A stretch of DNA of 64,000 bases from Fervidicoccaceae archaeon (GTDB lineage Archaea; Thermoproteota; Thermoprotei_A; Sulfolobales; Fervidicoccaceae), in assembly GCA_038878695.1 (NCBI GenBank), contig JAVZVD010000003.1, positions 1 to 64,000 on the forward strand, read 5' to 3'. The notes under the pieces are model-generated. The model searched no databases, was not told the origin of the DNA, and worked only from the letters and a program-made list of their open reading frames with translations. Both the position numbers and the translations under genes were made by a program. Shown here in pieces: positions 1 through 64,000 of this stretch; positions within the stretch are counted from its first letter, which is position 1, and every line of letters starts with the position of its first letter.

Positions 1-987
1 GGTAGCCCTCTCGAGCTTCTCCATGTCGCTCCTCTTGACCCTCCTCACCGCGAGTATGCCCCTCTTGGCGAGGAAGTGCTGAGCCACGTCGTCTATCCCC
101 TTCTGGCATATCACGACATTGGCTCCGGCCTCGGCGATCTTGTCGACCATGCTCCTTAGGATCCTCTCCTCTTCCTCGAGGAATCTCCTCATCTGAGTCG
201 GGTCCGAGATCCTGATCTCGGCGTCGATTTCGGGCTTCTCTACCTCGAGCGGCGCGTCGATCAGCGCTATCTTAGCCTTCTCGACCCTCTTCGGCATGCC
301 GGGGTGCACCACCTCTTTGTCGAGGATTATGCCGTCGACTAGCATCGTGTCGAGAAGACTGCCCCCGTGCTTCTTCACGATCTGCACATTGTCGAGATCG
401 ACGTACCACCTGTCTCCTCTCTTCTCAGCCACCTTGAGGATCGCGTCGACAGCGATCTCGGCAATCTTCCTGCGGGCGGCGTGCACGGCCTTGCTGCTCA
501 GAGCGGTCTCCGCCACCTTGATGAGCTTCTCGCGATCCGCCACGTCTATGGGCACGGCTATTTCGTCGATCACTCTGACAGCCTCCTCGGCGGCCTTCTT
601 GTAGCCAGACACAATTATGGTCGGATGGATCCCCTTATCGTAGAGCTCCTCGGCGGCCTTCAAGAGCTCTCCAGCCAATATGACGGCAGTCTTCGTGCCG
701 TCTCCGACCTCCTCGTCTTGCCCCTTAGCGGCCTGGACCAGCATCTTGGCCACAGGATGCTGCACATCCATCTTATCGAGGATCGTCGCACCGTCGTTGG
801 TGATGGTTATGTCGCCCAGGCTGTCGACCAACATCTTGTCCATGCCCTTGGGCCCGTAGGTGGTCTTGAGGGCCTCGGCTACGGCCCTGGCGACCAAAAT
901 GTTAGTGCGGAGCGCATCTCTACCGGCGGTCCTCTGGGCCCCCTCTTTGAGTATTAGAACCGGGATACCCGTCGGTTCGTAGGCCAA
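1..987 (-). CDS. thsA: Thermosome subunit (group II chaperonin), C-terminus cut by window edge
   Basis: ATP-driven cytosolic chaperonin that folds proteins in a closed double-ring chamber. The 329 visible residues are the N-terminal part: an equatorial domain with the ATP-binding segments [14 protein letters not shown] and NDGATIL, the GDGT loop ([16 protein letters not shown]), then the intermediate domain and the start of the apical domain. The gene runs off position 1. The TTG start at 987 gives [12 protein letters not shown], a normal thermosome beginning, and has a good Shine-Dalgarno (GAGGTGGA, 995-1002) 7 nt upstream. A TATA box lies at 1047-1059. Which paralogue (alpha, beta or gamma) cannot be decided; the symbol is a family label. 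Confidence 0.95.
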
Positions 988-1046
988 GATCTAATCCACC
1001 TCGTTGACTCCCTATGTGGCCGCAGGGAGGTTTAATTCTATGCTTC

Positions 1047-1059
1047 TATATAAATTTTT
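1047..1059 (-). promoter_or_regulatory. TATA box of the thermosome gene
   Basis: Read on the minus strand this is AAAAATTTATATA, an archaeal TATA element about 60 bp upstream of the thermosome TTG start. Initiation about 25 bp downstream would leave a short leader containing the Shine-Dalgarno at 995-1002. It lies back to back with the promoter of the rightward CBS gene. Confidence 0.6.
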
Positions 1060-1090
1060 CTCTCCTCCAGAGAGCTAGGACTCCGACGAA

Positions 1091-1122
1091 AAATTATAAA
1101 TAGTGGAAATAATTATAAATCA
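1091..1122 (+). promoter_or_regulatory. Duplicated TATA-like element before the CBS regulator
   Basis: Two copies of ATTATAAAT lie at 1093-1101 and 1112-1120. Initiation about 25 bp downstream of either would fall after the GTG at 1103, so they favour an internal start for the next gene. Two TATA cores 19 bp apart could mean two start sites or autoregulation by the HTH protein; this is inference. Confidence 0.5.
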
Positions 1123-1156
1123 TTATCAAGTGAAAGCACACTGGGTGAAGAACAGC

Positions 1157-2041
1157 ATGTATAGGCTCTCCTCGGCTCAGCGAGAGATACTGGAGGCGTT
1201 GGTCAAATTATACGAGGAGAAGAAGAGACTGGTGAAGAGCGTCGAGATAGCGAATCTCGTTGGCAAGGACGAGGGCACCGTGAGGAACATAATATCGACG
1301 TTGAGGAGCCTGGGCTTGTTGGAGAGCAAAACCGGCCCGAGCGGCGGCTACGTGCCCACTCTCAAGGCCCTTGAGATCGTGAAGGCTCCCCCGCTCCCTT
1401 CCTACGGGATCCTCAGGGTCTGGAAAGACGACAGAGAGCTCAACGCCGCCGCTTACTCGATCGAGATCCTCGACCTCCTCAACCCGGAGGGTGGCAAGGC
1501 CGTCCTCAAGCTCGGCGGGGTGCTCGACGAACTCAAGGAAGGCGACGAAATCAAAGTAGGCCCGGCCCCGCACACCAGGCTTACCATAGAGGGAAGGCTC
1601 CTCCAAATAGATAGGGCGAGCGGACAGGCAATCGTACTAATCAAGAGGCTGGTGAGTATACCCAGAGAGACCGTGGGGAGGATCGCCACGAGGAAGCTCA
1701 TAACGATTAAGCCGACCGACTACCTGCGTGAGGTGGCCAAGCTGTTCTTCGAGAACAGAATACGAGGTGCGCCCGTGGTAGAGGGGGACAAGATCGTTGG
1801 GATAGTGACCACCACCGACGTGGCCAAAGCCTTCAGCGAGGGAAAAATCAATGCCAAAGTGAGCGACTACATGAAGAGAAGCGTCGTGACTATTAGAGAA
1901 GACGAGGACGTGCTCGACGCCGTCAGATTGATGGACCTATACAATGTTGGCAGACTCATAGTGGTCGACGCCCTCGGCAATCCCGTCGGCATAGTCACGC
2001 GCACCGATATACTCAGGAGAATAGCGGCGCTGGGCAAGTGA
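1157..2041 (+). CDS. HTH and CBS-pair transcriptional regulator
   Basis: Predicted ligand-sensing transcription regulator of 294 residues. The N-terminus (about 1-70) is a winged helix (SSAQREILEALVKLYEE, SVEIANLVGKDEGTVRNIISTLRSLGLL). A central beta-rich segment follows, and the C-terminus (about 170-290) holds two CBS motifs (PTDYLREVAKLFFENRIRGA and VVTIREDEDVLDAVRLMDLY), which in this superfamily bind adenine nucleotides. The ATG at 1157 is chosen because GGTGA precedes it at 1144-1148 and the TATA elements at 1093-1120 would exclude the in-frame GTG at 1103. A GTG at 1145 is possible. The effector and target genes are unknown; it is divergent from the thermosome. Confidence 0.8.
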   Translation: MYRLSSAQREILEALVKLYEEKKRLVKSVEIANLVGKDEGTVRNIISTLRSLGLLESKTGPSGGYVPTLKALEIVKAPPLPSYGILRVWKDDRELNAAAYSIEILDLLNPEGGKAVLKLGGVLDELKEGDEIKVGPAPHTRLTIEGRLLQIDRASGQAIVLIKRLVSIPRETVGRIATRKLITIKPTDYLREVAKLFFENRIRGAPVVEGDKIVGIVTTTDVAKAFSEGKINAKVSDYMKRSVVTIREDEDVLDAVRLMDLYNVGRLIVVDALGNPVGIVTRTDILRRIAALGK

Positions 2042-2235
2042 TCTCGAGGAGCCTCCGGAGAAGAGGGCCTCTCGTCACAGCGGGCCTCTCCTCGCCCGCT
2101 CCTAATAGATAAACGGCCCGGGTTCTCTCGTCACGCGCGAAGAGATGTGCCGTTCCCAGTTAATATAACGCTTGGTGCGAGCTTCTCCGCGCCGAATGCG
2201 TCGAGAGCGACGTAAACGGCGCGCGAGCGCAAGAA

Positions 2236-2244
2236 CTTAAAATT
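2236..2244 (+). promoter_or_regulatory. TATA box of tRNA-Ile
   Basis: CTTAAAATT is centred about 26 bp upstream of the tRNA 5' end, the expected archaeal TBP spacing. Confidence 0.55.
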
Positions 2245-2265
2245 CCTCTGACGGTAGGTGACCCG

Positions 2266-2339
2266 GGGCCCGTAGCTCAGCCTGGCGGAGCGCCCGGCTG
2301 ATAACCGGGAGGTCGGGGGTTCGAATCCCCCCGGGCCCA
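2266..2339 (+). tRNA. tRNA-Ile (anticodon GAT)
   Basis: Complete 74-nt cloverleaf without intron. The acceptor GGGCCCG pairs with CGGGCCC and the discriminator is A2339. The anticodon arm is CCCGG-CTGATAA-CCGGG, giving anticodon GAT. The T arm is GGGGG-TTCGAAT-CCCCC. The CCA is not encoded. A T-rich run (GTTTTTATAACC) follows directly and may serve both as terminator and as the promoter of the next gene. Confidence 0.95.
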
Positions 2340-2391
2340 CGAACTATTCGTTTTTATAACCAATAGACTCAGCATTGATGGGCGAGAGGCC

Positions 2392-2625
2392 TTGGGCAAT
2401 TCCAGGAAATATGTCTACATCGACGTGGGGGGCAGATATGCTAAGGTTAGAGTAATGCTCCGAGGTCAGGAAGACCCGTCCATTACGTCTCTGACGGATC
2501 CCTCCAAGATAATCGTCGTCGGCAAGCCCGTGCTCAGACCCCCCCGCGGTTACAAGGTTTACAAGCTCCGAGAGCTACCCGAGGCTCTGAGAGGCGCCGT
2601 ATTGAGTAGACTGTCGAGAGCTTAG
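2392..2625 (+). CDS. Small conserved protein, possibly DUF5622-like
   Basis: 77-residue basic protein of unknown function. It starts with KYVYIDVGGRYAKVRVMLRG and has a second conserved-looking block, DPSKIIVVGKPVLRPPRGYK. The pattern resembles the short DUF5622 proteins of crenarchaea, but this is from memory only. The TTG at 2392 is preceded by GAGAGG; the ATG at 2378 is out of frame. A TATA-like TTTTTATAACC (2351-2360) gives it its own promoter just after tRNA-Ile. It is convergent with the radical SAM gene. No catalytic motif is visible; a nucleic-acid or ribosome-associated role is possible but not shown. Confidence 0.6.
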   Translation: MGNSRKYVYIDVGGRYAKVRVMLRGQEDPSITSLTDPSKIIVVGKPVLRPPRGYKVYKLRELPEALRGAVLSRLSRA

Positions 2626-2634
2626 AAAGAGCCC

Positions 2635-3675
2635 TCACACCGGCCTCGCGATCATCACGCCGTCTTCGTCCTCGATTACTCTGGCAACCACTTCGTCTCC
2701 AACCTCGAAGCTTTCCCTCTTACACAAGAGGGTGAAAACTCTGTCGAGGCTCAGCGTGACAGCTAACATCTCGCCGGGCAACCAGCCCTCGCTCACTACC
2801 ACGAGCTTCACCGTGTCCCCGCGTCTGTAGGGGAGGGGTACGCGCGGAGCCGGATTGAGCCCATAATCTTCCGGTCTCAGCGCGAGCCTCACTCCGAACT
2901 TCTCTTCGAGTTTTTCGAGCTCCCTATAGAATCGATCCCAGCTCCACTCTCTCGCCTCCGACATCTTGCGACCGCGCTTATGGGCCACGTATTTCTGCAC
3001 TCCAACGGGGGGGATCCCCCTTCCAAGGCCCAGCCTCAGGGCCCACTCGATTATCTGCTCTATGTCGGAGTCGTTGACGCCGGGCAGCCAGAGCGGAGTC
3101 AGGTGCACCTTGACCCCCAGCTCGAAGTGTAGAAATTCGACGAGCTTCGCGACCTTCTCCACGTCGTAGCTCTCGGAACCAGCTAGCCACCTCGCCTTGG
3201 AGGGGTCGAGCGAGTCTATGCTGACGTTGAACTGAGAGGCTCCAGCCTCGACGAGCTTCTCGAGCAAGCTCTCGTCGGCCGGGTGGAGTCTCGTTTCGAT
3301 TATCGTTGAGAGAGCTACCCCGGATTTCGATACCTCTTCCACGAAATCGGGCAGCGCGGGATGTGTGAGAGGCTCGCCGACCGCATCGAACAGCACGTGG
3401 AATTTGCCTTTGTGCTTATGGACGCGTCTGAGCCACGCAACAAGCCACTCGGGGTCTCTCAACATGAATTCAAGCCTCCTCTGACTAGACGGTCCGGCGC
3501 CCACGCTGCAAAACCTACACGAGAGAACGCAAAGGCTCGTGGCTCTCACTTGAACTATGTTGTATCCTCGATCGATTACGCCAAAAGCTATGTGTCCAAT
3601 AAGCGGGAGCGGCCTCTCTATCTCGGCTATCTTCCCGCGCAGCTTAAGCCCCACAGACTCTGGGCGGAGCTTCAT
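2635..3675 (-). CDS. Radical SAM protein with C-terminal TRAM/OB-like domain (COG2100-type)
   Basis: 346 residues. The radical SAM cluster motif CxxxCxxC is seen as LCVLSCRFC in the N-terminal part, followed by a TIM-barrel segment (FDAVGEPLTHP, FNVSIDSLD, LWLPGVNDSD). The last ~80 residues (RRGDTVKLVVV to VIEDEDGVMIARPV) look like a TRAM/OB fold, suggesting an RNA or nucleotide-linked substrate. It fits the archaeal Fe-S oxidoreductase family COG2100, whose reaction is not established. The ATG at 3675 (MKLRPESVGLKLRG) is chosen because a TATA-like AAAAACTTA lies near 3711-3720; the frame stays open upstream to 4086 only as a shadow of the ABC gene. Confidence 0.8.
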   Translation of the reverse strand: MKLRPESVGLKLRGKIAEIERPLPLIGHIAFGVIDRGYNIVQVRATSLCVLSCRFCSVGAGPSSQRRLEFMLRDPEWLVAWLRRVHKHKGKFHVLFDAVGEPLTHPALPDFVEEVSKSGVALSTIIETRLHPADESLLEKLVEAGASQFNVSIDSLDPSKARWLAGSESYDVEKVAKLVEFLHFELGVKVHLTPLWLPGVNDSDIEQIIEWALRLGLGRGIPPVGVQKYVAHKRGRKMSEAREWSWDRFYRELEKLEEKFGVRLALRPEDYGLNPAPRVPLPYRRGDTVKLVVVSEGWLPGEMLAVTLSLDRVFTLLCKRESFEVGDEVVARVIEDEDGVMIARPV

Positions 3676-3790
3676 TCCAGTCGCTCGGGACTTGGGGGGG
3701 ACTAGCCCGTTAAGTTTTTCGGGGTAAGAGAGAGCGAGCGTTGAGGAGCGAGGACGCGCTCGAGAGGCCGAGAGGTGCTTCGCTCTGTCT

Positions 3791-4747
3791 ATGGTCTTGG
3801 AGGTCAGAAATCTGACCACTCGATTCTTCACGCTGCGCGGGGTGGTCCGAGCCGTTGAGGACGTCTCCTTCGAATTGAGCAGAGGAGAGACCTTGGGCGT
3901 GGTGGGGGAAAGCGGCTGCGGCAAGAGCACGCTAGCGTGGAGCTTGATGGGTCTCGCCCCCCCTCCTGGCAGAATCGTGAGCGGCAGAGTCTTCGTCGAT
4001 GGAGTGGAGATAACGTCTCTCGACCGAGAGAAGCTGAGACGCGCCGTCTTGTGGAAGAAGATTAGCATGATATTCCAGGGGGCCATGAACGCTCTGAATC
4101 CGGTCTACTCGGTGGGGCAACAACTCGCTCGAATCTTCATGTATCACTTGGGCCTCACGAAGCGCGAGGCGTTCGAGAGAGCTAAAGCCCTTTTGCCTAA
4201 CGTTGGGCTCAGCCCGGAGGTGGTGCATAGGTATCCTCACGAGCTCAGCGGGGGCATGAAGCAGAGGGTGGTGATAGCTATGGCTCTCGCTCTCAATCCA
4301 CCGGTCGTCATCGCAGACGAACCCACGACGGCCCTCGACGTGGTAGTGCAGGCGCAGATACTAAATCTGATGAAGAGACTCAGGGAAGAGAGAAGCCTCA
4401 GCTACGTATTGATAACGCATGACCTAAGCGTCGTGGCGGAGCTGGCGGATAAGGTCTTGGTCATGTACGGGGGGAAAATCATGGAACTCGGCCCTGCCGA
4501 CTCTCTACTGAGGCGGCCAACTCACCCCTACACTGAGGGGCTCTTGAGGAGCGTACCGAGATTGCGCGGTCAGCTCAATAAATTAGAGTACATACCGGGG
4601 GAGCCCCCAAATCTGATCAATCCGCCCAGCGGTTGCGTTTTTCACCCGAGGTGTAAGCTCGCAACGGAGCTCTGTAAGAGAGAAGAGCCCCCCCTAGTTG
4701 AGGTCGAGAAAGGCCACTATTCTAGGTGCTGGCTCGTGGGCGGGTGA
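3791..4747 (+). CDS. Peptide ABC transporter ATP-binding protein, OppD/DppD type
   Basis: 318-residue ATPase of an oligopeptide/dipeptide importer. Walker A is GESGCGKST (about residues 38-46), the signature LSGGMKQRVVIA, Walker B VVIADEPTTALD and the H-loop ITHD. The C-terminal oligo_HPY extension carries a four-Cys set within CVFHPRCKLATELC and YSRCW; in some DppD proteins such cysteines hold an Fe-S cluster. It overlaps the following OppF-type gene, so both should be made together. No permease or substrate-binding gene adjoins, so the partners must lie elsewhere. ATG at 3791. Confidence 0.92.
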   Translation: MVLEVRNLTTRFFTLRGVVRAVEDVSFELSRGETLGVVGESGCGKSTLAWSLMGLAPPPGRIVSGRVFVDGVEITSLDREKLRRAVLWKKISMIFQGAMNALNPVYSVGQQLARIFMYHLGLTKREAFERAKALLPNVGLSPEVVHRYPHELSGGMKQRVVIAMALALNPPVVIADEPTTALDVVVQAQILNLMKRLREERSLSYVLITHDLSVVAELADKVLVMYGGKIMELGPADSLLRRPTHPYTEGLLRSVPRLRGQLNKLEYIPGEPPNLINPPSGCVFHPRCKLATELCKREEPPLVEVEKGHYSRCWLVGG

Positions 4748-5865
4748 ACTTAGTGACCTCCAACGACTCCCTCCTCGCCGTTCGCGACCTTCGCGTCTGG
4801 TTCTCGTTAAGACGGACTCTCGTTGAGTTTTTCGCGAGAAGACCCGGCAAGTACGTGAGGGCGGTAGACGGCGTCACCTTCGATGTGGGAGAAGGCGAGA
4901 CGTTCTGCGTAGTGGGGGAAAGCGGCTGCGGCAAGAGCACGCTGGGAAGGGCCGTGCTAGGCCTCGTGCCTATCACGTCGGGTAGTGTGCTCTACAAACC
5001 CACAGAGAAGATTCTAAACGAGCTCTCGAGAAGCGGCGCGCCCATAGTAAACGAGAGAGTCAACATGGCGGTTATCAGGTCGGAAGCCGCTAGGATCCTG
5101 CGCCGAGAGCTTCAGTTAATACATCAGGATCCCTTCGCCAGCTTGAACCCTAGATTCACCATCGGGGATATAGTCGAGGAGCCTCTCCGCGCGCACTTCC
5201 CCGACATGGACCCGGCCGAGAGGAGAGAGCGCGCGCTAAGAGCGTTGGAAAGCGTCAAGCTGAGCCCAGCCGAGGAAATAGCTCGCAGGTACCCGCATCA
5301 GCTAAGCGGTGGGCAGAGGCAGAGAGTCGCTATAGCCAGAGCCTTAGTAATTGAGCCTAAGCTCGTCGTAGCCGACGAGCCCGTCTCGATGTTGGATGTA
5401 TCGATACGAGCCGAGATACTCGAGCTCATGTTGAGCCTCAAAAACAGGCTCGGCCTGACGTACATATTCATAACCCACGACTTGGCCGTCGCCAGGTACG
5501 TATGCGATAAGATAGCTGTGATGTATTTAGGCAAGATAGTCGAGCTTGGGAAGCCCGGCGAGATCATAGAGGCCCCTCTGCATCCCTACGCAAGAGCCCT
5601 CGTCGCAGCCGTGCCGGAGCCCGATCCGAGTAATAGGCTGAGGCAACGTCCTCTGCCGGTGAAGGGAGAAGTGCCTAGTCCCATCAATGTGCCAAGGGGT
5701 TGCAGATTCCACCCCAGGTGCGTCGCTCTCGATGAGAACAGAGAGAGGCTCCGCGGACTCTGCGAAATGGAGGAGCCCCCATTGATCGAGGTCGAGCCGG
5801 GCAGGTTCGTGGCGTGCTGGCTCTATTCGAGGCCCGCCTCGAGCTCGGTCTCTCAAGCTTCATGA
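4744..5865 (+). CDS. Peptide ABC transporter ATP-binding protein, OppF/DppF type
   Basis: About 373 residues; second ATPase of the pair. Walker A GESGCGKST, a long insertion after it (about 30 residues including VNMAVIRSEAARIL), signature LSGGQRQRVAIA, Walker B LVVADEPVSMLD, H-loop ITHD, and a C-terminal oligo_HPY region with GCRFHPRC, LCEMEEPP and ACW. The GTG at 4744 overlaps the upstream stop as GTGA. A GTG at 4753 with GGTGA six bases upstream is also good, and an in-frame GTG at 4726 is less likely. Forms a heterodimer with the upstream ATPase by analogy with Opp/Dpp systems. Solute unknown. Confidence 0.9.
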   Translation: MNLVTSNDSLLAVRDLRVWFSLRRTLVEFFARRPGKYVRAVDGVTFDVGEGETFCVVGESGCGKSTLGRAVLGLVPITSGSVLYKPTEKILNELSRSGAPIVNERVNMAVIRSEAARILRRELQLIHQDPFASLNPRFTIGDIVEEPLRAHFPDMDPAERRERALRALESVKLSPAEEIARRYPHQLSGGQRQRVAIARALVIEPKLVVADEPVSMLDVSIRAEILELMLSLKNRLGLTYIFITHDLAVARYVCDKIAVMYLGKIVELGKPGEIIEAPLHPYARALVAAVPEPDPSNRLRQRPLPVKGEVPSPINVPRGCRFHPRCVALDENRERLRGLCEMEEPPLIEVEPGRFVACWLYSRPASSSVSQAS

Positions 5866-5926
5866 TTAAAGAGCTTCGCTGCGCGTTCGAGAAGATATTG
5901 TAATTATAAATTATTATTTTGATATT

Positions 5927-6592
5927 TTAGTCTAGCTGTGATATCGAGGGCTCGAGCAATCCGCTAGCGATTAAGGCATTCAACACTCTCACCACTCTCG
6001 AGTGTCCTCTCTCGAGCTCGCGGAAGCTCTTTATCGATGGATCATAGCGCACGGGCACCGCGAGCTTCTCTCCGCAAAGGCAGCGGGGCCTCTTCCCGCT
6101 CGGAAAGACCGACGACTCGTAGAGATCCCTTAGCATGCTCCACTTCGCGCTCTCGACCAGGCCCCTGGCGATCTCGTCTTCGCCTCGGGTCGAGCCGAAC
6201 GCGAGCCTAAGCGCCTCTCCGCCGAGTCCTCTCAAGCGTCGCCGGCCATCACCAGGCGAGGTCGCCTCGCCCTCTCGAGCTTCGAGGACGCGGCGATAGC
6301 CCTCCTCGAGGAGGTCGAGCATCTCTTCGGGCGTATCGCAGAGCGGCTCGAGGTAGAGCCAAGACGTTGTGGGGGCCACCGCGCTCGGTCTCGGAAGAGG
6401 GCTCGCGACCATCAACACACGATAAATCGGCTCTAGTCTGCCTATGAAGTGGTTCTCCACCGCTACTTCGCGCTTGCTATCTCTCCAGCTCAACGTGAGC
6501 TCCAGGAAGGGGATCAAAACCACGACGCCGACCTCGCTTCTATCGACTGCTCTGCGCAGCCTCAAGTCTCCGAGTTCCCCGCGGAATTTCAT
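5927..6592 (-). CDS. Hypothetical protein
   Basis: 221 residues, not recognised. The N-terminal half is rich in beta-strand patterns (EVGVVVLIPFLELTLSW, EPIYRVLMVASPLPRPS). The middle is charged and probably helical (DTPEEMLDLLEEGYRRVLEAREGE). Near the C-terminus a single CLC pair (RPRCLCGEKLAVPVRYDPS) could be half of a metal site. No signal peptide or membrane segment. ATG start at 6592; upstream on the minus strand an AT-rich CATTTATTTATG (about 6600-6612) may be its TATA box. It is a single-gene transcript convergent with the ABC ATPases. No function is proposed. Confidence 0.65.
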   Translation of the reverse strand: MKFRGELGDLRLRRAVDRSEVGVVVLIPFLELTLSWRDSKREVAVENHFIGRLEPIYRVLMVASPLPRPSAVAPTTSWLYLEPLCDTPEEMLDLLEEGYRRVLEAREGEATSPGDGRRRLRGLGGEALRLAFGSTRGEDEIARGLVESAKWSMLRDLYESSVFPSGKRPRCLCGEKLAVPVRYDPSIKSFRELERGHSRVVRVLNALIASGLLEPSISQLD

Positions 6593-6677
6593 TTAATTGA
6601 ACATAAATAAATGAGTCGAAGACGGAAGAAACGATATAACTCAGATCAGCGCGGCCTGAGGAAGAGGCGTGCATTCT

Positions 6678-7667
6678 TTGGCGAGCGGCCTCGTCGTTGA
6701 GACCTCCCTAACTGGCGGCATTCCGCGCACGATGAGATACGCCAGCCTAATCAGGAAGCACGAGAAGGGCTTGATCAGCGAAGACGAGCTCTTCGAGAAG
6801 GCGGTCGAGATAACGGCGAGGACGTTCTCCAGGCTCTCCAGAGACCTCCCCGACTACGTCACTGACGGCATGTACCTGTGCGACGATATATTGAACCCCT
6901 TCATCAAGGACCTGGTCGGCGTAGAAGTGGGCGGTCTCGTTAGATTCTTCGAGAACAACTTCTTCGTGAGGCAGCCGATCGTTAGAGAACGTATCGGGTT
7001 GACTGAGACCCCAGCGAGACTCCTCCGTCGTATTGAGCTAGGGGAAAGACTGCGGAGGCTTCTAAGGAGGAAGCTGAGGCTCCCGGTGCCAGGACCCGCT
7101 ACCTTCGCCGATCTCGCCCTAATCGAGCCCTCCGCGCCCTATAATTCTCGCGCAGACCTCGCAATGGACTACTTCGCGAGGATCCTCGCTCCGATGCTCG
7201 AGCTCGCGTCGGGTCGCGACGTGATACTCGAGGTCCACGACCCCTCTCTGACTCGCCTCTCGAAACTCGACGGAGGCGTGCTCGACGCCTACAAACAGGC
7301 GCTGGGAACCTTGTCTGAAAGGGAGCAGGAGAAATTGCACTTGATAGTCTATTTCGGCTCATTCCCGAGGAAGCTAGCCGCGGAGGCTCCGAAGCGCGTG
7401 ACGCTCGGGCTAGATCTCGTCGAGAGCCGCGAAGACATCGAATTGGCGCGGGAGCTGAGAGGGAGGGTTCAGCTTGGCATAATCGATGCCAGGAGCACGT
7501 TGATGGAGAAAATCGATGCATTGAGGAGGCTCGTCGAGGAGCTGAGCGGGCCCGAGAGCGTAATTCTGTCCACCAATACCACACTAGAGTTCCTGCCGGA
7601 GAGCGTAGCCTACAAGAAGCTGAGACTGCTGGGGAGACTAAAGAGAGGGTTGGAGAGTGCGAGGTGA
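6678..7667 (+). CDS. MetE-superfamily protein without the zinc site
   Basis: About 329 residues with the UROD/MetE TIM-barrel pattern (VETSLTGGIPRTMRYASLIRK, LPVPGPATFADLALI, DVILEVHDPSL, TLGLDLVESRED, VILSTNTTLEFLPES). The ligands that hold zinc in catalytic MetE are absent here: the HxC position reads YFG and the last Cys position reads STNTT. It therefore looks like a partner of the next gene, 6 bp away, comparable to the non-catalytic N-terminal barrel of long MetE. TTG 6678 is preferred because GAGG at 6664-6667 fits it; GTG 6669 is in frame. Confidence 0.75.
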   Translation: MASGLVVETSLTGGIPRTMRYASLIRKHEKGLISEDELFEKAVEITARTFSRLSRDLPDYVTDGMYLCDDILNPFIKDLVGVEVGGLVRFFENNFFVRQPIVRERIGLTETPARLLRRIELGERLRRLLRRKLRLPVPGPATFADLALIEPSAPYNSRADLAMDYFARILAPMLELASGRDVILEVHDPSLTRLSKLDGGVLDAYKQALGTLSEREQEKLHLIVYFGSFPRKLAAEAPKRVTLGLDLVESREDIELARELRGRVQLGIIDARSTLMEKIDALRRLVEELSGPESVILSTNTTLEFLPESVAYKKLRLLGRLKRGLESAR

Positions 7668-7673
7668 GACCAC

Positions 7674-8684
7674 GTGGAGCTGCCCATCTTGCCCACCACG
7701 GTCGTCGGCAGTTACCCCAGACCAGCCTGGCTCAAGAGAATGCTCAAGCTGAGGCGCTACGGCAAGGTTGACGAAGATCAACTTTTGGAGGCACTCGATG
7801 ACGCCGTCGTCGCGGCGGTCCGCGAGCAGGAGCTGGCGGGAATCGATATCCCATCGGACGGCGAGCAACGCAGAGACGAGATGGTCGAGTACTTCGCCGA
7901 GCGCATAGGGGGCTTCAAGTTCTACGGCCCCGTGCGAGTCTGGAACAACAACTTCTTCAACAAGCCGGCCGTGGTCTCTAAGCTCGAGTACAAGCAGCCC
8001 ATCGTCTTAGAGGAGTACTTTTACCTCAAGAGGATCAGCACGAGACCCATCGTGAAGGTCACGATAACAGGCCCTTATACCATAGCGGATTGGAGCTTCA
8101 ACGAATACTACGAGACAAAGGAAGAACTCGTCAGGGAGCTCTCTAAGATAATCAAAGCGGAGATCTCGGCTCTCGCAGATCATGGGGCGGTCTTCATTCA
8201 GATAGACGAGCCCGCGTTGACTACTCATCCCAATGAGGTGGAGTGGGCCATAGAGCTCATAGATGAAATGGCCAACGGCGTTAATGCGAAGATAGCGCTC
8301 CACGTCTGCTACAGCGATTACAACCTATTGACGCCTCACGTCGATAGACTCAAGAATATCAGTCAACTGGTACTCGAATTCGCCAACAGAGGCTTCCGAG
8401 ACCTGGCGATGCTCAGAGGCTTCTCAAAGGAGCTGGGGTTTGGAGTCGTGGATGTGCACAGTAAACGCGTCGAGGAGCCGGAAGAAATCGCCAGGGCTCT
8501 GAGGAAGGCTATGGAGTACGTTCCTCCAGATATGATATACGTGAACCCGGACTGCGGCCTGAAGCTCCTGCCTAGGAGGGTCGCTCGGGCTAAGCTCGAG
8601 AGCATGGTTGCTGGCGTATCGCTCGTGCGCGCTGAGTTGAGAGCGCGCGGCCTGGAGACCGTGCCTCTGCGCCTGAGGGTCTAG
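7674..8684 (+). CDS. metE: Core methionine synthase, MetE C-terminal type
   Basis: 336-residue zinc-dependent homocysteine methyltransferase domain, which makes methionine. Zinc ligands are visible: HVC in LHVCYSDYN, Glu in VLEFANRG and Cys in VNPDCGLKLL. The start PTTVVGSYPRPAWL is typical of the family. Its length equals only the C-terminal half of bacterial MetE. Archaeal core enzymes are known to use methyl donors other than methyl-folate, often a methylated corrinoid protein, so the donor here is open. GTG 7674 follows the zinc-less paralogue at once, so the two probably work as a pair. An MTHFR-like gene is at 11.4-12.1 kb. Confidence 0.88.
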   Translation: MELPILPTTVVGSYPRPAWLKRMLKLRRYGKVDEDQLLEALDDAVVAAVREQELAGIDIPSDGEQRRDEMVEYFAERIGGFKFYGPVRVWNNNFFNKPAVVSKLEYKQPIVLEEYFYLKRISTRPIVKVTITGPYTIADWSFNEYYETKEELVRELSKIIKAEISALADHGAVFIQIDEPALTTHPNEVEWAIELIDEMANGVNAKIALHVCYSDYNLLTPHVDRLKNISQLVLEFANRGFRDLAMLRGFSKELGFGVVDVHSKRVEEPEEIARALRKAMEYVPPDMIYVNPDCGLKLLPRRVARAKLESMVAGVSLVRAELRARGLETVPLRLRV

Positions 8685-8686
8685 CC

Positions 8687-9757
8687 TTGGACGGCGGCCT
8701 CCCGGAGTCGAGGGTCGGCATAGCAGGCTGGGGCACCTACGTGCCCAGGCTAAGGGTGCGAGCCGAGGAATTTGCCAGAGTCTGGGGACACCCGCCGGGA
8801 GGGTGGCTGGGGCTCGGCGTGTCGGAGAAGAGCCTGGCCTGGATCGACGAGGACGCCGTGACGATGGGCGTCGAGGCGGCTCTCGGGGCCCTCGCCAGGG
8901 CGTGCATCGAGGGGAGAGAAGTAGGAGCGGTGTTCTTCGGGACGGAGTCGAAGCCCTACGCGGTTAAGCCTAGCGCAGCCGTAGTGGCCGAGGCGCTGGG
9001 GATCACGCCTCATACTATGGCCAGCGACCTCGAGTTCGCCTGTCGCGCTGCGAGCGAGGGACTAAGAGCGAGCATAGGTCTCGTAGCCTCAAACATGGTG
9101 AAGTATTCGCTGGTGATCGGCAGCGATACGGCTCAGGCCAACCCGGGCGACGTGCTCGAGTTCACGGCGTCTAGCGCCGCTGTGGCTATCTTGGTCGGAC
9201 CGGCCGAGAGCTCGGCGGCGATCTTCGAGGCATCACACTCGTACGTCACGGATACCACGGACTTCTGGAGGAGGTCAACGGCTCTTTTCCCGCTACACGC
9301 GGAGGGGTTCACGGGCGAGCCGGCATACTTCGCCCACATCATTGGCGCAGTGCGGGGACTCCTCGAGAAGACCGGGCTGAGACCGGGCGACTTCGATTTC
9401 GTCGTCTTCCACCAGCCCAATGCGCGCTTCCCTCTGCGCGTGGCCGAGAGGTTAGGCTTCCCCCGCGAGAAAGTAGAGCCGGGTCTCGTCGTGAGCAGGA
9501 TAGGCAATAGCTACAACGCGAGCGCCCTCATGGGATTGGCCAGGATCCTCGAGATCGCCGAGCCCGGCTCGAGGATTCTGCTCGCGCCTTTCGGCAGCGG
9601 CGCGGGAGCCGACGCTTACTCGATCGTGCTCACGGAGCGTGCGCGCAGAGCGAGAGAAGCCGCTCCCAAGGTCGACGACTGGCTATCTAAGGGCGTAGTC
9701 GTGGACTACGCGGTCTACGCCAGAGCTCGCGGACTCTTGCGGAGAGTGAGGTGGTGA
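8687..9757 (+). CDS. hmgB: Hydroxymethylglutaryl-CoA synthase
   Basis: 356 residues, the usual length of archaeal HMG-CoA synthase. It condenses acetyl-CoA with acetoacetyl-CoA for the mevalonate pathway to archaeal lipids. Catalytic residues are visible: Glu in FFGTESKPYAVKP, the nucleophilic Cys in DLEFACRAASEG and His in VVFHQPNARFPLRVAERLG. The TTG at 8687 has GAGGGT just upstream and lies 2 bp after metE. The next two genes encode a thiolase and a DUF35 protein; in methanogens these three form one channelling complex, and the conserved order supports that here. Confidence 0.95.
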   Translation: MDGGLPESRVGIAGWGTYVPRLRVRAEEFARVWGHPPGGWLGLGVSEKSLAWIDEDAVTMGVEAALGALARACIEGREVGAVFFGTESKPYAVKPSAAVVAEALGITPHTMASDLEFACRAASEGLRASIGLVASNMVKYSLVIGSDTAQANPGDVLEFTASSAAVAILVGPAESSAAIFEASHSYVTDTTDFWRRSTALFPLHAEGFTGEPAYFAHIIGAVRGLLEKTGLRPGDFDFVVFHQPNARFPLRVAERLGFPREKVEPGLVVSRIGNSYNASALMGLARILEIAEPGSRILLAPFGSGAGADAYSIVLTERARRAREAAPKVDDWLSKGVVVDYAVYARARGLLRRVRW

Positions 9758-9764
9758 AGTCGGC

Positions 9765-10916
9765 TTGGTCTCTTACGTGAGTGGCATCGGGTTCACCAAG
9801 GTCGGTAGACACTACGAGCTGAGCCTCGCCGATTTGGCCCGAGAGGCCGCGGTCAGAGCGCTGGAGCAGGCCGGCGTGGACGGAGTAGACGCGTTGGTGG
9901 TCTCCAATCTCTTCGCCGACGCGCTCCAGGGAGAGAGCATGCTCGGGCCTCTGGTGCTGGAAGAGCTGGGCTTCGCGGGCGCTCAAGTGCTGAGCGTAGG
10001 CGGGGGCGAAGCCTCGGGCCTTCTAGCGGTGCACGTCGCGCGGTCCCTCGTCGAGTCGAAGATGGCACGCGACGTGCTGGTCGTTGGAGTGGAGAAGCTC
10101 AGCGACGCCTCGAGCGCTGCGCACGCTAGCCTGTTAGAGAGGCTGGTCAGTGCAGACTACGAGGGCATCTACGGCGTGAATCTCGCCGCTTTGTACGCGC
10201 TGGCTGCCGCGGAGTACATGCGGAGATTCTCGGTGAGCGAGGAGCTACTAGCTCTGTGGCCCGTGCTGATGCACGAGCACTCACTCAATGCCCAGCACGG
10301 GCAGCTCAGGTTCAAGCTGACGGTAGAGCGGGTGCTCGGCTCGGAGCCGCTCTCGCCGCCGCTTAGACAGTTCCACGCGCATCAGCCCGGCGACGGAGCG
10401 GCCGCGCTGCTCATCTCATCGGAGAGCTCGAGAGCCCCCAAGGAGGCCAGGCTCGCGGAGTTACTGTACACGGCCTCGGCTGGAGGCCCTCTCGAGTATT
10501 CTCTGCGCAAAGACCCCGTCTGGTTCGAGACCGTCGCCGTATTGACTCGAGCCATGCTGAGCGCGGAGAATCTCGAGCCTCGGAAAATAGATCTAGTCGA
10601 GGTGACCGATAGCTACAGCATAGGAGGCCCCCTGTGCGTGGAGGCGATGGGCTTGAGCGAGCGAGGCCGAACTCTCCGCGATGTAGCCGAGGGTAGGTTT
10701 GGCTTCGGCGATAGGCCCACGCTCAACGTGGCGGGAGGGGTCAAGGCTCGAGGACACCCCTACGGAGCCACCGGGGTCTACCAGGTGGCGGAGATCGTAT
10801 CGGCGATGCACGGAATCTATGGGGTCAAACAGCTCTCAGGCACCGAGTTCGGCGTAGCCGTGGCGATCGGAGGCTACGCGGCCGTAGCGGCTGGGGCGCT
10901 TCTCAGGAGAACCTGA
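9765..10916 (+). CDS. Thiolase-family protein of the HMG-CoA synthase complex, nucleophilic Cys absent
   Basis: 383 residues of archaeal thiolase type, expected to supply acetoacetyl-CoA to HMG-CoA synthase. The fold landmarks are present (VLVVGVEKLSDASS, HQPGDGAAALLISS, VTDSYSIGGPLCVEA, NVAGGVKARGHPYGATG with the catalytic His). Where canonical thiolases read AACASG, this one reads VGGGEASG, placing Glu82 at the nucleophile position. The only Cys in the protein is in GGPLCVEAMG. It may be a crenarchaeal subfamily with another chemistry or a structural partner. TTG start 7 bp after hmgB; followed by the DUF35 gene. Confidence 0.85.
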   Translation: MVSYVSGIGFTKVGRHYELSLADLAREAAVRALEQAGVDGVDALVVSNLFADALQGESMLGPLVLEELGFAGAQVLSVGGGEASGLLAVHVARSLVESKMARDVLVVGVEKLSDASSAAHASLLERLVSADYEGIYGVNLAALYALAAAEYMRRFSVSEELLALWPVLMHEHSLNAQHGQLRFKLTVERVLGSEPLSPPLRQFHAHQPGDGAAALLISSESSRAPKEARLAELLYTASAGGPLEYSLRKDPVWFETVAVLTRAMLSAENLEPRKIDLVEVTDSYSIGGPLCVEAMGLSERGRTLRDVAEGRFGFGDRPTLNVAGGVKARGHPYGATGVYQVAEIVSAMHGIYGVKQLSGTEFGVAVAIGGYAAVAAGALLRRT

Positions 10917-10923
10917 CGGAGGA

Positions 10924-11337
10924 ATGATCGGGTTGGACCTCGAGTTAAACGCGGCGAGGCTCTGGAGGCTCAGGAGAAAGCACTACTCGATCGAGGGAGC
11001 TCGATGTAGCTCTTGCGGCGCGCTCTTCTACCCACCGAGAAGAGCTTGCCCCCACTGCGGATCGAGGGACGTCGCGCTCTCTCCTCTGCCGAGAAGAGGG
11101 AAGCTCGTAGCGTGGACGCCCCTCTACGACGTTGGCGGAAATTTCGAAGAGAGCAGGCCCCTCTACATCGGTGTCATCGACCTCGGCGGTGCGCGCGTCG
11201 TGCTTCCGCTGACCGATGTATTCGACGAGCGTGAGCTGCTCGAAGGGGCCGAGGTCGAGCTGGTCTTCAGGAGAATAGTTGAGGCAGGCTCAGCGGGACC
11301 GATCCACTACGGTCTAAAGGCTAGGATCGCGAAATAG
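10924..11337 (+). CDS. DUF35 OB-fold, zinc-ribbon acyl-CoA-associated protein
   Basis: 137 residues. N-terminal helix, then a zinc ribbon (CSSC, CPHC) and an OB fold (KLVAWTPLYDVGGNF, YIGVIDLGGARVVLPLTDV). In archaea this protein bridges thiolase and HMG-CoA synthase and provides a shared CoA site so that acetoacetyl-CoA is channelled. The gene starts with ATG at 10924, 7 bp after the thiolase, with GGAGGA directly upstream, and ends the operon before the convergent MTHFR-like gene. Confidence 0.9.
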   Translation: MIGLDLELNAARLWRLRRKHYSIEGARCSSCGALFYPPRRACPHCGSRDVALSPLPRRGKLVAWTPLYDVGGNFEESRPLYIGVIDLGGARVVLPLTDVFDERELLEGAEVELVFRRIVEAGSAGPIHYGLKARIAK

Positions 11338-11354
11338 CCAAATCAGGAGAGCCT

Positions 11355-12071
11355 TTAGAGCCTCCCGAGAACGCGGGAGATCTCCGAGGGTCCGAGCGCG
11401 GGGAGTGAGACTATCATGCCGTCGAGCAGGCCCTTCCACTTATCCAAGTACTCGGCGAGAAGCTCGGCTTCCACCGAGTCCTCGGTCTGGAGGCGACTCT
11501 TCACGAGCCCCCTATTCTCGGGCGTAATGACTATTGCGTAGCCGAGCAGCTCTCCGCGCTCCAGCGCCCCAGAGGACCGGAGGACTCCGAGCTTCTCCTC
11601 GTTCTTCCGCAGGACTACGTAAAAGTCGGCGCGAGCTCTCAGCCTCTTCTCGATGTCCTCCGGTTGACGCCTCAAGCTTATGGTCAAGCCTCCGCGTATC
11701 CCCGATAGCTTAGGATCGCTCCTGAGCATCGAGAGGGCCTCTTCCGGGCTCACGTCGCCGACTATCGTGCCTCGAGGAGGCCTGTCTCCTCGGAGAAAGA
11801 GGATCTCCGAGACGCCTACGAGGTAGGCCCCGTATATCTGATTGACTAGGCCGGTCCACGAATAGTCTATGACTCGCAAACTTATCGCGACTCTCAGGCC
11901 GCGCTCTACGGCTATGGCGGCTATAGGGAGAACCGAAGCCTTCGGGATTCCGAGAGGAGAATCCGGCACGAATACCTCATCCACTCGTCCAGCCACGGCT
12001 TCCAACAAAGCCTCGAGCTTCTTCCTAGATCTCGTTGGCATGATCTCTACGAGCAGCTTCATCCGAGGCAC
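11355..12071 (-). CDS. Methylenetetrahydrofolate reductase-like protein
   Basis: 238 residues with the MetF-like TIM-barrel pattern: LVEIMPTRSRKKLEAL, VFVPDSPLGIPKASVLPIA, ISLRVIDYSWTGLVNQIYGA and ILFLRGDRPPRG. In MTHFRs the equivalent segments bind FAD and the folate or pterin substrate. It may make the methyl group used by the methionine synthase pair (inference). The sequence is diverged and short, so cofactor use is uncertain. GTG 12071 and ATG 12062 (MKLLVEIMP) are both possible starts. The upstream TATA sequence at 12106-12119 is shared with tRNA-Gly on the other strand. Confidence 0.7.
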   Translation of the reverse strand: MPRMKLLVEIMPTRSRKKLEALLEAVAGRVDEVFVPDSPLGIPKASVLPIAAIAVERGLRVAISLRVIDYSWTGLVNQIYGAYLVGVSEILFLRGDRPPRGTIVGDVSPEEALSMLRSDPKLSGIRGGLTISLRRQPEDIEKRLRARADFYVVLRKNEEKLGVLRSSGALERGELLGYAIVITPENRGLVKSRLQTEDSVEAELLAEYLDKWKGLLDGMIVSLPALGPSEISRVLGRL

Positions 12072-12105
12072 CGCGTCGAACGACTCGCGACTCTCTGCCC
12101 TCTGC

Positions 12106-12119
12106 AGATTTATTTAAAA
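12106..12119. promoter_or_regulatory. Shared divergent TATA element (MTHFR-like gene / tRNA-Gly)
   Basis: The AT-only core TTTATTTAAAA reads as a TATA box on both strands. On the plus strand it lies about 30 bp before the tRNA-Gly 5' end. On the minus strand it lies about 40-45 bp before the MTHFR-like start. No other TATA candidate is visible in this gap, so one element may serve both directions. Confidence 0.45.
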
Positions 12120-12144
12120 GGTTGTCACGGCGCTACATAGAACA

Positions 12145-12220
12145 GCGGCGGTCGTCTAGCCTGGACTAGGACGCCGGCCTTCCAAGCCGGAAATCCCGGG
12201 TTCGAATCCCGGCCGCCGCA
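12145..12220 (+). tRNA. tRNA-Gly (anticodon TCC)
   Basis: 76-nt cloverleaf without intron. The acceptor GCGGCGG pairs with CCGCCGC, the anticodon arm is CCGGC-CTTCCAA-GCCGG giving TCC, and the T arm is CCGGG-TTCGAAT-CCCGG (flanked ATC..). Discriminator A12220; CCA not encoded. It lies between the divergent MTHFR-like gene and the 3' end of hisS. Confidence 0.95.
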
Positions 12221-12249
12221 CCTAAAGTCCCCCGCCTGGGCGAACACTC

Positions 12250-13560
12250 TCACGACTTCCTAGGCACGTTCGATGAGGCTCTCTCCCTCGCTAGATTGAC
12301 CAACGAGTCTAAATTTAGTTCGAGTCTCTCGCCTCTCTCTCGATCATACACCGCGTAGACTCCCCTCTCTAGCTCGCGCTGACCAACGAATACTACGATA
12401 GGGATTCGCAAAGCCGAGGCCCTCTTCCTCTGTTTGTCTTCGTCGCGCCTCATTAGGTCGACCTCGGTTGGCACGCCTCTAACTCGGAGCTCGCGGGCCA
12501 GCTTCCAAGCGGCCTCGTAGTGCTCCGAGCCCACGTTGACGACGAGCACGACCGAGCAGGACCTCCTGCCGAGATCAACGAGCCCCCTCTCGACCAAGAC
12601 GTCTAGGACTCGGTCCACTCCTATGCTGCAGCCCGTGGCCGGTATGCTCTCCCCACCTCGAAAGAGACCTATCAGCTCATCGTATCTGCCTCCCCCCGCG
12701 ATGCTCGGCCCCCTCCCCACTGAGAACTCCATTATCGGGCCCGTATAGTAATCGAGGCCGCGAACCAGGCTCGGGTCGATGACAATCTTATCCGGGTCGA
12801 AGGCCAGCTCTATTATGAGCTCGAGGTCTTCGATTGCTCGAGAAGCCGCGGTGGTGGAGACGAGGGGCTTGAGCCCGTCGAGGCCGCCGCCAGCCTCACG
12901 AAGGTCGAGCAGGCGCTCTACCCTCTCTACGAGCGATTGCGAGAGGCCCAGGGCTCTCAGCTCGTTGAGCACGCCCTCCCGCCCCAGCTTGTCGAGCTTA
13001 TCTATCGCTCTATACACGGGCTTCGGGTCGACGAGCCCGAGCTCGCGCTTGAAGAACTCATCTAGCACGACCCTGTGATTTAGCCTCACGGCGACGTCTC
13101 TCAGACCAAGCTGATGGAGAGCGTGTTGAACTGCGCCGAGGACCTCTGCGTCGGCCTCGGGGTGAGGAGAGCCGACAACATCTACGTCGGCTTGGAGGAA
13201 TTCTCTATACCTCATGTGTTGAGGCTCTTCGTGTCTCCACACCGGCGCGATCTGGTATCTCTTAAAAGGCAGAGGGAGCTCCGGGTGAGAGGCGACGTAG
13301 CGGGCCAGGGGCACGGTGAGATCGTAGCGGAGCCCGTACTCGCGACCGCTGCGAGGGTCTTCGAATCTCCAGATCAACATGCCCTCCGCCTCCTCTCCAT
13401 ACTTGCCCGCTAGCGTCTCCCAGAACTCGACGGCCGGAGTCTCCATCGGGGAGAAGCCGTAGAGCTCGAATACTTTTCCGATTCTCTCGATCACGCGCAG
13501 TCGAGGGATGGCGATCTCGGGAGGTATATCGCGGAAGCCTCTCGGTGGGGTTGGCTTCAT
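12250..13560 (-). CDS. hisS: Histidyl-tRNA synthetase
   Basis: 436-residue class II aminoacyl-tRNA synthetase that charges tRNA-His. Motif 1 region TPPRGFRDIPPE; motif 2 around YQIAPVWRHEEPQHMRYREFLQADVD; histidine-A motif VRGLDYYTGPIMEF; motif 3 GGGRYDELIGLFRG to ATGCSIGVDRVLDVL. The C-terminal anticodon-binding domain is present (VVLVVNVGSEHYEAAWKLARELR). ATG start at 13560; the next upstream stretch is a short divergent intergenic region. Length is normal for archaeal HisRS. Confidence 0.96.
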   Translation of the reverse strand: MKPTPPRGFRDIPPEIAIPRLRVIERIGKVFELYGFSPMETPAVEFWETLAGKYGEEAEGMLIWRFEDPRSGREYGLRYDLTVPLARYVASHPELPLPFKRYQIAPVWRHEEPQHMRYREFLQADVDVVGSPHPEADAEVLGAVQHALHQLGLRDVAVRLNHRVVLDEFFKRELGLVDPKPVYRAIDKLDKLGREGVLNELRALGLSQSLVERVERLLDLREAGGGLDGLKPLVSTTAASRAIEDLELIIELAFDPDKIVIDPSLVRGLDYYTGPIMEFSVGRGPSIAGGGRYDELIGLFRGGESIPATGCSIGVDRVLDVLVERGLVDLGRRSCSVVLVVNVGSEHYEAAWKLARELRVRGVPTEVDLMRRDEDKQRKRASALRIPIVVFVGQRELERGVYAVYDRERGERLELNLDSLVNLARERASSNVPRKS

Positions 13561-13661
13561 AATCGAGCACCCCGGCGCGGAGCTCTCGAGAGCCGCTGCG
13601 AGCCTCCCATTTATTTCCCCGCCAGCATAATGCTTGGGGTCAAACTTCGAGGAGAGGCGGC

Positions 13662-14417
13662 GTGGAGCTTACATTGTTGGAGACCCTCAGGTCCTTGGTC
13701 TCTAGCCTAGGACTAGCGGGAGTCTTTGTAATCAGCGCGCTGGGGAACGCCGTGCCGTATTCTTCGGTGCCCTATCTAGCTTTCATCGCAGCCTACTCCA
13801 TGGCCATGGAGGCGGGGAGTAGGATTCTCTTAGTTCTCGTTGGGGCTCTCGGCGCGACCGCGGGCAAGCTCTTGATCTATGCCGCCTCGAGGTATGCGGC
13901 CGAGAAGGTGATATCTGAGGAGCGCAAGAAAGACATGGAGTATCTGAGGAGGGCTCTGAGCAGAAGATATTTAGGTCTACTGGCGGTCTTGCTCTTTGCA
14001 GCAACGCCTCTGCCGGACGACGTGTTATACGTACCCCTGGGAGTGGCCAAGTACGATCCGACACACTTCTTCGCGGGGACCCTGCTGGGCAAGACCGTGA
14101 TAGTCGGTATTGCCGTGTTCCTGGGAGAGAGAGCGACCTGGGTCCTCAGCGCAGCCTCCGAATACGGTACCGGCGCGTTGATAGCCGGGGCGGCGGTGCT
14201 CATCGCCTTCACCTCGGTGCTGCTAGCCGTGGTGATATTCGCCGATTGGAGGAGCGTCTTCATGGCCCTCTCCGAACGAGGCGCCCTCGCCTCATTGGCC
14301 GTGTTGACCCGAGAGACTGCGCTTATCCTTACTCTGAGGCACCCATCCATCAGGAGGAGAGGCGAGAAGCTAGGGGAGCTCATTGGAAAATCTCACGATA
14401 TGGGCGAGGCCCGCTGA
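13662..14417 (+). CDS. DedA/VTT-domain integral membrane protein
   Basis: 251 residues with about five hydrophobic segments: LAGVFVISALGNAVPYSSVPY, ILLVLVGALGATAGKLLIY, LGLLAVLLFAATPLPDD, GTLLGKTVIVGIAVFLG and GALIAGAAVLIAFTSVLLAVV. The Gly/Pro-rich re-entrant pattern matches the SNARE-associated/DedA (VTT) family, some members of which move lipids across membranes. The C-terminus is basic and probably cytoplasmic. GTG 13662 is preceded by GGAGAGG. Substrate and role here are unknown; it stands alone between hisS and a short convergent gene. Confidence 0.75.
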   Translation: MELTLLETLRSLVSSLGLAGVFVISALGNAVPYSSVPYLAFIAAYSMAMEAGSRILLVLVGALGATAGKLLIYAASRYAAEKVISEERKKDMEYLRRALSRRYLGLLAVLLFAATPLPDDVLYVPLGVAKYDPTHFFAGTLLGKTVIVGIAVFLGERATWVLSAASEYGTGALIAGAAVLIAFTSVLLAVVIFADWRSVFMALSERGALASLAVLTRETALILTLRHPSIRRRGEKLGELIGKSHDMGEAR

Positions 14418-14422
14418 GAACC

Positions 14423-14752
14423 TCAAGCCCTCGAGCGGCCCAGTTTCTCGAGCGCCAGCTCGAGGGCTTTGTCGAAATCCGGCTGAAGCCTTTCGTTGAG
14501 CGGTATATCGCTCAAGAGGGGGACCACGCGACCCGACTCCAGCTCTGCCATGAGCTGAGGGAGCCCGGCCATTCCGAGTTCGTCGGTGAAGCCGTGCTCG
14601 ATCGCGTAAACGTAGTCCTCGTATTTCACTTCCAGCTCCGCTCCTAGGACCTCCGCCAACTTCTCCGCCAACTTCTTCCACTCTCCGTGATATGGATGAT
14701 GCTCGGCCGTATCGAGAACTATCTTTAGAACCCTCTCGGTCAAGTTGATCAC
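14423..14752 (-). CDS. Small hypothetical protein
   Basis: 109 acidic residues, not recognised. It starts INLTERVLKIVLDTAE, then HPYHGEWKKLAEKLAEVLG, then GLPQLMAELESGRVVPLL, and ends with a charged helix. The pattern of a helix, a strand and a GLP turn followed by VVPLL is loosely like a cysteine-free thioredoxin fold, but this is weak. The GTG at 14752 is supported by a TATA-like GCGAAATAAAAGCC (minus strand, 14776-14788) 25-35 bp upstream. Convergent with the DedA-like gene, 5 bp apart. Confidence 0.6.
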   Translation of the reverse strand: MINLTERVLKIVLDTAEHHPYHGEWKKLAEKLAEVLGAELEVKYEDYVYAIEHGFTDELGMAGLPQLMAELESGRVVPLLSDIPLNERLQPDFDKALELALEKLGRSRA

Positions 14753-14869
14753 ACTCTGACTCTCTCGACCTGCGGCTTTTATTTCGCTTTAGTCGCTTTA
14801 ACGGTCCAAGTTTGCCTCAAAGCCTCGCTCGATCCCCTCAGGGGGAGGGACGATAGGAAAAAGACTTAG

Positions 14870-14885
14870 CACATTGAGCAATGTG
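14870..14885 (-). terminator. Possible terminator of the P5C dehydrogenase gene
   Basis: A perfect 7-bp inverted repeat (CACATTG-AG-CAATGTG) lies about 35 bp beyond the stop of the leftward gene. On the minus strand it is followed within a few bases by CTTTTT. A hairpin before a T run suits archaeal termination, though T runs alone often suffice. Confidence 0.4.
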
Positions 14886-14919
14886 AAGCAACGAAGTAAG
14901 GAAGAAGGCTTTTTTGAGC

Positions 14920-16536
14920 TCAGCCCATGTACTCTCTGCGCCAATCCCGCGGCGGATTGAGATTTTCTTTTATGTTTCTCGGGTTCAGCCATTTGACTAG
15001 GTTCAGCCAGAATCCCGCCTTATCGTTAGTCCCCGACCATCTCGTGCCACCGAATGGTTGCCTGCCCACTATGGCCCCAGTCGGTTTATCGTTAATGTAG
15101 AAGTTGCCGGCGGCATATCTTAATTTCCTCTCGGCTTCGATTATGGCATATCTATCGTTAGCAATTATAGAGCCCGTTAGACCGTACGGAGCCGCGCTAT
15201 CCACCACGCCGAGCACCTCGCTGTACTTATCGTCATCGTAAACGTAGACCGTTAAGACGGGCCCGAAGATCTCCTCCACCATGAGCTTCCCGCGGGGATT
15301 ATTGGTAACTATTATTGTTGGCTCAATGAACCAGCCTTTCTCGCTGCTATATCCTCCACCGTAGATTATCTCGTATTCTTCGGGTCTGCTCCTCGCATAC
15401 TCTATATAGCTAATTATCTTCTCGAACGCGGCTCTATTTATGACCGCTCCGCCGAAGACCGTGAAGTCCTCGATGGGTCCGTAGCGCACTCTCCTCATCT
15501 CACTCAGCAGCCTCGCCTTGAGCGCGCCGTTCCACAGGCTCTTGGGGACGAAGAGTCTAGAGGCGGCGCTGCATTTCTGGCCCTGGTACTCGAAGGCCCC
15601 CCGAATTATAGCGGTGACTGAAACCTCCACGTCGGCCGAGGGATGTACTACGATGAAGTCCTTACCGCCCGTCTCCCCAACTATTCTGGGGAAATTCCTA
15701 TAGCGTTCTAAGTTCTCGGCGATTCTCTTCCACAGCTTCACGAAAGTCTCGTAGCTCCCAGTGAAGTGAAGGCCGGCGAAGTCCTTGTGCCTGAAGACCG
15801 CGTCAAAGCTCGCGTGGGGCGAGGGAACGAAGTTGACCACGCCAGGTGGTAGACCGGCCTCCATGAGGACTTCCATTATCACGTAGTTCGAGAATATCAC
15901 GTCGGTGCAAGGTCTCCACACAGCTACGTTACCGACTATGGCGGGGGCTGTGGGGAGGTTGCCGGCGATGCTGAAGAAGTTAAACGGTGGGATAGCCGCA
16001 ACGAAGCCCTCGAGGGGCCTCCAGTCCAGTCTGTTGATCTCGCCCGGGAACTGATCGGGTTGCTGCTCGTAGAGGAACTGAGCATAGTACGCGTTGAATC
16101 TCCAGAAGTCCACCAACTCGGCCAGATCTATCTCGGCTTCGTAGGGCGTCTTGGATTGATTCAGCATTATGGCCGCTATGGCTCTGAGCCTATAAGGCCC
16201 CGAGAGCAGCTCGGCCGCTCTCATAAAGACAGCAACTCTGTGGTACCAGTCGAGGTCGGACCACCTCTGCCAAGCGTCGAGCGCTCTCTCGATGGCCTCT
16301 TCGACTTCGGTCTCTCCAGCCAAGTGGGCAATCGCTAGGAGCTTGCTGTGGTCGTGGGGGGCTCTGATCTCGCGCGTCTGCCCACTCTTGACCTTCTTCC
16401 CTCCCACGATCAATGGGATCTCCTCGGTCTTCGAGGAGAGCTCCTCGAGCTTCTTCTTCAGCTCCTCCCTCTCTTTCGTGCCTGGAGCGTAGCCGATGAT
16501 GCGCTCGTTCTTGGGCTTCTCGATGTGCCACTTCAA
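14920..16536 (-). CDS. pruA: L-glutamate gamma-semialdehyde (1-pyrroline-5-carboxylate) dehydrogenase
   Basis: 538-residue aldehyde dehydrogenase that oxidises glutamate semialdehyde to glutamate in proline/arginine/ornithine degradation. The family length, GETGGKDFIVVHPSAD (catalytic Glu region), YQGQKCSAASRLFVP (catalytic Cys), PFNFFSIAGNLPTAPA and EEIFGPVLTVYVYDD mark it as a P5C dehydrogenase rather than a generic ALDH. The TTG at 16536 is preceded by GGTGAGGAGG, one of the strongest Shine-Dalgarno sequences in the window. No proline dehydrogenase lies in the window. Confidence 0.92.
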   Translation of the reverse strand: MKWHIEKPKNERIIGYAPGTKEREELKKKLEELSSKTEEIPLIVGGKKVKSGQTREIRAPHDHSKLLAIAHLAGETEVEEAIERALDAWQRWSDLDWYHRVAVFMRAAELLSGPYRLRAIAAIMLNQSKTPYEAEIDLAELVDFWRFNAYYAQFLYEQQPDQFPGEINRLDWRPLEGFVAAIPPFNFFSIAGNLPTAPAIVGNVAVWRPCTDVIFSNYVIMEVLMEAGLPPGVVNFVPSPHASFDAVFRHKDFAGLHFTGSYETFVKLWKRIAENLERYRNFPRIVGETGGKDFIVVHPSADVEVSVTAIIRGAFEYQGQKCSAASRLFVPKSLWNGALKARLLSEMRRVRYGPIEDFTVFGGAVINRAAFEKIISYIEYARSRPEEYEIIYGGGYSSEKGWFIEPTIIVTNNPRGKLMVEEIFGPVLTVYVYDDDKYSEVLGVVDSAAPYGLTGSIIANDRYAIIEAERKLRYAAGNFYINDKPTGAIVGRQPFGGTRWSGTNDKAGFWLNLVKWLNPRNIKENLNPPRDWRREYMG

Positions 16537-16772
16537 GCCTCCTCACCGCGTTGGGCCGATCTCGTGTTTTCATCTGCTCGAGGTGCACGGCTCAATAATC
16601 TTTCGACTGCTCGAGCGCTCAGATTGCGTGATTTCGTTGAATGATCTACGTACGATTAACCGCTCGCGCGACGAACATTTCGCCTAGAGAGCTCCGGGAG
16701 ACCGAGTGGACTTGGAGTCGAGCGCGGCTCGAGCTCTTTGGCGAGAGAAAACGCGGGTGAACGCGAGTGAAG

Positions 16773-16847
16773 CGGGCCCGCCGGGATTCGAACCCGGGAT
16801 CTCCGGCTCCGCAGGCCGGCACCCTATCCTGGCTAGGCCACGGGCCC
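16773..16847 (-). tRNA. tRNA-Arg (anticodon GCG)
   Basis: 75-nt intron-less cloverleaf on the minus strand. The acceptor GGGCCCG pairs with CGGGCCC, discriminator G. The anticodon arm is CCGGC-CTGCGGA-GCCGG, giving GCG, which reads CGC/CGT arginine codons. The T arm is CCGGG-TTCGAAT-CCCGG (flanked ATC..). CCA not encoded. The gap of about 235 bp to pruA holds no gene I can support. Confidence 0.92.
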
Positions 16848-16921
16848 GCGTTCTGCTCTCGAGTTTAGAAAAACCGTAATATTTAGCGCTGCGTAGAGAT
16901 TCTTCGGGAGAGAATATCGGC

Positions 16922-17221
16922 ATGCTCTACGTAAAAGTTCACGAGAGCCGGCAGGGCAAGATCGTTGCGGTGTGCGATCGTGAGCTGCTGGGAGCAGAGC
17001 TCAGGGAGGGAGGAATAATCCTGAGGGTCTCTCCCGAGTTTTATGGGGGGGAACTCTTGGACGAGACCGAAGCCCTCGAAATCATGTACACGGCCCAGAT
17101 CCTCAACGTGGTCGGTGAGAGAGCGGTGAGCTTAGCAATAAGAGAGAAGCTAATTCACCCGGCCTCCGTAATCAGCGTAGAAGCCGTGCCCTTCGCCATG
17201 TTCATCAACACGATGCCATGA
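16922..17221 (+). CDS. DUF424 family protein
   Basis: 99 residues with the archaeal DUF424 pattern: LYVKVHESRQGKIVAVCDRELLG, FYGGELLDETEALEIM and ILNVVGERAVSLAIREKLI. Function of the family is not established; it is widely conserved in archaea near translation genes. ATG at 16922, and the stop overlaps the next ATG (ATGA, 17218), so it is co-translated with NMD3. A TATA-like GTAATATTTAG near 16876-16886 fits as promoter. Confidence 0.85.
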   Translation: MLYVKVHESRQGKIVAVCDRELLGAELREGGIILRVSPEFYGGELLDETEALEIMYTAQILNVVGERAVSLAIREKLIHPASVISVEAVPFAMFINTMP

Positions 17222-17940
17222 AACGAGGGCTCCCCGATTTGAGCCTCCGCCGGCGTCACGCGTGCCCGAGTTGCGGTCTGAAACGTGATGGAACTCCCTT
17301 TATCGAGGGGATATGCTTCAAGTGCTTCCTAGAGAAGAAGCTGACCCTCGACTGGAGGATCGAGGTGCGGATCTGCAGGAGCTGCGGCCGCCTGAGGCTA
17401 TCGGGAGAGTGGGTAGCCGGGGGTCGAGAGAATCTCGAGCTCGCCGTCGCTAACGCCGTGAGCTTCAAGCTCGCCAAAGCTCTCCGCGTCTACGGAGCGG
17501 TCGTCTCGACTCGGCTCGAGTCCCCGAGTGCCGCCGCGATCCGCGCGTGCATCGACGAGGAGTGCTACTCGTGGACTCAGCATATCGAGATCGACTTGAG
17601 GCGCACGCTCTGCGAGGACTGTTTCAAGAGGCTGAGCGGCGCTCATGACGCCATCGTGCAAGTGCGAGGGGTCGGGGGCCCCCTCTCGACTCGGGAAATT
17701 CGACGAATCAGAGAGCTCCTCGCATCTCTCCCGAGAGAGCTCGCCTCCTCGATAGTCGAGGTCGAGGAGGTGAGAGGAGGGATCGACGTGAAGGTGTTGG
17801 GGCACTCGAACGCCAGGAGCATAGCGAGCTGGGTCCTGAGTCGCCTCGGAGGCTCATCAAAGGAGACGCATAAACTCGCCGCCCCTAAAGGGGGCAGACG
17901 TAGGAGCAAGCTGACGATAAGCCTCAGAGTGGCCTCGTAG
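17218..17940 (+). CDS. Archaeal NMD3 homologue (60S export factor family)
   Basis: 240 residues. Zinc-binding pairs typical of NMD3 are visible: CPSC...CFKC, CRSC and CIDEEC...CEDC. Eukaryotic NMD3 binds the large ribosomal subunit and serves in its late assembly and export; archaea lack a nucleus, so the ancestral assembly role is inferred. The C-terminus is basic (APKGGRRRSKLT), suiting rRNA contact. The ATG overlaps the DUF424 stop. It lies upstream of several further ribosome-assembly genes (RIO1, Dim2, ABCE1, Tsr3, NOG1). Confidence 0.88.
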   Translation: MKRGLPDLSLRRRHACPSCGLKRDGTPFIEGICFKCFLEKKLTLDWRIEVRICRSCGRLRLSGEWVAGGRENLELAVANAVSFKLAKALRVYGAVVSTRLESPSAAAIRACIDEECYSWTQHIEIDLRRTLCEDCFKRLSGAHDAIVQVRGVGGPLSTREIRRIRELLASLPRELASSIVEVEEVRGGIDVKVLGHSNARSIASWVLSRLGGSSKETHKLAAPKGGRRRSKLTISLRVAS

Positions 17941-17984
17941 CGAGCGACGGGTCCGATCTACGGCTCGATCCGAGGAAGAGAGGT

Positions 17985-19610
17985 TTGCTGAGGATCGCTC
18001 TCCTCACCGGGGTGAGGGCGTATCAAATCATCGAGAGGGAGGCCGGGAGAGCTGCGAGCGAGCTGAGGGGGACGGTGGAACTCAAAGTCTTCCGGCTCCC
18101 GATACACGTGATGAGCTTGGCCACGACCGAAGCGTTGCGCGCGGCAATAGAGGTTAACCGAGAGCTTAAGTCCGAGCTCGAGCGCTTCGACCTAATCATC
18201 CTGCCGGGGACTGTGAAAGGAGACGCGAGAGAGGTCGAAGCCGTCGTAGGCAGGCCCGTCTACAAGGGCAGCGCCGATCCGTCGCTTTTGTCGAGGGTCT
18301 TAGAGCACGTGCTACGGGGCGGAGAGCTCAGTAGGGAGAAGGCGGCGGAGGACTTGTTGCTCCTCGATAGGCTCGAGAGCCTCAGGTCTACTCTGAGGAG
18401 CCTGACCGAGAAGAGCCCCACGGCCTTCGAAGTTGGAAGTCTAAAGGTGCCTACCCGCGGTCCTCCCGTCCTCTTGATGGCCGAGACCCCCACGTGGCTT
18501 GAGGTGGACGAAATCTGCGAGCACGTATCTCGCCTAGAAGAATCGGGGGCTGACGCCATTATAGTGGGGGCTCCTCTCGGCGAGAGCGCGGAGGAGGTCG
18601 AGAGGAGGTTCAAGGCAGCGTCTAAGTGCGTCGGGAGAGCGGCGCTCGGTGTGGACTCGGCGAGGCCCGCGGCTATCGAGAGGTGCCTCGACGCCGGCGC
18701 GGAGATAGCGATGAGCATTCACGAGGGCAATATGCACAGGTTCGAGCGGCACAGGAGAGCAAAGGCCTTTGTAGTTATACCTAGCGATCCTTACTCTAGC
18801 GGAGCTCTCGCCAGCGGCGAGTCCGTATCCCTCCTGAGAGCTAATCTGCGGAGAGCAGCTCAGCTAGGCTACGAGAAGCTGCTGGCGGATCTCGTGACTC
18901 CTCCCCCCTGCCTCGGCCTCGTTGAAGCACTAGCCGGCTATCTCGAGCTCTCGTCCGATCTCTCCGTTCCTCCGCTTCTCATGGGCTTCGCCAATATCTC
19001 CGAGCTCATCGACGCCGACAGCCACGGCGTTAACGCGTTGCTCTCCGCGATCGCGGTCGAGCTGGGAGTCAGCGCGGTGCTGGTGGTCGAGGACTCCTGG
19101 AAGACCAGAGGATCAACGGCTGAGGTCAAAGTGGGCCTCGTCATGGCCTCTACGGCCAAAGAGCGTGGTGTGCCCCCCGTGGACTTAGGCGTTGACCTCA
19201 TCTTGTTGAAGAGTAAGCGCGGGCCGGCCGCTCCTTCCCTCCTGAGCACAGCTCGAGCCGTCATCGAGGTGCCCGATGAGGTCATCACTCAGCGGACCCT
19301 GGACCGCTATCGCGCATTCGTGGAAGCGGACCACGACCGGAGGCGCCTGCTGTGTTGCATAGCGGAGGAGTCCAGCGAGTCGAGCAGATGCTACGTCGGG
19401 CGCGGAGCTCTGCAGCTGCTCCGAGCGGTGTTACGCGATTACCCCGACCTATCGCGGGAGCACATAGCTTATCTCGGGGCCGAGCTCCAGAAGGCCGAGG
19501 AGGCGCTGAGGGCCGGCAGGAGCTACGCGCAGGACTCGCCTCTTCTCGCCTCAGCAGAGGAGAAGTTGAGGAGGCTCGAGGAGGCTCTTGGGACTGGGAG
19601 CAGGCATTGA
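17985..19610 (+). CDS. Dihydropteroate synthase-related protein (MJ0107/TIGR00284 type)
   Basis: 541 residues. The N-terminal ~150 residues form a domain special to this archaeal family (IALLTGVRAYQIIEREAG, DLIILPGTVKGD). The rest is a TIM barrel like dihydropteroate synthase (PPVLLMAETPTW, ADAIIVGAPLGES, PLLMGFANISELIDADSHGVN, LVVEDSWKTRGS). Family members are thought to act in biosynthesis of methanopterin-like C1 carriers. A beta-RFAP synthase gene at 24.7 kb belongs to the same pathway, supporting this. Start TTG 17985 (MLRIALLTG) after a purine-rich stretch. Substrate not proven. Confidence 0.8.
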   Translation: MLRIALLTGVRAYQIIEREAGRAASELRGTVELKVFRLPIHVMSLATTEALRAAIEVNRELKSELERFDLIILPGTVKGDAREVEAVVGRPVYKGSADPSLLSRVLEHVLRGGELSREKAAEDLLLLDRLESLRSTLRSLTEKSPTAFEVGSLKVPTRGPPVLLMAETPTWLEVDEICEHVSRLEESGADAIIVGAPLGESAEEVERRFKAASKCVGRAALGVDSARPAAIERCLDAGAEIAMSIHEGNMHRFERHRRAKAFVVIPSDPYSSGALASGESVSLLRANLRRAAQLGYEKLLADLVTPPPCLGLVEALAGYLELSSDLSVPPLLMGFANISELIDADSHGVNALLSAIAVELGVSAVLVVEDSWKTRGSTAEVKVGLVMASTAKERGVPPVDLGVDLILLKSKRGPAAPSLLSTARAVIEVPDEVITQRTLDRYRAFVEADHDRRRLLCCIAEESSESSRCYVGRGALQLLRAVLRDYPDLSREHIAYLGAELQKAEEALRAGRSYAQDSPLLASAEEKLRRLEEALGTGSRH

Positions 19611-19620
19611 TCCTCCCCTC

Positions 19621-19881
19621 TTATTCGATCTCGACTAGCTTCTTGCAGCCGAGCTCCTGAGCCAGCCTCTTGATCCTCTCTCTAAATTCTCCCTCGCTCT
19701 TCGCCCCCCCGATCTTCTCCGGCGTTATGACGGCCGTGTACAGGGTCCTCCTCGTTCTGAACTTCAGCTTGGCGCCGCTCGCGCCGCCCCACTTTAATCT
19801 GCACTCTTCAGCGCGCTCGGCTAAGGGTCTGGCCACGCGTTGGAGCTCTTCGATGCTCTCGAATATCAACTCCTTCGGCAA
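19621..19881 (-). CDS. rpl38e: Ribosomal protein eL38
   Basis: 86 residues. It starts MPKELIF and carries the conserved AEECRLKWGG...KLKFRTRRTLYTAVITPEK, matching eL38 (MPKEI..., ECRVKR, KLK.RT.RYLYT). This large-subunit protein occurs in eukaryotes and in Thermoproteota, so it is a useful lineage marker. It is longer than the usual ~70 residues at both ends. TTG start at 19881; a TATA-like GATTTTAACC on the minus strand near 19925-19935 lies back to back with the aIF1A promoter. Confidence 0.82.
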   Translation of the reverse strand: MPKELIFESIEELQRVARPLAERAEECRLKWGGASGAKLKFRTRRTLYTAVITPEKIGGAKSEGEFRERIKRLAQELGCKKLVEIE

Positions 19882-20016
19882 GGCGGGAGACCTCCCGAGG
19901 TCGCATCTCCTCGCGTTGCTAGGAGGTTAAAATCTTCGCCGAGCTCGAGCCGAGCAACATATTAAAATGACTCGCGCGAGCATCGAAACGCGAGATCTCC
20001 TCCAAGCGGTGACGAG

Positions 20017-20352
20017 ATGCCAAAGAAAAAGCGCGAAGAGAAGCCAAAAGAGGTTCCGCTGCCCGAAGAGTCTATGCTAGTTTGCGTCGCCGAGAAGCTG
20101 TTGGGCGGGGACTTCTTCGTGGCTAAGTGCCTCGATGGGACTCGACGCGCGACACGGATCCCCGGCAAATATAGGAGAAGGCTCTGGGTGCGCGAGGGCG
20201 ACATCGTGTTGGTCGCGCCGTGGGACGCGAGGCCCGAAAGCAAGGCGGATCTCGTTTATAGATACACGTACGACGAAGCTAAAGAATTGGTTGAGCGAGG
20301 AGTGATCCCCCGCGAGCTCCTCAGCCTGTTAGAGGGGACAGAATCTGAGTGA
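20017..20352 (+). CDS. eif1a: Translation initiation factor aIF1A
   Basis: 111 residues: a basic tail, then the S1-like OB fold (VCVAEKLLGGDFFVAKCLDGTRRATRIPGKYRRRLWVREGD split over the fold) and a C-terminal helix. It binds the A site of the small subunit during initiation. ATG at 20017 with GGTGACGAG upstream and a TATA element (CATATTAAAA, about 19959-19968). Its stop lies inside the beginning of the RIO1 reading frame, so aIF1A, RIO1 and Dim2 form one overlapping operon. Confidence 0.95.
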   Translation: MPKKKREEKPKEVPLPEESMLVCVAEKLLGGDFFVAKCLDGTRRATRIPGKYRRRLWVREGDIVLVAPWDARPESKADLVYRYTYDEAKELVERGVIPRELLSLLEGTESE

Positions 20353-21265
20353 GGACGGCCTCCCCGAACTCGACGGAGAAGAGCGCGAACTCTCCGCCTC
20401 TCATAGGCAAGGCTCGAGACGCGGTCGAGAGATCGCTAACGGCGAGAAGCTGGCGCTGCTCGAGCGCGAGAAGATCGACTCGCCCAGGATTAAAATAAAG
20501 GAGTCCGACGAGCTCGAGACGCTCGAGGAGGTCTTTGATAAGCACACGCTACTAGCGCTCTACGAGTTGATGCGGAGACTCGACATAATAAGAGTCCTGG
20601 GCGTCGTGAGTGCCGGGAAAGAGGCGAGGATATATAGGGCCGTGACGCGCGAAGGCTCGGAGCTCGCGTTAAAGATCTACCTCACCTCAACGCGCGAGTT
20701 CCGCAAGAGCATATGGAAATACATAATCGGGGACCCCAGATTCGAGCGCGAGAAGATCACGAGCAGCAAGAAGCTCATGGCGCTCTGGGCGAGAAAGGAG
20801 TACAAGAACCTCCGGGAGCTCTTCGAGGCGGGGGTGCGAGTGCCCGAGCCGCGAGGCGTGCTCGAGAACATCGTTGCCATGGAGTTCATAGGAGAAGAGG
20901 GGAGGCCGGCCCCCTCCCTCAGAGAGAACCCCCCTCAGACCTCCGAAGAGGCTCTCGAGCTCTTCAATACACTGATCCACTACGTCGAGCTCTCCTTCTG
21001 CGAGGCCGAGCTTGTTCACGCTGATCTTAGCGAATACAACGTGCTCGTTTGGCGGGGACGACCAGTCATAATAGATGTGGGACAGGCCGTGTCGATAAAG
21101 CACCCCAACGCTCTCGAGTTCCTCATTAAAGACTTAAGCAACTTGACGAGGTACTTCGGGCGTGAGCTTGGACTCGACGTACCTCAGCCCTCCGCGCTCT
21201 TGGAGGTCGTCACGCGATGCTCGGAGAGGAGAAGAGACCGCTCTGCTCCACTAAGATCCACCTGA
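20345..21265 (+). CDS. rio1: RIO1-type serine/threonine kinase, apparent CTG start
   Basis: 306 residues if started at CTG 20345. RIO1 kinases release factors from the maturing small ribosomal subunit. Motifs: VFDKHTLLALYELMRRLDI, GVVSAGKEARIYRAV (flexible P-loop), catalytic loop LVHADLSEYNVLV and IIDVGQAV in place of DFG. The conserved segment before the kinase (IKIKESDELETLEEVFDKHTL) is encoded upstream of the first usual start, TTG 20567. Between the in-frame TAG at 20330 and 20567 there is no ATG, GTG or TTG. CTG 20345 has GAGGGG 7 nt upstream (20332-20337). Its 3' end overlaps the Dim2 gene by 49 bp. Confidence 0.85.
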   Translation: MSEDGLPELDGEERELSASHRQGSRRGREIANGEKLALLEREKIDSPRIKIKESDELETLEEVFDKHTLLALYELMRRLDIIRVLGVVSAGKEARIYRAVTREGSELALKIYLTSTREFRKSIWKYIIGDPRFEREKITSSKKLMALWARKEYKNLRELFEAGVRVPEPRGVLENIVAMEFIGEEGRPAPSLRENPPQTSEEALELFNTLIHYVELSFCEAELVHADLSEYNVLVWRGRPVIIDVGQAVSIKHPNALEFLIKDLSNLTRYFGRELGLDVPQPSALLEVVTRCSERRRDRSAPLRST

Positions 21266-21804
21266 GAGTACCGCTGGAGCGCGTCGGGGTCCTCATAGGA
21301 GAGAGGGGCGAGGTCAAGCGCAGGCTGGAGGAAGCGACCGGGACTATCATCACGATCGACAGCGATAACGGCATAGTGATCGTTGAGCCGGTTTCGCCCG
21401 GCTTAGGCGCCGAGGGCCTGCTCAGAGCTCAGGAGGTGATCAAGGCCATTGCGGCGGGCTTCAGCCCAGAGCGAGCCTTCAGGCTGCTCGAGGAGGACCA
21501 AATGCTCGTCGTCATAGATCTGAAAGAGGCTACCAGCGGGGAGCCGCATCACATGACTAGGATCAAGGGCAGGATAATCGGCGAGGGAGGGAAGACGAGA
21601 AGAATCATTGAAGAGACCACGGGCACCTTCGTGAACGTTGGAGAGAGCAACGTCGCCGTGATAGGAGACTACGAGCAAGTCAACGTGGCCGTCCGCGCCA
21701 TAGAAATGCTGATAGAGGGGAGGCCGCACTCGACCGTGTACGCGTTCCTCAATAGGGAGGCCAGGAGGTTGAAGAGGAGGAAGATGGCTTCTCTCTGGAA
21801 ATGA
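21217..21804 (+). CDS. KH-domain ribosome assembly protein (Dim2/Pno1 type)
   Basis: 195 residues with two KH domains: VPLERVGVLIGERGEVKRRLEEATG (about 21-45) and MTRIKGRIIGEGGKTRRIIEETTG (about 108-131), each with the GxxG loop (GERG, GEGG). The C-terminus is basic (EARRLKRRKMASLWK). Archaeal Dim2 binds the 3' end of 16S rRNA precursor and works with RIO1 and aIF1A-linked steps, matching the operon. ATG at 21217 lies inside the RIO1 3' end. Confidence 0.9.
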   Translation: MLGEEKRPLCSTKIHLRVPLERVGVLIGERGEVKRRLEEATGTIITIDSDNGIVIVEPVSPGLGAEGLLRAQEVIKAIAAGFSPERAFRLLEEDQMLVVIDLKEATSGEPHHMTRIKGRIIGEGGKTRRIIEETTGTFVNVGESNVAVIGDYEQVNVAVRAIEMLIEGRPHSTVYAFLNREARRLKRRKMASLWK

Positions 21805-21893
21805 GGCCTCGGAGAGATCGAGAACACAGCTTATTACGGGCTACGAGAAAGGCATTCTACCGACTACCGATACGCTCTCGAGCCAAGAGCCGA

Positions 21894-21953
21894 AGGCTGT
21901 GATGAGCGGCGACGGCGCGGGTCACGTGACGAACACGAATTAGCTCTGAGCCC
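21894..21953 (+). ncRNA. Candidate C/D box sRNA (2'-O-methylation guide)
   Basis: Between the Dim2 and ABCE1 genes. Box C TGATGA at 21900-21905, a C' box TGACGA at 21927-21932 and box D CTGA at 21946-21949, about 50 nt in all, as in archaeal two-guide sRNAs. GGC before box C and GCC after box D can pair as the terminal stem. The D guide would be the 13 nt at 21933-21945. The D' box is not clear, and no TATA box is obvious, so it may be processed from the operon transcript. Targets not determined. Confidence 0.5.
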
Positions 21954-21976
21954 TTAGCTCGCGCGGGCGGTCTCGA

Positions 21977-23812
21977 ATGAGAGTCGCGGTAATAGACTAC
22001 GCCACCTGCAAGCCCGACAAGTGCAGATTAGAGTGCATCAGGCTCTGCCCGATCAACAGGAGTAGAGCCGGGCCCAAGGCCGTAGAGCTGAGCGAGCAGA
22101 CCGGGAAGCCTGTAATCCGCGAGGACGTCTGCATAGGGTGCAATATATGCGTCAAGAAGTGCCCCTTCAGCTCCATAGAGATAGAGAACGTGCCGGACGA
22201 GCTCGAGAAGAACGTGGTGCACAGATACGGCAGGAACGCCTTCAAGCTCTACGGTCTACCCGTCCTGAAGGTCGACAAGATAACGGGGCTCATAGGCAAG
22301 AACGGCACGGGCAAGACCACGTGCGTGAGGATACTCTCCGGCGAGCTCGTGCCGAACTTAGGGGGCGAGGGGCAGCCGAGCTGGGACGAAGTGATCAGGA
22401 GGTTCCGAGGGACCGAGCTCCAGGCCTACTTCGAGAAGCTGGCCAATGGCAAGCTCAGAGCAGTTCACAAGGTTCAACACGTAGACCTAGTACCGAGGGT
22501 AGTGCGCGGTAGAGTGGGCGAGCTTCTCGAGAGAGCCGACGAGCGGGGTCTGAGGCGGGACCTGATCCGCGACCTCGGGCTAGAACACCTGCTCCACAGG
22601 AGCGTAGCCGCTCTCAGCGGAGGCGAGCTCCAGAAGTTCCTCATCGCGGTTGTGTTAGCAAAGGACGCCCACGTCTACATATTCGATGAGCCGAGCAGTT
22701 ACCTCGATGTGAGCGAGAGGCTGAGAGTGGCCAGGGCGATCAGGAATTATCTGCCCCGCGGCTCCTACGCTCTCGTAGTAGAGCACGACCTCACGATATT
22801 GGATTACCTATCTGATTTAATATGCGTAGTCTATGGGGAGCCTGGAGTCTTCGGCGTGGTCTCGAGTCCGTACGGCGCGAGGGCTGGCGTGAATCACTTC
22901 CTCGAGGGATACCTCCCGGCCGAGAACATGAGGATCAGGCGAGAGCCCATAAAGTTCCACGCGACCGGCAGACCCGAAGAGCTAGGCCCTCCGAGGATCG
23001 AGGCCACGTACTTTGCGTGGGGGCCTTTTCGCGTTAAGCTGAACGGGTTCTCACTTGAAGTTCGATCGGGCAGTGTGGGGATCGGCGAGGTCATGGGAAT
23101 AATCGGCCCCAATGGGATAGGCAAGACCACGCTCGTGCGCGCTGTGGCGGGCCATCTTGAGGAGGACTCGCTCGAGGGAGACTTCCCCCGAGCGACTCTC
23201 AACTATAGAATAAGCTACAAGCCCCAGTACGTGACCCACTCGATGTTCGAGGGAACGGTCGGCGACACACTGAAGAAGGCATCTCAACACGCGCTGAGCC
23301 CCGGTCACTGGCACTTCGAGGAGGTAGTCAGACCTCTCAAGCTGGCCAAGCTGCGGGAGAGAGAAGTGAAGAGCCTCAGCGGGGGCGAGCTCCAGAAGCT
23401 CGCGATAGCCGTAGCGCTGCTTTCGGACGCGGACCTCTACTTACTCGACGAGCCTAGCGCTTATTTGGACGTGGAAGAGAGGCTCCTCGTCGCGAAGGTT
23501 CTCAAGAGAATGATAGCGGCCAAAGGCGCCGCCGCCTTCGTGGTTGAACACGACATGTCGATCGTTGACTACCTCTGCGATCGAGTAATCGTAATAGAAG
23601 GGGAGCCCGGGGTCAGGGGCTTGGCGCGAGAGCCCGCGGGGCTGCGGCAGGGTATGAACGAGTTCCTCAAGATGATTGGCGTCACGTTTCGAAGAGATAT
23701 GCAGACAGGCAGACCGCGCATCAACAAGGAGGACAGCTACCTCGATAGGCTGCAGAAGAAGATAGGCGAATACTACTACGTGCCGAGAGAGGGCGAAGCC
23801 GAAGAGCCGTAG
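21977..23812 (+). CDS. abce1: ABCE1/RLI ribosome-recycling ATPase
   Basis: 611 residues. Splits the ribosome into subunits after termination. The N-terminal domain binds two [4Fe-4S] clusters (CKPDKCRLECIRLCP and CIGCNICVKKCP). NBD1 has Walker A LIGKNGTGKTT, signature LSGGELQK and Walker B IFDEPSSYLD. NBD2 has IIGPNGIGKTT, LSGGELQK and LLDEPSAYLD, with H-loops VVEHD and VEHDMS. Both hinge segments are present. ATG at 21977. Full family length; no oddity apart from a slightly long C-terminus. Confidence 0.97.
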   Translation: MRVAVIDYATCKPDKCRLECIRLCPINRSRAGPKAVELSEQTGKPVIREDVCIGCNICVKKCPFSSIEIENVPDELEKNVVHRYGRNAFKLYGLPVLKVDKITGLIGKNGTGKTTCVRILSGELVPNLGGEGQPSWDEVIRRFRGTELQAYFEKLANGKLRAVHKVQHVDLVPRVVRGRVGELLERADERGLRRDLIRDLGLEHLLHRSVAALSGGELQKFLIAVVLAKDAHVYIFDEPSSYLDVSERLRVARAIRNYLPRGSYALVVEHDLTILDYLSDLICVVYGEPGVFGVVSSPYGARAGVNHFLEGYLPAENMRIRREPIKFHATGRPEELGPPRIEATYFAWGPFRVKLNGFSLEVRSGSVGIGEVMGIIGPNGIGKTTLVRAVAGHLEEDSLEGDFPRATLNYRISYKPQYVTHSMFEGTVGDTLKKASQHALSPGHWHFEEVVRPLKLAKLREREVKSLSGGELQKLAIAVALLSDADLYLLDEPSAYLDVEERLLVAKVLKRMIAAKGAAAFVVEHDMSIVDYLCDRVIVIEGEPGVRGLAREPAGLRQGMNEFLKMIGVTFRRDMQTGRPRINKEDSYLDRLQKKIGEYYYVPREGEAEEP

Positions 23813-23821
23813 TGCATTCTC

Positions 23822-23829
23822 TTTAAATT
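23822..23829 (+). promoter_or_regulatory. TATA box of RNase P RNA
   Basis: TTTAAATT is centred about 26 bp before the predicted 5' end (23851) of the RNase P RNA. It sits right after the ABCE1 stop. Confidence 0.55.
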
Positions 23830-23850
23830 CTCGCGATGAGCACAGAAAGA

Positions 23851-24162
23851 GGGCGGCACCCGGCTGGCGGCCCACGGGTCCCCACGAGGGACCTGAGGAA
23901 ATACCACCCTCCCCGCGGCGGCGGGCCTCCCGCAAGGGAGGACGGGGAGATCCCGTGGCTCTGGCACAGAAACGCCTCGGCGGCTCTTCGAGGACCGTGA
24001 AGGCGCTGCGAGCGCCGGAGGAGGGGAGCCCAACCGCTGAAACGGCCAGCCCCCGCGGAGCAAGGGCGCTCCTCGATGAGGAGCCGCGCGACGAGGAGCT
24101 CGGGTCCGCTGAGCCCAATGCCGCCGAAGTACAGAAGGTGGGTTATAGCCGGGTGCCGCCCC
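23851..24162 (+). ncRNA. rnpB: RNase P RNA (archaeal type A)
   Basis: About 312-nt catalytic RNA that removes 5' leaders from tRNA precursors. The ends form a perfect 15-bp P1 helix (23851-23865 with 24147-24161). Conserved blocks: CR-I GAGGAAA (23895-23901), an ACAGAAAC block (23965-23972), CR-III GGAGCAAGG (24057-24065), CR-IV CCCAATGCCGCC (24113-24124) and CR-V ACAGAAGGTGGGTTA (24131-24145). The CR-II/III specificity-domain blocks show the full type-A form, unlike the truncated type-T RNA of Pyrobaculum relatives. Open frames crossing it are spurious. Confidence 0.93.
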
Positions 24163-24185
24163 CTGCGCCCGGTTATTGCCAGCGA

Positions 24186-24701
24186 GTGAGGCTCCTCGTC
24201 TATAGAATCGACGAGGACGACCCCAAGAAGAGCACCGCGCTCAAACTCGTCAGGCTCGGGGACGCGGAGAGGCTACACGACAAGCGCGAGGCTCCGAGGA
24301 CCAGCGTGGTATTGGATCCAACGGCTCGAGAGATCTTGACGCCTTGCGAGAGGCCGGCCGCCATAATAGTGGTAGATAGGTCGTGGAAGAGACTGCTCGA
24401 GGACAAGGAGATGCCCGTCTTCCCGAGATGGGTCAAGAGGAGGAAATTGCCGCCTCTTCTCGCCGCTAATCCCATCAACTATGGCAAGCCCGAGGTGCTC
24501 AGCTCGTCCGAGGCCCTCGCCGCCGCCCTCTACGTTCTGGGCTGCGTGGAGCGGGCCGAAAAGCTGATGAGCCGCTTCAAGTGGGGCCCCGAGTTCCTCA
24601 GGATTAATAGGCGTAGGCTTGAGGCTCTCGCCGAGCGGTCCGAGTGCGTTAGCGAGGAGATGCCTCGTGAGGAGGCTCGGCGTCAGAGTGCGAGCCGGTA
24701 G
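24186..24701 (+). CDS. tsr3: Tsr3-type rRNA aminocarboxypropyltransferase
   Basis: 171 residues. Tsr3 transfers the aminocarboxypropyl group of SAM to a hypermodified pseudouridine in the small-subunit rRNA decoding region. Motifs: LLVYRIDEDDPKKSTALKLVRLG at the N-terminus, VVLDPTAREILTP, IVVDRSWKRL, RKLPPLLAANPINYGKP and LSSSEALAAALYVLG. GTG 24186 gives the normal N-terminus; the frame stays open upstream through the RNase P RNA but that part is not coding. Its 3' end overlaps the beta-RFAP synthase gene by 35 bp. Confidence 0.9.
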   Translation: MRLLVYRIDEDDPKKSTALKLVRLGDAERLHDKREAPRTSVVLDPTAREILTPCERPAAIIVVDRSWKRLLEDKEMPVFPRWVKRRKLPPLLAANPINYGKPEVLSSSEALAAALYVLGCVERAEKLMSRFKWGPEFLRINRRRLEALAERSECVSEEMPREEARRQSASR

Positions 24702-25665
24702 CAGGCTGCACCTCGGCTTCTATGCGCTCAAATTCGGCGATTACGCGTACGGCAGCGTAGGGCTCTACATAGAGGAGCCGAGAACTATCGTCGAGATCGG
24801 CCGTGGCTCTTCGACCGAGGAGGGACCCTCCCCCCTCTACGTAGAGGAGACGAGAGCTCTCCGCTCTCTAGCGGAGAGAGTCTGCGGAGAGGCGAGCGAG
24901 GAGCTGAGCCTTAGGATCGAGGAGCATCCGCCGAGGCACGTCGGGCTAGGCTCGACCACTCAGATCCTGTTGGCGGCCGGCTTGGCGATCTCCAGATACT
25001 GCGGCTCCGATCTCTCCGCGGCCGAGCTGGCGGTCGCGCTGGGCCGCGGTCGCGCCTCCGGCGTCGGAATCCTCGGCTTCGAGCGCGGCGGCATCGTCGT
25101 AGATGGGGGAAGAAAAATGATAGGCGGGAAGCTCGAGGCCCCGAGGAGCGTGGAGGAGCTCCCGAAGCTCATCTTCAGAACATCTTTTCCAGAGGACTGG
25201 CTCGTCGTCCTGGCGATACCCAAGAGAGCCGCGGGCATTAGAGGGTCAGCCGAGGACGAGATCATATCCAGGCCCGTCGAGCTCGACAAAGAGACGAGGA
25301 GAGAGCTCCTGGAGGCCTTGCATTTCCGAGTAGTGCGCGGAGTCCTCGAGCGCGACCTCGCGCTCTTCGGCTCCGGCGTCAACGCGATTCAAGAGACGAT
25401 GGGCGAGCTCTTCGCCCCATATCAAGGGGGCAAATATGCCACCCGCGAGACGTGGGAGGCCGTAGAGGCGATGCGCGCTTTGGGGGCGGCCGGAGCTGGT
25501 CAGAGCAGCTGGGGTCCTCTGGCTTACGGATTCTTCGAGTCGAAGACGCTCAGAGCGAAGCTCGCCGAGCTGCGAGGACTTCTGAATAAGGCGGGAAGCT
25601 TCGAGGTGCGAGTAGTGCGAGCTAGGAACAGAGGCCGCGAGGTAAGAGCCCTTAGATCCCGATAG
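24667..25665 (+). CDS. Beta-ribofuranosylaminobenzene 5'-phosphate synthase
   Basis: 332-residue GHMP-superfamily enzyme. It condenses 4-hydroxybenzoate (or 4-aminobenzoate) with PRPP in biosynthesis of methanopterin-type C1 carriers. Motifs: VRAGSRLHLGFYAL near the N-terminus, the GHMP glycine loop HVGLGSTTQILLAAGLA, RASGVGILGFERGGIVVDGG, and AAGAGQSSWGPLAYGF near the C-terminus. GTG 24667 is chosen because GAGGAG lies 7 nt upstream; TTG 24619 is in frame but deep in tsr3. Together with the DHPS-like gene at 18 kb it suggests a modified pterin cofactor. Confidence 0.88.
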   Translation: MRRLGVRVRAGSRLHLGFYALKFGDYAYGSVGLYIEEPRTIVEIGRGSSTEEGPSPLYVEETRALRSLAERVCGEASEELSLRIEEHPPRHVGLGSTTQILLAAGLAISRYCGSDLSAAELAVALGRGRASGVGILGFERGGIVVDGGRKMIGGKLEAPRSVEELPKLIFRTSFPEDWLVVLAIPKRAAGIRGSAEDEIISRPVELDKETRRELLEALHFRVVRGVLERDLALFGSGVNAIQETMGELFAPYQGGKYATRETWEAVEAMRALGAAGAGQSSWGPLAYGFFESKTLRAKLAELRGLLNKAGSFEVRVVRARNRGREVRALRSR

Positions 25666-25725
25666 ACTTACCCGACCATCATAATTAAATGTCGGGTTAT
25701 CGGGTGATCTATTCGGCGTAGCTGA

Positions 25726-25974
25726 ATGCCCTCAGCTATAGTCTTGATAAACACTGAGATAGGTAGCGAGGAGGAGGTCTTCGAGACTCTATCCAGGATC
25801 CCCGAGGTGAGCGAGACCTATATGGTCTACGGCGTCTACGACATAGTGCTTAAAGTCAACGCCAATAGCATGGAGGAGCTCAAGGAGATAATTGCTAGCA
25901 AGATAAGGAAATTACCGAAGGTCAGGTCCACGCTAACGATGATAATAGTCGAAGGCAAGGAAGCTCGAAAGTGA
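25726..25974 (+). CDS. Lrp/AsnC ligand-binding (RAM) domain protein
   Basis: 82 residues: a stand-alone RAM domain (SAIVLINTEIGSEEEVFETL, VSETYMVYGVYDIVLKVNA, LPKVRSTLTMIIVEG) without the HTH of full Lrp proteins. Such domains bind amino acids and oligomerise; they may modulate full-length Lrp regulators. A TATA-like ATAATTAAAT (25680-25689) precedes it. The stop overlaps the TiaS start as GTGA, so the two are co-translated. The link to TiaS function is not clear. Confidence 0.9.
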   Translation: MPSAIVLINTEIGSEEEVFETLSRIPEVSETYMVYGVYDIVLKVNANSMEELKEIIASKIRKLPKVRSTLTMIIVEGKEARK

Positions 25975-27326
25975 GTGCGCCTCCAGACATGGTAAGAGTT
26001 CTGCTCGGCTTAGACGGAGTAGACGCGCCACACGGAGGGTGCACGACGCACTTCGCGGTTTTTTTACTGAAACGATTCGAGGAGCTCTTCGGCGACGCGA
26101 TTTCTCTGCGAGGCCTCCCCGCGCTCGTCCGATTGAATCCGTTCATTCCGTGGAAGACCAGGGGCAACGCGGCGGTGGGGCTAGAGCTCTCGGTCGATGA
26201 TAGCCTGGTGAGCGCTCTGTGGGAGGAAACCAAGAGACTGGCCGAGGAGTACGTGGACTCGCTCGGTTGGAAGCCCAACGGCCTCGGCCTAGCAATGGTC
26301 CTCGAACCGAGGAGCTCTCAGCTCGAGGCTCTCTCCTCGCTATACGAGAGAGCTTTAACGGACGTCGTTGATGAGCGGGCTCTGACCAAAGACCAGGTCA
26401 TAGGTTGCGCCGACAACGTCGAGCTCCACGGCGGAGCAGGCGTGGTTGGGGCGCTCGCGGCGCTCGGCTTCCTCGCCAAGCAGAAGAAGCGCGTGACCTA
26501 CGAGCTGGTGCTCTATCGAGCGATCGAGAACGTAGGCAAGCCGAGATTAGTGGACGAGGTCAGCGTGGGCGTGGCCGAGGCCTCCTCTCGCGGTAGACTC
26601 ATCAACAATTACAACTACGAGGCGCGCAGGGCCGTCGCCGTCCCGAGAGGGCCCGACCCCGTGCTGCTGGGGCTACGCGGTCTCGACATCGAGGCTCTTC
26701 TCGAGGCGGCGTCCACTCTGAGGATCAATGAGTCGATTTGGGGCAGAGCGGTCTTCGTCACAAATCAGCATACCGACGCGCACGCTCTGCCCAGGAAGAT
26801 AAGAGAATTGAGGATCTACAGAGCTGGCCTCCTGGAAGGAGTCGTGTCAAGCGAGCCTGAGGTCGGTCCGGGAGGCCACGTGAGCCACGAGCTGACCGAC
26901 GGCACGGGCGCGATCGACGTGATGTATTATGCGCCGGCGAAGCCCATGAGCGCAGTCGCCTCGAGGCTGAAGGTCGGAGACCTAGTGAGAGTGCTGGGCG
27001 GAGCCGTGCCGCGATCCGGAGGAGGAGCGATCTTCAACGCGCAGAAGCTGTGGTTGGAGGCGGCGGCTCCCGAGGTCGAGTTGCTGAACCCTCGCTGCCC
27101 GGGCTGCGGGGCTAGGCTGAAGAGCGCCGGCTCGAGGAGCGGCTACAAGTGTGAGCGGTGCAAGTTCAGGAGCTCAACACGTCTACCGATGGAGTTGAGG
27201 GTGAGGAGGCGCGGGGAGAGGCGGCTTGTTGTGACGCCCGGCCCGGGTAGGCTGGCTCACTTAGTTGAGCCGGCAAGCGCGCACGGCGCTTCAGAGCTCC
27301 GAGGAGCGGCCGACCTCGAGGGCTAG
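25971..27326 (+). CDS. tiaS: tRNA(Ile2) 2-agmatinylcytidine synthetase TiaS
   Basis: 451 residues. Uses ATP and agmatine to modify C34 of the CAT-anticodon tRNA-Ile so that it reads AUA. N-terminal kinase-like domain (LLGLDGVDAPHGGCTTHFAV, LPALVRLNPFIPWKTRGNAAV), ferredoxin-like part, OB fold (VTNQHTDAHALPRKI, DLVRVLGGAV) and C-terminal zinc ribbon (CPGC...CERC). GTG 25971 overlaps the previous stop. The tRNA-Ile at 2.3 kb is the GAT species, so the substrate tRNA is elsewhere. Confidence 0.93.
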   Translation: MSAPPDMVRVLLGLDGVDAPHGGCTTHFAVFLLKRFEELFGDAISLRGLPALVRLNPFIPWKTRGNAAVGLELSVDDSLVSALWEETKRLAEEYVDSLGWKPNGLGLAMVLEPRSSQLEALSSLYERALTDVVDERALTKDQVIGCADNVELHGGAGVVGALAALGFLAKQKKRVTYELVLYRAIENVGKPRLVDEVSVGVAEASSRGRLINNYNYEARRAVAVPRGPDPVLLGLRGLDIEALLEAASTLRINESIWGRAVFVTNQHTDAHALPRKIRELRIYRAGLLEGVVSSEPEVGPGGHVSHELTDGTGAIDVMYYAPAKPMSAVASRLKVGDLVRVLGGAVPRSGGGAIFNAQKLWLEAAAPEVELLNPRCPGCGARLKSAGSRSGYKCERCKFRSSTRLPMELRVRRRGERRLVVTPGPGRLAHLVEPASAHGASELRGAADLEG

Positions 27327-27370
27327 CGTTTTTAGGGGGAAAATTGAGCCTCGCGAGGCGGCGACCTCCT

Positions 27371-27619
27371 ATGGGCAGAGTGAGAACCTCATCGGTGAAG
27401 AGGCTCGCTCGACAGCTGCTTCGTGACTATCCTCAGCTCTTCACTACGGACTTCGAGAAGAACAAGGAGATTGTGGCCAAGCTGCTAGAGACCAACAGCA
27501 AGAAGCTTAGAAACCAGGTGGCGGGCTACGTGACTCATCTCGTGAAGTTGCGCGCTCGCGAGATCCCTCCAGCTGCCGAAGCCGAAGAGGCGGCGATCGA
27601 GGAGAGTGCAGCTACTTGA
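27371..27619 (+). CDS. rps17e: Ribosomal protein eS17
   Basis: 82 residues from ATG 27371: MGRVRTSSVKRLARQLL is the family N-terminus, followed by DYPQLFTTDFEKNK and NSKKLRNQVAGYVTHLVK. Small-subunit protein shared by archaea and eukaryotes. An in-frame TTG at 27344 with GGGGGA upstream would add nine basic residues; the family start argues for the ATG. The C-terminus has an acidic, alanine-rich tail. The last 8 bases overlap the convergent phosphoribosyltransferase gene. Confidence 0.93.
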   Translation: MGRVRTSSVKRLARQLLRDYPQLFTTDFEKNKEIVAKLLETNSKKLRNQVAGYVTHLVKLRAREIPPAAEAEEAAIEESAAT

Positions 27620-28247
27620 GCGCGGATCGTCCCACGTCTCTCGAGCTCGCGATCAACGCGAGAATCTTTGCGACTCGCTTGACATCGATCCCGGTCGTGG
27701 CGGCGATTTCAGCGGCTATAGCTTCGAGCTCTTCTCGGCTTCTAGGGAAGGCTTTGTACTCGGCGCGGACGAGCTCCTCAATGATCTCGCGGGGCTCCCA
27801 TGGGAATATAATCCACCTATCGGTCGAAGCGTAGTAGAAATCCGGGACTATTATGCTCCAAGGCTTGACATACAACGTGAGAGTCTTAGTAGTCTTGGGC
27901 CCATAGAGATTGACGGCATTCACGGCCACCTGAAGAGACTTTCCGGTGTCGGCCACGTCGTCCACTATCATGACGTTCCTATCGCGTACGTCGAGCAAGA
28001 GCGGTTGAACTATGACGGGCCTCTCGCTCCTCCCCTGGATCCCCCGATAAAACTTAACCTCTAGAGCGCCGATGTCCCTCACTCCGAGGAGGTCGGCGAT
28101 CAGCCTAGCGACTATCCAGCCACCGCGCATTACTCCGACGACTACGTCGACACGCTCGCCGGCCTCCTCGACGCGCTCGGCCAGCTCGATAACGGCCTCC
28201 TCGACGTCGTTCCAGGTGAGAGATAGGAATTTCACGCCCGAGGACAT
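27612..28247 (-). CDS. Purine phosphoribosyltransferase-like protein
   Basis: 211 residues. The PRPP-binding motif is NVMIVDDVADTGKSL (about residues 92-106), and a basic N-terminal substrate region (VDVVVGVMRGGWIVARLIADLLG) matches the archaeal xanthine/guanine/hypoxanthine PRTase group. It likely salvages a purine base to a nucleotide with PRPP. ATG 28247 follows the ubiquitin-like gene by 2 bp on the same strand, so they form a small operon. The exact base cannot be told from sequence. Confidence 0.88.
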   Translation of the reverse strand: MSSGVKFLSLTWNDVEEAVIELAERVEEAGERVDVVVGVMRGGWIVARLIADLLGVRDIGALEVKFYRGIQGRSERPVIVQPLLLDVRDRNVMIVDDVADTGKSLQVAVNAVNLYGPKTTKTLTLYVKPWSIIVPDFYYASTDRWIIFPWEPREIIEELVRAEYKAFPRSREELEAIAAEIAATTGIDVKRVAKILALIASSRDVGRSALK

Positions 28248-28249
28248 TC

Positions 28250-28504
28250 TCAGCCACCGTGGCTGACCGGGATCAACGTCACCTCGGAGTCGGGCTTCAA
28301 TTCCGGGTCCTCTCCGTAGACCCTATAATCGACGCCATCGATGAGGATCACGTAGAGCCCCGAGGGTCTGCCCTCGCTCGAGGCTAAGTCGGGCACCGCG
28401 CCTCTAAGAGCCCTCAGGACCTCGCTCAATCGGCGCGCCTCGACCTCGAAGATAGCGGAGCCCAGCCTCTCGCGCAGACTACCAAGCAGCCTTACTCTGG
28501 TCAT
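28250..28504 (-). CDS. Ubiquitin-like beta-grasp protein (MoaD/ThiS/SAMP type)
   Basis: 84 residues: beta-grasp pattern MTRVRLLGSLRERLG, FEVEARRLSEVLRALRGAV, YVILIDGVDYRV, DSEVTLIPVSHGG. The C-terminal Gly-Gly is the hallmark of proteins activated by an E1-like enzyme, either to carry sulfur for molybdopterin/tungstopterin or thiouridine, or to tag proteins. The window holds no E1 or MoaE homologue, so the role is open. ATG 28504. Placed directly before a phosphoribosyltransferase gene. Confidence 0.85.
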   Translation of the reverse strand: MTRVRLLGSLRERLGSAIFEVEARRLSEVLRALRGAVPDLASSEGRPSGLYVILIDGVDYRVYGEDPELKPDSEVTLIPVSHGG

Positions 28505-28590
28505 CTCGCTCCGCCGCGGGACACTCTGTGCAGGTTCCAGTATTTTTACACGCGAGCCTTGTTTAAGTCTCGAGCGAGAGTCGATGCGGC

Positions 28591-29076
28591 TTGAAGAGCG
28601 AGGGACCCGAGGCCTTCGAGATCGTGGTCGGAGACTCTACGCTCTGCGTAGTCGTACACGAGGACGAGAGAGCGAAGATCGGACGTTACAGGTTCGAAGT
28701 CCCCAGAGAGCTGGTCTACTCCGCTCCTCACGCAGCTAAAGCGGTCGAAGTCGCCCTCAGGGCGAGCGCCTCTGGTCGCTCGCTCAGGAGCCTCGAACTA
28801 GAGGTCCTGAGGAGGCTCGTCGTCGTCGAGAGGGTAAACGAGCTTTTGCACCTACTCGAGGAGGTAGGCGCGAGCGAGAAGTGCATAATAGACGTCTACG
28901 ATCTCTGCCCCCCACCGGGGGAGCTTCTGCTTCGCGCCGAGTGCTCCCCCTCGTCGGAGGCCCCGGTGGCTAAGAAAACGCCGCCTAAGATCGTCGAGAT
29001 GAGGAAGAAACGTGAGAGCCTAGAGAACGCGATTTTATCTAGAGTGGAGCTCTCGCTCCTCGACCTGTGGAAGTGA
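28591..29076 (+). CDS. Hypothetical protein
   Basis: 161 residues, not recognised. The N-terminus is beta-rich (EIVVGDSTLCVVVHEDERAKIGRYRF in two strands), the middle helical (APHAAKAVEVALRASASG, RLVVVERVNELLHLLEEVG), and the C-terminus basic then helical (TPPKIVEMRKKRESL, LSLLDLWK). TTG 28591; a TATA-like TTTAAGTC about 28562-28569 would give an almost leaderless mRNA. It is convergent with the Glu/Trp microprotein gene, 8 bp between stops. No function proposed. Confidence 0.65.
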   Translation: MKSEGPEAFEIVVGDSTLCVVVHEDERAKIGRYRFEVPRELVYSAPHAAKAVEVALRASASGRSLRSLELEVLRRLVVVERVNELLHLLEEVGASEKCIIDVYDLCPPPGELLLRAECSPSSEAPVAKKTPPKIVEMRKKRESLENAILSRVELSLLDLWK

Positions 29077-29084
29077 GCCGCTCG

Positions 29085-29180
29085 TTACCACTCCTCCTCT
29101 TCCCACTCCTCCTCTTCCCACCACTCTTCCTCCTCTTCCTCCTCTTCCCACCACTCCTCCTCTTCCTCCTCGAAGAACAT
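29085..29180 (-). CDS. 31-residue Glu/Trp microprotein
   Basis: A complete small gene. After Met-Phe-Phe the protein consists only of Glu and Trp: runs of 6, 8, 4 and 4 Glu separated by WW, WW, W and ending in W (22 Glu, 6 Trp). ATG at 29180, TAA at 29085-29087. GAGGAGGT (minus strand, 29189-29196) is 8 nt upstream and a TATA box GCTATAAATC (29225-29234) is placed for initiation near 29203. On the plus strand the same DNA looks like a pyrimidine repeat. The calculated charge is extremely negative. No family known to me; an anionic DNA- or RNA-mimic or partner-binding peptide is conceivable. Confidence 0.7.
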   Translation of the reverse strand: MFFEEEEEEWWEEEEEEEEWWEEEEWEEEEW

Positions 29181-29224
29181 GTCCGACGACCTCCTCGATT
29201 TCAGCGCGCTAGAGTCCGCCCCCA

Positions 29225-29240
29225 GATTTATAGCTTTAAC
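29225..29240. promoter_or_regulatory. Divergent promoter of the microprotein and the ABC transporter
   Basis: On the minus strand GCTATAAATC is a TATA box about 45 bp from the microprotein ATG. On the plus strand TTATAGCTTTAAC offers a TATA for the ABC exporter genes. The two cores overlap, so the two transcripts probably compete or are co-regulated. Confidence 0.5.
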
Positions 29241-29343
29241 CGCGGCGACCACGCCGGGCCTCGGAGCGGAGATTCTCGCGTCTTCGCCGAGGAGTACTAA
29301 AGAGCTCGGCTCGACTTCACTTGGCGAGGAGGTTGCGCCGAGC

Positions 29344-30078
29344 GTGTTCGTTGCTGAGCTCGAATCGGCGACGAAATCCTACGGGAGGATCAAAGCGCTG
29401 GATGGCCTGAGTCTGAGGGTTCGAGCAGGCGAGGTACTCTGTCTCCTCGGCCCCAACGGATCAGGGAAGACCACGGCGCTGCGCGTACTATTAGGTCTCG
29501 TGAGGCCCGACAGCGGCGTAGCCAGAATCATGGGCTTCAACTCCTTCGAGCTCCCGGAGAACGTGAGGAGGCTCGTCTCTTATCTGCCGGAGGACGCGAG
29601 CCCCTACGAGAGGCTCACGGGGCGCGAGAATCTCTTACTCTTCGCTAGGCTCTACGCATCTACAGACCAAGAGGAAGCAGAGATCCTGGAGAGAGGAGTC
29701 GCGCTCGCCGAGCTAGGCGAGCACATCGATAGAAGGGCGGGTGAGTACAGTAAAGGCATGAAGAGGCGCCTGCTGCTCGCGAGAACTCTCATGGTCGGCG
29801 CATCGCTCGTGGTCTTGGACGAGCCGACTTCGGGTCTAGACGTGTTCACCTTGGTGAAGCTCAGGAGGACTCTCAGAGAGTACGTGGAGGTTCGGAGAGC
29901 GTCTCTCGTGATCAGCAGCCACGCTATGCTGGAGGTGGAGCCCCTCTGCGATAGAGTCGCCCTCCTCCGAGAAGGCAGGCTGGTCGACGAGGGCGCTCTG
30001 AGCGAGCTATTGGAGAAATACGACGCCAGAAATTTGGAGGAGGCCTTCGTGGCGGCGTGCCGAGAGCCTCAGCGTTGA
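29344..30078 (+). CDS. ABC transporter ATP-binding protein (NatA-like exporter)
   Basis: 244 residues: VAELESATKSYGRIKALDG, Walker A LGPNGSGKTT, Q-loop SYLPEDASPYERLTGRENL, signature YSKGMKRRLLLARTL, Walker B LVVLDEPTSGLD, H-loop ISSHA. This matches the ATPase of ABC-2 type exporters. GTG 29344 is chosen because it has GAGGAGGT upstream and lies after the promoter; the open frame back to ATG 29179 crosses the promoter and the microprotein gene. Works with the permease gene 24 bp downstream. Exported substrate unknown. Confidence 0.9.
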   Translation: MFVAELESATKSYGRIKALDGLSLRVRAGEVLCLLGPNGSGKTTALRVLLGLVRPDSGVARIMGFNSFELPENVRRLVSYLPEDASPYERLTGRENLLLFARLYASTDQEEAEILERGVALAELGEHIDRRAGEYSKGMKRRLLLARTLMVGASLVVLDEPTSGLDVFTLVKLRRTLREYVEVRRASLVISSHAMLEVEPLCDRVALLREGRLVDEGALSELLEKYDARNLEEAFVAACREPQR

Positions 30079-30102
30079 GCGTAAGGAGGGCTGGGCTGCG
30101 TC

Positions 30103-31359
30103 GTGAGGTGGAGGAAGCAGCGAGCTCTGCTCTGGAAAGAGCTCCTGGATCTAACCCGCGACAGGAAGACCCTCTTATCCGCGGCGCTGTTACCTCTCCT
30201 AGTTCTCCCTCTCATGGGGGCGGCGGCTGCCGTCCTCTCGAGGGAGCAGCCCGTGGGAGTTGCCATAATCGTCGAGGATTCCTACGAGAGTGAAGCCCAA
30301 ATCCTCGCTCGCTCTCTGGCAGAGCTAGTGGAGAGGACCTCGAAAGCGTATGATCAGAAGTGCGTCGTGGCGTTCGTCGAGCGGAGAGCCGACGCCCTGA
30401 GAGACCAGAGCTTTGACATCGTAGTGGTGATACCCGACGGGTTCTCCGAGAATCTCACGAGCTTAAACGAAGCGGCACGCCTTGTCGTCAGTGCCAGGCT
30501 CGACTCGGCTAAACTCAGCGTGGCCGAGGCGGTGGTCCTCTCGGCGATCGAGGAGCTCTCCTCGAGAGAGGCATCGAGGAGGATCCAACGCCTCTCTGAG
30601 CTAGCGAACCTCGCGGTAGATCCTCGCGTAGTCACGAAGCCTATTGAGATCGTGTTAGAGGCTCACAGAGGAGCCGGGCTGTCGGCGACGCGAGAGGAGG
30701 GAGCAATGCTCTACTCTGCCAGGCTCTTGGCCTTCGCCCTCTTCTTCGCGGTGACCCCCACGACAGCTTACGTCTCCGACGCTTTCATGGGAGAGAAAGA
30801 GAGGCGCACGATCGAGGCCTTGTTAGCGACGCCGGCGAAGCTCAGTCATCTGCTGATAAGCAAGCTCGTCGCTAGCAGCGCGCTGGGCCTCGTAGCCGGC
30901 ATCGCCGACGTCGTCGGATTGCTCGTTTACTTCGAGCTGCTGGGCCGCGCTCTCGGGGGCCTCCAGCTTGGACTGAGCGCCGGCCTCGTTGGCGTGCACT
31001 CCGTGGCCATGACGTTAACTGTCTTCGCGACCTCGGCTATGTTGACGCCCGTGGTGACCCGAGCAGGCTCGGTGAGAGCGGCCAATGCCGCATCGGGCTT
31101 AGTCACGGGCCTAGCGATGGTAGTCTTCTTCGTTGTGCTCTTCGCCGACCCCTCGAGGCTACCAATATCTCACAGGTGTGCCCTCTACTTAGTGCCTCAA
31201 ACTCACGGAGCCCTGGCCGTGTTGAAGTTCGCATCGGGTCAAGCAATCGACGCAATATTGCACTTGACTCTGCTCGTCGCAGTCTCGATCGCGCTATATG
31301 CGTTAGCCTACAAGCGGCTAGACCCCGAGAAGCTCGTAGCACCGTTACCGAGCCGCTGA
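30103..31359 (+). CDS. ABC-2 type permease (NatB-like)
   Basis: 418 residues. One N-terminal membrane segment (LLSAALLPLLVLPLMGAAAAV, about 26-46), a long outside domain (to about residue 200), then five or six C-terminal segments (LLAFALFFAVTPTTAYV, LVASSALGLVAGIADVVGLLVYF, VGVHSVAMTLTVFATSAM, GLVTGLAMVVFFVVLFA, LHLTLLVAVSIALYALAY). The EKERRTIEALLATP coupling motif is typical of Na+/drug exporters of this class. GTG 30103. Partner of the preceding ATPase. Confidence 0.9.
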   Translation: MRWRKQRALLWKELLDLTRDRKTLLSAALLPLLVLPLMGAAAAVLSREQPVGVAIIVEDSYESEAQILARSLAELVERTSKAYDQKCVVAFVERRADALRDQSFDIVVVIPDGFSENLTSLNEAARLVVSARLDSAKLSVAEAVVLSAIEELSSREASRRIQRLSELANLAVDPRVVTKPIEIVLEAHRGAGLSATREEGAMLYSARLLAFALFFAVTPTTAYVSDAFMGEKERRTIEALLATPAKLSHLLISKLVASSALGLVAGIADVVGLLVYFELLGRALGGLQLGLSAGLVGVHSVAMTLTVFATSAMLTPVVTRAGSVRAANAASGLVTGLAMVVFFVVLFADPSRLPISHRCALYLVPQTHGALAVLKFASGQAIDAILHLTLLVAVSIALYALAYKRLDPEKLVAPLPSR

Positions 31360-31372
31360 GCCCCCTTCGAAA

Positions 31373-32056
31373 TCATATTTCTAAGGTCTCTCCCGGTCTC
31401 AGCTTGGCCACTCTCGTGACCGGGTGGACTTTCGCCACCTCTCTCTCGAATTCTTCGGGGGTGCCGTAGAGCATGGGGAAGGTGCCATAGTGCATAGGAA
31501 CGGCGATCCTAGGCTTGATGAGCTTGACCGCATAAGCGGCCTGCTTCGGGTCCATCGTGAAGTGGCCGCCTATCGGCAGAAGCGCGACGTCGGGCGCGTA
31601 GAGCTCGCCTATCCACTGCATATCGGCCGAGAGACCCGTGTCTCCGGCGTGATAGATCACGGCCTCGCGCCCTATCAGAACGGCGCCCACGGGGCACCCC
31701 CTCGGGCTGCTATGCGACGCGGGGACCAGAGCCACCTCGATGTTGCCGACGCCTGTTCTTATCGGGCCACCGATATTACCACCGATTACCCTCTCTCGCT
31801 CAACGCCCGACTCCGCGATCTCCTCAGCTAGCTCGTAGATCGCGACGAGCTTAGCTCTCTTGCTCTTCTTCATGATCTCCAAGGTCTCGCCCAGATGGTC
31901 TCCATGTGCGTGTGTGACCACGATGAGTTCGATCGCTCTCGGGTCCGGGAGCTCGGCTGGAGCTAGAGGATTGCTCAGCCACGGGTCGAGCAGGACGTTC
32001 TTGTCATCGAGGACCACGTGGAAAGCCGCATGACCTAGCCAGGTTATCCTGGCCAA
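31373..32056 (-). CDS. Metal-dependent hydrolase, metallo-beta-lactamase fold (UPF0173)
   Basis: 227 residues: ITWLGHAAFHV start, HAHGDHLGE metal motif, SHSSPRG, YHAGDTGLSADM, LLPIGGHFTMD and VPMHYGTFPM give the five-metal-ligand pattern of UPF0173. The natural substrate is unknown for the family. TTG 32056 (MARITWLGH); a TATA-like CATATTAATTG on the minus strand near 32094-32104 fits. Convergent with the ABC permease. Confidence 0.9.
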   Translation of the reverse strand: MARITWLGHAAFHVVLDDKNVLLDPWLSNPLAPAELPDPRAIELIVVTHAHGDHLGETLEIMKKSKRAKLVAIYELAEEIAESGVERERVIGGNIGGPIRTGVGNIEVALVPASHSSPRGCPVGAVLIGREAVIYHAGDTGLSADMQWIGELYAPDVALLPIGGHFTMDPKQAAYAVKLIKPRIAVPMHYGTFPMLYGTPEEFEREVAKVHPVTRVAKLRPGETLEI

Positions 32057-32181
32057 GGCTCTTCGACTCCGTGATGCATCGAACGCATTAGCACAATTAA
32101 TATGTTCCTGAGCGCTATCCCCGAGAGCCTCCTCGGACGAGTTCGCTAAGAGGATCCGAGAGCGTCGACGCGGAGAAGGCC

Positions 32182-32349
32182 TCAGAGCAGGGCCCTCATC
32201 AACACGACGATCGTGATGAACGCGGCGCTGAGCAGCAGGACCATAGTCGGCGAGATCTCTACCTTGGCTTCGAGCTCTTCATAGAAGCTCACTAGCCCGG
32301 CGGCGCTCAGCGGACCGCCTAGCCTCTTCCTGTCTCTTCTAGACGACAA
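32182..32349 (-). CDS. Preprotein translocase subunit Sec61-beta (SecG)
   Basis: 55 residues, the normal archaeal size. The cytoplasmic N-terminus SSRRDRKRLGGPLSAAGLVSFYEE contains the family motif, followed by one membrane anchor (SPTMVLLLSAAFITIVVLMRALL). It sits beside SecY in the translocon. The TTG at 32349 has GGAG 6 nt upstream and gives the canonical start; the longer open frame to 32469 overlaps PAN and is not supported. Lies 64 bp downstream of PAN on the same strand. Confidence 0.9.
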   Translation of the reverse strand: MSSRRDRKRLGGPLSAAGLVSFYEELEAKVEISPTMVLLLSAAFITIVVLMRALL

Positions 32350-32413
32350 GGCAATCTCCTTGGGTTCGACTAGAGCGCGAGGCTCAAAAAGCTTTCCCCC
32401 GACCGCTCGAGTC

Positions 32414-33616
32414 TCAGGTGCTGAGCTGCACGCTTGTTCTACGCAAAGTCTCGGTGTAGAGGTACACATCGTCGCGGTTCAGCTTGCCTTCTCTGATCTT
32501 TTCAATGGCCTGGAGGAAGTCCTTCATTACGACCACGGTCCTGTTCTCCCTTATCGCATTGTAGCCGGCCTCGGTGCACACGGCTTTGATGTCGGCTCCC
32601 GAGAACCCCTCGGTCTTATCGGCGAGCACCTCAACGTTGAAGTCTTCAGCCAGGGGCATATTGCGCGTGTGTATGTTGAATATCTCGATGCGCCCTCTGC
32701 GATCGGGGAGAGGCACATAGATTATTCTGTCGAATCTACCGGGCCTCAGGATAGCCGGGTCAAGTATGTCTATCCTGTTAGTAGCGGCTATGATCTTGAC
32801 GTTGTCGAGGGGATCGAAGCCGTCCATCTCCGCCAGAAGCTGCATCATAGTCCTCTGGACCTCTCTTTCTCCGCTCGTTCCTATGTCGATCCTCTTGGCC
32901 GCGATAGCGTCGATCTCGTCTATGAAGATTATAGATGGAGCCTTCCTCCTGGCCAGCTCGAAGACCTCCCTTACTATGCGAGCGCCCTCGCCTATGTACT
33001 TCTGCACGAGCTCGCTGCCTACTATGCTTATGAACACGGCGTTCGTCTCCCCAGCCACGGCCTTCGCCAACAGGGTCTTGCCCGTGCCCGGGGGGCCATA
33101 GAGCAGGACGCCCTTAGGAGGCTCTATGCCCACTTTCTTGAAGAGCTCCGGCTTGAGGAGAGGAAGCTCGACCGCCTCTCTGAGCGCCTCTATCTGCTTG
33201 CTCAGGCCACCGATATCGGAGTACCGCACTTTCGGCCTCTCTATCACCTCCATGGCCTTGACGTAGGGATCCTCCCTCTCCGGGAGCACCTCCACGAGAC
33301 TCGAGCCCCTCTGATTTATGGCCACGCTCAGGCCCGGCCTTAGCATCTCTCGAGGGATCTTGCTACTCACCGTGACTATCAGGTTAGGCCCCGACGAGCT
33401 CTTGACCACCGCCCTGCCGTCGGGCAGAAGATCCAAGAGCACCGCCTCTATCAGCGGTGGCGTCATGAGCTTTTCCACCTCCTGCCTGTAGTAGTTCACC
33501 TCCTGCCTGAGCTTCATGTTCTGCTGCTCCAGCTCCTTGACCTTCCTCTCGAGGAACTTGACATACTCGATCAACGTGTCTGCATCGATCTTATCGTATT
33601 CTTCGGCTATCGACAT
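32414..33616 (-). CDS. pan: Proteasome-activating nucleotidase PAN, C-terminal HbYX motif absent
   Basis: 400-residue AAA ATPase that unfolds substrates for the 20S proteasome. N-terminal coiled coil ([20 protein letters not shown]), OB domain ([15 protein letters not shown]), Walker [12 protein letters not shown], Walker [12 protein letters not shown], second region of homology [22 protein letters not shown] proteins usually end in hydrophobic-Tyr-X, which docks in the proteasome and opens its gate; this one ends RRTSVQLST, with no Tyr near the end. ATG 33616; TATA-like TATTTTAGT on the minus strand about 33665-33673. Confidence 0.92.
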
Positions 33617-33732
33617 GGCGTCTCCTCTCTGAGACAGTCTTCGAGCAACGGACTTCTCGGCCGAGTACTAAAATAGGGCAGCCTTCCCCTTAAATGCGGC
33701 GTGGTGTTCAAGCCCGAGGAGGCTGAGGTCGG

Positions 33733-34230
33733 CTGAGCTACTGCGAGATCTGCGGCTCCGCGCTGCGCGGAGAGGGGCGCGAGATATTCGTCGAGGGTGC
33801 TCTCGTGAGGGTATGTGACAGGTGCTTCTCCAGGGCAACTCGGAAGAGGCCTCTCCCCGAGTCGAGAGCTCCGAGGCCAACTCCGCGCTCGGTCCGCCCC
33901 GTGGAGAGGAGGAGAGCGGACCTCGAAGTCGTGGAGAACTACGCCTACCTCGTGAGGACGGCTCGCGAGAAGCTTGGCCTAACCGCAGCCGAGCTGGCTG
34001 CGCGGATCAAAGAGAAGGAGAGCGTGGTGAAGCGCGTCGAGAGCGGGAGGCTCAGGCCGACGATCGAGCTAGCCAGGAAGCTCGAGAGGGCCTTGGGGGT
34101 CAAGCTCTTGGAGAAAACCTCCGAGGGCGAGGAGGCGGCGCGAAACGACGAGATCGAAATTGACGTGGCTGTGACCCTGGGAGAGCTGATCGGGGCGGGA
34201 TTCAATAAAAAGCAGCCGGCGCGAGAGTGA
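33733..34230 (+). CDS. mbf1: MBF1 (multiprotein bridging factor 1) homologue, apparent CTG start
   Basis: 165 residues from CTG 33733. The zinc ribbon (SYCEICGSALRG ... VRVCDRCFS), a basic linker, then a Cro-type HTH (REKLGLTAAELAARIKEKESVVKRVESGRLRPTIELARKLE split across helices) and a C-terminal tail give the archaeal MBF1 layout; MBF1 links to translation and the small subunit. The first Cys pair lies upstream of the first usual start (GTG 33805). The only codons between the in-frame TGA at 33724-33726 and the ribbon are GGT, CGG and CTG. GAGGAGG and GAGGT precede it, and a TATA-like CTTAAAT (33689-33695) sits 40 bp upstream. Confidence 0.85.
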   Translation: MSYCEICGSALRGEGREIFVEGALVRVCDRCFSRATRKRPLPESRAPRPTPRSVRPVERRRADLEVVENYAYLVRTAREKLGLTAAELAARIKEKESVVKRVESGRLRPTIELARKLERALGVKLLEKTSEGEEAARNDEIEIDVAVTLGELIGAGFNKKQPARE

Positions 34231-34319
34231 AGCCTTAATGGGCCTCTCCTCGAATACATTGGTGTGGAGCGCGGCGCCTCGAGGGCTCCTCCCATAGGCT
34301 GTTGCACCGACGCTCCGAA

Positions 34320-35447
34320 ATGCGGGGGAGCGCTGAGGCTTTGAGGAGAGCGCTGCTACTAGTGCCCGCAGATTCCGAGGACTTCTTAGTGGAGGAGCTG
34401 CGCGCTCTAGCTCGCGTGGCCTCCTACGAGATCGTGGGCGAGGTCAGGCTAAGAAGACGGGGCAAGAGCTACGCGCTGACCGAACACAAGCTCGCTGAGA
34501 TCTCGAGCAAAATCGAGGCCTCGGGCGCGGAGGTGGTCCTGTGCGGAGCCGCGCTTCCGCCGAGCAGTATACTGAAAATAGCAAGGAGGGTCAAGCGCGA
34601 GGTCGTCGATAGGACCCTCCTCCTCTTGGAGGTCTTCGAGAGAAACGCGGGCAGCAGGGAGGCTAAGCTCCAGATCGAGACGGCGAGGCTCAAGCACATG
34701 CTGCCTCTTCTCCGCGAGAGCATAAATTTGCTCAAGCGAGGTGAGCTGCCGGGCTTCCTGAGCGGGGGCACGTACGCAGCAGACAAGTACTACCTTCACG
34801 TCCGCAAGAAGGTGTCCGAAAATTACAAGAAGCTCAGAGAGATCGCCGAGAGGCGCTGGATGTTAAGGGCGAGGAGGAGAGAGCTGGGCCTTCCTCTCGT
34901 CGCAATCACCGGCTTCGCTAACGCGGGTAAGACTTCCATCTTCAACGCTCTTACCGGGAGCACCAAGGAGGTCGGGCCAGTTCCATTCACGACGCTCACG
35001 CCCAAAACGGCGAGAGGCCCGAGGCTGGGTGGAGAGCGCGACCTGAGCGTGCTCTTCATAGACACGGTCGGCTTCATCATCAACGTGCCTCCCGAAGTGG
35101 TGGAGGCCTTTTACAGCACGCTGGAGGAGGTAGTCTACTCCGATGTCCTGCTCTTCGTGGTAGATTCCAGCGAGAGTCTCGAGGCGTTAAGCTTCAAGAT
35201 AGGCGAGGCCAGGAGGATCTTGGCCAACATAGGAGCACTCCACAAGCCCGTGCTCGTCGTGGTCAACAAGATAGATTTACTCAACGGAGAGGATCTAAAT
35301 GTGAGGCTCCAGGTCGTGAGAGAGGCCGCTTCGCGGGCCTTCCCGACTCTGATCGGAGTCGTGGCTACGAGCGCTACCAAGAGCGTGGGCTTAGACTTCC
35401 TGGTGAGAAGCCTTTGGGATTATCTGAGCCGCTCGTCTACGTGTTGA
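34320..35447 (+). CDS. hflX: HflX-type ribosome-associated GTPase
   Basis: 375 residues. The N-terminal HflX domain and coiled coil include SGAEVVLCGAALPPSSI, QIETARLKHMLP and GTYAADKYYLHVRKKV. GTPase motifs: G1 GFANAGKTS, G3 DTVGF, G4 NKID, with SATKSVGLDFLV as G5 region. HflX splits stalled ribosomes under heat stress in bacteria. ATG 34320 is used; an in-frame TTG at 34302 is possible. Followed by an overlapping aTrm56 gene. Confidence 0.93.
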   Translation: MRGSAEALRRALLLVPADSEDFLVEELRALARVASYEIVGEVRLRRRGKSYALTEHKLAEISSKIEASGAEVVLCGAALPPSSILKIARRVKREVVDRTLLLLEVFERNAGSREAKLQIETARLKHMLPLLRESINLLKRGELPGFLSGGTYAADKYYLHVRKKVSENYKKLREIAERRWMLRARRRELGLPLVAITGFANAGKTSIFNALTGSTKEVGPVPFTTLTPKTARGPRLGGERDLSVLFIDTVGFIINVPPEVVEAFYSTLEEVVYSDVLLFVVDSSESLEALSFKIGEARRILANIGALHKPVLVVVNKIDLLNGEDLNVRLQVVREAASRAFPTLIGVVATSATKSVGLDFLVRSLWDYLSRSSTC

Positions 35448-35962
35448 GAATAGGTCACAGGCCAGCGAGAGACAGGCGCCTCACGACCCACGTAGCGCTG
35501 GCCGCGAGAGCCCTCGGAGCGTCCGGCTTCATCTTAGCGGGCGAGTGCGACGCGAGCCCGCTGCGGAGCTTGCTCAAGGTGGAGAAGCTCTGGGGCCGCG
35601 GTTTGGACCTGATCGCGTGCGGACTCGGGTGGAGAGATTACGTCGATCTCTGGAAAAGAATGGGGTGGCTCGTCGTTCATCTAACGATGTACGGACTCCC
35701 TCTCTTAGACGTAGTCGAGGAGCTAAGGAGAGCGAGGAGGCCGATCCTAGCCGTCGTTGGGTCCGAGAAAGTCCCCCAAGAGCTCTTCGAGCTGGCAGAC
35801 TACAACGTGTCCGTGACCTCTCAGCCTCACAGCGAGGTCTCTGCGCTGGCCCTCTTTCTCGACGCGATTTATAATAGGGCCGAGCTCGAGTATAGGACAC
35901 TTGAGGGTGCCAGGTTAATCGTTCAGCCTTCCGCCAGAGGGAAGAAGGTGACAAGCACATAG
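35414..35962 (+). CDS. trm56: tRNA (cytidine-56-2'-O)-methyltransferase aTrm56
   Basis: 182-residue SPOUT methyltransferase that methylates C56 in the T loop of archaeal tRNAs. VYVLRIGHRPARDRRLTTHVALAARAL is the family N-terminus (given here as two overlapping pieces, VYVLRIGHR and RLTTHVALAARALGASG); the trefoil-knot SAM site is ILAVVGSEKVP and YNVSVTSQPHSEVSALALFLD. TTG 35414 is preceded by GGTGAG six bases upstream; GTG 35441 is an alternative that would remove VYV. Overlaps hflX by 34 bp. Confidence 0.93.
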   Translation: MGLSEPLVYVLRIGHRPARDRRLTTHVALAARALGASGFILAGECDASPLRSLLKVEKLWGRGLDLIACGLGWRDYVDLWKRMGWLVVHLTMYGLPLLDVVEELRRARRPILAVVGSEKVPQELFELADYNVSVTSQPHSEVSALALFLDAIYNRAELEYRTLEGARLIVQPSARGKKVTST

Positions 35963-35975
35963 AGAGTGACCGATC

Positions 35976-36527
35976 GTGAGTGGAGAGACAAAAGAGCTCG
36001 AAGTACTCGAGCGCTTCGTTGAAGCCATCGCGGGAGAGCAAGCTCTCCGCGTGCTTAGGACGCTGCTCTCTTTCAATGACGACGTGACGGAGGAGATCGT
36101 CGCTAAGTATACGGGATTGCCGAGGAACGCCGTGAGAAAGTCCCTCTATAAACTCGAGGAGCTGAATCTCGTCGTTCACAAGAGGCTCCGCGACGCCGAG
36201 ACGGGTTGGTATTCGTACTACTGGAGACCCAACAAAGAAGGCGTGACTTTCGTGATGCTCAACGTGAAGAAGGCTGTTCTGTCGCGTTTGAAAGAGAGGC
36301 TGGAGGCGGTGCGTGCAGGAGGACCTATAGCGTACATATGTCCTCGCTGCGAGCGCGAGTACTCCTTTGATTCGGCTTTCAGCAATGAGTTCAAGTGCGC
36401 CAATTGCAACGAAAGCCTCGTCTATCACGATAAAAGCAAGGAGGCTACTCTATTGGAGAAGCTAGTCAGAGAGCTCGAAGAGGAAATAACTAATGAGGGG
36501 CGGGAGCTCAAGGTACGCAGTCGTTGA
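35976..36527 (+). CDS. tfe: Transcription factor E, alpha subunit (TFE)
   Basis: 183 residues. N-terminal winged helix (EQALRVLRTLLSFNDDVTEEIVAKYTGLPRNAVRKSL in part) that binds RNA polymerase near the clamp, linker helix (VMLNVKKAVLSRLKERLEAV), and a zinc ribbon (CPRC...CANC). It helps open promoters, as TFIIE-alpha does. GTG 35976. The C-terminal 35 bp overlap the methyltransferase gene, so the two are coupled. Confidence 0.93.
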   Translation: MSGETKELEVLERFVEAIAGEQALRVLRTLLSFNDDVTEEIVAKYTGLPRNAVRKSLYKLEELNLVVHKRLRDAETGWYSYYWRPNKEGVTFVMLNVKKAVLSRLKERLEAVRAGGPIAYICPRCEREYSFDSAFSNEFKCANCNESLVYHDKSKEATLLEKLVRELEEEITNEGRELKVRSR

Positions 36528-37473
36528 CATCTTCTGCGGAGCTGGAGGATTTGCTCGCGGCTTTCGCGACGAGGGCTTCTCGATAATCTTCGGAGTAGAC
36601 AGCGCGAGAGCGCCCGCTAGAACCTTTAAAGAGAACTTCCCCGAGGCGGTCGTGCTAGCCGAGGACGTGAAGGAAATAGACGGAGAACTTGTAGTCACGT
36701 TAACGGGGAAGACGCCCGACGTAATCATCGGTAGTCCCCCATGCGAGCCCTTCACCCCCGCTAATCCGAAGAGAATGGAGAAACCTATCGATAGACTCTA
36801 CGTTGACCCGATCGGGAGGCTCGTATTACACTTCATCAGGATAATCGGAGAGCTCAGGCCGCGGATTTGGATCATGGAGAACGTGCCGGGCCTCTTAGAG
36901 GGGGAGCTCAGAGAAGCCCTAAGACGGGAATTCGGTCGGGTCGGCTATAGGGAGATATACTTCCACGTCCTGCGCGCCGAGGACTTCTGCACCCCGAGCA
37001 AGAGGACGCGCGTATTCGTCTCCAACGTGAGATTGACGCCGAGCATGTGCGAGCGAGCAATAAGCGTTGAGGAAGCCTTGAGGGGTCTCCCGCCGCCGGG
37101 TCCGGAGCCGCCGAACCACGAGCCATCCCCCATCAGTTCGAGAAAGCTCAGGAGGATAAGGGCCTTGAGAAGGGGCGAAGCCATGATCTATTACGAAGGT
37201 CACGGCGGGAGGAAGCTTCCGAACTTCACTAGGTTAAGGCCCAACGAACCGGCTCCGCCAGTTTTAGGCAGCAGCAGATTTGTGCATCCTCACGAGGATA
37301 GGCTGCTCACCGTGAGAGAGCAGGCGAGGCTCATGGGCTACCCCGATGACCACGTGTTTTTGGGTGGCCGAGACGAGCAGTACAACATGGTCGGCGAGAG
37401 CGTGCCCCCCACGCTCTCGCGGGCTCTGGCTCGATCGGTCCTCGAGCAGCTCGAGAAGGGAGGCGGGGAGTAG
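36493..37473 (+). CDS. DNA (cytosine-5) methyltransferase, orphan
   Basis: 326 residues with the C5-methyltransferase motif series: I VDIFCGAGGFARGF, IV GSPPCEPFTPANP with the catalytic Cys, VI WIMENVPG, VIII PSKRTRVFVSN, IX LLTVREQARLMGYPDDHVF and X YNMVGESVPPTLSRALA. The target-recognition region between VIII and IX is short (about 80 residues). No restriction enzyme or other defence gene adjoins; it sits between TFE and a COG4080 gene. It may be a solitary epigenetic or RNA methyltransferase. ATG 36493 lies inside the TFE gene. Confidence 0.88.
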   Translation: MRGGSSRYAVVDIFCGAGGFARGFRDEGFSIIFGVDSARAPARTFKENFPEAVVLAEDVKEIDGELVVTLTGKTPDVIIGSPPCEPFTPANPKRMEKPIDRLYVDPIGRLVLHFIRIIGELRPRIWIMENVPGLLEGELREALRREFGRVGYREIYFHVLRAEDFCTPSKRTRVFVSNVRLTPSMCERAISVEEALRGLPPPGPEPPNHEPSPISSRKLRRIRALRRGEAMIYYEGHGGRKLPNFTRLRPNEPAPPVLGSSRFVHPHEDRLLTVREQARLMGYPDDHVFLGGRDEQYNMVGESVPPTLSRALARSVLEQLEKGGGE

Positions 37474-37961
37474 TGAGACGAGCCCGGGTGGCGCTATTGC
37501 TTCACGACGTGAGCAGCGGGAGTGCGCTCGTAAGCTTCGTGAAAACCGCGCTGGCATACCGAGATCTGCTCGAGGTAGTGATAATATCTCGCGCGACTGG
37601 AGGAGCCGCGCAGTACGGCATCGCCGATGCCAGCAAAGCGCTCTACAGAGAGAGCGTGGCGATGCTGGTCGTGCAGGACATACCGGATGTGCTCGAGCTC
37701 TTCCCGGGCAGGAACCTGATCTTCTTCAGCAGGAGGCACGGGGAGCCCTTCACCACGTTGAGAGATCTAGGAGAGCTCGGCGGGTCTCTGCTCTGCTTCT
37801 CGGGGAGCGAGACGGGCTTCGCGAGGAACGAGATTCCAGAGGGAGCACGAGCTGTCTATCCCAGCGGCGCTCAACGTGAAATGACCCCGGACGCCTATCT
37901 ATCGATAGTGATGCACTTACTCGTCAACGAAGTCCAATCGACGAGAAGCGCGGGAGGCTAG
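37473..37961 (+). CDS. COG4080 SPOUT-like protein (annotated elsewhere as RecB-family nuclease)
   Basis: 162 residues: RVALLLHDVSSGSALVSFVKTAL, LEVVIISRATGGAAQYGIADASKALY, LLCFSGSETGFARNEIP. The glycine-rich ATGGAAQ and the SGSETGF loop fit the archaeal family COG4080, which is related to SpoU methyltransferases although old annotations name it a nuclease. An RNA methylation role is likely by fold but unproven. GTG 37473 shares its G with the stop of the methyltransferase. Followed by NOG1 12 bp later. Confidence 0.78.
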   Translation: MRRARVALLLHDVSSGSALVSFVKTALAYRDLLEVVIISRATGGAAQYGIADASKALYRESVAMLVVQDIPDVLELFPGRNLIFFSRRHGEPFTTLRDLGELGGSLLCFSGSETGFARNEIPEGARAVYPSGAQREMTPDAYLSIVMHLLVNEVQSTRSAGG

Positions 37962-37972
37962 CGAGTCTTCAC

Positions 37973-38983
37973 ATGAGCTCAAAGAAGCGAACGTTGAGGA
38001 ATCTGCACCTACCCCAATACGACGAACTTTACTCTAAGGTCTACTCGAGAGTGGGCAGGCTTCTGACCAAGCAGCGGCGGAGCGGGTCCGGAGACCCAAG
38101 ACGCGAGGCCCTCGAGATACTTGACACGGCCTATAACGTGCTGAAGACGAAACTCGACGCGTACCGCGAGCTCTACGAAATGGTGAGGGAAAAACCCGCG
38201 GCTCTCCAATACATAGAGACGGTCCACGGTAGCGGCGCTCTTAGGACGCTCAAGACCGTCGCCTACATCTCGACTAGGCTGACGAACCTCTGGAGGAATC
38301 TTCGCAAACACGTTGCCTACTACGAGGCCGACCGCGTCAAAAGGTTCTCGCTTCAGTGCGCGGCTAGACTCCTCTCCTACGTCAGGAGGAGGCGCAAGCT
38401 CTTGGAGAAGGCGCTCGAGATGAAGCGGGAGCTCTCCGAGCTGCCGCTCGACGGAGGGCCTCTGATCGTTATAATTGGGCCCCCCAACGCCGGAAAAAGC
38501 ACGCTCGCGCGAGCGATCGCCGATATAAAGACCGAGGTAGGCGACTACCCCTTCACGACGCGCGAGCCCGTGCCCGGGACGACAGATAAGATACTGCCTT
38601 TCGCGAGGGTAACCGTAGTCGACAGCCCCGGGCTCCTGGCTAGGGAGAAGCTGAATCCGATCGAGCGTCGGGCTATGGCCATGGCGAGAATGCCGGGTTC
38701 TCTCTTGATCTACCTCCTCGACCCTGACCCCAACTCGCCCGTCGAGAGGGAGTCTCAGCTTAAGCTATTGAGGGAACTGGCCCTTCTCAATCCCAACGTC
38801 GTTGTCGCGGTAAACAAAATCGATGCGTGGAGAGATCACGCGCTCGAGCTAGGGGCCGCAGCGAAGGAAAAGGGCTTCGAGCCGATTTATATAAGTGCGT
38901 TGAGGGGAGAGAACATAGGAGAGCTCATCGATAGACTAAGAACTCTGCTCGAGAAGAAGCTGAGTCGAGGAGCCGCGTCTTGA
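37973..38983 (+). CDS. nog1: NOG1-family GTPase
   Basis: 336 residues. The helical N-terminal NOG1 domain spans about 1-160 (YDELYSKVYSRVGRLLTKQRR, YIETVHGSGALRTLKTVAYIS), followed by the GTPase: G1 IIGPPNAGKSTLARA, G2 DYPFTTREPVPG, G3 DSPGL, G4 NKID. NOG1 monitors assembly of the large ribosomal subunit near the exit tunnel. ATG 37973. The stop overlaps the next TTG (TTGA). Part of a transcription and translation gene run from hflX to aIF2-beta. Confidence 0.93.
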   Translation: MSSKKRTLRNLHLPQYDELYSKVYSRVGRLLTKQRRSGSGDPRREALEILDTAYNVLKTKLDAYRELYEMVREKPAALQYIETVHGSGALRTLKTVAYISTRLTNLWRNLRKHVAYYEADRVKRFSLQCAARLLSYVRRRRKLLEKALEMKRELSELPLDGGPLIVIIGPPNAGKSTLARAIADIKTEVGDYPFTTREPVPGTTDKILPFARVTVVDSPGLLAREKLNPIERRAMAMARMPGSLLIYLLDPDPNSPVERESQLKLLRELALLNPNVVVAVNKIDAWRDHALELGAAAKEKGFEPIYISALRGENIGELIDRLRTLLEKKLSRGAAS

Positions 38984-39390
38984 GCTACGAGCATAGAAGG
39001 CCCCTCTGCTCGACCGGGAGCCTAATCGGCGATTACTCTTTGCTCTACAAATATAGAGAGCTTGCCGAGCGTCGAAATAGAGAACTGGCCGAGTCCATAG
39101 TCCCAACACGTGAGACCTTAGCAGAGCTCCAGAATTTGGTCTTAAGCGGTCGATCGAGCCTCGCGGAGCTCAAGGAAATCCTCGCGAGGGAAATAGCTAA
39201 GCGCATAGACTCTTCGGCGGCGCGCGAGGCGTGCGAGAGCCTCTACGGTACGGCTTTCACGGAGGGCGAGGCCGTGGCCAAGGTGGCTGACATGGCTGCT
39301 CTATGGACTATCGAGGTGGCCGAGTATTTCGGCATGGTGAGGCTGAGTCGGAGGAGTAAACTCTATGGACCCGAATCAGCCGAAAGATAA
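38980..39390 (+). CDS. Hypothetical protein between NOG1 and aIF2-beta
   Basis: 136 residues, not recognised. Mostly helical and charged: YSLLYKYRELAERRNRELAE, TRETLAELQNLVLSG, SSLAELKEILAREIAKRI, EAVAKVADMAALWTIEVAEYFG. No zinc or nucleotide motif. TTG 38980 overlaps the NOG1 stop, so translation is coupled. The location between a large-subunit assembly GTPase and initiation factor aIF2-beta hints at ribosome work; nothing more can be said. Confidence 0.65.
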   Translation: MSYEHRRPLCSTGSLIGDYSLLYKYRELAERRNRELAESIVPTRETLAELQNLVLSGRSSLAELKEILAREIAKRIDSSAAREACESLYGTAFTEGEAVAKVADMAALWTIEVAEYFGMVRLSRRSKLYGPESAER

Positions 39391-39436
39391 TAAAGACCAA
39401 GCGCTCTACGTGGCGCGACAATAGGGTGGCCGAGTC

Positions 39437-39871
39437 TTGAGCGGGAAGACAGCGATTTTGAAGGACTACGAATACCTACTGCAGCGGCTCTACCTCAAGG
39501 CACCGAGCCCTGCGAGCTCGGGCGAGAGATTCCAGCTGCCTAAACCCGATGTGGTTAAAGTGGGAAACGAGACCGTATTCAGGAATCTGAAGGAGTTCGC
39601 TTATCTAATGAAGAGAGAACCGCAATTGCTCGTAAGGTATCTGCTCAGGGAGCTTGGCGTATCGGGGACTTATGACGAGGAGTCCGGCATTCTCAAGATA
39701 GGGACCACGGTGTCTGCGCAGGGGTTGTATGCTCTAATGGAAAGGTTCGCTAAACAGTACGTAATCTGCCCAACTTGCGGAAGGCCCGACACGAGATTGG
39801 AGAAGAGAGGCAGAATTTTCTTTATGAAGTGCGACGCTTGCGGCGCCGAGCAGTCCATGAAGGCGTTCTAA
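39437..39871 (+). CDS. eif2b: Translation initiation factor aIF2-beta
   Basis: 144 residues. N-terminal helix (DYEYLLQRLYLK) that contacts aIF2-gamma, an alpha-beta core (VFRNLKEFAYLMKREPQLLVRYLLRELG) and a C-terminal zinc ribbon (CPTC...CDAC). Part of the ternary complex that brings initiator tRNA to the small subunit. TTG 39437; AT-rich AAAGATAATAAAGA upstream (39385-39398) may be its promoter. Confidence 0.95.
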   Translation: MSGKTAILKDYEYLLQRLYLKAPSPASSGERFQLPKPDVVKVGNETVFRNLKEFAYLMKREPQLLVRYLLRELGVSGTYDEESGILKIGTTVSAQGLYALMERFAKQYVICPTCGRPDTRLEKRGRIFFMKCDACGAEQSMKAF

Positions 39872-39880
39872 CCGTTGAGG

Positions 39881-39999
39881 TGGGCCCGCGGGGATTCGAA
39901 CCCCGGACCACGGGGATTTCCGCTTAGGTCCCGAGTCGGGCGCGGCTCGGGCTCGCCGAGCCTCGTACCCCGCATCCTACCAAGCTAGACGACGGGCCC
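39881..39999 (-). tRNA. Intron-containing tRNA, probably tRNA-Pro (CGG)
   Basis: 119-nt gene on the minus strand. The outer cloverleaf is clear: acceptor GGGCCCG with CGGGCCC, discriminator A, D arm GTCT/GGAT, anticodon stem CGGGG/CCCCG, T arm CGGGG-TTCGAAT-CCCCG. About 51 nt lie inside the anticodon loop instead of 7. A mature loop T-TCGGGA (anticodon CGG) could be built if two introns of about 32 and 13 nt are removed, but I could not draw convincing bulge-helix-bulge motifs for both. A TATA element GCTTTATAGCC (minus, about 40025-40035) is well placed. Confidence 0.75.
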
Positions 40000-40143
40000 T
40001 CGAGGAGGGACATCGAGCGAGAGGGCTATAAAGCGTTTCTCCGAGCGGCCTCGAGTCCGCATCGAGAGAGCCTTTGGACGATTTTATAGTCTTTGCGCTA
40101 TTCTTAACTCGCCGCGGGCTGCGCGGGGTCGGGAGCTCCATCG

Positions 40144-40869
40144 GTGATGACGTTGGTCTCCAGCTACGTCGTGGAGAGAGTGGCGCGCGAGATCAGCGGG
40201 GACGTCGTGTGGAGCGCCAATCCGGGCGAGGCGCTTCGCAAGTGGCGCGAGGCCTTCGGGGTTTCGCAGAGCGAGGTGGCACGCCGGATGGGTGTCGCCC
40301 CGAGCGTGATAAACGACTACGAGAAGGGGAGAAGGACCCCCGGCAGCGGCTTCGTGAAAAAGTACGTCAGCTGTCTCATAGAGATCGATAGAGAGAGGGG
40401 ATGGAGAGTCCTGGAGATCCTCGCTAGGAGTTCGAGGCTCCTCCTGCCGGAGGCGGTGATAGACATGAGAGAGTTCACGAAGCCAGTCACGTTAAGCGAA
40501 GTGGTCGAGGTTGTAGATGGAGAAGTGCTGTGGGGGGCGATGCATCTAGAGAAGAGACTTTACGGATACACCGTGGTGGACAGCATCGGGGCCATAACAA
40601 CGATGTCGGGCAACGAGTTCTACAGCCTCATGGGCCTCACGACCGAGAGAGTTCTGGTCTTCACGAGGGTGGGAACGGGTAGATCCCCCATGGTCGCCGT
40701 CAGAGTCTCTCCTCTCAAGCCTGGGGCGGTCGTGGTGCACGGTCCTAAGATTGTGGACAAGCTGGCGGTGCTGCTAGCGGAGAAGGACAACGTCCCTTTA
40801 GTTCTGTCCCATAAGAGCGGGGTCGAGGAGCTGGTTTCCTCTCTTAGGAGCCTAGCTTCAGGTTTTTAA
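40144..40869 (+). CDS. XRE-type HTH transcriptional regulator (archaeal, COG1709-like)
   Basis: 241 residues. A Cro/XRE helix-turn-helix is in the first third (LRKWREAFGVSQSEVARRMG, VAPSVINDYEKGRRTPG). The C-terminal two thirds (TLSEVVEVVDGEVLWG, YTVVDSIGAITTMSGNEF, RSPMVAVRVSPLKPGAVVVHGP) form a sensor-like domain of an archaeal family whose ligand is unknown. Start GTG 40144 or ATG 40147. TATA GATTTTATAGTC (40079-40090) is back to back with the tRNA promoter. Confidence 0.85.
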   Translation: MMTLVSSYVVERVAREISGDVVWSANPGEALRKWREAFGVSQSEVARRMGVAPSVINDYEKGRRTPGSGFVKKYVSCLIEIDRERGWRVLEILARSSRLLLPEAVIDMREFTKPVTLSEVVEVVDGEVLWGAMHLEKRLYGYTVVDSIGAITTMSGNEFYSLMGLTTERVLVFTRVGTGRSPMVAVRVSPLKPGAVVVHGPKIVDKLAVLLAEKDNVPLVLSHKSGVEELVSSLRSLASGF

Positions 40870-40888
40870 TTCTATAATAGTTATAATG

Positions 40889-41278
40889 TTACTCATTTAC
40901 GTTTCTCCCAAGATCTCTCTTCCTCGACTCGAGGAGAATTATAGCGCGGGCTATGTCGCCGCCCGTCGACTCTAAGGCCGCTCTGGCCTCTTCTAAGCTG
41001 ACGCCTGCCTCGTTAGCCACGAGCTGCACATCTTCTTCGCGCACCTCGGGGACCTCCTCGGCCTTGGGCTGCTCCACCTCTCTTACCTCGCCCGTTACGT
41101 AGATGACGGTCTGACCCTGCATCTTGAGCACGGCGACAGCTGGCCTCTCTACGACGAGCGCTTTTCCGGAGCTGCGCTCGACAATCACTCTCTCTGCGTC
41201 CTCCACTTGGTCCACTTCGACGTTTATGCCTAGCCTCCTCATAGCTCTCCTCAGATCCCTGGGGCTGACTCCTAGCAT
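40889..41278 (-). CDS. nac: Nascent polypeptide-associated complex protein (aNAC)
   Basis: 129 residues: N-terminal helix (SPRDLRRAMRRLGI), NAC barrel (AERVIVERSSGKALVVERPAVAVLKMQGQ in pieces), linker, and a C-terminal UBA domain (REEDVQLVANEAGVSLEEARAAL). The homodimer binds nascent chains at the exit tunnel. ATG 41278. Convergent with the XRE regulator; divergent from the aCPSF2-like gene across about 100 bp. Confidence 0.93.
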   Translation of the reverse strand: MLGVSPRDLRRAMRRLGINVEVDQVEDAERVIVERSSGKALVVERPAVAVLKMQGQTVIYVTGEVREVEQPKAEEVPEVREEDVQLVANEAGVSLEEARAALESTGGDIARAIILLESRKRDLGRNVNE

Positions 41279-41378
41279 TTTCCCTACCCTTTACTCGCGA
41301 CACGCTTGGTAGACCATAGCTTAATTTTTGCGTAGCGATCAAGGGGCGCTCAGAGCATAGTACGCGGAGCAGAGAGCC

Positions 41379-42644
41379 GTGGTGACCAAGATAACGGTGC
41401 TGGGCGGCGGCGGAGAGGTAGGCCGCGGAGCCCTGGCCGTCGAGCACGGAAACAGAGCCGTTTTAATGGACTACGGCGTGACGTTCGACGAGAATGACGT
41501 GCCACAGATGCCTCTCCACGTTGCGCCCAGTAGATTAGACGCGCTCGTTCTAACTCACTCGCACCTAGACCACGTGGGAGGAGCGCCGCTGCTTTATGCC
41601 AGTCTCTCGCCGAGAGCCTTGGCCACCAGCTTGACTAGAGCCGCGTCGAGGATCCTCCTCGAGGACTTCCTCAAACTCTCGGGCTACTACTTGGACTTCG
41701 AGGATCACGAGGTGAACAAACTCTTGGCATCGATCGAGGAGGTCGCGCCTGGCGAGGAGGTCGAGGTCGGGAGCTTCAAGCTGAAATTCCTCAACGCGGG
41801 TCACGTGCCGGGAAGCCTCAGCGTGCTCGTCGAGACGTCAAATAAGAGCGTTCTCTACACGAGCGACGTGAACACCGTAGACACGAAGCTAACCAAAGGG
41901 GCCGACTTCTCGGGAATCGAAGCAGAGGTCCTCGTGATGGAGAGCACCTACGGCTCCTCGGATCACCCGCCGAGGAGTTCTGTCGAGAGGAGATTCGTGG
42001 AGGCCGTGCGAGAGGTCATCGAGGGGGGAGGGGTAGTGCTCGTCCCCGCGTTCAGCGTCGGGAGAGGCCAGGAGATAATGTGCGTTCTAGCGGAACACGA
42101 GGTAGAGCCTGTGGCCGTCGACGGGATGATACGAGAGGCCACGGACGTGCTACTGAGCAACGGATCCTTCATCCACAGGCTCGACCTCCTCGAGAAGGCT
42201 CGGGAGGAATTCGAGTTCGTGCGGGGCTGGCATGAGAGGAGGCGCGTCTGGAGGAGGCCAGGCGTCATAGTGGCGAGCGCCGGCATGCTCAAAGGAGGGC
42301 CCTCGAGGTATTATTTGAGGAAGATCGCGCACAGCGAGAAGAACGCGATTTTCATGGTCAGCTTTCAGGCCCCGGGGACGCCCGGGAGGAAGATCCTCGA
42401 GATGGGGCGATACAACGAGGGAGAGGACCTCGTTAAGGCCAGGGTGGAGTGGTTCGACTTCTCCAGCCACGCTGGCTCGAGCGAATTGCTCAAGATAGCC
42501 AAGAGCATCCGAGGCCTCGAGCTGGTGGTTCTCGTGCACGGCGAGCGCAAGGCGCAGGAGGCGCTGGCTCGGAGAATGAAGGAAGAAATAGGCGTGGAGG
42601 TCATCGCTCCTCTCAACGGCGAGAGCTTAGACGTAACCGGGTGA
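41379..42644 (+). CDS. Beta-CASP metallo-beta-lactamase ribonuclease (aCPSF2-like)
   Basis: 421 residues. MBL motifs LVLTHSHLDHVGGAP (motif 2), NAGHVPGS and YTSDVN; beta-CASP motifs MESTYGS, PAFSVGRGQE, VASAGMLKGGPS, and SSHAGSSELL with LVHGE at the C-terminus. It lacks the N-terminal KH domains of aCPSF1/FttA, so it matches aCPSF2-type exo/endoribonucleases in RNA processing and decay. GTG 41379. The stop overlaps the MazG start (GTGA). Confidence 0.9.
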   Translation: MVTKITVLGGGGEVGRGALAVEHGNRAVLMDYGVTFDENDVPQMPLHVAPSRLDALVLTHSHLDHVGGAPLLYASLSPRALATSLTRAASRILLEDFLKLSGYYLDFEDHEVNKLLASIEEVAPGEEVEVGSFKLKFLNAGHVPGSLSVLVETSNKSVLYTSDVNTVDTKLTKGADFSGIEAEVLVMESTYGSSDHPPRSSVERRFVEAVREVIEGGGVVLVPAFSVGRGQEIMCVLAEHEVEPVAVDGMIREATDVLLSNGSFIHRLDLLEKAREEFEFVRGWHERRRVWRRPGVIVASAGMLKGGPSRYYLRKIAHSEKNAIFMVSFQAPGTPGRKILEMGRYNEGEDLVKARVEWFDFSSHAGSSELLKIAKSIRGLELVVLVHGERKAQEALARRMKEEIGVEVIAPLNGESLDVTG

Positions 42645-42922
42645 GGTTGAAGATCTTGGGCATCAAGCTGTCGGAGCTTCAGGAGCTCGTGAAGCGCGAG
42701 TACCTCGAGAGAGATAAATCGAGGGGAGTCTTCGCGACTTTCGCTTGGCTCGTCGAAGAGGTGGGGGAGCTGGCCGAAAGTCTTCTCTCCGGCTCCCTCG
42801 AGGAGGCCGAGGAGGAGATAGCCGACGTGATCGCCTGGACTATCTCCGTGGCTAACCTCCTCGGGATAGACGTGGAGCGCGCGCTGTTGAGGAAATATAG
42901 GCACCTCATCGACGCGGGCTGA
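42641..42922 (+). CDS. MazG-like nucleotide pyrophosphohydrolase
   Basis: 93 residues, an all-alpha NTP pyrophosphatase. The metal motif is WLVEEVGELAESLL followed by EAEEEIADVIAWTISVAN (ExxE...ExxD). Family members hydrolyse (d)NTPs or aberrant nucleotides to NMP and PPi. GTG 42641 overlaps the stop of the ribonuclease gene; TTG 42647 is possible. Convergent with GGGP synthase 6 bp away. Confidence 0.88.
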   Translation: MRLKILGIKLSELQELVKREYLERDKSRGVFATFAWLVEEVGELAESLLSGSLEEAEEEIADVIAWTISVANLLGIDVERALLRKYRHLIDAG

Positions 42923-42928
42923 GGCGCC

Positions 42929-43681
42929 TCAGGGCTCGAGAGAGGCCCGCCTCACGGCCTCTATTATCTCACGCACGGCCTCTAGCCTCTCCTCCACGAG
43001 GGAGCCCGTCACCAACGCATCGGCCCCGCTGCGTGCCAGCTCCTCGGCCACGCGCGCCTCGCGTATTCCCCCTCCAATTATGAGGAATAGATCGGGAGCA
43101 ACTCTCTTGACTGCTCGAGCGAAGTCCGAGGGTATGTGCCTAGGCGCTCCCGAGCCCGCCTCGAGGTAGACGAAGCGCATCCCTAGCATGCGTGCCGAGA
43201 GGGCGTATGCCGCGGCTATTTCCGGGCGATCCCACGGGATGGGCCTGGCCCTCCCAACGAATCCCGCCGCTCCACCGTGGCCCACGATGATGTAGGCCGT
43301 GGGGAGAGGCTCAAGCCCGTACTCTTGGACCAAGAAGGCACCCTGCATCTGAGCTCCAACGATATAATAGGGGTCGTCGCTGTTGAGCAGTGACATAAAG
43401 AGCACGGCGTCGGCTCCGGGCACTATGTTCGTGAGGTCACCCGGGAATATTATGACAGGGAGCCCGAACTCGCGTAGAACTTCGACTACTCCGGCCATTT
43501 TGAAGGGCGAGACGCCTAGGCTCCCCCCCACCAAGAAGGCGTCGGTCCCGAAGGAGGCCAAGGTCTCGGCTACGCTCCTCAGAGAGGACTCGTCCGTCAC
43601 TTTATGAGGATCTATCAAGGAGAAGTGGAGAGGGCCTCGAGCGGCTCTCCTCTCTTTGAGATAGTTCTCAACTCTCCCCAA
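42929..43681 (-). CDS. Geranylgeranylglyceryl phosphate synthase
   Basis: 250 residues. Forms the first ether bond of archaeal lipids from glycerol-1-phosphate and GGPP. TIM-barrel motifs: HFSLIDPHKVTD, DAFLVGGSLGVS, IIFPGDLTNIVPGADAVLF, TAYIIVGHGGAAGFVG, YLEAGSGAPRHIP and IIGGGIREARVAEELARSGAD. TTG 43681, 18 bp after the Elf1-like gene on the same strand. Connects with the mevalonate genes at 8.7-11.3 kb. Confidence 0.95.
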   Translation of the reverse strand: MGRVENYLKERRAARGPLHFSLIDPHKVTDESSLRSVAETLASFGTDAFLVGGSLGVSPFKMAGVVEVLREFGLPVIIFPGDLTNIVPGADAVLFMSLLNSDDPYYIVGAQMQGAFLVQEYGLEPLPTAYIIVGHGGAAGFVGRARPIPWDRPEIAAAYALSARMLGMRFVYLEAGSGAPRHIPSDFARAVKRVAPDLFLIIGGGIREARVAEELARSGADALVTGSLVEERLEAVREIIEAVRRASLEP

Positions 43682-43699
43682 GCCTCTTCCACCGACCCT

Positions 43700-43996
43700 C
43701 TAAGGCCTGAGACATTCCCCGCGTCCTATGATTTCTCCCACGCTCGACCCCCTCGACTCGTAGAGATCAACGATTCTACCATATGCATCGACGGGCTTAA
43801 AGATGGCCGGGACCTCCAGCGACGCGCAGAAGCCGCACTCGCCGCAGGTTCCCAGAGCCACGGCCAGTTCGGCCGATCTCCTCTCGAGCCTCACGCTGAA
43901 GGAGCCTCTGCCGCAGTGAGGGCAGGAGAACACCACAGGCAGCCTCCTCGCGAGCTTCCGGACGGCTAGGCTCTTTCTCCTCTTCTTTCTTCCCAT
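43700..43996 (-). CDS. Elf1-like zinc-ribbon transcription elongation factor
   Basis: 98 residues. Very basic N-terminus (GRKKRRKSLAVRKLARR), then a zinc ribbon (FSCPHCGRGSFSV ... GTCGECGFCASLEV) as in archaeal and eukaryotic Elf1, which binds RNA polymerase during elongation. It ends with an ordinary DAYGRIVDLYE helix. ATG 43996; TATA-like CGCTTAAATTC on the minus strand (about 44031-44041). Confidence 0.85.
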   Translation of the reverse strand: MGRKKRRKSLAVRKLARRLPVVFSCPHCGRGSFSVRLERRSAELAVALGTCGECGFCASLEVPAIFKPVDAYGRIVDLYESRGSSVGEIIGRGECLRP

Positions 43997-44122
43997 TGAG
44001 TGAGCTCCCCCGCAAGCTTAGCCTCGCACCGAATTTAAGCGGTTCGGATTGGCGACGCCGAGGAGTTCGGGAACCGATTTAAGTCTCGGCCCGAGCGAAC
44101 ACAGAGGAGCTGAGGCGGCCAA

Positions 44123-45529
44123 ATGGAGCCTCCCCGCTTGATGTGCACGCAGCATCCCGACTCTACCGTGAAGGTCTCCACGGCTGAAGAAGTTGACGAA
44201 GCCATAGTGGGTCACACGTTATACGGGTGCGACGAGATAATGGTCGATTTTGAGGGAAAGCTCACCCCTTACGCCCAGCCCAGGGAAGTCGTGACGAAAG
44301 CGCTCGAGCTTGAGCTCGGCGTCGGCGAACGCCTCATCGTGACTCCTAGGGTGCCTAGCCCGACGCTCGAGGACGTAGATAGGGCTTTTCTCTCAATGGA
44401 GGCTGCCGTGATGGCCAATTACTATTCGTGGAAGCTGGCCGGCGTACAGGCCACGCGCTGGGTCATTCTGCCAATGGTCGAGGACGTCTCTCAGATGCTC
44501 ATGGTGCAGAGGATACTCGACAAAAAGGCTAAGATCGTTGAGGAGGAGCTGGGAATCGACGTGGGCAGGGTCGAGCTGCTGCCCCTGATAGAGGACGCTA
44601 CGTACCATTTGAGGATCGACAAGATGCTCCGAGAATTCTACGAGCGAATAGGACTGCTCCCCGATGAGGAGAGATGGACGCGCGTGTTCCTCGGCATAAG
44701 CGACTCGGCCGTCCGTCACGGGCACGTGGCCTCGTCACTTGCGTTGAGGATGGCTCTCGCCAGTATCAGGAGCATGCGAGAGGAGGGCTACGACGTTAGG
44801 CCCATTGTTGGGTCGGGCAGCCCACCCTTTCGGGGTGCTATGAACAATCCGGCCCTCGTGGAGCGCGAGGTCGAGCACTACAGAGGATACTTCACCGTTA
44901 CGGTGCAGTCGGCTGCTAGGTACGATCTCCCCTTTGACTCCTACTCTACGCTCAAGAAGATCCTCATCGAATCTTCGAGGAGAGAGCCGCGACCTCTGCA
45001 ATCGAGCGAGGAGGAGATAGCGCAACTAGCTAACGAGGCCTCGAGCCTTTACAGGAGCAGAGTAGCGAGGCTGATCGAGAGAGTGAATCAGATAAGCTCC
45101 ATAATACCTGGCACGAGAGAGAGAGTGCTGTGGAGAACCTATGGCAGGACCCTCAGATGCGACGATGGGAGAGTCCATTGGGTCCCAAGGGCCATAGTAT
45201 ACACGGCAGCCTTCTACACGGCTGGTCTGCCCCCCCTCCTACTCGACGCGGCCTTTCTGTTGAGGGCTCTCAGGACCGAAATGGCGGACAGGGTCCTGAT
45301 AAGAGAGCTGCCAGGCCTATTCGACGAGTTGAAGTTCGAAGCTCAACTCTTTCACCCTGGCGTGGCCGCTAAGAACTTTGGGGAAGACGTGGTGCGCGAG
45401 GCCGAGGAGCTGCTGGACCACTTGGGGATACGCGAGAGAGCGGGTGGAGCGTACGCTCTCCTCCTCGAGGAGGCGAGGAGCGAGCCGCACGTCATCGCGC
45501 TGGGAAAACTTAGAAAATTCCTCGGCTGA
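44123..45529 (+). CDS. ppcA: Phosphoenolpyruvate carboxylase, archaeal type
   Basis: 468 residues, about half the bacterial enzyme. PEP + bicarbonate to oxaloacetate. Typical start RLMCTQHPDSTVKVS, with VDFEGKLTPYAQ, SDSAVRHGHVASSLALRMAL, VGSGSPPFRGAMNNP and VQSAARYDLPFDSY. It replenishes oxaloacetate for the citrate-synthase-like step at 53-54.5 kb. ATG 44123; TATA-like CGATTTAAGTC (44073-44083). Confidence 0.96.
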   Translation: MEPPRLMCTQHPDSTVKVSTAEEVDEAIVGHTLYGCDEIMVDFEGKLTPYAQPREVVTKALELELGVGERLIVTPRVPSPTLEDVDRAFLSMEAAVMANYYSWKLAGVQATRWVILPMVEDVSQMLMVQRILDKKAKIVEEELGIDVGRVELLPLIEDATYHLRIDKMLREFYERIGLLPDEERWTRVFLGISDSAVRHGHVASSLALRMALASIRSMREEGYDVRPIVGSGSPPFRGAMNNPALVEREVEHYRGYFTVTVQSAARYDLPFDSYSTLKKILIESSRREPRPLQSSEEEIAQLANEASSLYRSRVARLIERVNQISSIIPGTRERVLWRTYGRTLRCDDGRVHWVPRAIVYTAAFYTAGLPPLLLDAAFLLRALRTEMADRVLIRELPGLFDELKFEAQLFHPGVAAKNFGEDVVREAEELLDHLGIRERAGGAYALLLEEARSEPHVIALGKLRKFLG

Positions 45530-45577
45530 TAGCTCGCGACCGGAAAGCATAACACCCCATCTCGGGCTGAAGCGCTA

Positions 45578-46639
45578 ATGACCAGGCTCTACAAAGTGGA
45601 CCCTCACGACCCCGACCCTCGTGCTGTGAGCGAGTGCGCGAACTTAATAAGAGCGGGAGGTCTCGTGGCGTTTCCCACCGAGACGGTCTACGGTCTGGGA
45701 GCCAATGCCTACGACATCGGCGCTGTGCTCAGAGTATACGAGGTGAAGAGAAGACCCCTGGACAACCCCCTCATAGTCCACATAGCATCTGCGGATCAAT
45801 TGCTTGAGGTCGCTCGAAGCGCTCCAGAGCAGGCTCTGAGATTGGTCGAGAGAGCCTGGCCGGGCCCCCTCACCCTCGTTCTCCCGAGGAATCCGCGCGT
45901 CCCCCGTGAGACTACTGGAGGGCTCGATAGTGTCGCGGTTAGAGTGCCGGCGCATCCGGTCGCCCTCGCTTTGATAAAAGAAGCAGGGGTCCCCATTGCT
46001 GCACCAAGCGCTAATGTATCGGGTAGGCCCAGCCCCACCGAGGCATCTCACGTAGTGGAGGACCTATGGGGTCTCATCGATGCGATAATAGATGGGGGGG
46101 AGACCCTCTTTGGCGTCGAGTCCACGGTGGTCAGCTTCCTCACGGACCCACCCATACTCCTGAGACCGGGCTCTCTCCCCATCGAGGAGATAGAAAGGAT
46201 CCTTGGTCGAGAAATCATTGTTCCCCCCTTCGCGAGAGGGATCGAGGAGGCGCGGGAGGCTCTCTCGCCCGGTGTCAAGTACAGACACTATGCCCCCAGC
46301 TGCCGGCTGGTGTTGGTAGAGCTGAAGAGCTACGACGACTTAAAGAAGCTCGCGGAAGTCGTCAAGGGCGTCGCCGCGCGCTTCAGCTCCGAGAGAAGAT
46401 TGATCCTGGCCACAGATGAGACGGTCAAGTTCTATGAGGGTCTCGGAGTTAACGTAAAATCTCTCGGTCCGAGGAGCAACCTCTATAGAGTGGCCCAGAA
46501 CCTCTTCAAGGCTCTGAGAGAGGCCGACAAGCTTGGCGTCGACGTCGTAATAGCGGAGGGCTTCGAGGAGAGGGGGCTTGGGCTGACCCTCATGAGTAGA
46601 CTTAGGAAGGCCTCGACGAGCAGGCTCGTAGCCGACTAA
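45578..46639 (+). CDS. sua5: Threonylcarbamoyl-AMP synthase (Sua5 type)
   Basis: 353 residues. First step of t6A formation at A37 of ANN-reading tRNAs. The YrdC/TsaC domain (LIRAGGLVAFPTETVYGLGANA, KRRPLDNPLIVHI, PIAAPSANVSGRPSPTEASHV, VESTVVSFL) is followed by the Sua5 C-terminal domain (GVKYRHYAPSCRLVLVE, VIAEGFEERGLGLTLMSRLRKA). ATG 45578. Convergent with pyrD. Confidence 0.95.
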   Translation: MTRLYKVDPHDPDPRAVSECANLIRAGGLVAFPTETVYGLGANAYDIGAVLRVYEVKRRPLDNPLIVHIASADQLLEVARSAPEQALRLVERAWPGPLTLVLPRNPRVPRETTGGLDSVAVRVPAHPVALALIKEAGVPIAAPSANVSGRPSPTEASHVVEDLWGLIDAIIDGGETLFGVESTVVSFLTDPPILLRPGSLPIEEIERILGREIIVPPFARGIEEAREALSPGVKYRHYAPSCRLVLVELKSYDDLKKLAEVVKGVAARFSSERRLILATDETVKFYEGLGVNVKSLGPRSNLYRVAQNLFKALREADKLGVDVVIAEGFEERGLGLTLMSRLRKASTSRLVAD

Positions 46640-46656
46640 ACCGCGAAGACGTATCT

Positions 46657-47583
46657 TTATTTGGGATGCGCCGCTCCTACCAGTTCTTTCAGAGTCTCGG
46701 CCCCGACCTCGATGAGGTATCTCTCGAGCCCCTCCGCGATTTCCCGGAAAACCCTTAATCCTTTGTACATGAGAGCGGTGCCCACTTGGACCGCCGAGGC
46801 GCCAGCGAGTATCATCTCGGCGGCGCTCTCCCACGAGTCTATCCCACCGCAGCCTATGATGGGGATGCTGAGCTCCTCGTATAGCCTATAGACCATCCCC
46901 ACGGCTATGGCTCTTATGGCCGGTCCCGAGACCCCCCCGTACACGTTGGATAAGACCGGCCTCCTCGCGTGTAGATCTATGATGACCCCACGGATCGTGT
47001 TTATCGCTACTACGGCGGTCGCCCCGGCCTCCTCCGCTCTCTTGGCCGATTCGATCGCTCTGTCGGAGAATCCGAGCTTCGCCAAGACGGGCAGGCTAGT
47101 TGTCGAGGCTACGGCTTCGACGAGCTCTCCGACGAGCTCCGGGTCGGAGCCCACTTCGAGACCCAGCCCTGATGCGTGAGGGCAGCTCAGATTCAGCTCT
47201 AGAGCCTCGGCGCCGGCCTCCTCGAACGCGATCGCCATGACCTCGGCCTCACGCGGACTCGAGGGCGCGAGGCTCGCTACGAGCCTCACGCCCGACTCGC
47301 GCAGCGCCGGTCCGATTAATCTAAGCTCCTCGGACATCACCTTGTAGCCGGGGTTCGGGAGACCCAGCGCGTTCACCACATAGCACGGGCCACCGGCGAT
47401 GACGGGGTTCTCGTAGCCTCTCCTAGCCTCTAGCGTCGCACTCTTCGTTACGATAGCGCCCAAGCCCTCTGTTCTGGCGAGAGACCCCATTAGTTGCGAG
47501 TTGACGGCCAACACGCCGCTGGCCAACATGGTCGGATATCTCAGCCTCAGCTTACCTATATCGACCTCGAGCGAGAGAGGCAA
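46657..47583 (-). CDS. pyrD: Dihydroorotate dehydrogenase, catalytic subunit (class 1B)
   Basis: 308 residues. Oxidises dihydroorotate to orotate with FMN. Motifs: TMLASGVLAVNSQLMG, VTKSATLEARRGYENP, NPGYKVMSEELR, ELNLSCPHASGLG with catalytic Cys, VLAKLGFSD and GCGGIDSWESAAEMILAGASAVQVGTAL. Class 1B is supported by the pyrK gene in the same operon. TTG 47583 overlaps the pyrC 3' end by 32 bp. Last gene of the pyr operon. Confidence 0.95.
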   Translation of the reverse strand: MPLSLEVDIGKLRLRYPTMLASGVLAVNSQLMGSLARTEGLGAIVTKSATLEARRGYENPVIAGGPCYVVNALGLPNPGYKVMSEELRLIGPALRESGVRLVASLAPSSPREAEVMAIAFEEAGAEALELNLSCPHASGLGLEVGSDPELVGELVEAVASTTSLPVLAKLGFSDRAIESAKRAEEAGATAVVAINTIRGVIIDLHARRPVLSNVYGGVSGPAIRAIAVGMVYRLYEELSIPIIGCGGIDSWESAAEMILAGASAVQVGTALMYKGLRVFREIAEGLERYLIEVGAETLKELVGAAHPK

Positions 47584-48874
47584 GCAGATTCACCCCATGC
47601 CCGGCTCTCCCAACGAGCTCCCCGTCCAAGTAGACGAGCTCCGATCTGACAATGGTAGCGTGAGGCCAGCCTGTCAACTCCCACCCCTCGAATGGGGTGA
47701 GCTTCGCCGACGACCTAAAGCTCGTCCCGCGAACTCTGCGCCACCCCCTCACGTCGAGAACGGTGAAGCTGGCCAGCTTTCCCACCGCGATTTCGCCGAG
47801 CACGTCGCCGAGCCCTAATATCTTGGCCGGGCCTCTCGATAATACCCAGAACAGCCTCTCGATGGGCATCTCGAGCCTCAATGCTGTCGTGAACGCGAGA
47901 GGGACCAAGGTTTCGAGGCCTGGAATACCGGGCGGCGCCTCCCAGTAGCCGCGGCTCTTCTCCGAGTCCTCGTGGGGCGCGTGATCAGAGGACACGGCGT
48001 CTAAGACCCCGCGGAGGAGAGCCGTCCGCAGGCATTCGGTGTGTGCGCCGAGCCTCAACGGCGGGTACACCTTCGCAACGGAGCCCGCCATTGTATAGGC
48101 CCTCGCATCGAGCAACAAATGATGAGGAGTAGCGTCTACTGTGACGCGCGCCCCGCCTCTCCTCGCACGCTCGATCAGCTCTATCGATTCGCAGAGCGTA
48201 GCGTGGGTTACGTGGATCCTGCGAGTCGAGAAAGCAGGCGACGATAATATTCGCTCCACGGCTTCGACCTCGCAACGCCCGGGCCTTTCCTCCCCCGGCC
48301 TGTGACCTCTCTTAACATCGGCGACCCCCTCAATACACTCCGGCGACTCCGCGTGGAACACGAACAGAGCACCTGGAGGACTCGGCGGCAGGTGCTCCGC
48401 TCGGCGGAGGTCCTCGGGATATATTTTCAGTCCTATCGCTACCTTCAACATCTCCTCGAGCTCCACTGGATCACGCGGAGGCTTAGCGTACAGCACGTAG
48501 TCTACGTAAGAGCCGGAGCCGAGCAGGCGGTCTCGCTCCAACGCTCTCTCCAACGTGTCGACGGGCGGCAGCGTGTTCGGCATATCTGCCACGGCAACTA
48601 CGCCTCCGGCCGCGGCCGCGGCCGTGCCGCTCCTCACAGTCTCCTTCGCGCTCTGGCCCCAATCTCTGAGGTGTACGTGTAAATCGACGACGCCGGGCGC
48701 TATTAGGTAGCCCGGCTTGTCGAAGTCCAGCTCCTCCTCTCCCCGTCCTGAGTTCGAGCTACCGAGCTCGATCTTCTCCACGAGCCCCTGCTCGTTGCCT
48801 GCGATCGTGACTCTCGCGATCTCTCCCGCGACGAAAGCCTTCCCTCGAACCACTAGCTTAACTGATCGACTCAA
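47552..48874 (-). CDS. pyrC: Dihydroorotase
   Basis: 440-residue amidohydrolase closing carbamoyl-aspartate to dihydroorotate. Metal motif VVDLHVHLRDWGQSAKE, AADMPNT-like segment VVAVADMPNTLPPVD, FVFHAESPE, HVTHATLCESIEL, VDATPHHLLLD and SSDHAPH with the catalytic Asp. TTG 48874 overlaps the pyrK 3' end by 17 bp. A normal, intact enzyme. Confidence 0.95.
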   Translation of the reverse strand: MSRSVKLVVRGKAFVAGEIARVTIAGNEQGLVEKIELGSSNSGRGEEELDFDKPGYLIAPGVVDLHVHLRDWGQSAKETVRSGTAAAAAGGVVAVADMPNTLPPVDTLERALERDRLLGSGSYVDYVLYAKPPRDPVELEEMLKVAIGLKIYPEDLRRAEHLPPSPPGALFVFHAESPECIEGVADVKRGHRPGEERPGRCEVEAVERILSSPAFSTRRIHVTHATLCESIELIERARRGGARVTVDATPHHLLLDARAYTMAGSVAKVYPPLRLGAHTECLRTALLRGVLDAVSSDHAPHEDSEKSRGYWEAPPGIPGLETLVPLAFTTALRLEMPIERLFWVLSRGPAKILGLGDVLGEIAVGKLASFTVLDVRGWRRVRGTSFRSSAKLTPFEGWELTGWPHATIVRSELVYLDGELVGRAGHGVNLLASLARGRYR

Positions 48875-49688
48875 CTTCTCCGGCCCACCCCCTCCTCCAG
48901 AGGCCTAGCTCTGTGCCACGTAGCCTCTCTGCGCTGAAGACGGGGCCGTCTCTGCACACGAGCCACGGACCAAGCGAGCAGGAGCCGCAGAGCCCTACTC
49001 CACATCTAATGAGCCTCTCGACGGATAACTCGACTATGGAGGGGCGCTTCTCAGCTCTATCGATTATATCGATTATTTTTCTGAGCATAAGCTCGGGACC
49101 GCAGGCCATGAGAGCGTCGACCTCCTCGAGCGCTAGGCGGCTCGTCAGAGCGTCGGTTACGGCCCCCCTTTCTCCTATGCTGCCGTCCTCGGTGTAGATC
49201 AGCAGCTCGGCCCCGAGGCCTCTGAGCTCATCGAGGAGGTAGAGGCTCGACGAATTCTTGGCTCCGAGACAGATCACGGGCGTCATCGACTCTTCGGCCA
49301 GGCGACGCGCCAAGAACGCTATAGGCGCCACGCCGTAGCCCCCCGCCATCAGGAGGGGCCTCGAGTAACTCCTCCTCGAGAAGCCTCGACCGTAGGGTCC
49401 TCGCAGTAGAACGAGGGAGCCCGCTCCGAGAGCGCAGAGGGCGGAAGACGTGGGACCGACGGCAGCTACGGTCAACCTGACTAAACCTTTCTCTTCGTCA
49501 TGGAGGGAGGGGCTTATCGGGATCTCCTCGGAGCCCGGCAGCCAGACCATGACGAATTGACCGGGCTCGGTCTTCGGGAGGGTCGGACATCGAAAGTAAA
49601 GCGACCAGACCTTATCGCCCTCCCTCTTCTTCTCGACGAGACGAGCCGGATGTCTAGCCAATAGCTCAGGTCGAAAGTTGCTTGGCAA
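48858..49688 (-). CDS. pyrK: Dihydroorotate dehydrogenase electron transfer subunit
   Basis: 276 residues. Flavin domain ([17 protein letters not shown]), NAD-binding part ([34 protein letters not shown]) and a C-terminal 2Fe-2S motif ([17 protein letters not shown]). Passes electrons from PyrD to NAD or another acceptor. TTG 49688 ([13 protein letters not shown]) overlaps the pyrI 3' end by 23 bp. Confidence 0.94.
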
Positions 49689-50139
49689 TATCCCAGCCCT
49701 CGAGGTAGCTGCCGCAGTAAGAGCACTGGAACTTCACGGGACTCCTCGAGACTAACACGAACCTGGACCTCAAAGGCTCGCCTGGTTTATTCGTTATGCA
49801 AGTGGGCCTCGTGCACTTGAGCACTCCCTCCACGAGGCTCGGCACCACTACGCGAGTCTTGCTGGCCACGGCGTATTCCCTGATTATGTTTATCGTGGCG
49901 GTCGGAGCTATCAGAGCTATCTTATTGACCTCCTCGGGAGATAACTCTTTACCCTCTATCTTAACTATATCTTTCTTACCGAGTTTTCTGCTCTCGACGT
50001 TCATCAATACAGCAGTTCTCAGCCCCTCTTGACCGGTTATGCCCAAGATCCTCAGCACGTTAAGCGCCTGACCAGCTGGTATGTGGTCTATCACCGTCCC
50101 GCTCTTTATCTTAGAGACGGTGAGCCTGTCCTCGCTCAT
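49666..50139 (-). CDS. pyrI: Aspartate carbamoyltransferase regulatory chain
   Basis: 157 residues. Allosteric domain ([26 protein letters not shown]) and C-terminal zinc domain (CTRPTC...CSYC) that contacts PyrB. Nucleotides bound here tune the pathway. ATG 50139 overlaps the pyrB stop; a TTG at 50142 is adjacent. Confidence 0.96.
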
Positions 50140-51068
50140 CAAGAGCTCTCACCCAAGAGCACGAGCTTGAGAAGAGCCATCCTCACGGGAACTCCGTAGG
50201 AGGCCTGCTTGAAGTAGTAAGCCTGCGGAGCTCTGTCGACCTCGTACGTCAGCTCCTCTACTCTCGGCAAGGGGTGCATCAGAACGGCCTCCGCCTTCGC
50301 TTTCGCTAAGACCCTTCCATCGACTCTGTAGCTGCCTCGGACCTTCTCGTATTCGCCGGGATCGGGGAATCTCTCTCGTTGAACCCTCGTCACGTAGAGG
50401 ACGTCGAGCTCGTGCATCACGTCCTCTAGCCTATCGATCTCCTCGAAGGCGAGTCCCGAGGCTGCGAGGTACGCGCGGACCTCTTCTCTGAGCCTTAGGA
50501 GAGGGGGAGAGATGAGGTAGAGCTTCCTCGGCCTATACAGCGTCAGCCCCAATATGAACGAGCTAGCGGCTCTGCTATATCTTAAGTCCCCGAGCACTCC
50601 GATCACGAGGCCGGAGATGTAGCCAAATCTCCTCCAGAGCGCGTAGAAGTCAACGAACGTTTGAGTCGGATGATGCTGCGACCCGTCTCCGGCGTTAATG
50701 ACCGGGGATCTAGCGATCTCGGACGCGAACCTCGAGGACCCCTCAAGAGGGTGCCTTATCACGAGGCAGTCGACGTAGAGGTCCAGCGTCCTCACCGTGT
50801 CGGCGAAGCTCTCCCCCTTAGCTATCGATGTCGAGGTCTCTTGCGTGAAGCCTATCGTGTTACCGCCCATCCTCTTTACTGCCGCGTCGAAGCTGAGGTA
50901 CGTTCTGGTGCTGGGCTCGAAGAAGGCCAGCCCTACGAGCTTCCCCTCGAGAGCCCTCGAGTACTTCTCGGGCCTTCTCTCGATCTCTAGAGCTTCGTGG
51001 AATAGAGTCTCGAGGTCCTCTCGCGTGAAGTCCAAGATGGAAATCACGTCTCTGCTTTTCCACTTCAA
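50139..51068 (-). CDS. pyrB: Aspartate carbamoyltransferase catalytic chain
   Basis: 309 residues. Makes N-carbamoyl-aspartate. Carbamoyl-phosphate site [57 protein letters not shown] and [14 protein letters not shown] 51068 ([14 protein letters not shown]) overlaps the pyrE stop by 4 bp. Confidence 0.96.
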
Positions 51069-51631
51069 GTCTCTTCGCCTTTCAGGGGGGCCCCCTCAAG
51101 AAGGCTAAGGAGGTCGCGCGCTTTTAATAGGCTGAGCAGGTCCACTCCGCGGGCTTTGAGCTTCTCTGCCGCCCCCTCCTCTCTGTCCACCACGACGAGA
51201 GCGCGCTCGACCATGGCGCCCTTCTCGCGGAGAGTCAGCACCGCCCTCTCAATGCTCGCCCCCGTCGTAGCCACGTCGTCTATGACCAAGGCCGAGGAGC
51301 CTGCGGTGATTTCCCCCTCCACGACACTCATTGTGCCGTGCTCCTTTCTCTCGCTCCTAACGTACGCGAGAGGCAGACTCAACTCGTGAGCTACCATGGC
51401 AGCCCACGGCAATCCACCCGTCGCCACGCCTACTATCACGTCAGGTAGAGGGCTCCGAGCTAGATCAACGAGCCCCTTCACTACGAGCTCTCGTAGGTCG
51501 GGGAACGCGAGCCCCACCCTCATATCTATGTAGAACCTGCTGGTCCTCCCGGAGGACAATCTGAACTCGCCCAGCTTGAGAACGCCCTTTCGCACTAGCT
51601 CGCGAGCTACGGCCTCCGCTATAGCCTCCAA
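51065..51631 (-). CDS. pyrE: Orotate phosphoribosyltransferase
   Basis: 188 residues. Converts orotate and PRPP to OMP. GEFRLSSGRTSRFYIDMR, GVATGGLPWAAMVAHELSLPLAYVRSERK in parts, and the PRPP motif ALVIDDVATTGASIERAV are present. The frame is open far upstream through pyrF, but TTG 51631 gives the normal start (EAIAEAVARELVRKGVLKLG) and overlaps the pyrF 3' end by 13 bp. Confidence 0.94.
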   Translation of the reverse strand: MEAIAEAVARELVRKGVLKLGEFRLSSGRTSRFYIDMRVGLAFPDLRELVVKGLVDLARSPLPDVIVGVATGGLPWAAMVAHELSLPLAYVRSERKEHGTMSVVEGEITAGSSALVIDDVATTGASIERAVLTLREKGAMVERALVVVDREEGAAEKLKARGVDLLSLLKARDLLSLLEGAPLKGEET

Positions 51632-52347
51632 GGCAGGGCCTCCCTCAGCCTTCTGGCCGTCTCGATGGGGTCGGCGCTCTCTAGCACGGTTCGGCCCACG
51701 ATCTCGAAGTCCGAGCCGGCCCTCACGGCAGAGCCCACCGGGGCCCCCTGAGCTCCTACGCCAGGAGACAAAATAGTCTTGGAGGGTGCCAGTTCTCTGG
51801 CCCTCCTTATATAAACCGGGAAGGTGGCCGGAACCACTAAGCCGTCGACGTCCGACTCCAGCGCCAGCCTCACCAGAGTGCCGAAAGACTTGTTGATCGC
51901 CTCTTCCGCTCCCGGATTGCTCATGGCGACCACCGCGAAGACCTCGGAGCCCAGCGATCGGGCCTCGGCTACAGCTTCTCTGAGGGAGTCGGAGCCAACG
52001 AATGCGTGGACTATGAGGCCGTCGAATCCGACCTCGCACACCAACTTGCTCAGGGCCCTCGATATGTGCGGCACGTCGGCCAACTTTAAGTCCGCCAGCA
52101 GATAAGCTCGGCCTTTTAGCTCTCGGCTCAGCCTCGTTAACGCCTCGAGGCCCAAGCTTAACATAAACGGGAGGCCCACCTTGATCGCTGCCGCGTGCTC
52201 CGCTAGACCTAGCAGTTCTCTCCTCACCGCCTCGATCGACATGCTCTCCGCGAATCTGCCGGGCACGCGATCGAATGCCACGATGAGTCTCGTGTTCTTG
52301 GCCTCGCCGTGTCTAAGCAGCGATGTCCCTAGCCTCGTAGTCCGCAC
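51619..52347 (-). CDS. pyrF: Orotidine 5'-phosphate decarboxylase
   Basis: 242 residues. Makes UMP. RLIVAFDRVPGRFAE start, IKVGLPFMLSLG, the catalytic LLADLKLADVPHI (DxKxxD), VVAMSNPGAEE, VVPATFP and LSPGVGAQG. GTG 52347 is chosen because the minus-strand TATA GTTTTAAG (52373-52380) is about 25-30 bp upstream, making the mRNA nearly leaderless; the frame is open to 52404. First gene of the seven-gene pyr operon. Confidence 0.93.
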   Translation of the reverse strand: MRTTRLGTSLLRHGEAKNTRLIVAFDRVPGRFAESMSIEAVRRELLGLAEHAAAIKVGLPFMLSLGLEALTRLSRELKGRAYLLADLKLADVPHISRALSKLVCEVGFDGLIVHAFVGSDSLREAVAEARSLGSEVFAVVAMSNPGAEEAINKSFGTLVRLALESDVDGLVVPATFPVYIRRARELAPSKTILSPGVGAQGAPVGSAVRAGSDFEIVGRTVLESADPIETARRLREALPWRL

Positions 52348-52372
52348 CCACTCACCGATGAGTCGGCGCGCT

Positions 52373-52380
52373 CTTAAAAC
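52373..52380 (-). promoter_or_regulatory. TATA box of the pyrFEBIKCD operon
   Basis: Minus-strand GTTTTAAG lies about 30 bp before the GTG start of pyrF at 52347. No other promoter-like sequence is visible within the tightly overlapping operon. Confidence 0.5.
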
Positions 52381-52451
52381 CGAAGCGAGCTGGTCGGCGA
52401 GCATTCACGAGAAACGCATAAAGTCCTCGCCGAAGAGTCACCCGACGCCCG

Positions 52452-53162
52452 GTGCCGACTTTGCACGCTAAAGCGGCGATGAGGCTCAACGCGGCGCGGG
52501 GCTTCATTGAGGAGGGCTTCCTCGATGCGGCGGAGGTAATTGGTGTGGGAACCGGGAGCACGATAACGACGCTCATAGAGATGCTGCCCGATGACGTGAT
52601 CCGGAGCAAGACCTTCGCCGCGTCGAGCCTCGACACTCTCCTCAAACTTAAGAGGAGAGGAGCCAAGCTCCTCGAGCCGAGCGGCGTCGACGAGTTCGAC
52701 GTCTACGTTGACGGCGCGGACGCTTACGATGACGAGCTGAACTTAGTGAAGGGGGGAGGAGCGGCCCACTTCCGAGAGAAGGTCATGGCGCTTCAGTCTA
52801 AGAGGTTCATCGTCGTGGCCGACGAGACGAAATACTCGGTCAATCTGCTCAAGCTACCCATACCGATCGAGGTACACCCCATAGCTCTGCCCTTCGTGCT
52901 CCGAGAGCTGAAGAAGCTCGGGCTAGAAGCAAGAGTCCGCGAAGCGGTCGGGGGCAAGTGGGGCCCCGTGGTCTCGGACACGGGCGGCGTGTTGGTCGAC
53001 ATCGATGCGAGAAGCTGGCAAGGAAGCTTGGACCAGCTTCACCAAGCCCTGAAGCTCACGCCGGGCGTCGTGGAGACCGGGCTCTTCCTCAGAATGGCTG
53101 AGGCGGTGGTCGTGGGGAAGGTGGCCGGGTACTCCGTCTTGAGACGGAGAAGCATGGGTTAG
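52452..53162 (+). CDS. rpiA: Ribose-5-phosphate isomerase A
   Basis: 236 residues. Interconverts ribose-5-P and ribulose-5-P. Motifs: VIGVGTGSTITTLIEML, FAASSLDTL, VYVDGADAYDDELNLVKGGGAAHFREK in parts, KRFIVVADETK and VVSDTGGVLVDI. It supplies ribose-5-P for PRPP, which PyrE uses, and lies divergent from the pyr operon. GTG 52452. Convergent overlap of 4 bp with the citrate-synthase-like gene. Confidence 0.95.
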   Translation: MPTLHAKAAMRLNAARGFIEEGFLDAAEVIGVGTGSTITTLIEMLPDDVIRSKTFAASSLDTLLKLKRRGAKLLEPSGVDEFDVYVDGADAYDDELNLVKGGGAAHFREKVMALQSKRFIVVADETKYSVNLLKLPIPIEVHPIALPFVLRELKKLGLEARVREAVGGKWGPVVSDTGGVLVDIDARSWQGSLDQLHQALKLTPGVVETGLFLRMAEAVVVGKVAGYSVLRRRSMG

Positions 53163-54529
53163 CTATCACGTTGTGCGGACGCCGAGGCCTCGGCCGAGGG
53201 GTGGAGCCCGCAACTCTCTCTCAGCAGGTTGAGCAGCCTTCCGCCCGCGGCCTCTAGCGCTAACGAGTACACCTCCTCTTCGCTGAGCTCAACTCTATTC
53301 TCGGCCTCGAGCTTCTCGAGAGCGAGCTCGTAAAGCTTATCGATGACCCCTTGGCACCTCTTCAGAGCCGTGGGGTCTAGTCCGAGGCGCCGAGCGAGCA
53401 CGTAGGCAATCCCGGCTCGCCCCGAATGCCTACTGACGCGCACCTTGACGCGCATGCCTATGGTCTCGGGGTTGAACGGGAGATAAATCAATGGATTCTT
53501 AATGAGTCCGTCTATGTGGATCCCGGCGGCGGTCGCGAAAGCGTTCTCCCCGACTAGCGGGTAGTAGCGGGAGAACGCGTGACCCAGCGACTCGAAGAGC
53601 TCTTTCGCCTCGCCTATGGCGCGCGGGTCGCTGCCGTTGAATGAGCCGTATATGCTGGCGTAGATTAGAAGCATGGCCTCTAGAGGACAATTGCCCGCTC
53701 TCTCGCCCACTCCAAAGAGAGTGCAATTCGAGAACGACGCCCCCGAGAGCCACGCGGCCGCGTGATTGGCTACTGCCATGTGGAAGTCGTTGTGGCCGTG
53801 GAACTCGAGCTGGGTCGGCTTTACCCCGAGCCTCTCCCTGAACGCCTTGATCAGCGCCGGCACCCCCCGCGGCAGACCCACCACCTCCATGGGGAGGCCG
53901 AGGCCCAGCGTGTCCGAGAGCTTGAAAACGACGGAGTCCACAGCGCCGACCCTCTCGGCTACCCTCAATATTTTCTCGGCGAAGGGTAGGACGAAGCCGA
54001 GGACGTCCGATCGCGTCACGTCCTCCATGGCAACTCTGATCTTGAGCCCTCGATCTAAAGCGTAGCTTATCGCCTCTAGGAACTTCTCTTCCGCGCTCTT
54101 CCTGTCGAGATTGAGCTTCAGGTAAATGTGGTAATCCGAGACGCTCGTGAGGATCACGGTGTGGTCGAAGCCGCATCTCCTCACCAGATCTACGTCCTCG
54201 CGCTTAGCTCTGATCCACCCTATGGGCTCGGGCCACTTGGCTCTGTGCTCTATAATCGTCTTCGCGATCTCTCTGTCCCTCTCAGTGAACGGGAAGAGCT
54301 CGACGGTCCTGACGATACCGTTGGGGCCGCTGAGCTTCTCGAGGACGAAGTAGATTTTTAGGGCCTCCTCGGGCCTCAGAGGCCTCCACCCCTGCTGCCC
54401 GTCTCTGAGCGTCGTGTCGGTGATGTAAAGCGGGTGAGCCGGCCTCCGCTCGAGGGGAACTAGAGGGGGCACGTCGTAGGAGAGATAGAGTCCGTCGCCC
54501 ACCGAGGCGGTGGAGAAATCACGGTCCAT
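53159..54529 (-). CDS. Re-citrate synthase-like protein (isopropylmalate/homocitrate synthase superfamily)
   Basis: 456 residues of the LeuA-type TIM barrel: YITDTTLRDGQQ at the N-terminus and metal-binding FHGHNDFHMAVANHAAAWLSG. Several segments match what I recall of Re-citrate synthase rather than LeuA: GPNGIVRTVELF, VILTSVSDYHIYLKLN, VTRSDVLGFVLPFA, AGIHIDGLIKNPLIY and HSGRAGIAYVLARRLG. It also lacks a clear LeuA regulatory domain. It would make citrate from acetyl-CoA and oxaloacetate with the opposite face specificity to GltA. ATG 54529; TATA AGATAAAAACCC (minus, 54564-54575). Confidence 0.8.
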   Translation of the reverse strand: MDRDFSTASVGDGLYLSYDVPPLVPLERRPAHPLYITDTTLRDGQQGWRPLRPEEALKIYFVLEKLSGPNGIVRTVELFPFTERDREIAKTIIEHRAKWPEPIGWIRAKREDVDLVRRCGFDHTVILTSVSDYHIYLKLNLDRKSAEEKFLEAISYALDRGLKIRVAMEDVTRSDVLGFVLPFAEKILRVAERVGAVDSVVFKLSDTLGLGLPMEVVGLPRGVPALIKAFRERLGVKPTQLEFHGHNDFHMAVANHAAAWLSGASFSNCTLFGVGERAGNCPLEAMLLIYASIYGSFNGSDPRAIGEAKELFESLGHAFSRYYPLVGENAFATAAGIHIDGLIKNPLIYLPFNPETIGMRVKVRVSRHSGRAGIAYVLARRLGLDPTALKRCQGVIDKLYELALEKLEAENRVELSEEEVYSLALEAAGGRLLNLLRESCGLHPSAEASASAQRDS

Positions 54530-54839
54530 TTCGAGCGTCTCCGGTGAACAACTGTTCGTTAACGGGTTTTTATCTACTGGTGTGACTTATGAACGTATCC
54601 GCGGAGAGTATGTTAACATTGTAAACAAGAAGTAGACGCGCCGATTCACGTTAACATTTTTCCCAGCTATTCGAGGAAAAGCACGCGGGGCGATGACGAG
54701 ACGACGGTAGGCGGATCCCGACAATCCTGAAGAGCAATCCCCTCCCCGAGCCTCGTCGGCGAGGAACCCGCGCGCACCCGTTCTTAATATAAGAGCCCAG
54801 CAGAGCGAGAACCATCGGAGCGCCGAAGGTGCGGGGCCC
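54530..54839. promoter_or_regulatory. 310-bp divergent intergenic region with GTTAAC palindromes
   Basis: No gene is supported here. It holds the TATA of the citrate-synthase-like gene (minus, 54564-54575), a 12-bp palindrome GAACA-AC-TGTTC (54546-54557), and three copies of GTTAAC at 54558-54563, 54612-54617 (within TGTTAACA) and 54650-54655 (CGTTAACA). The leuS TATA CTTAATATAAG is at 54783-54793. The repeated palindromes around the leftward promoter look like operator sites. Confidence 0.5.
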
Positions 54840-57728
54840 GTGTCCTCGAGCGATTTCCGAGAGCTCCTGAAATCGCTGGGAGAGAAGTGGAGCCGCATTT
54901 GGGAGGAGAGGAGGCTCTACGAGTCGGACCCGGATCCCTCGAGACCCAAGTTCTTCGTGACAGCGGCCTATCCTTACCCCAATGCGCCGCTCCACCTAGG
55001 GCACGGCCTAACGTATACGATCCCAGACATCGTGGCTCGTTACAAAAGAATGAGAGGCTACAACGTTCTCTTCCCCATGGGGTTCCACTTCACCGGCACG
55101 CCGGTACTCACGATGTCCGAGGCCTTAGAGCGAGGCGACGCCGAGCTCGAGAGACAGTTCGTCGAGCTGCACGGAGTCCCCCGCGAGGACCTCGAGAAGC
55201 TCAAGACCCCTCTGGGAATGGCCCAGTACTTCAAGGAGTGGGCCGAGAGAGACATGAAGAGGCTGCTCCTCAGCATAGACTGGAGAAGGAAATTTACGAC
55301 GGTGGACCCCGAATATAGCGCCTTCATAAGATGGCAGTTCGAGGAGCTCAAGCGCAGAGGCTACGTGGTTCAGGGAACTCACCCGGTCGGCTGGTGCCCT
55401 CGCCACCAGAGCCCGGTGAGCATGCACGACACGAGAGACGACGTTGAGCCCGAGATAGTGGAGTTCACGGTGCTCTTCTTCGCCGACGTCGACGGAGGCC
55501 CCGAGTACCCCGTCGCCACGCTGCGCCCGGAGACGGTCTTCGGAGTGACGAATCTCTGGGTGAACCCTGAGGCCCCCTACGTGGTGGCGAGCGTGGGAGG
55601 AAGGAGAGTCCTCCTCTCCGAGGAGGCGGCTCGCAAGTTAAGCTATCAGGTAGAAGAAGTAGAGATGAAGGGAGAGAGACTTCGGGGCTCGGAGCTCGTG
55701 GGCAAGAGAGCGAGGAACCCTATCACAGGTAGAATCGTGCCCGTGCTCGGGGCCGACTTCGTCGACCCGAGGACCGGGACGGGCATCGTCATGAGCGTCC
55801 CCGCTCACGCTCCCTACGACTACGTAGCGTTGCTTGAGCTAGGCGAGCTGGGGCGCATCGCTCCGATCTCGTTGATATCGCTCGAAGGATACTCGGAGAT
55901 TCCGGCCAGAGACGCCGTGGAAAGGCTCGGCATCACCTCCACGAGGCAGAGAAATCTGCTGGACGAGGCCACGAAGACCGTTTATCTCGATGAATACGAG
56001 AGGGGGCGCATGAGATCGGACCTCGCATCCACGATCGTCGAGGCTCTCGAGGAGCAGTTCGAGCTAGCGCGAAGGCTCTCGGGCGTCAGCGTGCGGGAGG
56101 CCAGAGAGACCGTCGTGGAGTGGACCAAAGCGCGCGGCCTCGCCGCGCCGCTTTACGATATAGCGAATAAGCCCGTCTATTGTAGGTGCGGAGCCGAGAT
56201 AATAGTGAAGGTCCTAAGGGACCAGTGGTTCATCGACTACGAGAACCCGGAGTGGAAGGAGCGCGCGAGGCGCGCGCTCGAGAAGATCGAGGTCGTCCCG
56301 GAGGAGTATAGACCTCAATTCTTCTACACGATCGATTGGCTCAAGAAGAAGGCCTGCGCTAGGAGCAGAGGGCTCGGCACGAAGCTCCCCTGGGATGATA
56401 AGTGGATCATTGAGAGCCTGAGCGACTCGACGATTTACATGGCTTTCTACACCGTGATTTCGGGGATAAGGAGGCTCGGGATAAGACCCGAGAGCCTCAC
56501 GCACGAGTTCTGGGACTACGTGTTCTTGGGCGAGGGCGACCTGGGCGAGGTCTCTGAGAAGACGGGCATCCCGGCGAAGGCGCTCGACGAGCTTAGGCGC
56601 GAGTTCCTTTACTGGTACCCCCTAGACAACAGACACAGCGGGAAGGACCTCGTCCAAAATCACCTGACCTTCATGGTCTTCAACCACGTGGCTCTCTTCC
56701 CGGAGGAGCTTTGGCCTCGCAGGATCGTGGTCAACGGGCACGTCATGGTCGAGGGCGAGAAGATGAGCAAGAGCAGGGGGAACTTCATCCCGCTCCACAG
56801 GGCCCTCGACATGGCGGGCCCCGACGCCCTCAGGCTCGCGCTGGCACTCGCGGCCGAGCTCGGCAACGACGCGAACTTCACGAGGGATCTCCTGGAGAGC
56901 TCGGTCCGCATGCTCGAGGAGGCTTACGAGCTCCTGCGAGAGCTCGCGGAGATCGCGCGCGCGGGCGGGGCCGAGAGCTCGAGAGAGCTAGACGAGATGC
57001 TGCTCGCGGCCGTGGCAGACGTAGTGGAGCAGGCGAGTGAGGCCTTTGAGACGTACAGGATCAGGCGAGCCGCGGTCGCCTCCGTCCCTACGATGTGCGC
57101 CACCGTGAGGGAGTTCCTGAGGAGCGGTCGCGCCGTTTCGTCGAGGGCCGCGTCGATCGCCGCGACGACGTGGATAAAGCTCATGGCTCCCTTCGCGCCG
57201 GCGCTGGCCGAAGAGCTGTGGGCTGAGCTTGGGGGAGAAGGCAGCGTCTTCGAGAGCTCTTGGCCCGAGGCTTCTCGGATCTCGCGTGACCCGATATATC
57301 TAATGGCCTATCACCTCGGCAGACTCGTCGTAGCTGACGTCAACAACATCGCCAGAGCGATAGGGGCGAGGCCAAGCGAGGTCGAGGTCGTGGTCGCGAG
57401 CGAGAGGAAGAGAGAGGCGCTGCCTCTCCTCATCGACGCGGCGAGATCGGGCGCTAGCCCGAGCGATCTAGCTAAGATAGCGGCCAGGTGGGGCTCGAGG
57501 AACCCTCTAGATGCCGCTCGACAGGTTATTGAGAGGATCCAAGCTCTCCCGCGCTCTCTCGACCCTGTTCTGAGGGAGAACTGGCGCAGAGAGCCCGAAG
57601 CGGTGAGGATCGCGAAAGCCTACGTCGAGATGTGCACGGGAGCTCGCGTTGAGGTCGTCGAAGAGGAGGCGAGAGGCGCGGCGAGGAGAGAGCCTCTCCC
57701 CCTGAAGCCGGCTCTCCTTCTTCGATGA
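54840..57728 (+). CDS. leuS: Leucyl-tRNA synthetase
   Basis: 962-residue class I synthetase, archaeal length. HIGH-type motif PNAPLHLGHGLTYTI, CP1 editing domain (GWCPRHQSPVSMHDT, TLRPETVFGVTNLWV, DPRTGTGIVMSVPAHAPYDYVA in parts), and KMSKS as EKMSKSRGNFIPL. The C-terminal anticodon-binding helices are intact. GTG 54840 with the TATA box near 54788; no peculiarity apart from a long Arg/Ala-rich C-terminus. Confidence 0.97.
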   Translation: MSSSDFRELLKSLGEKWSRIWEERRLYESDPDPSRPKFFVTAAYPYPNAPLHLGHGLTYTIPDIVARYKRMRGYNVLFPMGFHFTGTPVLTMSEALERGDAELERQFVELHGVPREDLEKLKTPLGMAQYFKEWAERDMKRLLLSIDWRRKFTTVDPEYSAFIRWQFEELKRRGYVVQGTHPVGWCPRHQSPVSMHDTRDDVEPEIVEFTVLFFADVDGGPEYPVATLRPETVFGVTNLWVNPEAPYVVASVGGRRVLLSEEAARKLSYQVEEVEMKGERLRGSELVGKRARNPITGRIVPVLGADFVDPRTGTGIVMSVPAHAPYDYVALLELGELGRIAPISLISLEGYSEIPARDAVERLGITSTRQRNLLDEATKTVYLDEYERGRMRSDLASTIVEALEEQFELARRLSGVSVREARETVVEWTKARGLAAPLYDIANKPVYCRCGAEIIVKVLRDQWFIDYENPEWKERARRALEKIEVVPEEYRPQFFYTIDWLKKKACARSRGLGTKLPWDDKWIIESLSDSTIYMAFYTVISGIRRLGIRPESLTHEFWDYVFLGEGDLGEVSEKTGIPAKALDELRREFLYWYPLDNRHSGKDLVQNHLTFMVFNHVALFPEELWPRRIVVNGHVMVEGEKMSKSRGNFIPLHRALDMAGPDALRLALALAAELGNDANFTRDLLESSVRMLEEAYELLRELAEIARAGGAESSRELDEMLLAAVADVVEQASEAFETYRIRRAAVASVPTMCATVREFLRSGRAVSSRAASIAATTWIKLMAPFAPALAEELWAELGGEGSVFESSWPEASRISRDPIYLMAYHLGRLVVADVNNIARAIGARPSEVEVVVASERKREALPLLIDAARSGASPSDLAKIAARWGSRNPLDAARQVIERIQALPRSLDPVLRENWRREPEAVRIAKAYVEMCTGARVEVVEEEARGAARREPLPLKPALLLR

Positions 57729-57810
57729 GGGATTATAAGAAATAGTCATGGAAAAGCATTTATAAAAAGAGCCTCCTTCTCCTCTTCCTCGAGGAGAGTG
57801 AGGCTCCGCA

Positions 57811-59298
57811 TTGTCGTCTGAGCAAAAGGCGGGAATTAAGATAGGCTATGGCCCGCCTCTCGAGCCCGCCAAGCTCCCCGATCCGGGTCCCGTAGAGCTC
57901 AGGAAGATCTTCGGCCCCGGCCTTATCATCGCCGCTCTCGGCGTAGGCCTCGGAGAGACCTACATGTGGCCGAGGCTCGTCATAGTCTTCGGCCCAGAAA
58001 TCAGGTGGCTGTCTACCGTCGGCTTGCTCGTCCAGATATTCGTCACGGCCGAGATAGCCAGGTGGACCTACCTCACCGGCGAGAGCATATTCCAGGCAGG
58101 CTATAGGCTCCACCCGCTCATCGCGTGGTTCTGGCTCATAGTTGCCACTCTCGTGTACATATGGCCCGGCCACGTGGCCTTCGGCGCTTGGGCTCTGCAG
58201 CAGGCCTTTAAGAGCAAGACCTCTCTCTTGTACTGGCAGCTCGGAGCGTTCATACTCATTCCCATAATCTTGACGCTGGCGCCATATCAGGTCTACAAGA
58301 CGGTGAAAACCATATTGACTATAGCCGTCGCAATAATGACGGCCGTGGGCCTCAGCGTGGCGGTCGCGGCCACGGCCAAAGCAGGCAGGAACATATTCTG
58401 GTGGTACTCCTTCAAGGGCAGCTTTTGGTTCGGCTACTGGCCCAAGGCCATCTCTGAGAACCCGAAGCTTTGGTTGCCTCTCATCGTCGGCTCGATAGCC
58501 TTCATGGGACCCTCCGGCATGCAGCAGATGTGGTACACGCTCTTCGCCAGAGAAGAAGGGTCCGGCATGAGCGCTTACATGCCGAAGGTCACCGGCCTGA
58601 TCTTCGGCAGAGAGGAGAAGTGGCGTGAGGCGGGATTCCTTAGTGATCTCAGCGACCCCGAGGAGATGAGGAAGTGGAAGGCGTGGAGAAAGCTCAACGT
58701 CTACGACGCAGCCATCAGCTTCGGCCTTATAACTTTCATCATAACGCTGTTCTACACGACGCTGGCCCAAGGAGCGTCCGAGCTCAGCCCGGCGGTCAAG
58801 GAGGCTATGCTCAAGGGCAAGAGAGACGCCGCGATCCTCGGCATGGGCGACGTCTTCGCCTTCTTGTGGGGCCCGCTGAAATTCCTCTGGCTCTTCACCG
58901 TGGGCATAGTCGGCTGGAAGATGAGCTTCGGAATCTTCGACGCGTTCAGCAGAGGCCAGGCCGACATGACGATGATACTGATACCGCAGGCCAGGAAGAT
59001 CGGCATGAGGAAGCTCTACTACATTTGGCTGTGGCTCGCCTCGCTGGGAGGAGTGATCGTGATACTGTACTACGGGGGCGCTAAGAATCCGAGCTTCATA
59101 CTCGACGTGCTGGCCTTCATGAGCAGCTTCGTCATGGGCGCCTACTGCTTGCAAATATTAGTTGTCAACAACTTCCTCGTGCCCAAGGAGGCTAGGATGA
59201 GCATAATATCGACGGCCGTGCTGACCGGAGGGCTCCTGTTCTACTGGACGGGCCTGTTCTACAGCATGATAAAGTTCGGGGCCTTCCCGAGCGGCTAA
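57811..59298 (+). CDS. Nramp-like metal or solute transporter
   Basis: 495 residues with about 11 hydrophobic segments. The first (KIFGPGLIIAALGVGLGETY) has the GPG pattern of Nramp proteins, which use H+ to import divalent metals; the canonical DPGN of segment 1 is replaced by GLGE, and the segment 6 MPH motif appears as FMGPSGMQQMWY. It is therefore a divergent relative and its substrate is open. TTG 57811; TATA CATTTATAAAAAG (57757-57769). A strong inverted repeat follows the stop. Confidence 0.7.
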   Translation: MSSEQKAGIKIGYGPPLEPAKLPDPGPVELRKIFGPGLIIAALGVGLGETYMWPRLVIVFGPEIRWLSTVGLLVQIFVTAEIARWTYLTGESIFQAGYRLHPLIAWFWLIVATLVYIWPGHVAFGAWALQQAFKSKTSLLYWQLGAFILIPIILTLAPYQVYKTVKTILTIAVAIMTAVGLSVAVAATAKAGRNIFWWYSFKGSFWFGYWPKAISENPKLWLPLIVGSIAFMGPSGMQQMWYTLFAREEGSGMSAYMPKVTGLIFGREEKWREAGFLSDLSDPEEMRKWKAWRKLNVYDAAISFGLITFIITLFYTTLAQGASELSPAVKEAMLKGKRDAAILGMGDVFAFLWGPLKFLWLFTVGIVGWKMSFGIFDAFSRGQADMTMILIPQARKIGMRKLYYIWLWLASLGGVIVILYYGGAKNPSFILDVLAFMSSFVMGAYCLQILVVNNFLVPKEARMSIISTAVLTGGLLFYWTGLFYSMIKFGAFPSG

Positions 59299-59309
59299 GA
59301 CATCACGAC

Positions 59310-59340
59310 AAAAACTAAATATTTGAAATATTTAGTTTTT
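59310..59340 (+). terminator. Perfect AT-rich inverted repeat after the transporter gene
   Basis: A perfect 15-bp inverted repeat (arms 59310-59324 and 59326-59340, one-base spacer) ends in a run of T. It lies 12 bp after the transporter stop and is followed by further T-rich stretches (59341-59390). A transcript would form a hairpin with a U tail. The symmetry also suits a protein-binding site. Confidence 0.65.
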
Positions 59341-59427
59341 TATAAAAATCACCTAATTTTCGCTCTTTATCGTTTAAAAACCTTTTCAAACTTACGAGGA
59401 AAAGTTCACGCGAGCCCCGGGACCGAC

Positions 59428-59445
59428 CGCGGGACTAGGCCCGCG
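59428..59445. other. GC-rich hairpin in the leader region of the oxidoreductase operon
   Basis: CGCGGG-ACTAGG-CCCGCG forms a 6-bp stem with a 6-nt loop. It lies upstream of the TATA-like ATTAATATAC (59461-59470) of the operon, so it is probably not in that mRNA. It may belong to a small RNA or be a protein site; nothing else supports either. Confidence 0.3.
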
Positions 59446-59460
59446 CCTGCTACCGTAACG

Positions 59461-59470
59461 ATTAATATAC
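59461..59470 (+). promoter_or_regulatory. TATA box of the 2-oxoacid:ferredoxin oxidoreductase operon
   Basis: ATTAATATAC lies about 45-50 bp before the TTG at 59514 and would start transcription near 59490. The three following genes show a strongly restricted codon set (AAG, GAG, GGC, CTC/CTG, AGG/AGA), as expected of very highly expressed genes. Confidence 0.5.
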
Positions 59471-59513
59471 TCGGAGCGCGTTCAATACAGCGCGAAGCAA
59501 GTGGGGTGTGGCC

Positions 59514-60644
59514 TTGAGCGAGCTCGAACTGAGGAGACCCGAGCTCGAAGAGCTCTTCTGGGTTGCCGTCCACGGCCGCGGCGTCATTCACACCGCTCAC
59601 GCCATGAACATATGCAGGCTCGCCGCCTACGCGGCTATGGCCGGAGGAAAAGATTCTTACTTCTACATGAGGTACGACGACGCCCCCGAGAGAGTGAACA
59701 TACCGCTGATCTACTACGCTGTTATAGGCAAGCCCAAGATCGATGTGCTTCTGGTCGAGGAGCCCGAGCCCGTCGGCGAGCTAAACGACGTGCTCGTGGT
59801 ATTGGACTCCTCCATGCTGCTCCACAAGACGAGCCAGAGGGCTCTGCTCTTCGATGGAGCTAAGAGAGACGCTTATCTCATTGTGAACACGGCTCTCTCG
59901 CCAAGCCAGGTGCTAGAGCTCGTCAAGAAGTATCAGCTGGCTCAGGAGTGGAGCGGCAAGATCATGACGATCAGGGCCAAGAAGTATGGCAGAGACTTCG
60001 CCTTCGGCGTCTTCGGGGCCGTGGCTAGAGCCCTCATCGAGAAGGGCATAGTCAGCAGAGCCGACATAGAGGCCGCCCTCGCCGCTCTGAAGTGGGAGGG
60101 CAAGGCCAAGATCATATGGGAGGCGTACGACGAGGTCCAAGAGATGCCCGTCAGCGTGGCTGCCGAGGAGCTCAGAGTAAGGCGCGAGAGCCCCTACAAG
60201 CCCCCCGCCGAAGTCAAGGGGCCTTGGGACTACGAGACCTACATGAAGTTCAAGCTCGCCGCCGCCTACGCGCCCACCTACGCCGATAGAATGGCCGCCA
60301 TGCCGAGGTGGGAGGCCCTGGCGCCCGGCCTGATAGAGTTCGGCCCTAAGCCCGGCGAGAAGAACATAGGGTTCACTACGGCCTTCGCCAGATATCAGAG
60401 ACCGGTCCACGATCAGGCCAAGTGCATCGACTGCAAGCAGTGCGCCGTCAACTGCCCCGACGGGGCAATCGACTTCGTCTCGACCTCGAAGATCGACTAC
60501 CTATACTGCAAGGGCTGCGGGATCTGCGCCAACGTCTGCCCGACCAAGGCTAAGACGATGATGCCCGAGCTAAAGGTCGTTGAGGGCCTCGAGGATCCTG
60601 AGGTGATTACTCTGAGCGAGGCCCTGATAGAATTCGGTTTCTAA
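59514..60644 (+). CDS. 2-oxoacid:ferredoxin oxidoreductase, fused gamma-delta subunit (oxalate oxidoreductase-like)
   Basis: 376 residues. The N-terminal gamma domain (ELFWVAVHGRGVIHTAHAMNICRLAAYAAM in parts, LLVEEPEPVGELNDVLVVLDSSMLL) is joined to a delta-type ferredoxin domain with two [4Fe-4S] motifs (CIDCKQCAVNCP and CKGCGICANVCP). The fusion of gamma and delta also occurs in oxalate oxidoreductase as I recall it. TTG 59514 has GGGGT six bases upstream; GTG 59508 is in frame. First gene of the operon; delivers electrons to ferredoxin. Confidence 0.88.
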   Translation: MSELELRRPELEELFWVAVHGRGVIHTAHAMNICRLAAYAAMAGGKDSYFYMRYDDAPERVNIPLIYYAVIGKPKIDVLLVEEPEPVGELNDVLVVLDSSMLLHKTSQRALLFDGAKRDAYLIVNTALSPSQVLELVKKYQLAQEWSGKIMTIRAKKYGRDFAFGVFGAVARALIEKGIVSRADIEAALAALKWEGKAKIIWEAYDEVQEMPVSVAAEELRVRRESPYKPPAEVKGPWDYETYMKFKLAAAYAPTYADRMAAMPRWEALAPGLIEFGPKPGEKNIGFTTAFARYQRPVHDQAKCIDCKQCAVNCPDGAIDFVSTSKIDYLYCKGCGICANVCPTKAKTMMPELKVVEGLEDPEVITLSEALIEFGF

Positions 60645-60673
60645 ACCCTTTACGGTCATGAGGGGTGAAAGAT

Positions 60674-61924
60674 ATGTCCTCAGCTCGCGTGAAGCCTCTC
60701 CCGCCTGAGCTCGTGGCCGTTCCGAGGAAGCACGTCTGGCACGGAGCCAGAGCGGTGGCCGAGGCCGTTAGAATAGCTGACGTCGACGTCATCGCGGCGT
60801 ACCCGATCAGGCCCTACACCGGCGTCATGAACGCGATAGCCCAAATGATAGCCGACGGGCAGATGATGGCCGAGCTCATCGTGGCCGACTCCGAGCACAC
60901 GCAGTTCGAGGTGGCCAAGCACGCATCTACTGTGGGAGCTAGGACGTTCGTTGGGAGCAGCGGCGTCGGCATGATCTTCGCCACCGAGGCCATAATAGTC
61001 ACAGCCCTAGCTCAGTGCCCCGTGGTAGCTCTGGCCGGTTGCAGAGCTCTCGACGACCCGGGCAACTTCGGCATGGAGTGGAACGACGTCTTGACTTACA
61101 GAGACTACGGCTGGATGATATCGTGGCCCATGAGCCCGCAGGAGGCCCTCGACGCGACCATCGTGGCCTTCAGAGTCAGCGAGGACCCGAGAGTGCTGCT
61201 GCCGACGTTCGTGGCAGTAGACGGAGCAACCGTCACGCACATATCAGGTCCAGTACTGGCGCCCGACGAGAAGAGGATAAGAGAGGGATTCCTGCCGCCC
61301 TACAAGCCTCCCTACCCGCTCGACCCCGACTTCGGCCCCGTGACGAAGGCCCAGCACGTGGCCCCGTCTCTGATAGGCCCGGAGCAGAGGAAGTGCATTG
61401 ACGTTGCCATGAAGAGGGCCTACAAGGAGGTAATACCCGAGGCGTGGAAGCTCTACAACGAGGTCGCTGGCAGAGACTACAAGCCCTTCGTGGAGAGCTG
61501 GTTCATGGAGGACGCGAAATACGCCCTCGTCACGATGGGAGCTTACACGATCAACGCCATAGCCGCCGCCAAGAGGATGAGGGAGAAGGGCGTGAAGGTC
61601 GGAGTCGTGAGGAGCAGGTACATGAGGCCGTTCCCGTACATCGAGCTGAGGCAGGCTCTCGAGAACGTTGAGTCGGTGGGCGTGCTAGACTTCAGCTTCT
61701 CCTTCGGCTCCCCGTACTCCGGGGGCGTGCTCTACACCGAGCTGAAGTCGGCGCTCTACGAGGCCGATGTGAGGCCGCTGATCACGAACTTCCTGTTCCT
61801 GGGAGGCAGAGAGCCCTCCGTGGGACACTTCGTGAAGGCGGTGGAGATAATCCAGAAATACGCAGAGCTCAAGAGAGTCGAGAAGAACGTGCACTGGCTC
61901 ACCCTGAAGGGTGAGGACATCTAA
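60674..61924 (+). CDS. 2-oxoacid:ferredoxin oxidoreductase alpha subunit (oxalate oxidoreductase-like)
   Basis: 416 residues. Domains I and II of the PFOR superfamily. Pyruvate enzymes read YPITP and NRALSAP; this one reads AAYPIRPYTG (Arg46) and GCRALDD (Arg124, Asp127). The 78-residue spacing of the Arg pair and the Asp three residues later equal the Arg31, Arg109 and Asp112 that I recall from Moorella oxalate oxidoreductase. SEHTQFEVAKHASTVGAR is the TPP-side helix. ATG 60674 follows GGGGTGA; GTG 60665 is also in frame. Confidence 0.88.
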   Translation: MSSARVKPLPPELVAVPRKHVWHGARAVAEAVRIADVDVIAAYPIRPYTGVMNAIAQMIADGQMMAELIVADSEHTQFEVAKHASTVGARTFVGSSGVGMIFATEAIIVTALAQCPVVALAGCRALDDPGNFGMEWNDVLTYRDYGWMISWPMSPQEALDATIVAFRVSEDPRVLLPTFVAVDGATVTHISGPVLAPDEKRIREGFLPPYKPPYPLDPDFGPVTKAQHVAPSLIGPEQRKCIDVAMKRAYKEVIPEAWKLYNEVAGRDYKPFVESWFMEDAKYALVTMGAYTINAIAAAKRMREKGVKVGVVRSRYMRPFPYIELRQALENVESVGVLDFSFSFGSPYSGGVLYTELKSALYEADVRPLITNFLFLGGREPSVGHFVKAVEIIQKYAELKRVEKNVHWLTLKGEDI

Positions 61925-61942
61925 GGAGGGAGGTGATACGTG

Positions 61943-62908
61943 ATGAGCGAGGAGATACTCTTCAAGACGATCAAGGAGATCCCGCCCGTTGACTACTACG
62001 TGTCGGGTCGCAGGACCTGCGCAGGCTGCGGCCCCGCTCTGGGCTACAAGCTCGTGGCCAAGGCCGCCGGGCCCAAGACCATCCTGCTAGGACCGACGGG
62101 CTGCATGTATGTCGCCAACGCTCACCAGTTCCTGACGTCGCCCTACGCGCTGCCCTGGTATCACGCGCAGCTGGGAGGAGGAGGCGCTGCCGGCCTGGGA
62201 ACCGCGGCTGGGCTCAGAGCTCTGATGACCAAGGGCAAGAGGAAGAAGGAGGACATAAACGTAGTCGTGTACGGCGGAGACGGAGGCTTCGCCGACATCG
62301 GGCTCGCCGGGCTCTCCGGCGCCCTGACCTATGATTACCCGAGGTTGCTGTTTGTGCTATACGACAACGAGGCCTACGCCAATACGGGAGTGCAAGCCAG
62401 CAGCACGACGCCCTGGGGAGCCTATACGACGTTCACGCCCTGGGGCAAGATCAAGAGAATCGGTAACGACAGGCTGAAGAAGAACGTGGCCCTCATAGCA
62501 GCGGCCCATCCGGGCATCAGATACGTCGCCACCGCCTGCGTCTCCTACCCGCTCGACCTGATGAACAAGGTCAGGAAGGCCCTGAACGCCGGAGGCCCGA
62601 CGCTGATACACCTGCTGGTGCCCTGCCCGAAGGGCTGGTTCTTCGACGCGAAGGACACGGTGAAGGTCGGCAGGCTCGCTGTCGAGACGGGCATGTGGGC
62701 TCTGTGGGAGTACGACCACGGCAAGTTCAGGCTGACCGTGAAGCCGGCCCAGAGGAAGCCGGTCAAAGAGTACATGAGGCTGCAGGGCAGATTCGCCAAC
62801 CTGGCCGACGAGGACATAGAATACGTGCAGAAGCTCGTCGACCAGGAGTGGAAGTACTGGGAGGAAATGGACAAGCTGGGCAAGCTGATACTGCCCTGGG
62901 CTAGGTGA
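61943..62908 (+). CDS. 2-oxoacid:ferredoxin oxidoreductase beta subunit, TPP-binding (oxalate oxidoreductase-like)
   Basis: 321 residues. Binds thiamine diphosphate and one [4Fe-4S] cluster. RRTCAGCGPALGYK and GPTGCMYV contain cluster cysteines, with a further Cys in LVPCPKGW; the TPP/Mg motif is VYGGDGGFADIG to LYDNEAYANTGVQ. Start ATG 61943 is preceded by GGAGGTGAT, the best ribosome binding site of the operon; GTG 61940 is adjacent. Substrate assignment rests on the alpha subunit; pyruvate or another 2-oxoacid cannot be excluded. Confidence 0.88.
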   Translation: MSEEILFKTIKEIPPVDYYVSGRRTCAGCGPALGYKLVAKAAGPKTILLGPTGCMYVANAHQFLTSPYALPWYHAQLGGGGAAGLGTAAGLRALMTKGKRKKEDINVVVYGGDGGFADIGLAGLSGALTYDYPRLLFVLYDNEAYANTGVQASSTTPWGAYTTFTPWGKIKRIGNDRLKKNVALIAAAHPGIRYVATACVSYPLDLMNKVRKALNAGGPTLIHLLVPCPKGWFFDAKDTVKVGRLAVETGMWALWEYDHGKFRLTVKPAQRKPVKEYMRLQGRFANLADEDIEYVQKLVDQEWKYWEEMDKLGKLILPWAR

Positions 62909-63027
62909 AGCGAGCTCGGGCGGGTAAGACCGAAACGAACCCGGAATTTTTCCCTCTCCCCCCGCTTCTCCCCGCGGCGCGCTCCTCTTAACCCAACGAG
63001 GCATTGATCCTCAGCCGGGGCAGATCT

Positions 63028-64000
63028 TTGACTAGTCTCCCCAGCCCCCCGCCAGATCTATCTAATAGGAGCATTGGGGAGGCCGTCTCCCTCTTCTTGG
63101 CCACCCTCGGAGCTCTAGGGCTGAGCGACAAGACGGTCAAGAGCTATAGAGCGGCGTTGCTCGACTTTGCTTCGCGCGTCGGTCCCGAGAAGAGGATAAG
63201 TGAAGTGAGCTACGAGGATGTCCTGAGCTGGATCAACTCGAGACTGAGGGCCGGCTCCGGGCGCGGGAGGAAAGTCGATAGTCGCGAGGAGAGGAGGAGG
63301 GCCCAGTCCACCTTACATTACTACTCGCTCTTCGTGAGGAGGTTCCTTGCGTGGTGCGGCAAGCCGCCCCACATGGTCCCCGTCGTGAAGAGGCCGCCGA
63401 GGGGGGCCATCGAGGCACTCGGCGAGCGCGAGATTCGAGCGCTCATCGCGTCGGCCCGAGACTTCACGGACATGCTCCTCGTGGCTCTGCTCTACGAGAC
63501 GGGGCTGAGGATCAGCGAGCTCTTGGCCCTGAGGGCGCGAGACGTGGACTTGGAGCGAGGAGAGGTCGAGGTGAGGCACGGCAAATACGGCAAGCCCAGG
63601 ACGGTGTTCGTGGGCCCCCTCTCTAGGTCTCTCCTGGAGGTCGCTCTGGCCGGCAGAGAGCCGGATGATAGAGTGATACCGCTCACTTACAACGCCGTCT
63701 ATAAGAGACTGAAGAGGCTCGCGTCGAGGGCAGGCCTCGACGGTCTGCCCGTCAGACCTCACGTCCTCAGGCACACGTTTGCTACCGAGGCGCTTAGGCG
63801 CGGCATGAGCCTGATCGCCCTCCAGAGGATCCTCGGCCACAGCGACGTCAAGACGACCCAAATCTACACGCACCTGATGAAGGAGGACGTAAAGCGCGAG
63901 TACGAGAGGGTCTTCGTCTCATCGCGGGTCGGCGCGCTCGGCGAGCCCGCGTGCGCGAGATGTGGCGCGAAGCTCGTGGAGGGCGCTAGATTCTGCCACG
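63028..64000 (+). CDS. Xer-like tyrosine recombinase with C-terminal zinc ribbon (cut by window edge)
   Basis: About 324 visible residues. N-terminal SAM-like core-binding domain (EAVSLFLATLGALGLSDKTV), then the catalytic domain with Arg in ETGLRISELLALRARD, Lys in RHGKYGKPRTV, HxxR in RPHVLRHTFATEAL, His in LGHSDVKTTQIY and the Tyr nucleophile in IYTHL. It resembles archaeal XerA, which resolves chromosome dimers, but continues into a zinc ribbon start (CARCGAKL...FC) not usual in XerA. TTG 63028 or 63004. No dif-like site recognised beside it. Confidence 0.85.
   Translation, partial: MTSLPSPPPDLSNRSIGEAVSLFLATLGALGLSDKTVKSYRAALLDFASRVGPEKRISEVSYEDVLSWINSRLRAGSGRGRKVDSREERRRAQSTLHYYSLFVRRFLAWCGKPPHMVPVVKRPPRGAIEALGEREIRALIASARDFTDMLLVALLYETGLRISELLALRARDVDLERGEVEVRHGKYGKPRTVFVGPLSRSLLEVALAGREPDDRVIPLTYNAVYKRLKRLASRAGLDGLPVRPHVLRHTFATEALRRGMSLIALQRILGHSDVKTTQIYTHLMKEDVKREYERVFVSSRVGALGEPACARCGAKLVEGARFCH

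Follow-up and report, generated by a model that had tools for sequence, protein, structure and literature searches.

A family of glutamate–tryptophan microproteins encoded beside cgi121 and ABCE1 in Thermoproteota

The stretch of DNA analyzed here (64,000 nucleotides, referred to as the window) contains a short reading frame whose product, MFFEEEEEEWWEEEEEEEEWWEEEEWEEEEW, is built almost entirely of glutamate and tryptophan, in the layout MFF-E6-WW-E8-WW-E4-W-E4-W. Such a frame raises two questions: whether so simple a sequence is a gene at all and, if it is, what its product could do. A preliminary description had reported this 31-residue frame, together with a Shine-Dalgarno (SD) sequence and a TATA box, and all of these are found again when the window sequence is re-read (Table 1). 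Tandem Repeats Finder detects in the DNA of the microgene only a degenerate repeat of 3, 15, 27 or 30 nt, with 69–92% matches; hence, the locus is not a clean microsatellite.

Table 1. Features of the window around the glutamate–tryptophan (EW) microgene.
Feature	Position	Strand	Remarks
Phosphoribosyltransferase	27612..28247	-	PF00156; recurs beside cgi121
ThiS/Urm1-type ubiquitin-like protein	28250..28504	-	PF02597; same neighbors in relatives
Divergent cgi121 (KEOPS subunit)	28591..29076	+	convergent with the microgene, stop-to-stop gap of 8 nt
EW microprotein gene	29085..29180	-	ATG (29180-29178) to TAA (29087-29085), 31 aa (22 E, 6 W); supported by relatives and selection
Shine-Dalgarno GAGGAGGT	29189..29196	-	ends 8 nt ahead of the microgene ATG; SD conserved in the EW family
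TATA box TATAAA of the microgene	29227..29232	-	~48 nt ahead of the ATG; TATA-like boxes enriched in the EW family
ABC exporter ATPase	29344..30078	+	divergent neighbor, proposed GTG start; outside the conserved unit
ABCE1/Rli1	21977..23812	+	PF04068 and two ABC domains; 5.3 kb from the microgene here, adjoining in most relatives

A plain protein search of 31 relatives returned one other member only, encoding MVLFLEEEEEWWEEEEEEEEWWEEEEEEEEW in a genome of another family of the order. As composition filters hide two-letter proteins, a search with DNA patterns was needed. The strict pattern, TGGTGGGARGARGARN{0,24}GARTGG, standing for WW-E3..EW, finds a match in 90 of the order's 214 genomes, in almost every case at a single locus; its reversed control matches just one genome. 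When 84,980 species were searched with a similar pattern, 82 stretches matched, almost all of them from Desulfurococcales/Sulfolobales; the named genera are Ignisphaera, Pyrodictium, Staphylothermus, Fervidicoccus and Zestosphaera. The archaeal matches translate to M-x(1-6)-EEE-W(W)-E5..8-WW-E5..8-W-E4-W-stop, and the six bacterial ones sit within other reading frames, mostly long. A looser pattern is matched in 135 of the 229 genomes of the class and, when counted from the same table, in every near-complete genome (completeness of at least 90%; 64/64) of ten families (f1-f4, f8-f10 and f12-f14). The proteins are E/W-only, encoded at single loci and 18 to 67 aa long (median 30). Their run lengths do vary, as had been anticipated from the repetitive sequence, and they do so between species.

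Outside this core, the theme persists in diverged forms. Sulfolobaceae-type genomes (f11) encode proteins of E/D and W/F, e.g., MEEDWEDIEEEDWEDIEEEDWEEDEW, 23–51 nt upstream of ABCE1 in all nine examined. About a dozen families from other classes of the phylum likewise have an E/W or E/D+W/F frame upstream of ABCE1, and a single zinc ribbon often separates the two. In families f24, f25, f27, f32, f36 and f38, the EW gene is found elsewhere in the genome, beside unrelated genes, and in f34 it is also located elsewhere. Anchored at the C-terminus, the pattern matches 118 of 397 genomes of the phylum (control: one); it has no match in family f18, probably Nitrosopumilaceae, and the patterns used detect no EW gene in the Ignicoccus-like family f7. 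Two genomes (G229 and G250) show the C-terminal EW signature at three places instead of one, which could be paralogues or fused tails. At one locus of family f34 (L262, genome G279), a LysW-like zinc ribbon carries an EW tail (EEEEEEEEEWEEEELEEEEW...EEEEEW), possibly the result of a domain fusion of the EW peptide. Viral homologues were rejected: the ten matches (L250-L259) all lie within large phage proteins of about 400–1700 aa, in a different, repetitive W/E-rich context, mostly around WPEDWGPSPTES...EEEWEEEEW, and are unrelated.

The codons of the family separate a protein from a mere tract of purines. GAA (1462), GAG (1285) and TGG (694) dominate, followed by GAY (110), and AAR (1), GGR (7) and AGR (5) hardly occur. 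A purine tract under selection at the DNA level would use all purine codons; hence, the constraint acts on the protein and not on the DNA. Across 30 disjoint ungapped pairs, there are 217.5 synonymous and 79.5 non-synonymous changes, a pN/pS of about 0.04, with the reservation that only pairs of equal length and no less than 80% identity were admitted, a choice that biases pN downwards. Single pairs show the contrast without any model: one of them (L243/L244) differs by 10 synonymous and no non-synonymous changes, and the 60 nt just upstream differ at 38 positions. The preliminary description had staked its claim on relatives keeping the frame and its signals, and they do keep them: the frame is present, an SD of at least 4 nt precedes 78% of the EW genes (25% in shuffles), and TATA-like boxes at −55 to −36 precede 43% (against 6%), a 7-fold enrichment. 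The low complexity of the GAR/TGG sequence would also fit a conserved purine tract acting as a DNA or RNA element, a simple repeat or a low-complexity accident, none of them a protein. With third positions free, purine codons other than those of Glu almost absent, the low pN/pS, a conserved start, SD and stop, and reversed-pattern controls near zero, this is extremely improbable. Chance or a simple repeat as the origin is ruled out by the cross-genome patterns with their reversed controls, the codon statistics and pN/pS. The locus had been proposed to be a genuine gene and not a simple repeat, and its own expression signals, the relatives that carry the frame, the codon statistics and the controls all agree with this. 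It is near certain that the microgene is a real protein-coding gene, and the EW protein is under strong purifying selection at the protein level.

No family in Pfam or NCBIfam matches the EW protein, a sequence search of the PDB found no solved relative, and a literature search for an E/W-rich archaeal small protein gave nothing relevant. One weak PDB match, isocitrate lyase (E 2), was discarded as chance. The EW microproteins stand alone, are encoded in single copy and form a family at the level of the phylum, matched by no library and described in no database searched. Common descent of all their forms would rest on composition, C-terminus and synteny and cannot be proved by an alignment of two letters.

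The most constant element of the protein is its end. Of 125 distinct proteins, 96 end in Trp, where 24 ± 4 are expected, positions −2 to −4 are E/D in 95–98%, and 108 of 139 terminate in EEW. Outside the order, the final Trp is kept in 24 of 27 proteins, and in f11, in eight of nine. It is found in none of the ten proteins of f5/f6, which are longer and encoded away from the usual neighbors; these outlying forms may be analogues rather than homologues. The f5/f6 proteins (L144-L153) measure about 45–67 aa and also contain F/I/L/Y. Upstream of the end, acidic runs (Glu/Asp) of mostly three to eight residues alternate with W runs of one or two, never three, and Asp is strongly excluded in most families. 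AlphaFold predicts a single helix with a pLDDT of 95; any Glu-rich peptide gives a helix, so this is not evidence of function. The aromatics show no helical periodicity at 100 degrees (0.87 vs. 0.82 in permuted sequences), and an amphipathic helix as the mechanism is thereby ruled out, despite the predicted helix. Without a conserved helical face of aromatics, the peptide probably binds in a multivalent and fuzzy manner: the missing periodicity and the variable run lengths suggest stickers and spacers with an anchor at the C-terminus.

The gene neighborhood indicates where such a peptide may act. In the window, an ABC exporter is a close, divergent neighbor, and the microprotein had been suggested to regulate it or to be its cargo. 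The ABC frame can be listed from ATG 29179; in that case, the ABC domain begins only at residue 74. GTG 29344, preceded by a good SD (GAGGAGGT at 29326-29333), is the likelier start of the ATPase, as judged from the sequence. Hence, of the overlap described earlier, the divergent promoters stand, and the coding starts probably do not overlap. In a relative (G003), the closest homologue of the exporter permease (40% identity) is 136 kb away from the microgene; the exporter is thus an accidental neighbor. Scanning the species-level genome collection yielded no relatives of the permease, and no exporter occurs in the other EW neighborhoods seen, where cgi121, ABCE1 and the RPB9/TFS-type zinc ribbon are the genes that recur. 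A regulator or cargo of the exporter, which only the close divergent arrangement in the window would favor, deserves next to no credit.

Among the 111 EW loci, all found by pattern and none retrieved by way of ABCE1, 74 have cgi121 no more than 450 nt from the EW gene (upstream and co-directional in 50, convergent in 24). ABCE1 is present within 1.5 kb at 64 loci and the zinc ribbon at 25; 81 loci have at least one of the three. The usual gene order is eS17 - ThiS/Ubl - (phosphoribosyltransferase) - Cgi121 - EW - (RPB9/TFS-like zinc ribbon) - ABCE1 - FBPase - TIM. The cgi121 gene of the window is divergent: it was recovered by an iterative HMM built from a PF08617-positive relative, has a weak match to the NCBIfam KEOPS Cgi121 family, and, in a fold comparison of its model, Cgi121/TPRKB or KEOPS chains take the first ten places, although with weak E-values. 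Its convergent arrangement with the EW gene is also encountered in Staphylothermus-type genomes and in relative G004.

Some observations concern the neighbors themselves. Divergent Cgi121 genes like that of the window are widespread in Desulfurococcales-type genomes (L139, L066, L040 and others), and Pfam PF08617 misses most of them; a survey of 2010 reported Cgi121 as absent from Sulfolobales/Desulfurococcales (PMC2948915). At six loci (L062, L064, L071, L104, L109 and L117), a ThiS/Urm1-type domain is apparently fused to Cgi121, in a protein of about 250 aa; a fusion of this kind has been described for Thaumarchaea (PMC2948915). The RPB9/TFS-type zinc ribbon is short, is acidic at its C-terminus (LQEYYEVFLETF-EEE) and lacks a second ribbon (L060-L142, e.g., L142:1568-1853). 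In many genomes, it is located between the EW gene and ABCE1 or divergent from the EW gene.

The position 23–51 nt upstream of ABCE1 in Sulfolobaceae-type genomes could be that of a leader peptide acting in cis, whose polyacidic translation would destabilize the ribosome or sense Trp and so regulate the downstream gene. Acidic nascent chains can indeed destabilize ribosomes. A leader peptide is, nevertheless, very improbable. The EW gene does not lie co-directionally and directly upstream of one regulated gene in all members: it is convergent with cgi121 in the window and at 24 loci, and in the window and in Staphylothermus-type genomes it is also divergent from its other neighbor. It also has its own TATA box and SD, and the C-terminal Trp is kept whatever gene is downstream. 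A Trp attenuator or leader was rejected because no gene is common to the downstream positions.

The reading preferred here, to which we give a probability of about 45%, is that the EW protein acts in trans as a polyanionic, Trp-studded docking peptide of the tRNA-modification and ribosome-recycling machinery, with the C-terminal Trp as its anchor. Cgi121 binds tRNA, ABCE1 splits ribosomes, and MtaB acts on t6A, the product of KEOPS. The docking reading is the most economical one, as the neighbors bind tRNA, modify it or split ribosomes. Against it, a gene neighborhood speaks only indirectly, the cluster contains several candidate partners, and in six families (f24, f25, f27, f32, f36 and f38) the EW gene has unrelated neighbors. 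A free polyanion with exposed tryptophans would resemble a nucleic acid in both charge and stacking, and would be steered to a basic, normally RNA-binding surface of its partner. There, the Trp side chains would fill hydrophobic pockets, above all the C-terminal Trp with its free carboxylate, in a binding that is otherwise multivalent and fuzzy. The partner would be tuned or chaperoned until tRNA or the ribosome displaces the peptide. ABCE1 or its ribosomal complex would be the likeliest partner, followed by Cgi121/KEOPS. Of the roles initially imagined for an anionic aromatic peptide, binding to a basic partner probably stays the best class of mechanism, and the role at the exporter was abandoned; for metal chelation, the evidence speaks neither for nor against.

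The same neighborhood could be explained by KEOPS on its own: bound to Cgi121, or to Kae1-Bud32 through Cgi121, the acidic EW protein would regulate t6A synthesis in competition with tRNA, as a functional analogue of the small acidic subunit Gon7. Cgi121 is the commonest neighbor, in two orientations, the adjacency is kept in the family of the window and in Staphylothermus-type genomes despite their differing orientation, and the displaced copies of f6 adjoin MtaB, the tRNA t6A methylthiotransferase (those of f5 adjoin RNase Z). However, Sulfolobaceae-type genomes and several other families have ABCE1 adjoining and no Cgi121 within reach, and the EW protein has no sequence relation to Pcc1/Pcc2 or Gon7; a purely KEOPS-centered role is therefore considered unlikely. 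A general mimic of nucleic acids, or charge buffer, comparable to the tail of bacterial SSB and serving many basic targets unrelated to its neighbors, is another unlikely explanation. It would suit the composition-driven sequence, the fuzzy spacing, the C-terminal aromatic and the unrelated loci of several families, but not the recurrent linkage to cgi121 and ABCE1 across the phylum, nor the exclusion of Asp.

A protein of essentially two amino acids that purifying selection preserves across a phylum, and that no near-complete genome of ten families lacks, indicates that sequences removed by low-complexity filters can be core genes. Gene finders can easily overlook a gene so short and so simple, and homology searches mask it. 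The family points to an unrecognized component of archaeal ribosome recycling or of t6A tRNA modification, two processes that eukaryotes have as well. It would also provide a natural model of fuzzy acidic-aromatic binding in a minimal form. As Sulfolobus is genetically tractable, the function of the EW protein is directly testable.

Several known systems resemble the EW protein in part. The acidic C-terminal tail of bacterial SSB is a polyanion ending in an aromatic residue with a free carboxylate; unlike the EW protein, it belongs to a DNA-binding protein, has Phe as its last residue and contains no series of Trp. Acidic transcriptional activation domains also combine acidic and bulky aromatic residues, with composition prevailing over exact order. 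The EW protein, on the contrary, lacks a DNA-binding domain and is free-standing, and we know of no Mediator in archaea. In activation domains, such a composition can bind specifically without a fixed order, in a fuzzy, multivalent manner (PMC8137143). Gon7 and Pcc2, the fifth subunits of KEOPS, are likewise small proteins linked to the t6A machinery, a linkage that the proximity of cgi121 gives to the EW protein as well. Gon7 is, moreover, acidic and disordered. Neither is related to the EW protein in sequence, and the KEOPS subunit families of Pfam and NCBIfam (Gon7/Pcc2/Pcc1/Cgi121) do not match it; Pcc2 is a paralogue of Pcc1 (PMC9889334).

Lto1 and the CIA signal share with the EW protein a C-terminal Trp after an acidic residue and a link to ABCE1/Rli1. 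To our knowledge, archaea have no CIA targeting complex, which speaks against extending this likeness to function. The C-terminal Trp of Lto1 recruits the Fe-S targeting complex for Rli1 (PMC4523923, PMC10623007). In the same way, the terminal EEW might be a targeting signal that brings an Fe-S assembly factor to ABCE1, a frequent neighbor and itself a protein with two [4Fe-4S] clusters. The conserved C-terminal Trp (96/125 vs. 24 expected) would fit such an adaptor: Lto1 needs its own (PMC4523923), and the eukaryotic signal ends in W/F (PMC10623007). This is, however, quite improbable. The deca-GX3 motif of Lto1 is not in the window protein, which has no glycine; position −2 is E and not L/I/M, so the CIA tripeptide [LIM]-[DES]-[WF] (in part after PMC10623007) is not formed. 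The many internal tryptophans would be left unexplained, and a C-terminal Trp is rare in archaeal Fe-S proteins (PMC10623007).

The other precedent at ABCE1 is eIF3j/Hcr1, which binds ABCE1/Rli1 and acts in termination and recycling (PMC5737393). Trp52 of its acidic motif (NTA) fills a hydrophobic pocket of the eIF3b-RRM, and the acidic residues contact lysines (PMC2824034). The EW sequence has the same feature, Trp embedded in an acidic stretch. The NTA is, however, part of a larger eukaryotic protein, whereas the EW protein stands alone, consists of almost only two letters and has its most conserved Trp at the C-terminus; at 31 aa, or 18–67 aa in the family, it does not contain the eIF3j/Hcr1 domain beyond the acidic N-terminus. 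We also know of no eIF3, including eIF3b, in archaea. The EW protein belongs neither to the eIF3j nor to the Lto1 family, and Trp in an acidic context is common to these two eukaryotic precedents. A bolder reading, tentative and somewhat unlikely, would make it a factor present almost throughout the thermophilic Thermoproteota and possibly ancestral there. The two-letter microprotein would dock via its C-terminal Trp on ABCE1, KEOPS or both and link t6A-tRNA modification to ribosome splitting, as the free-standing equivalent of the acidic-Trp motifs that eIF3j and Lto1 use around eukaryotic ABCE1.
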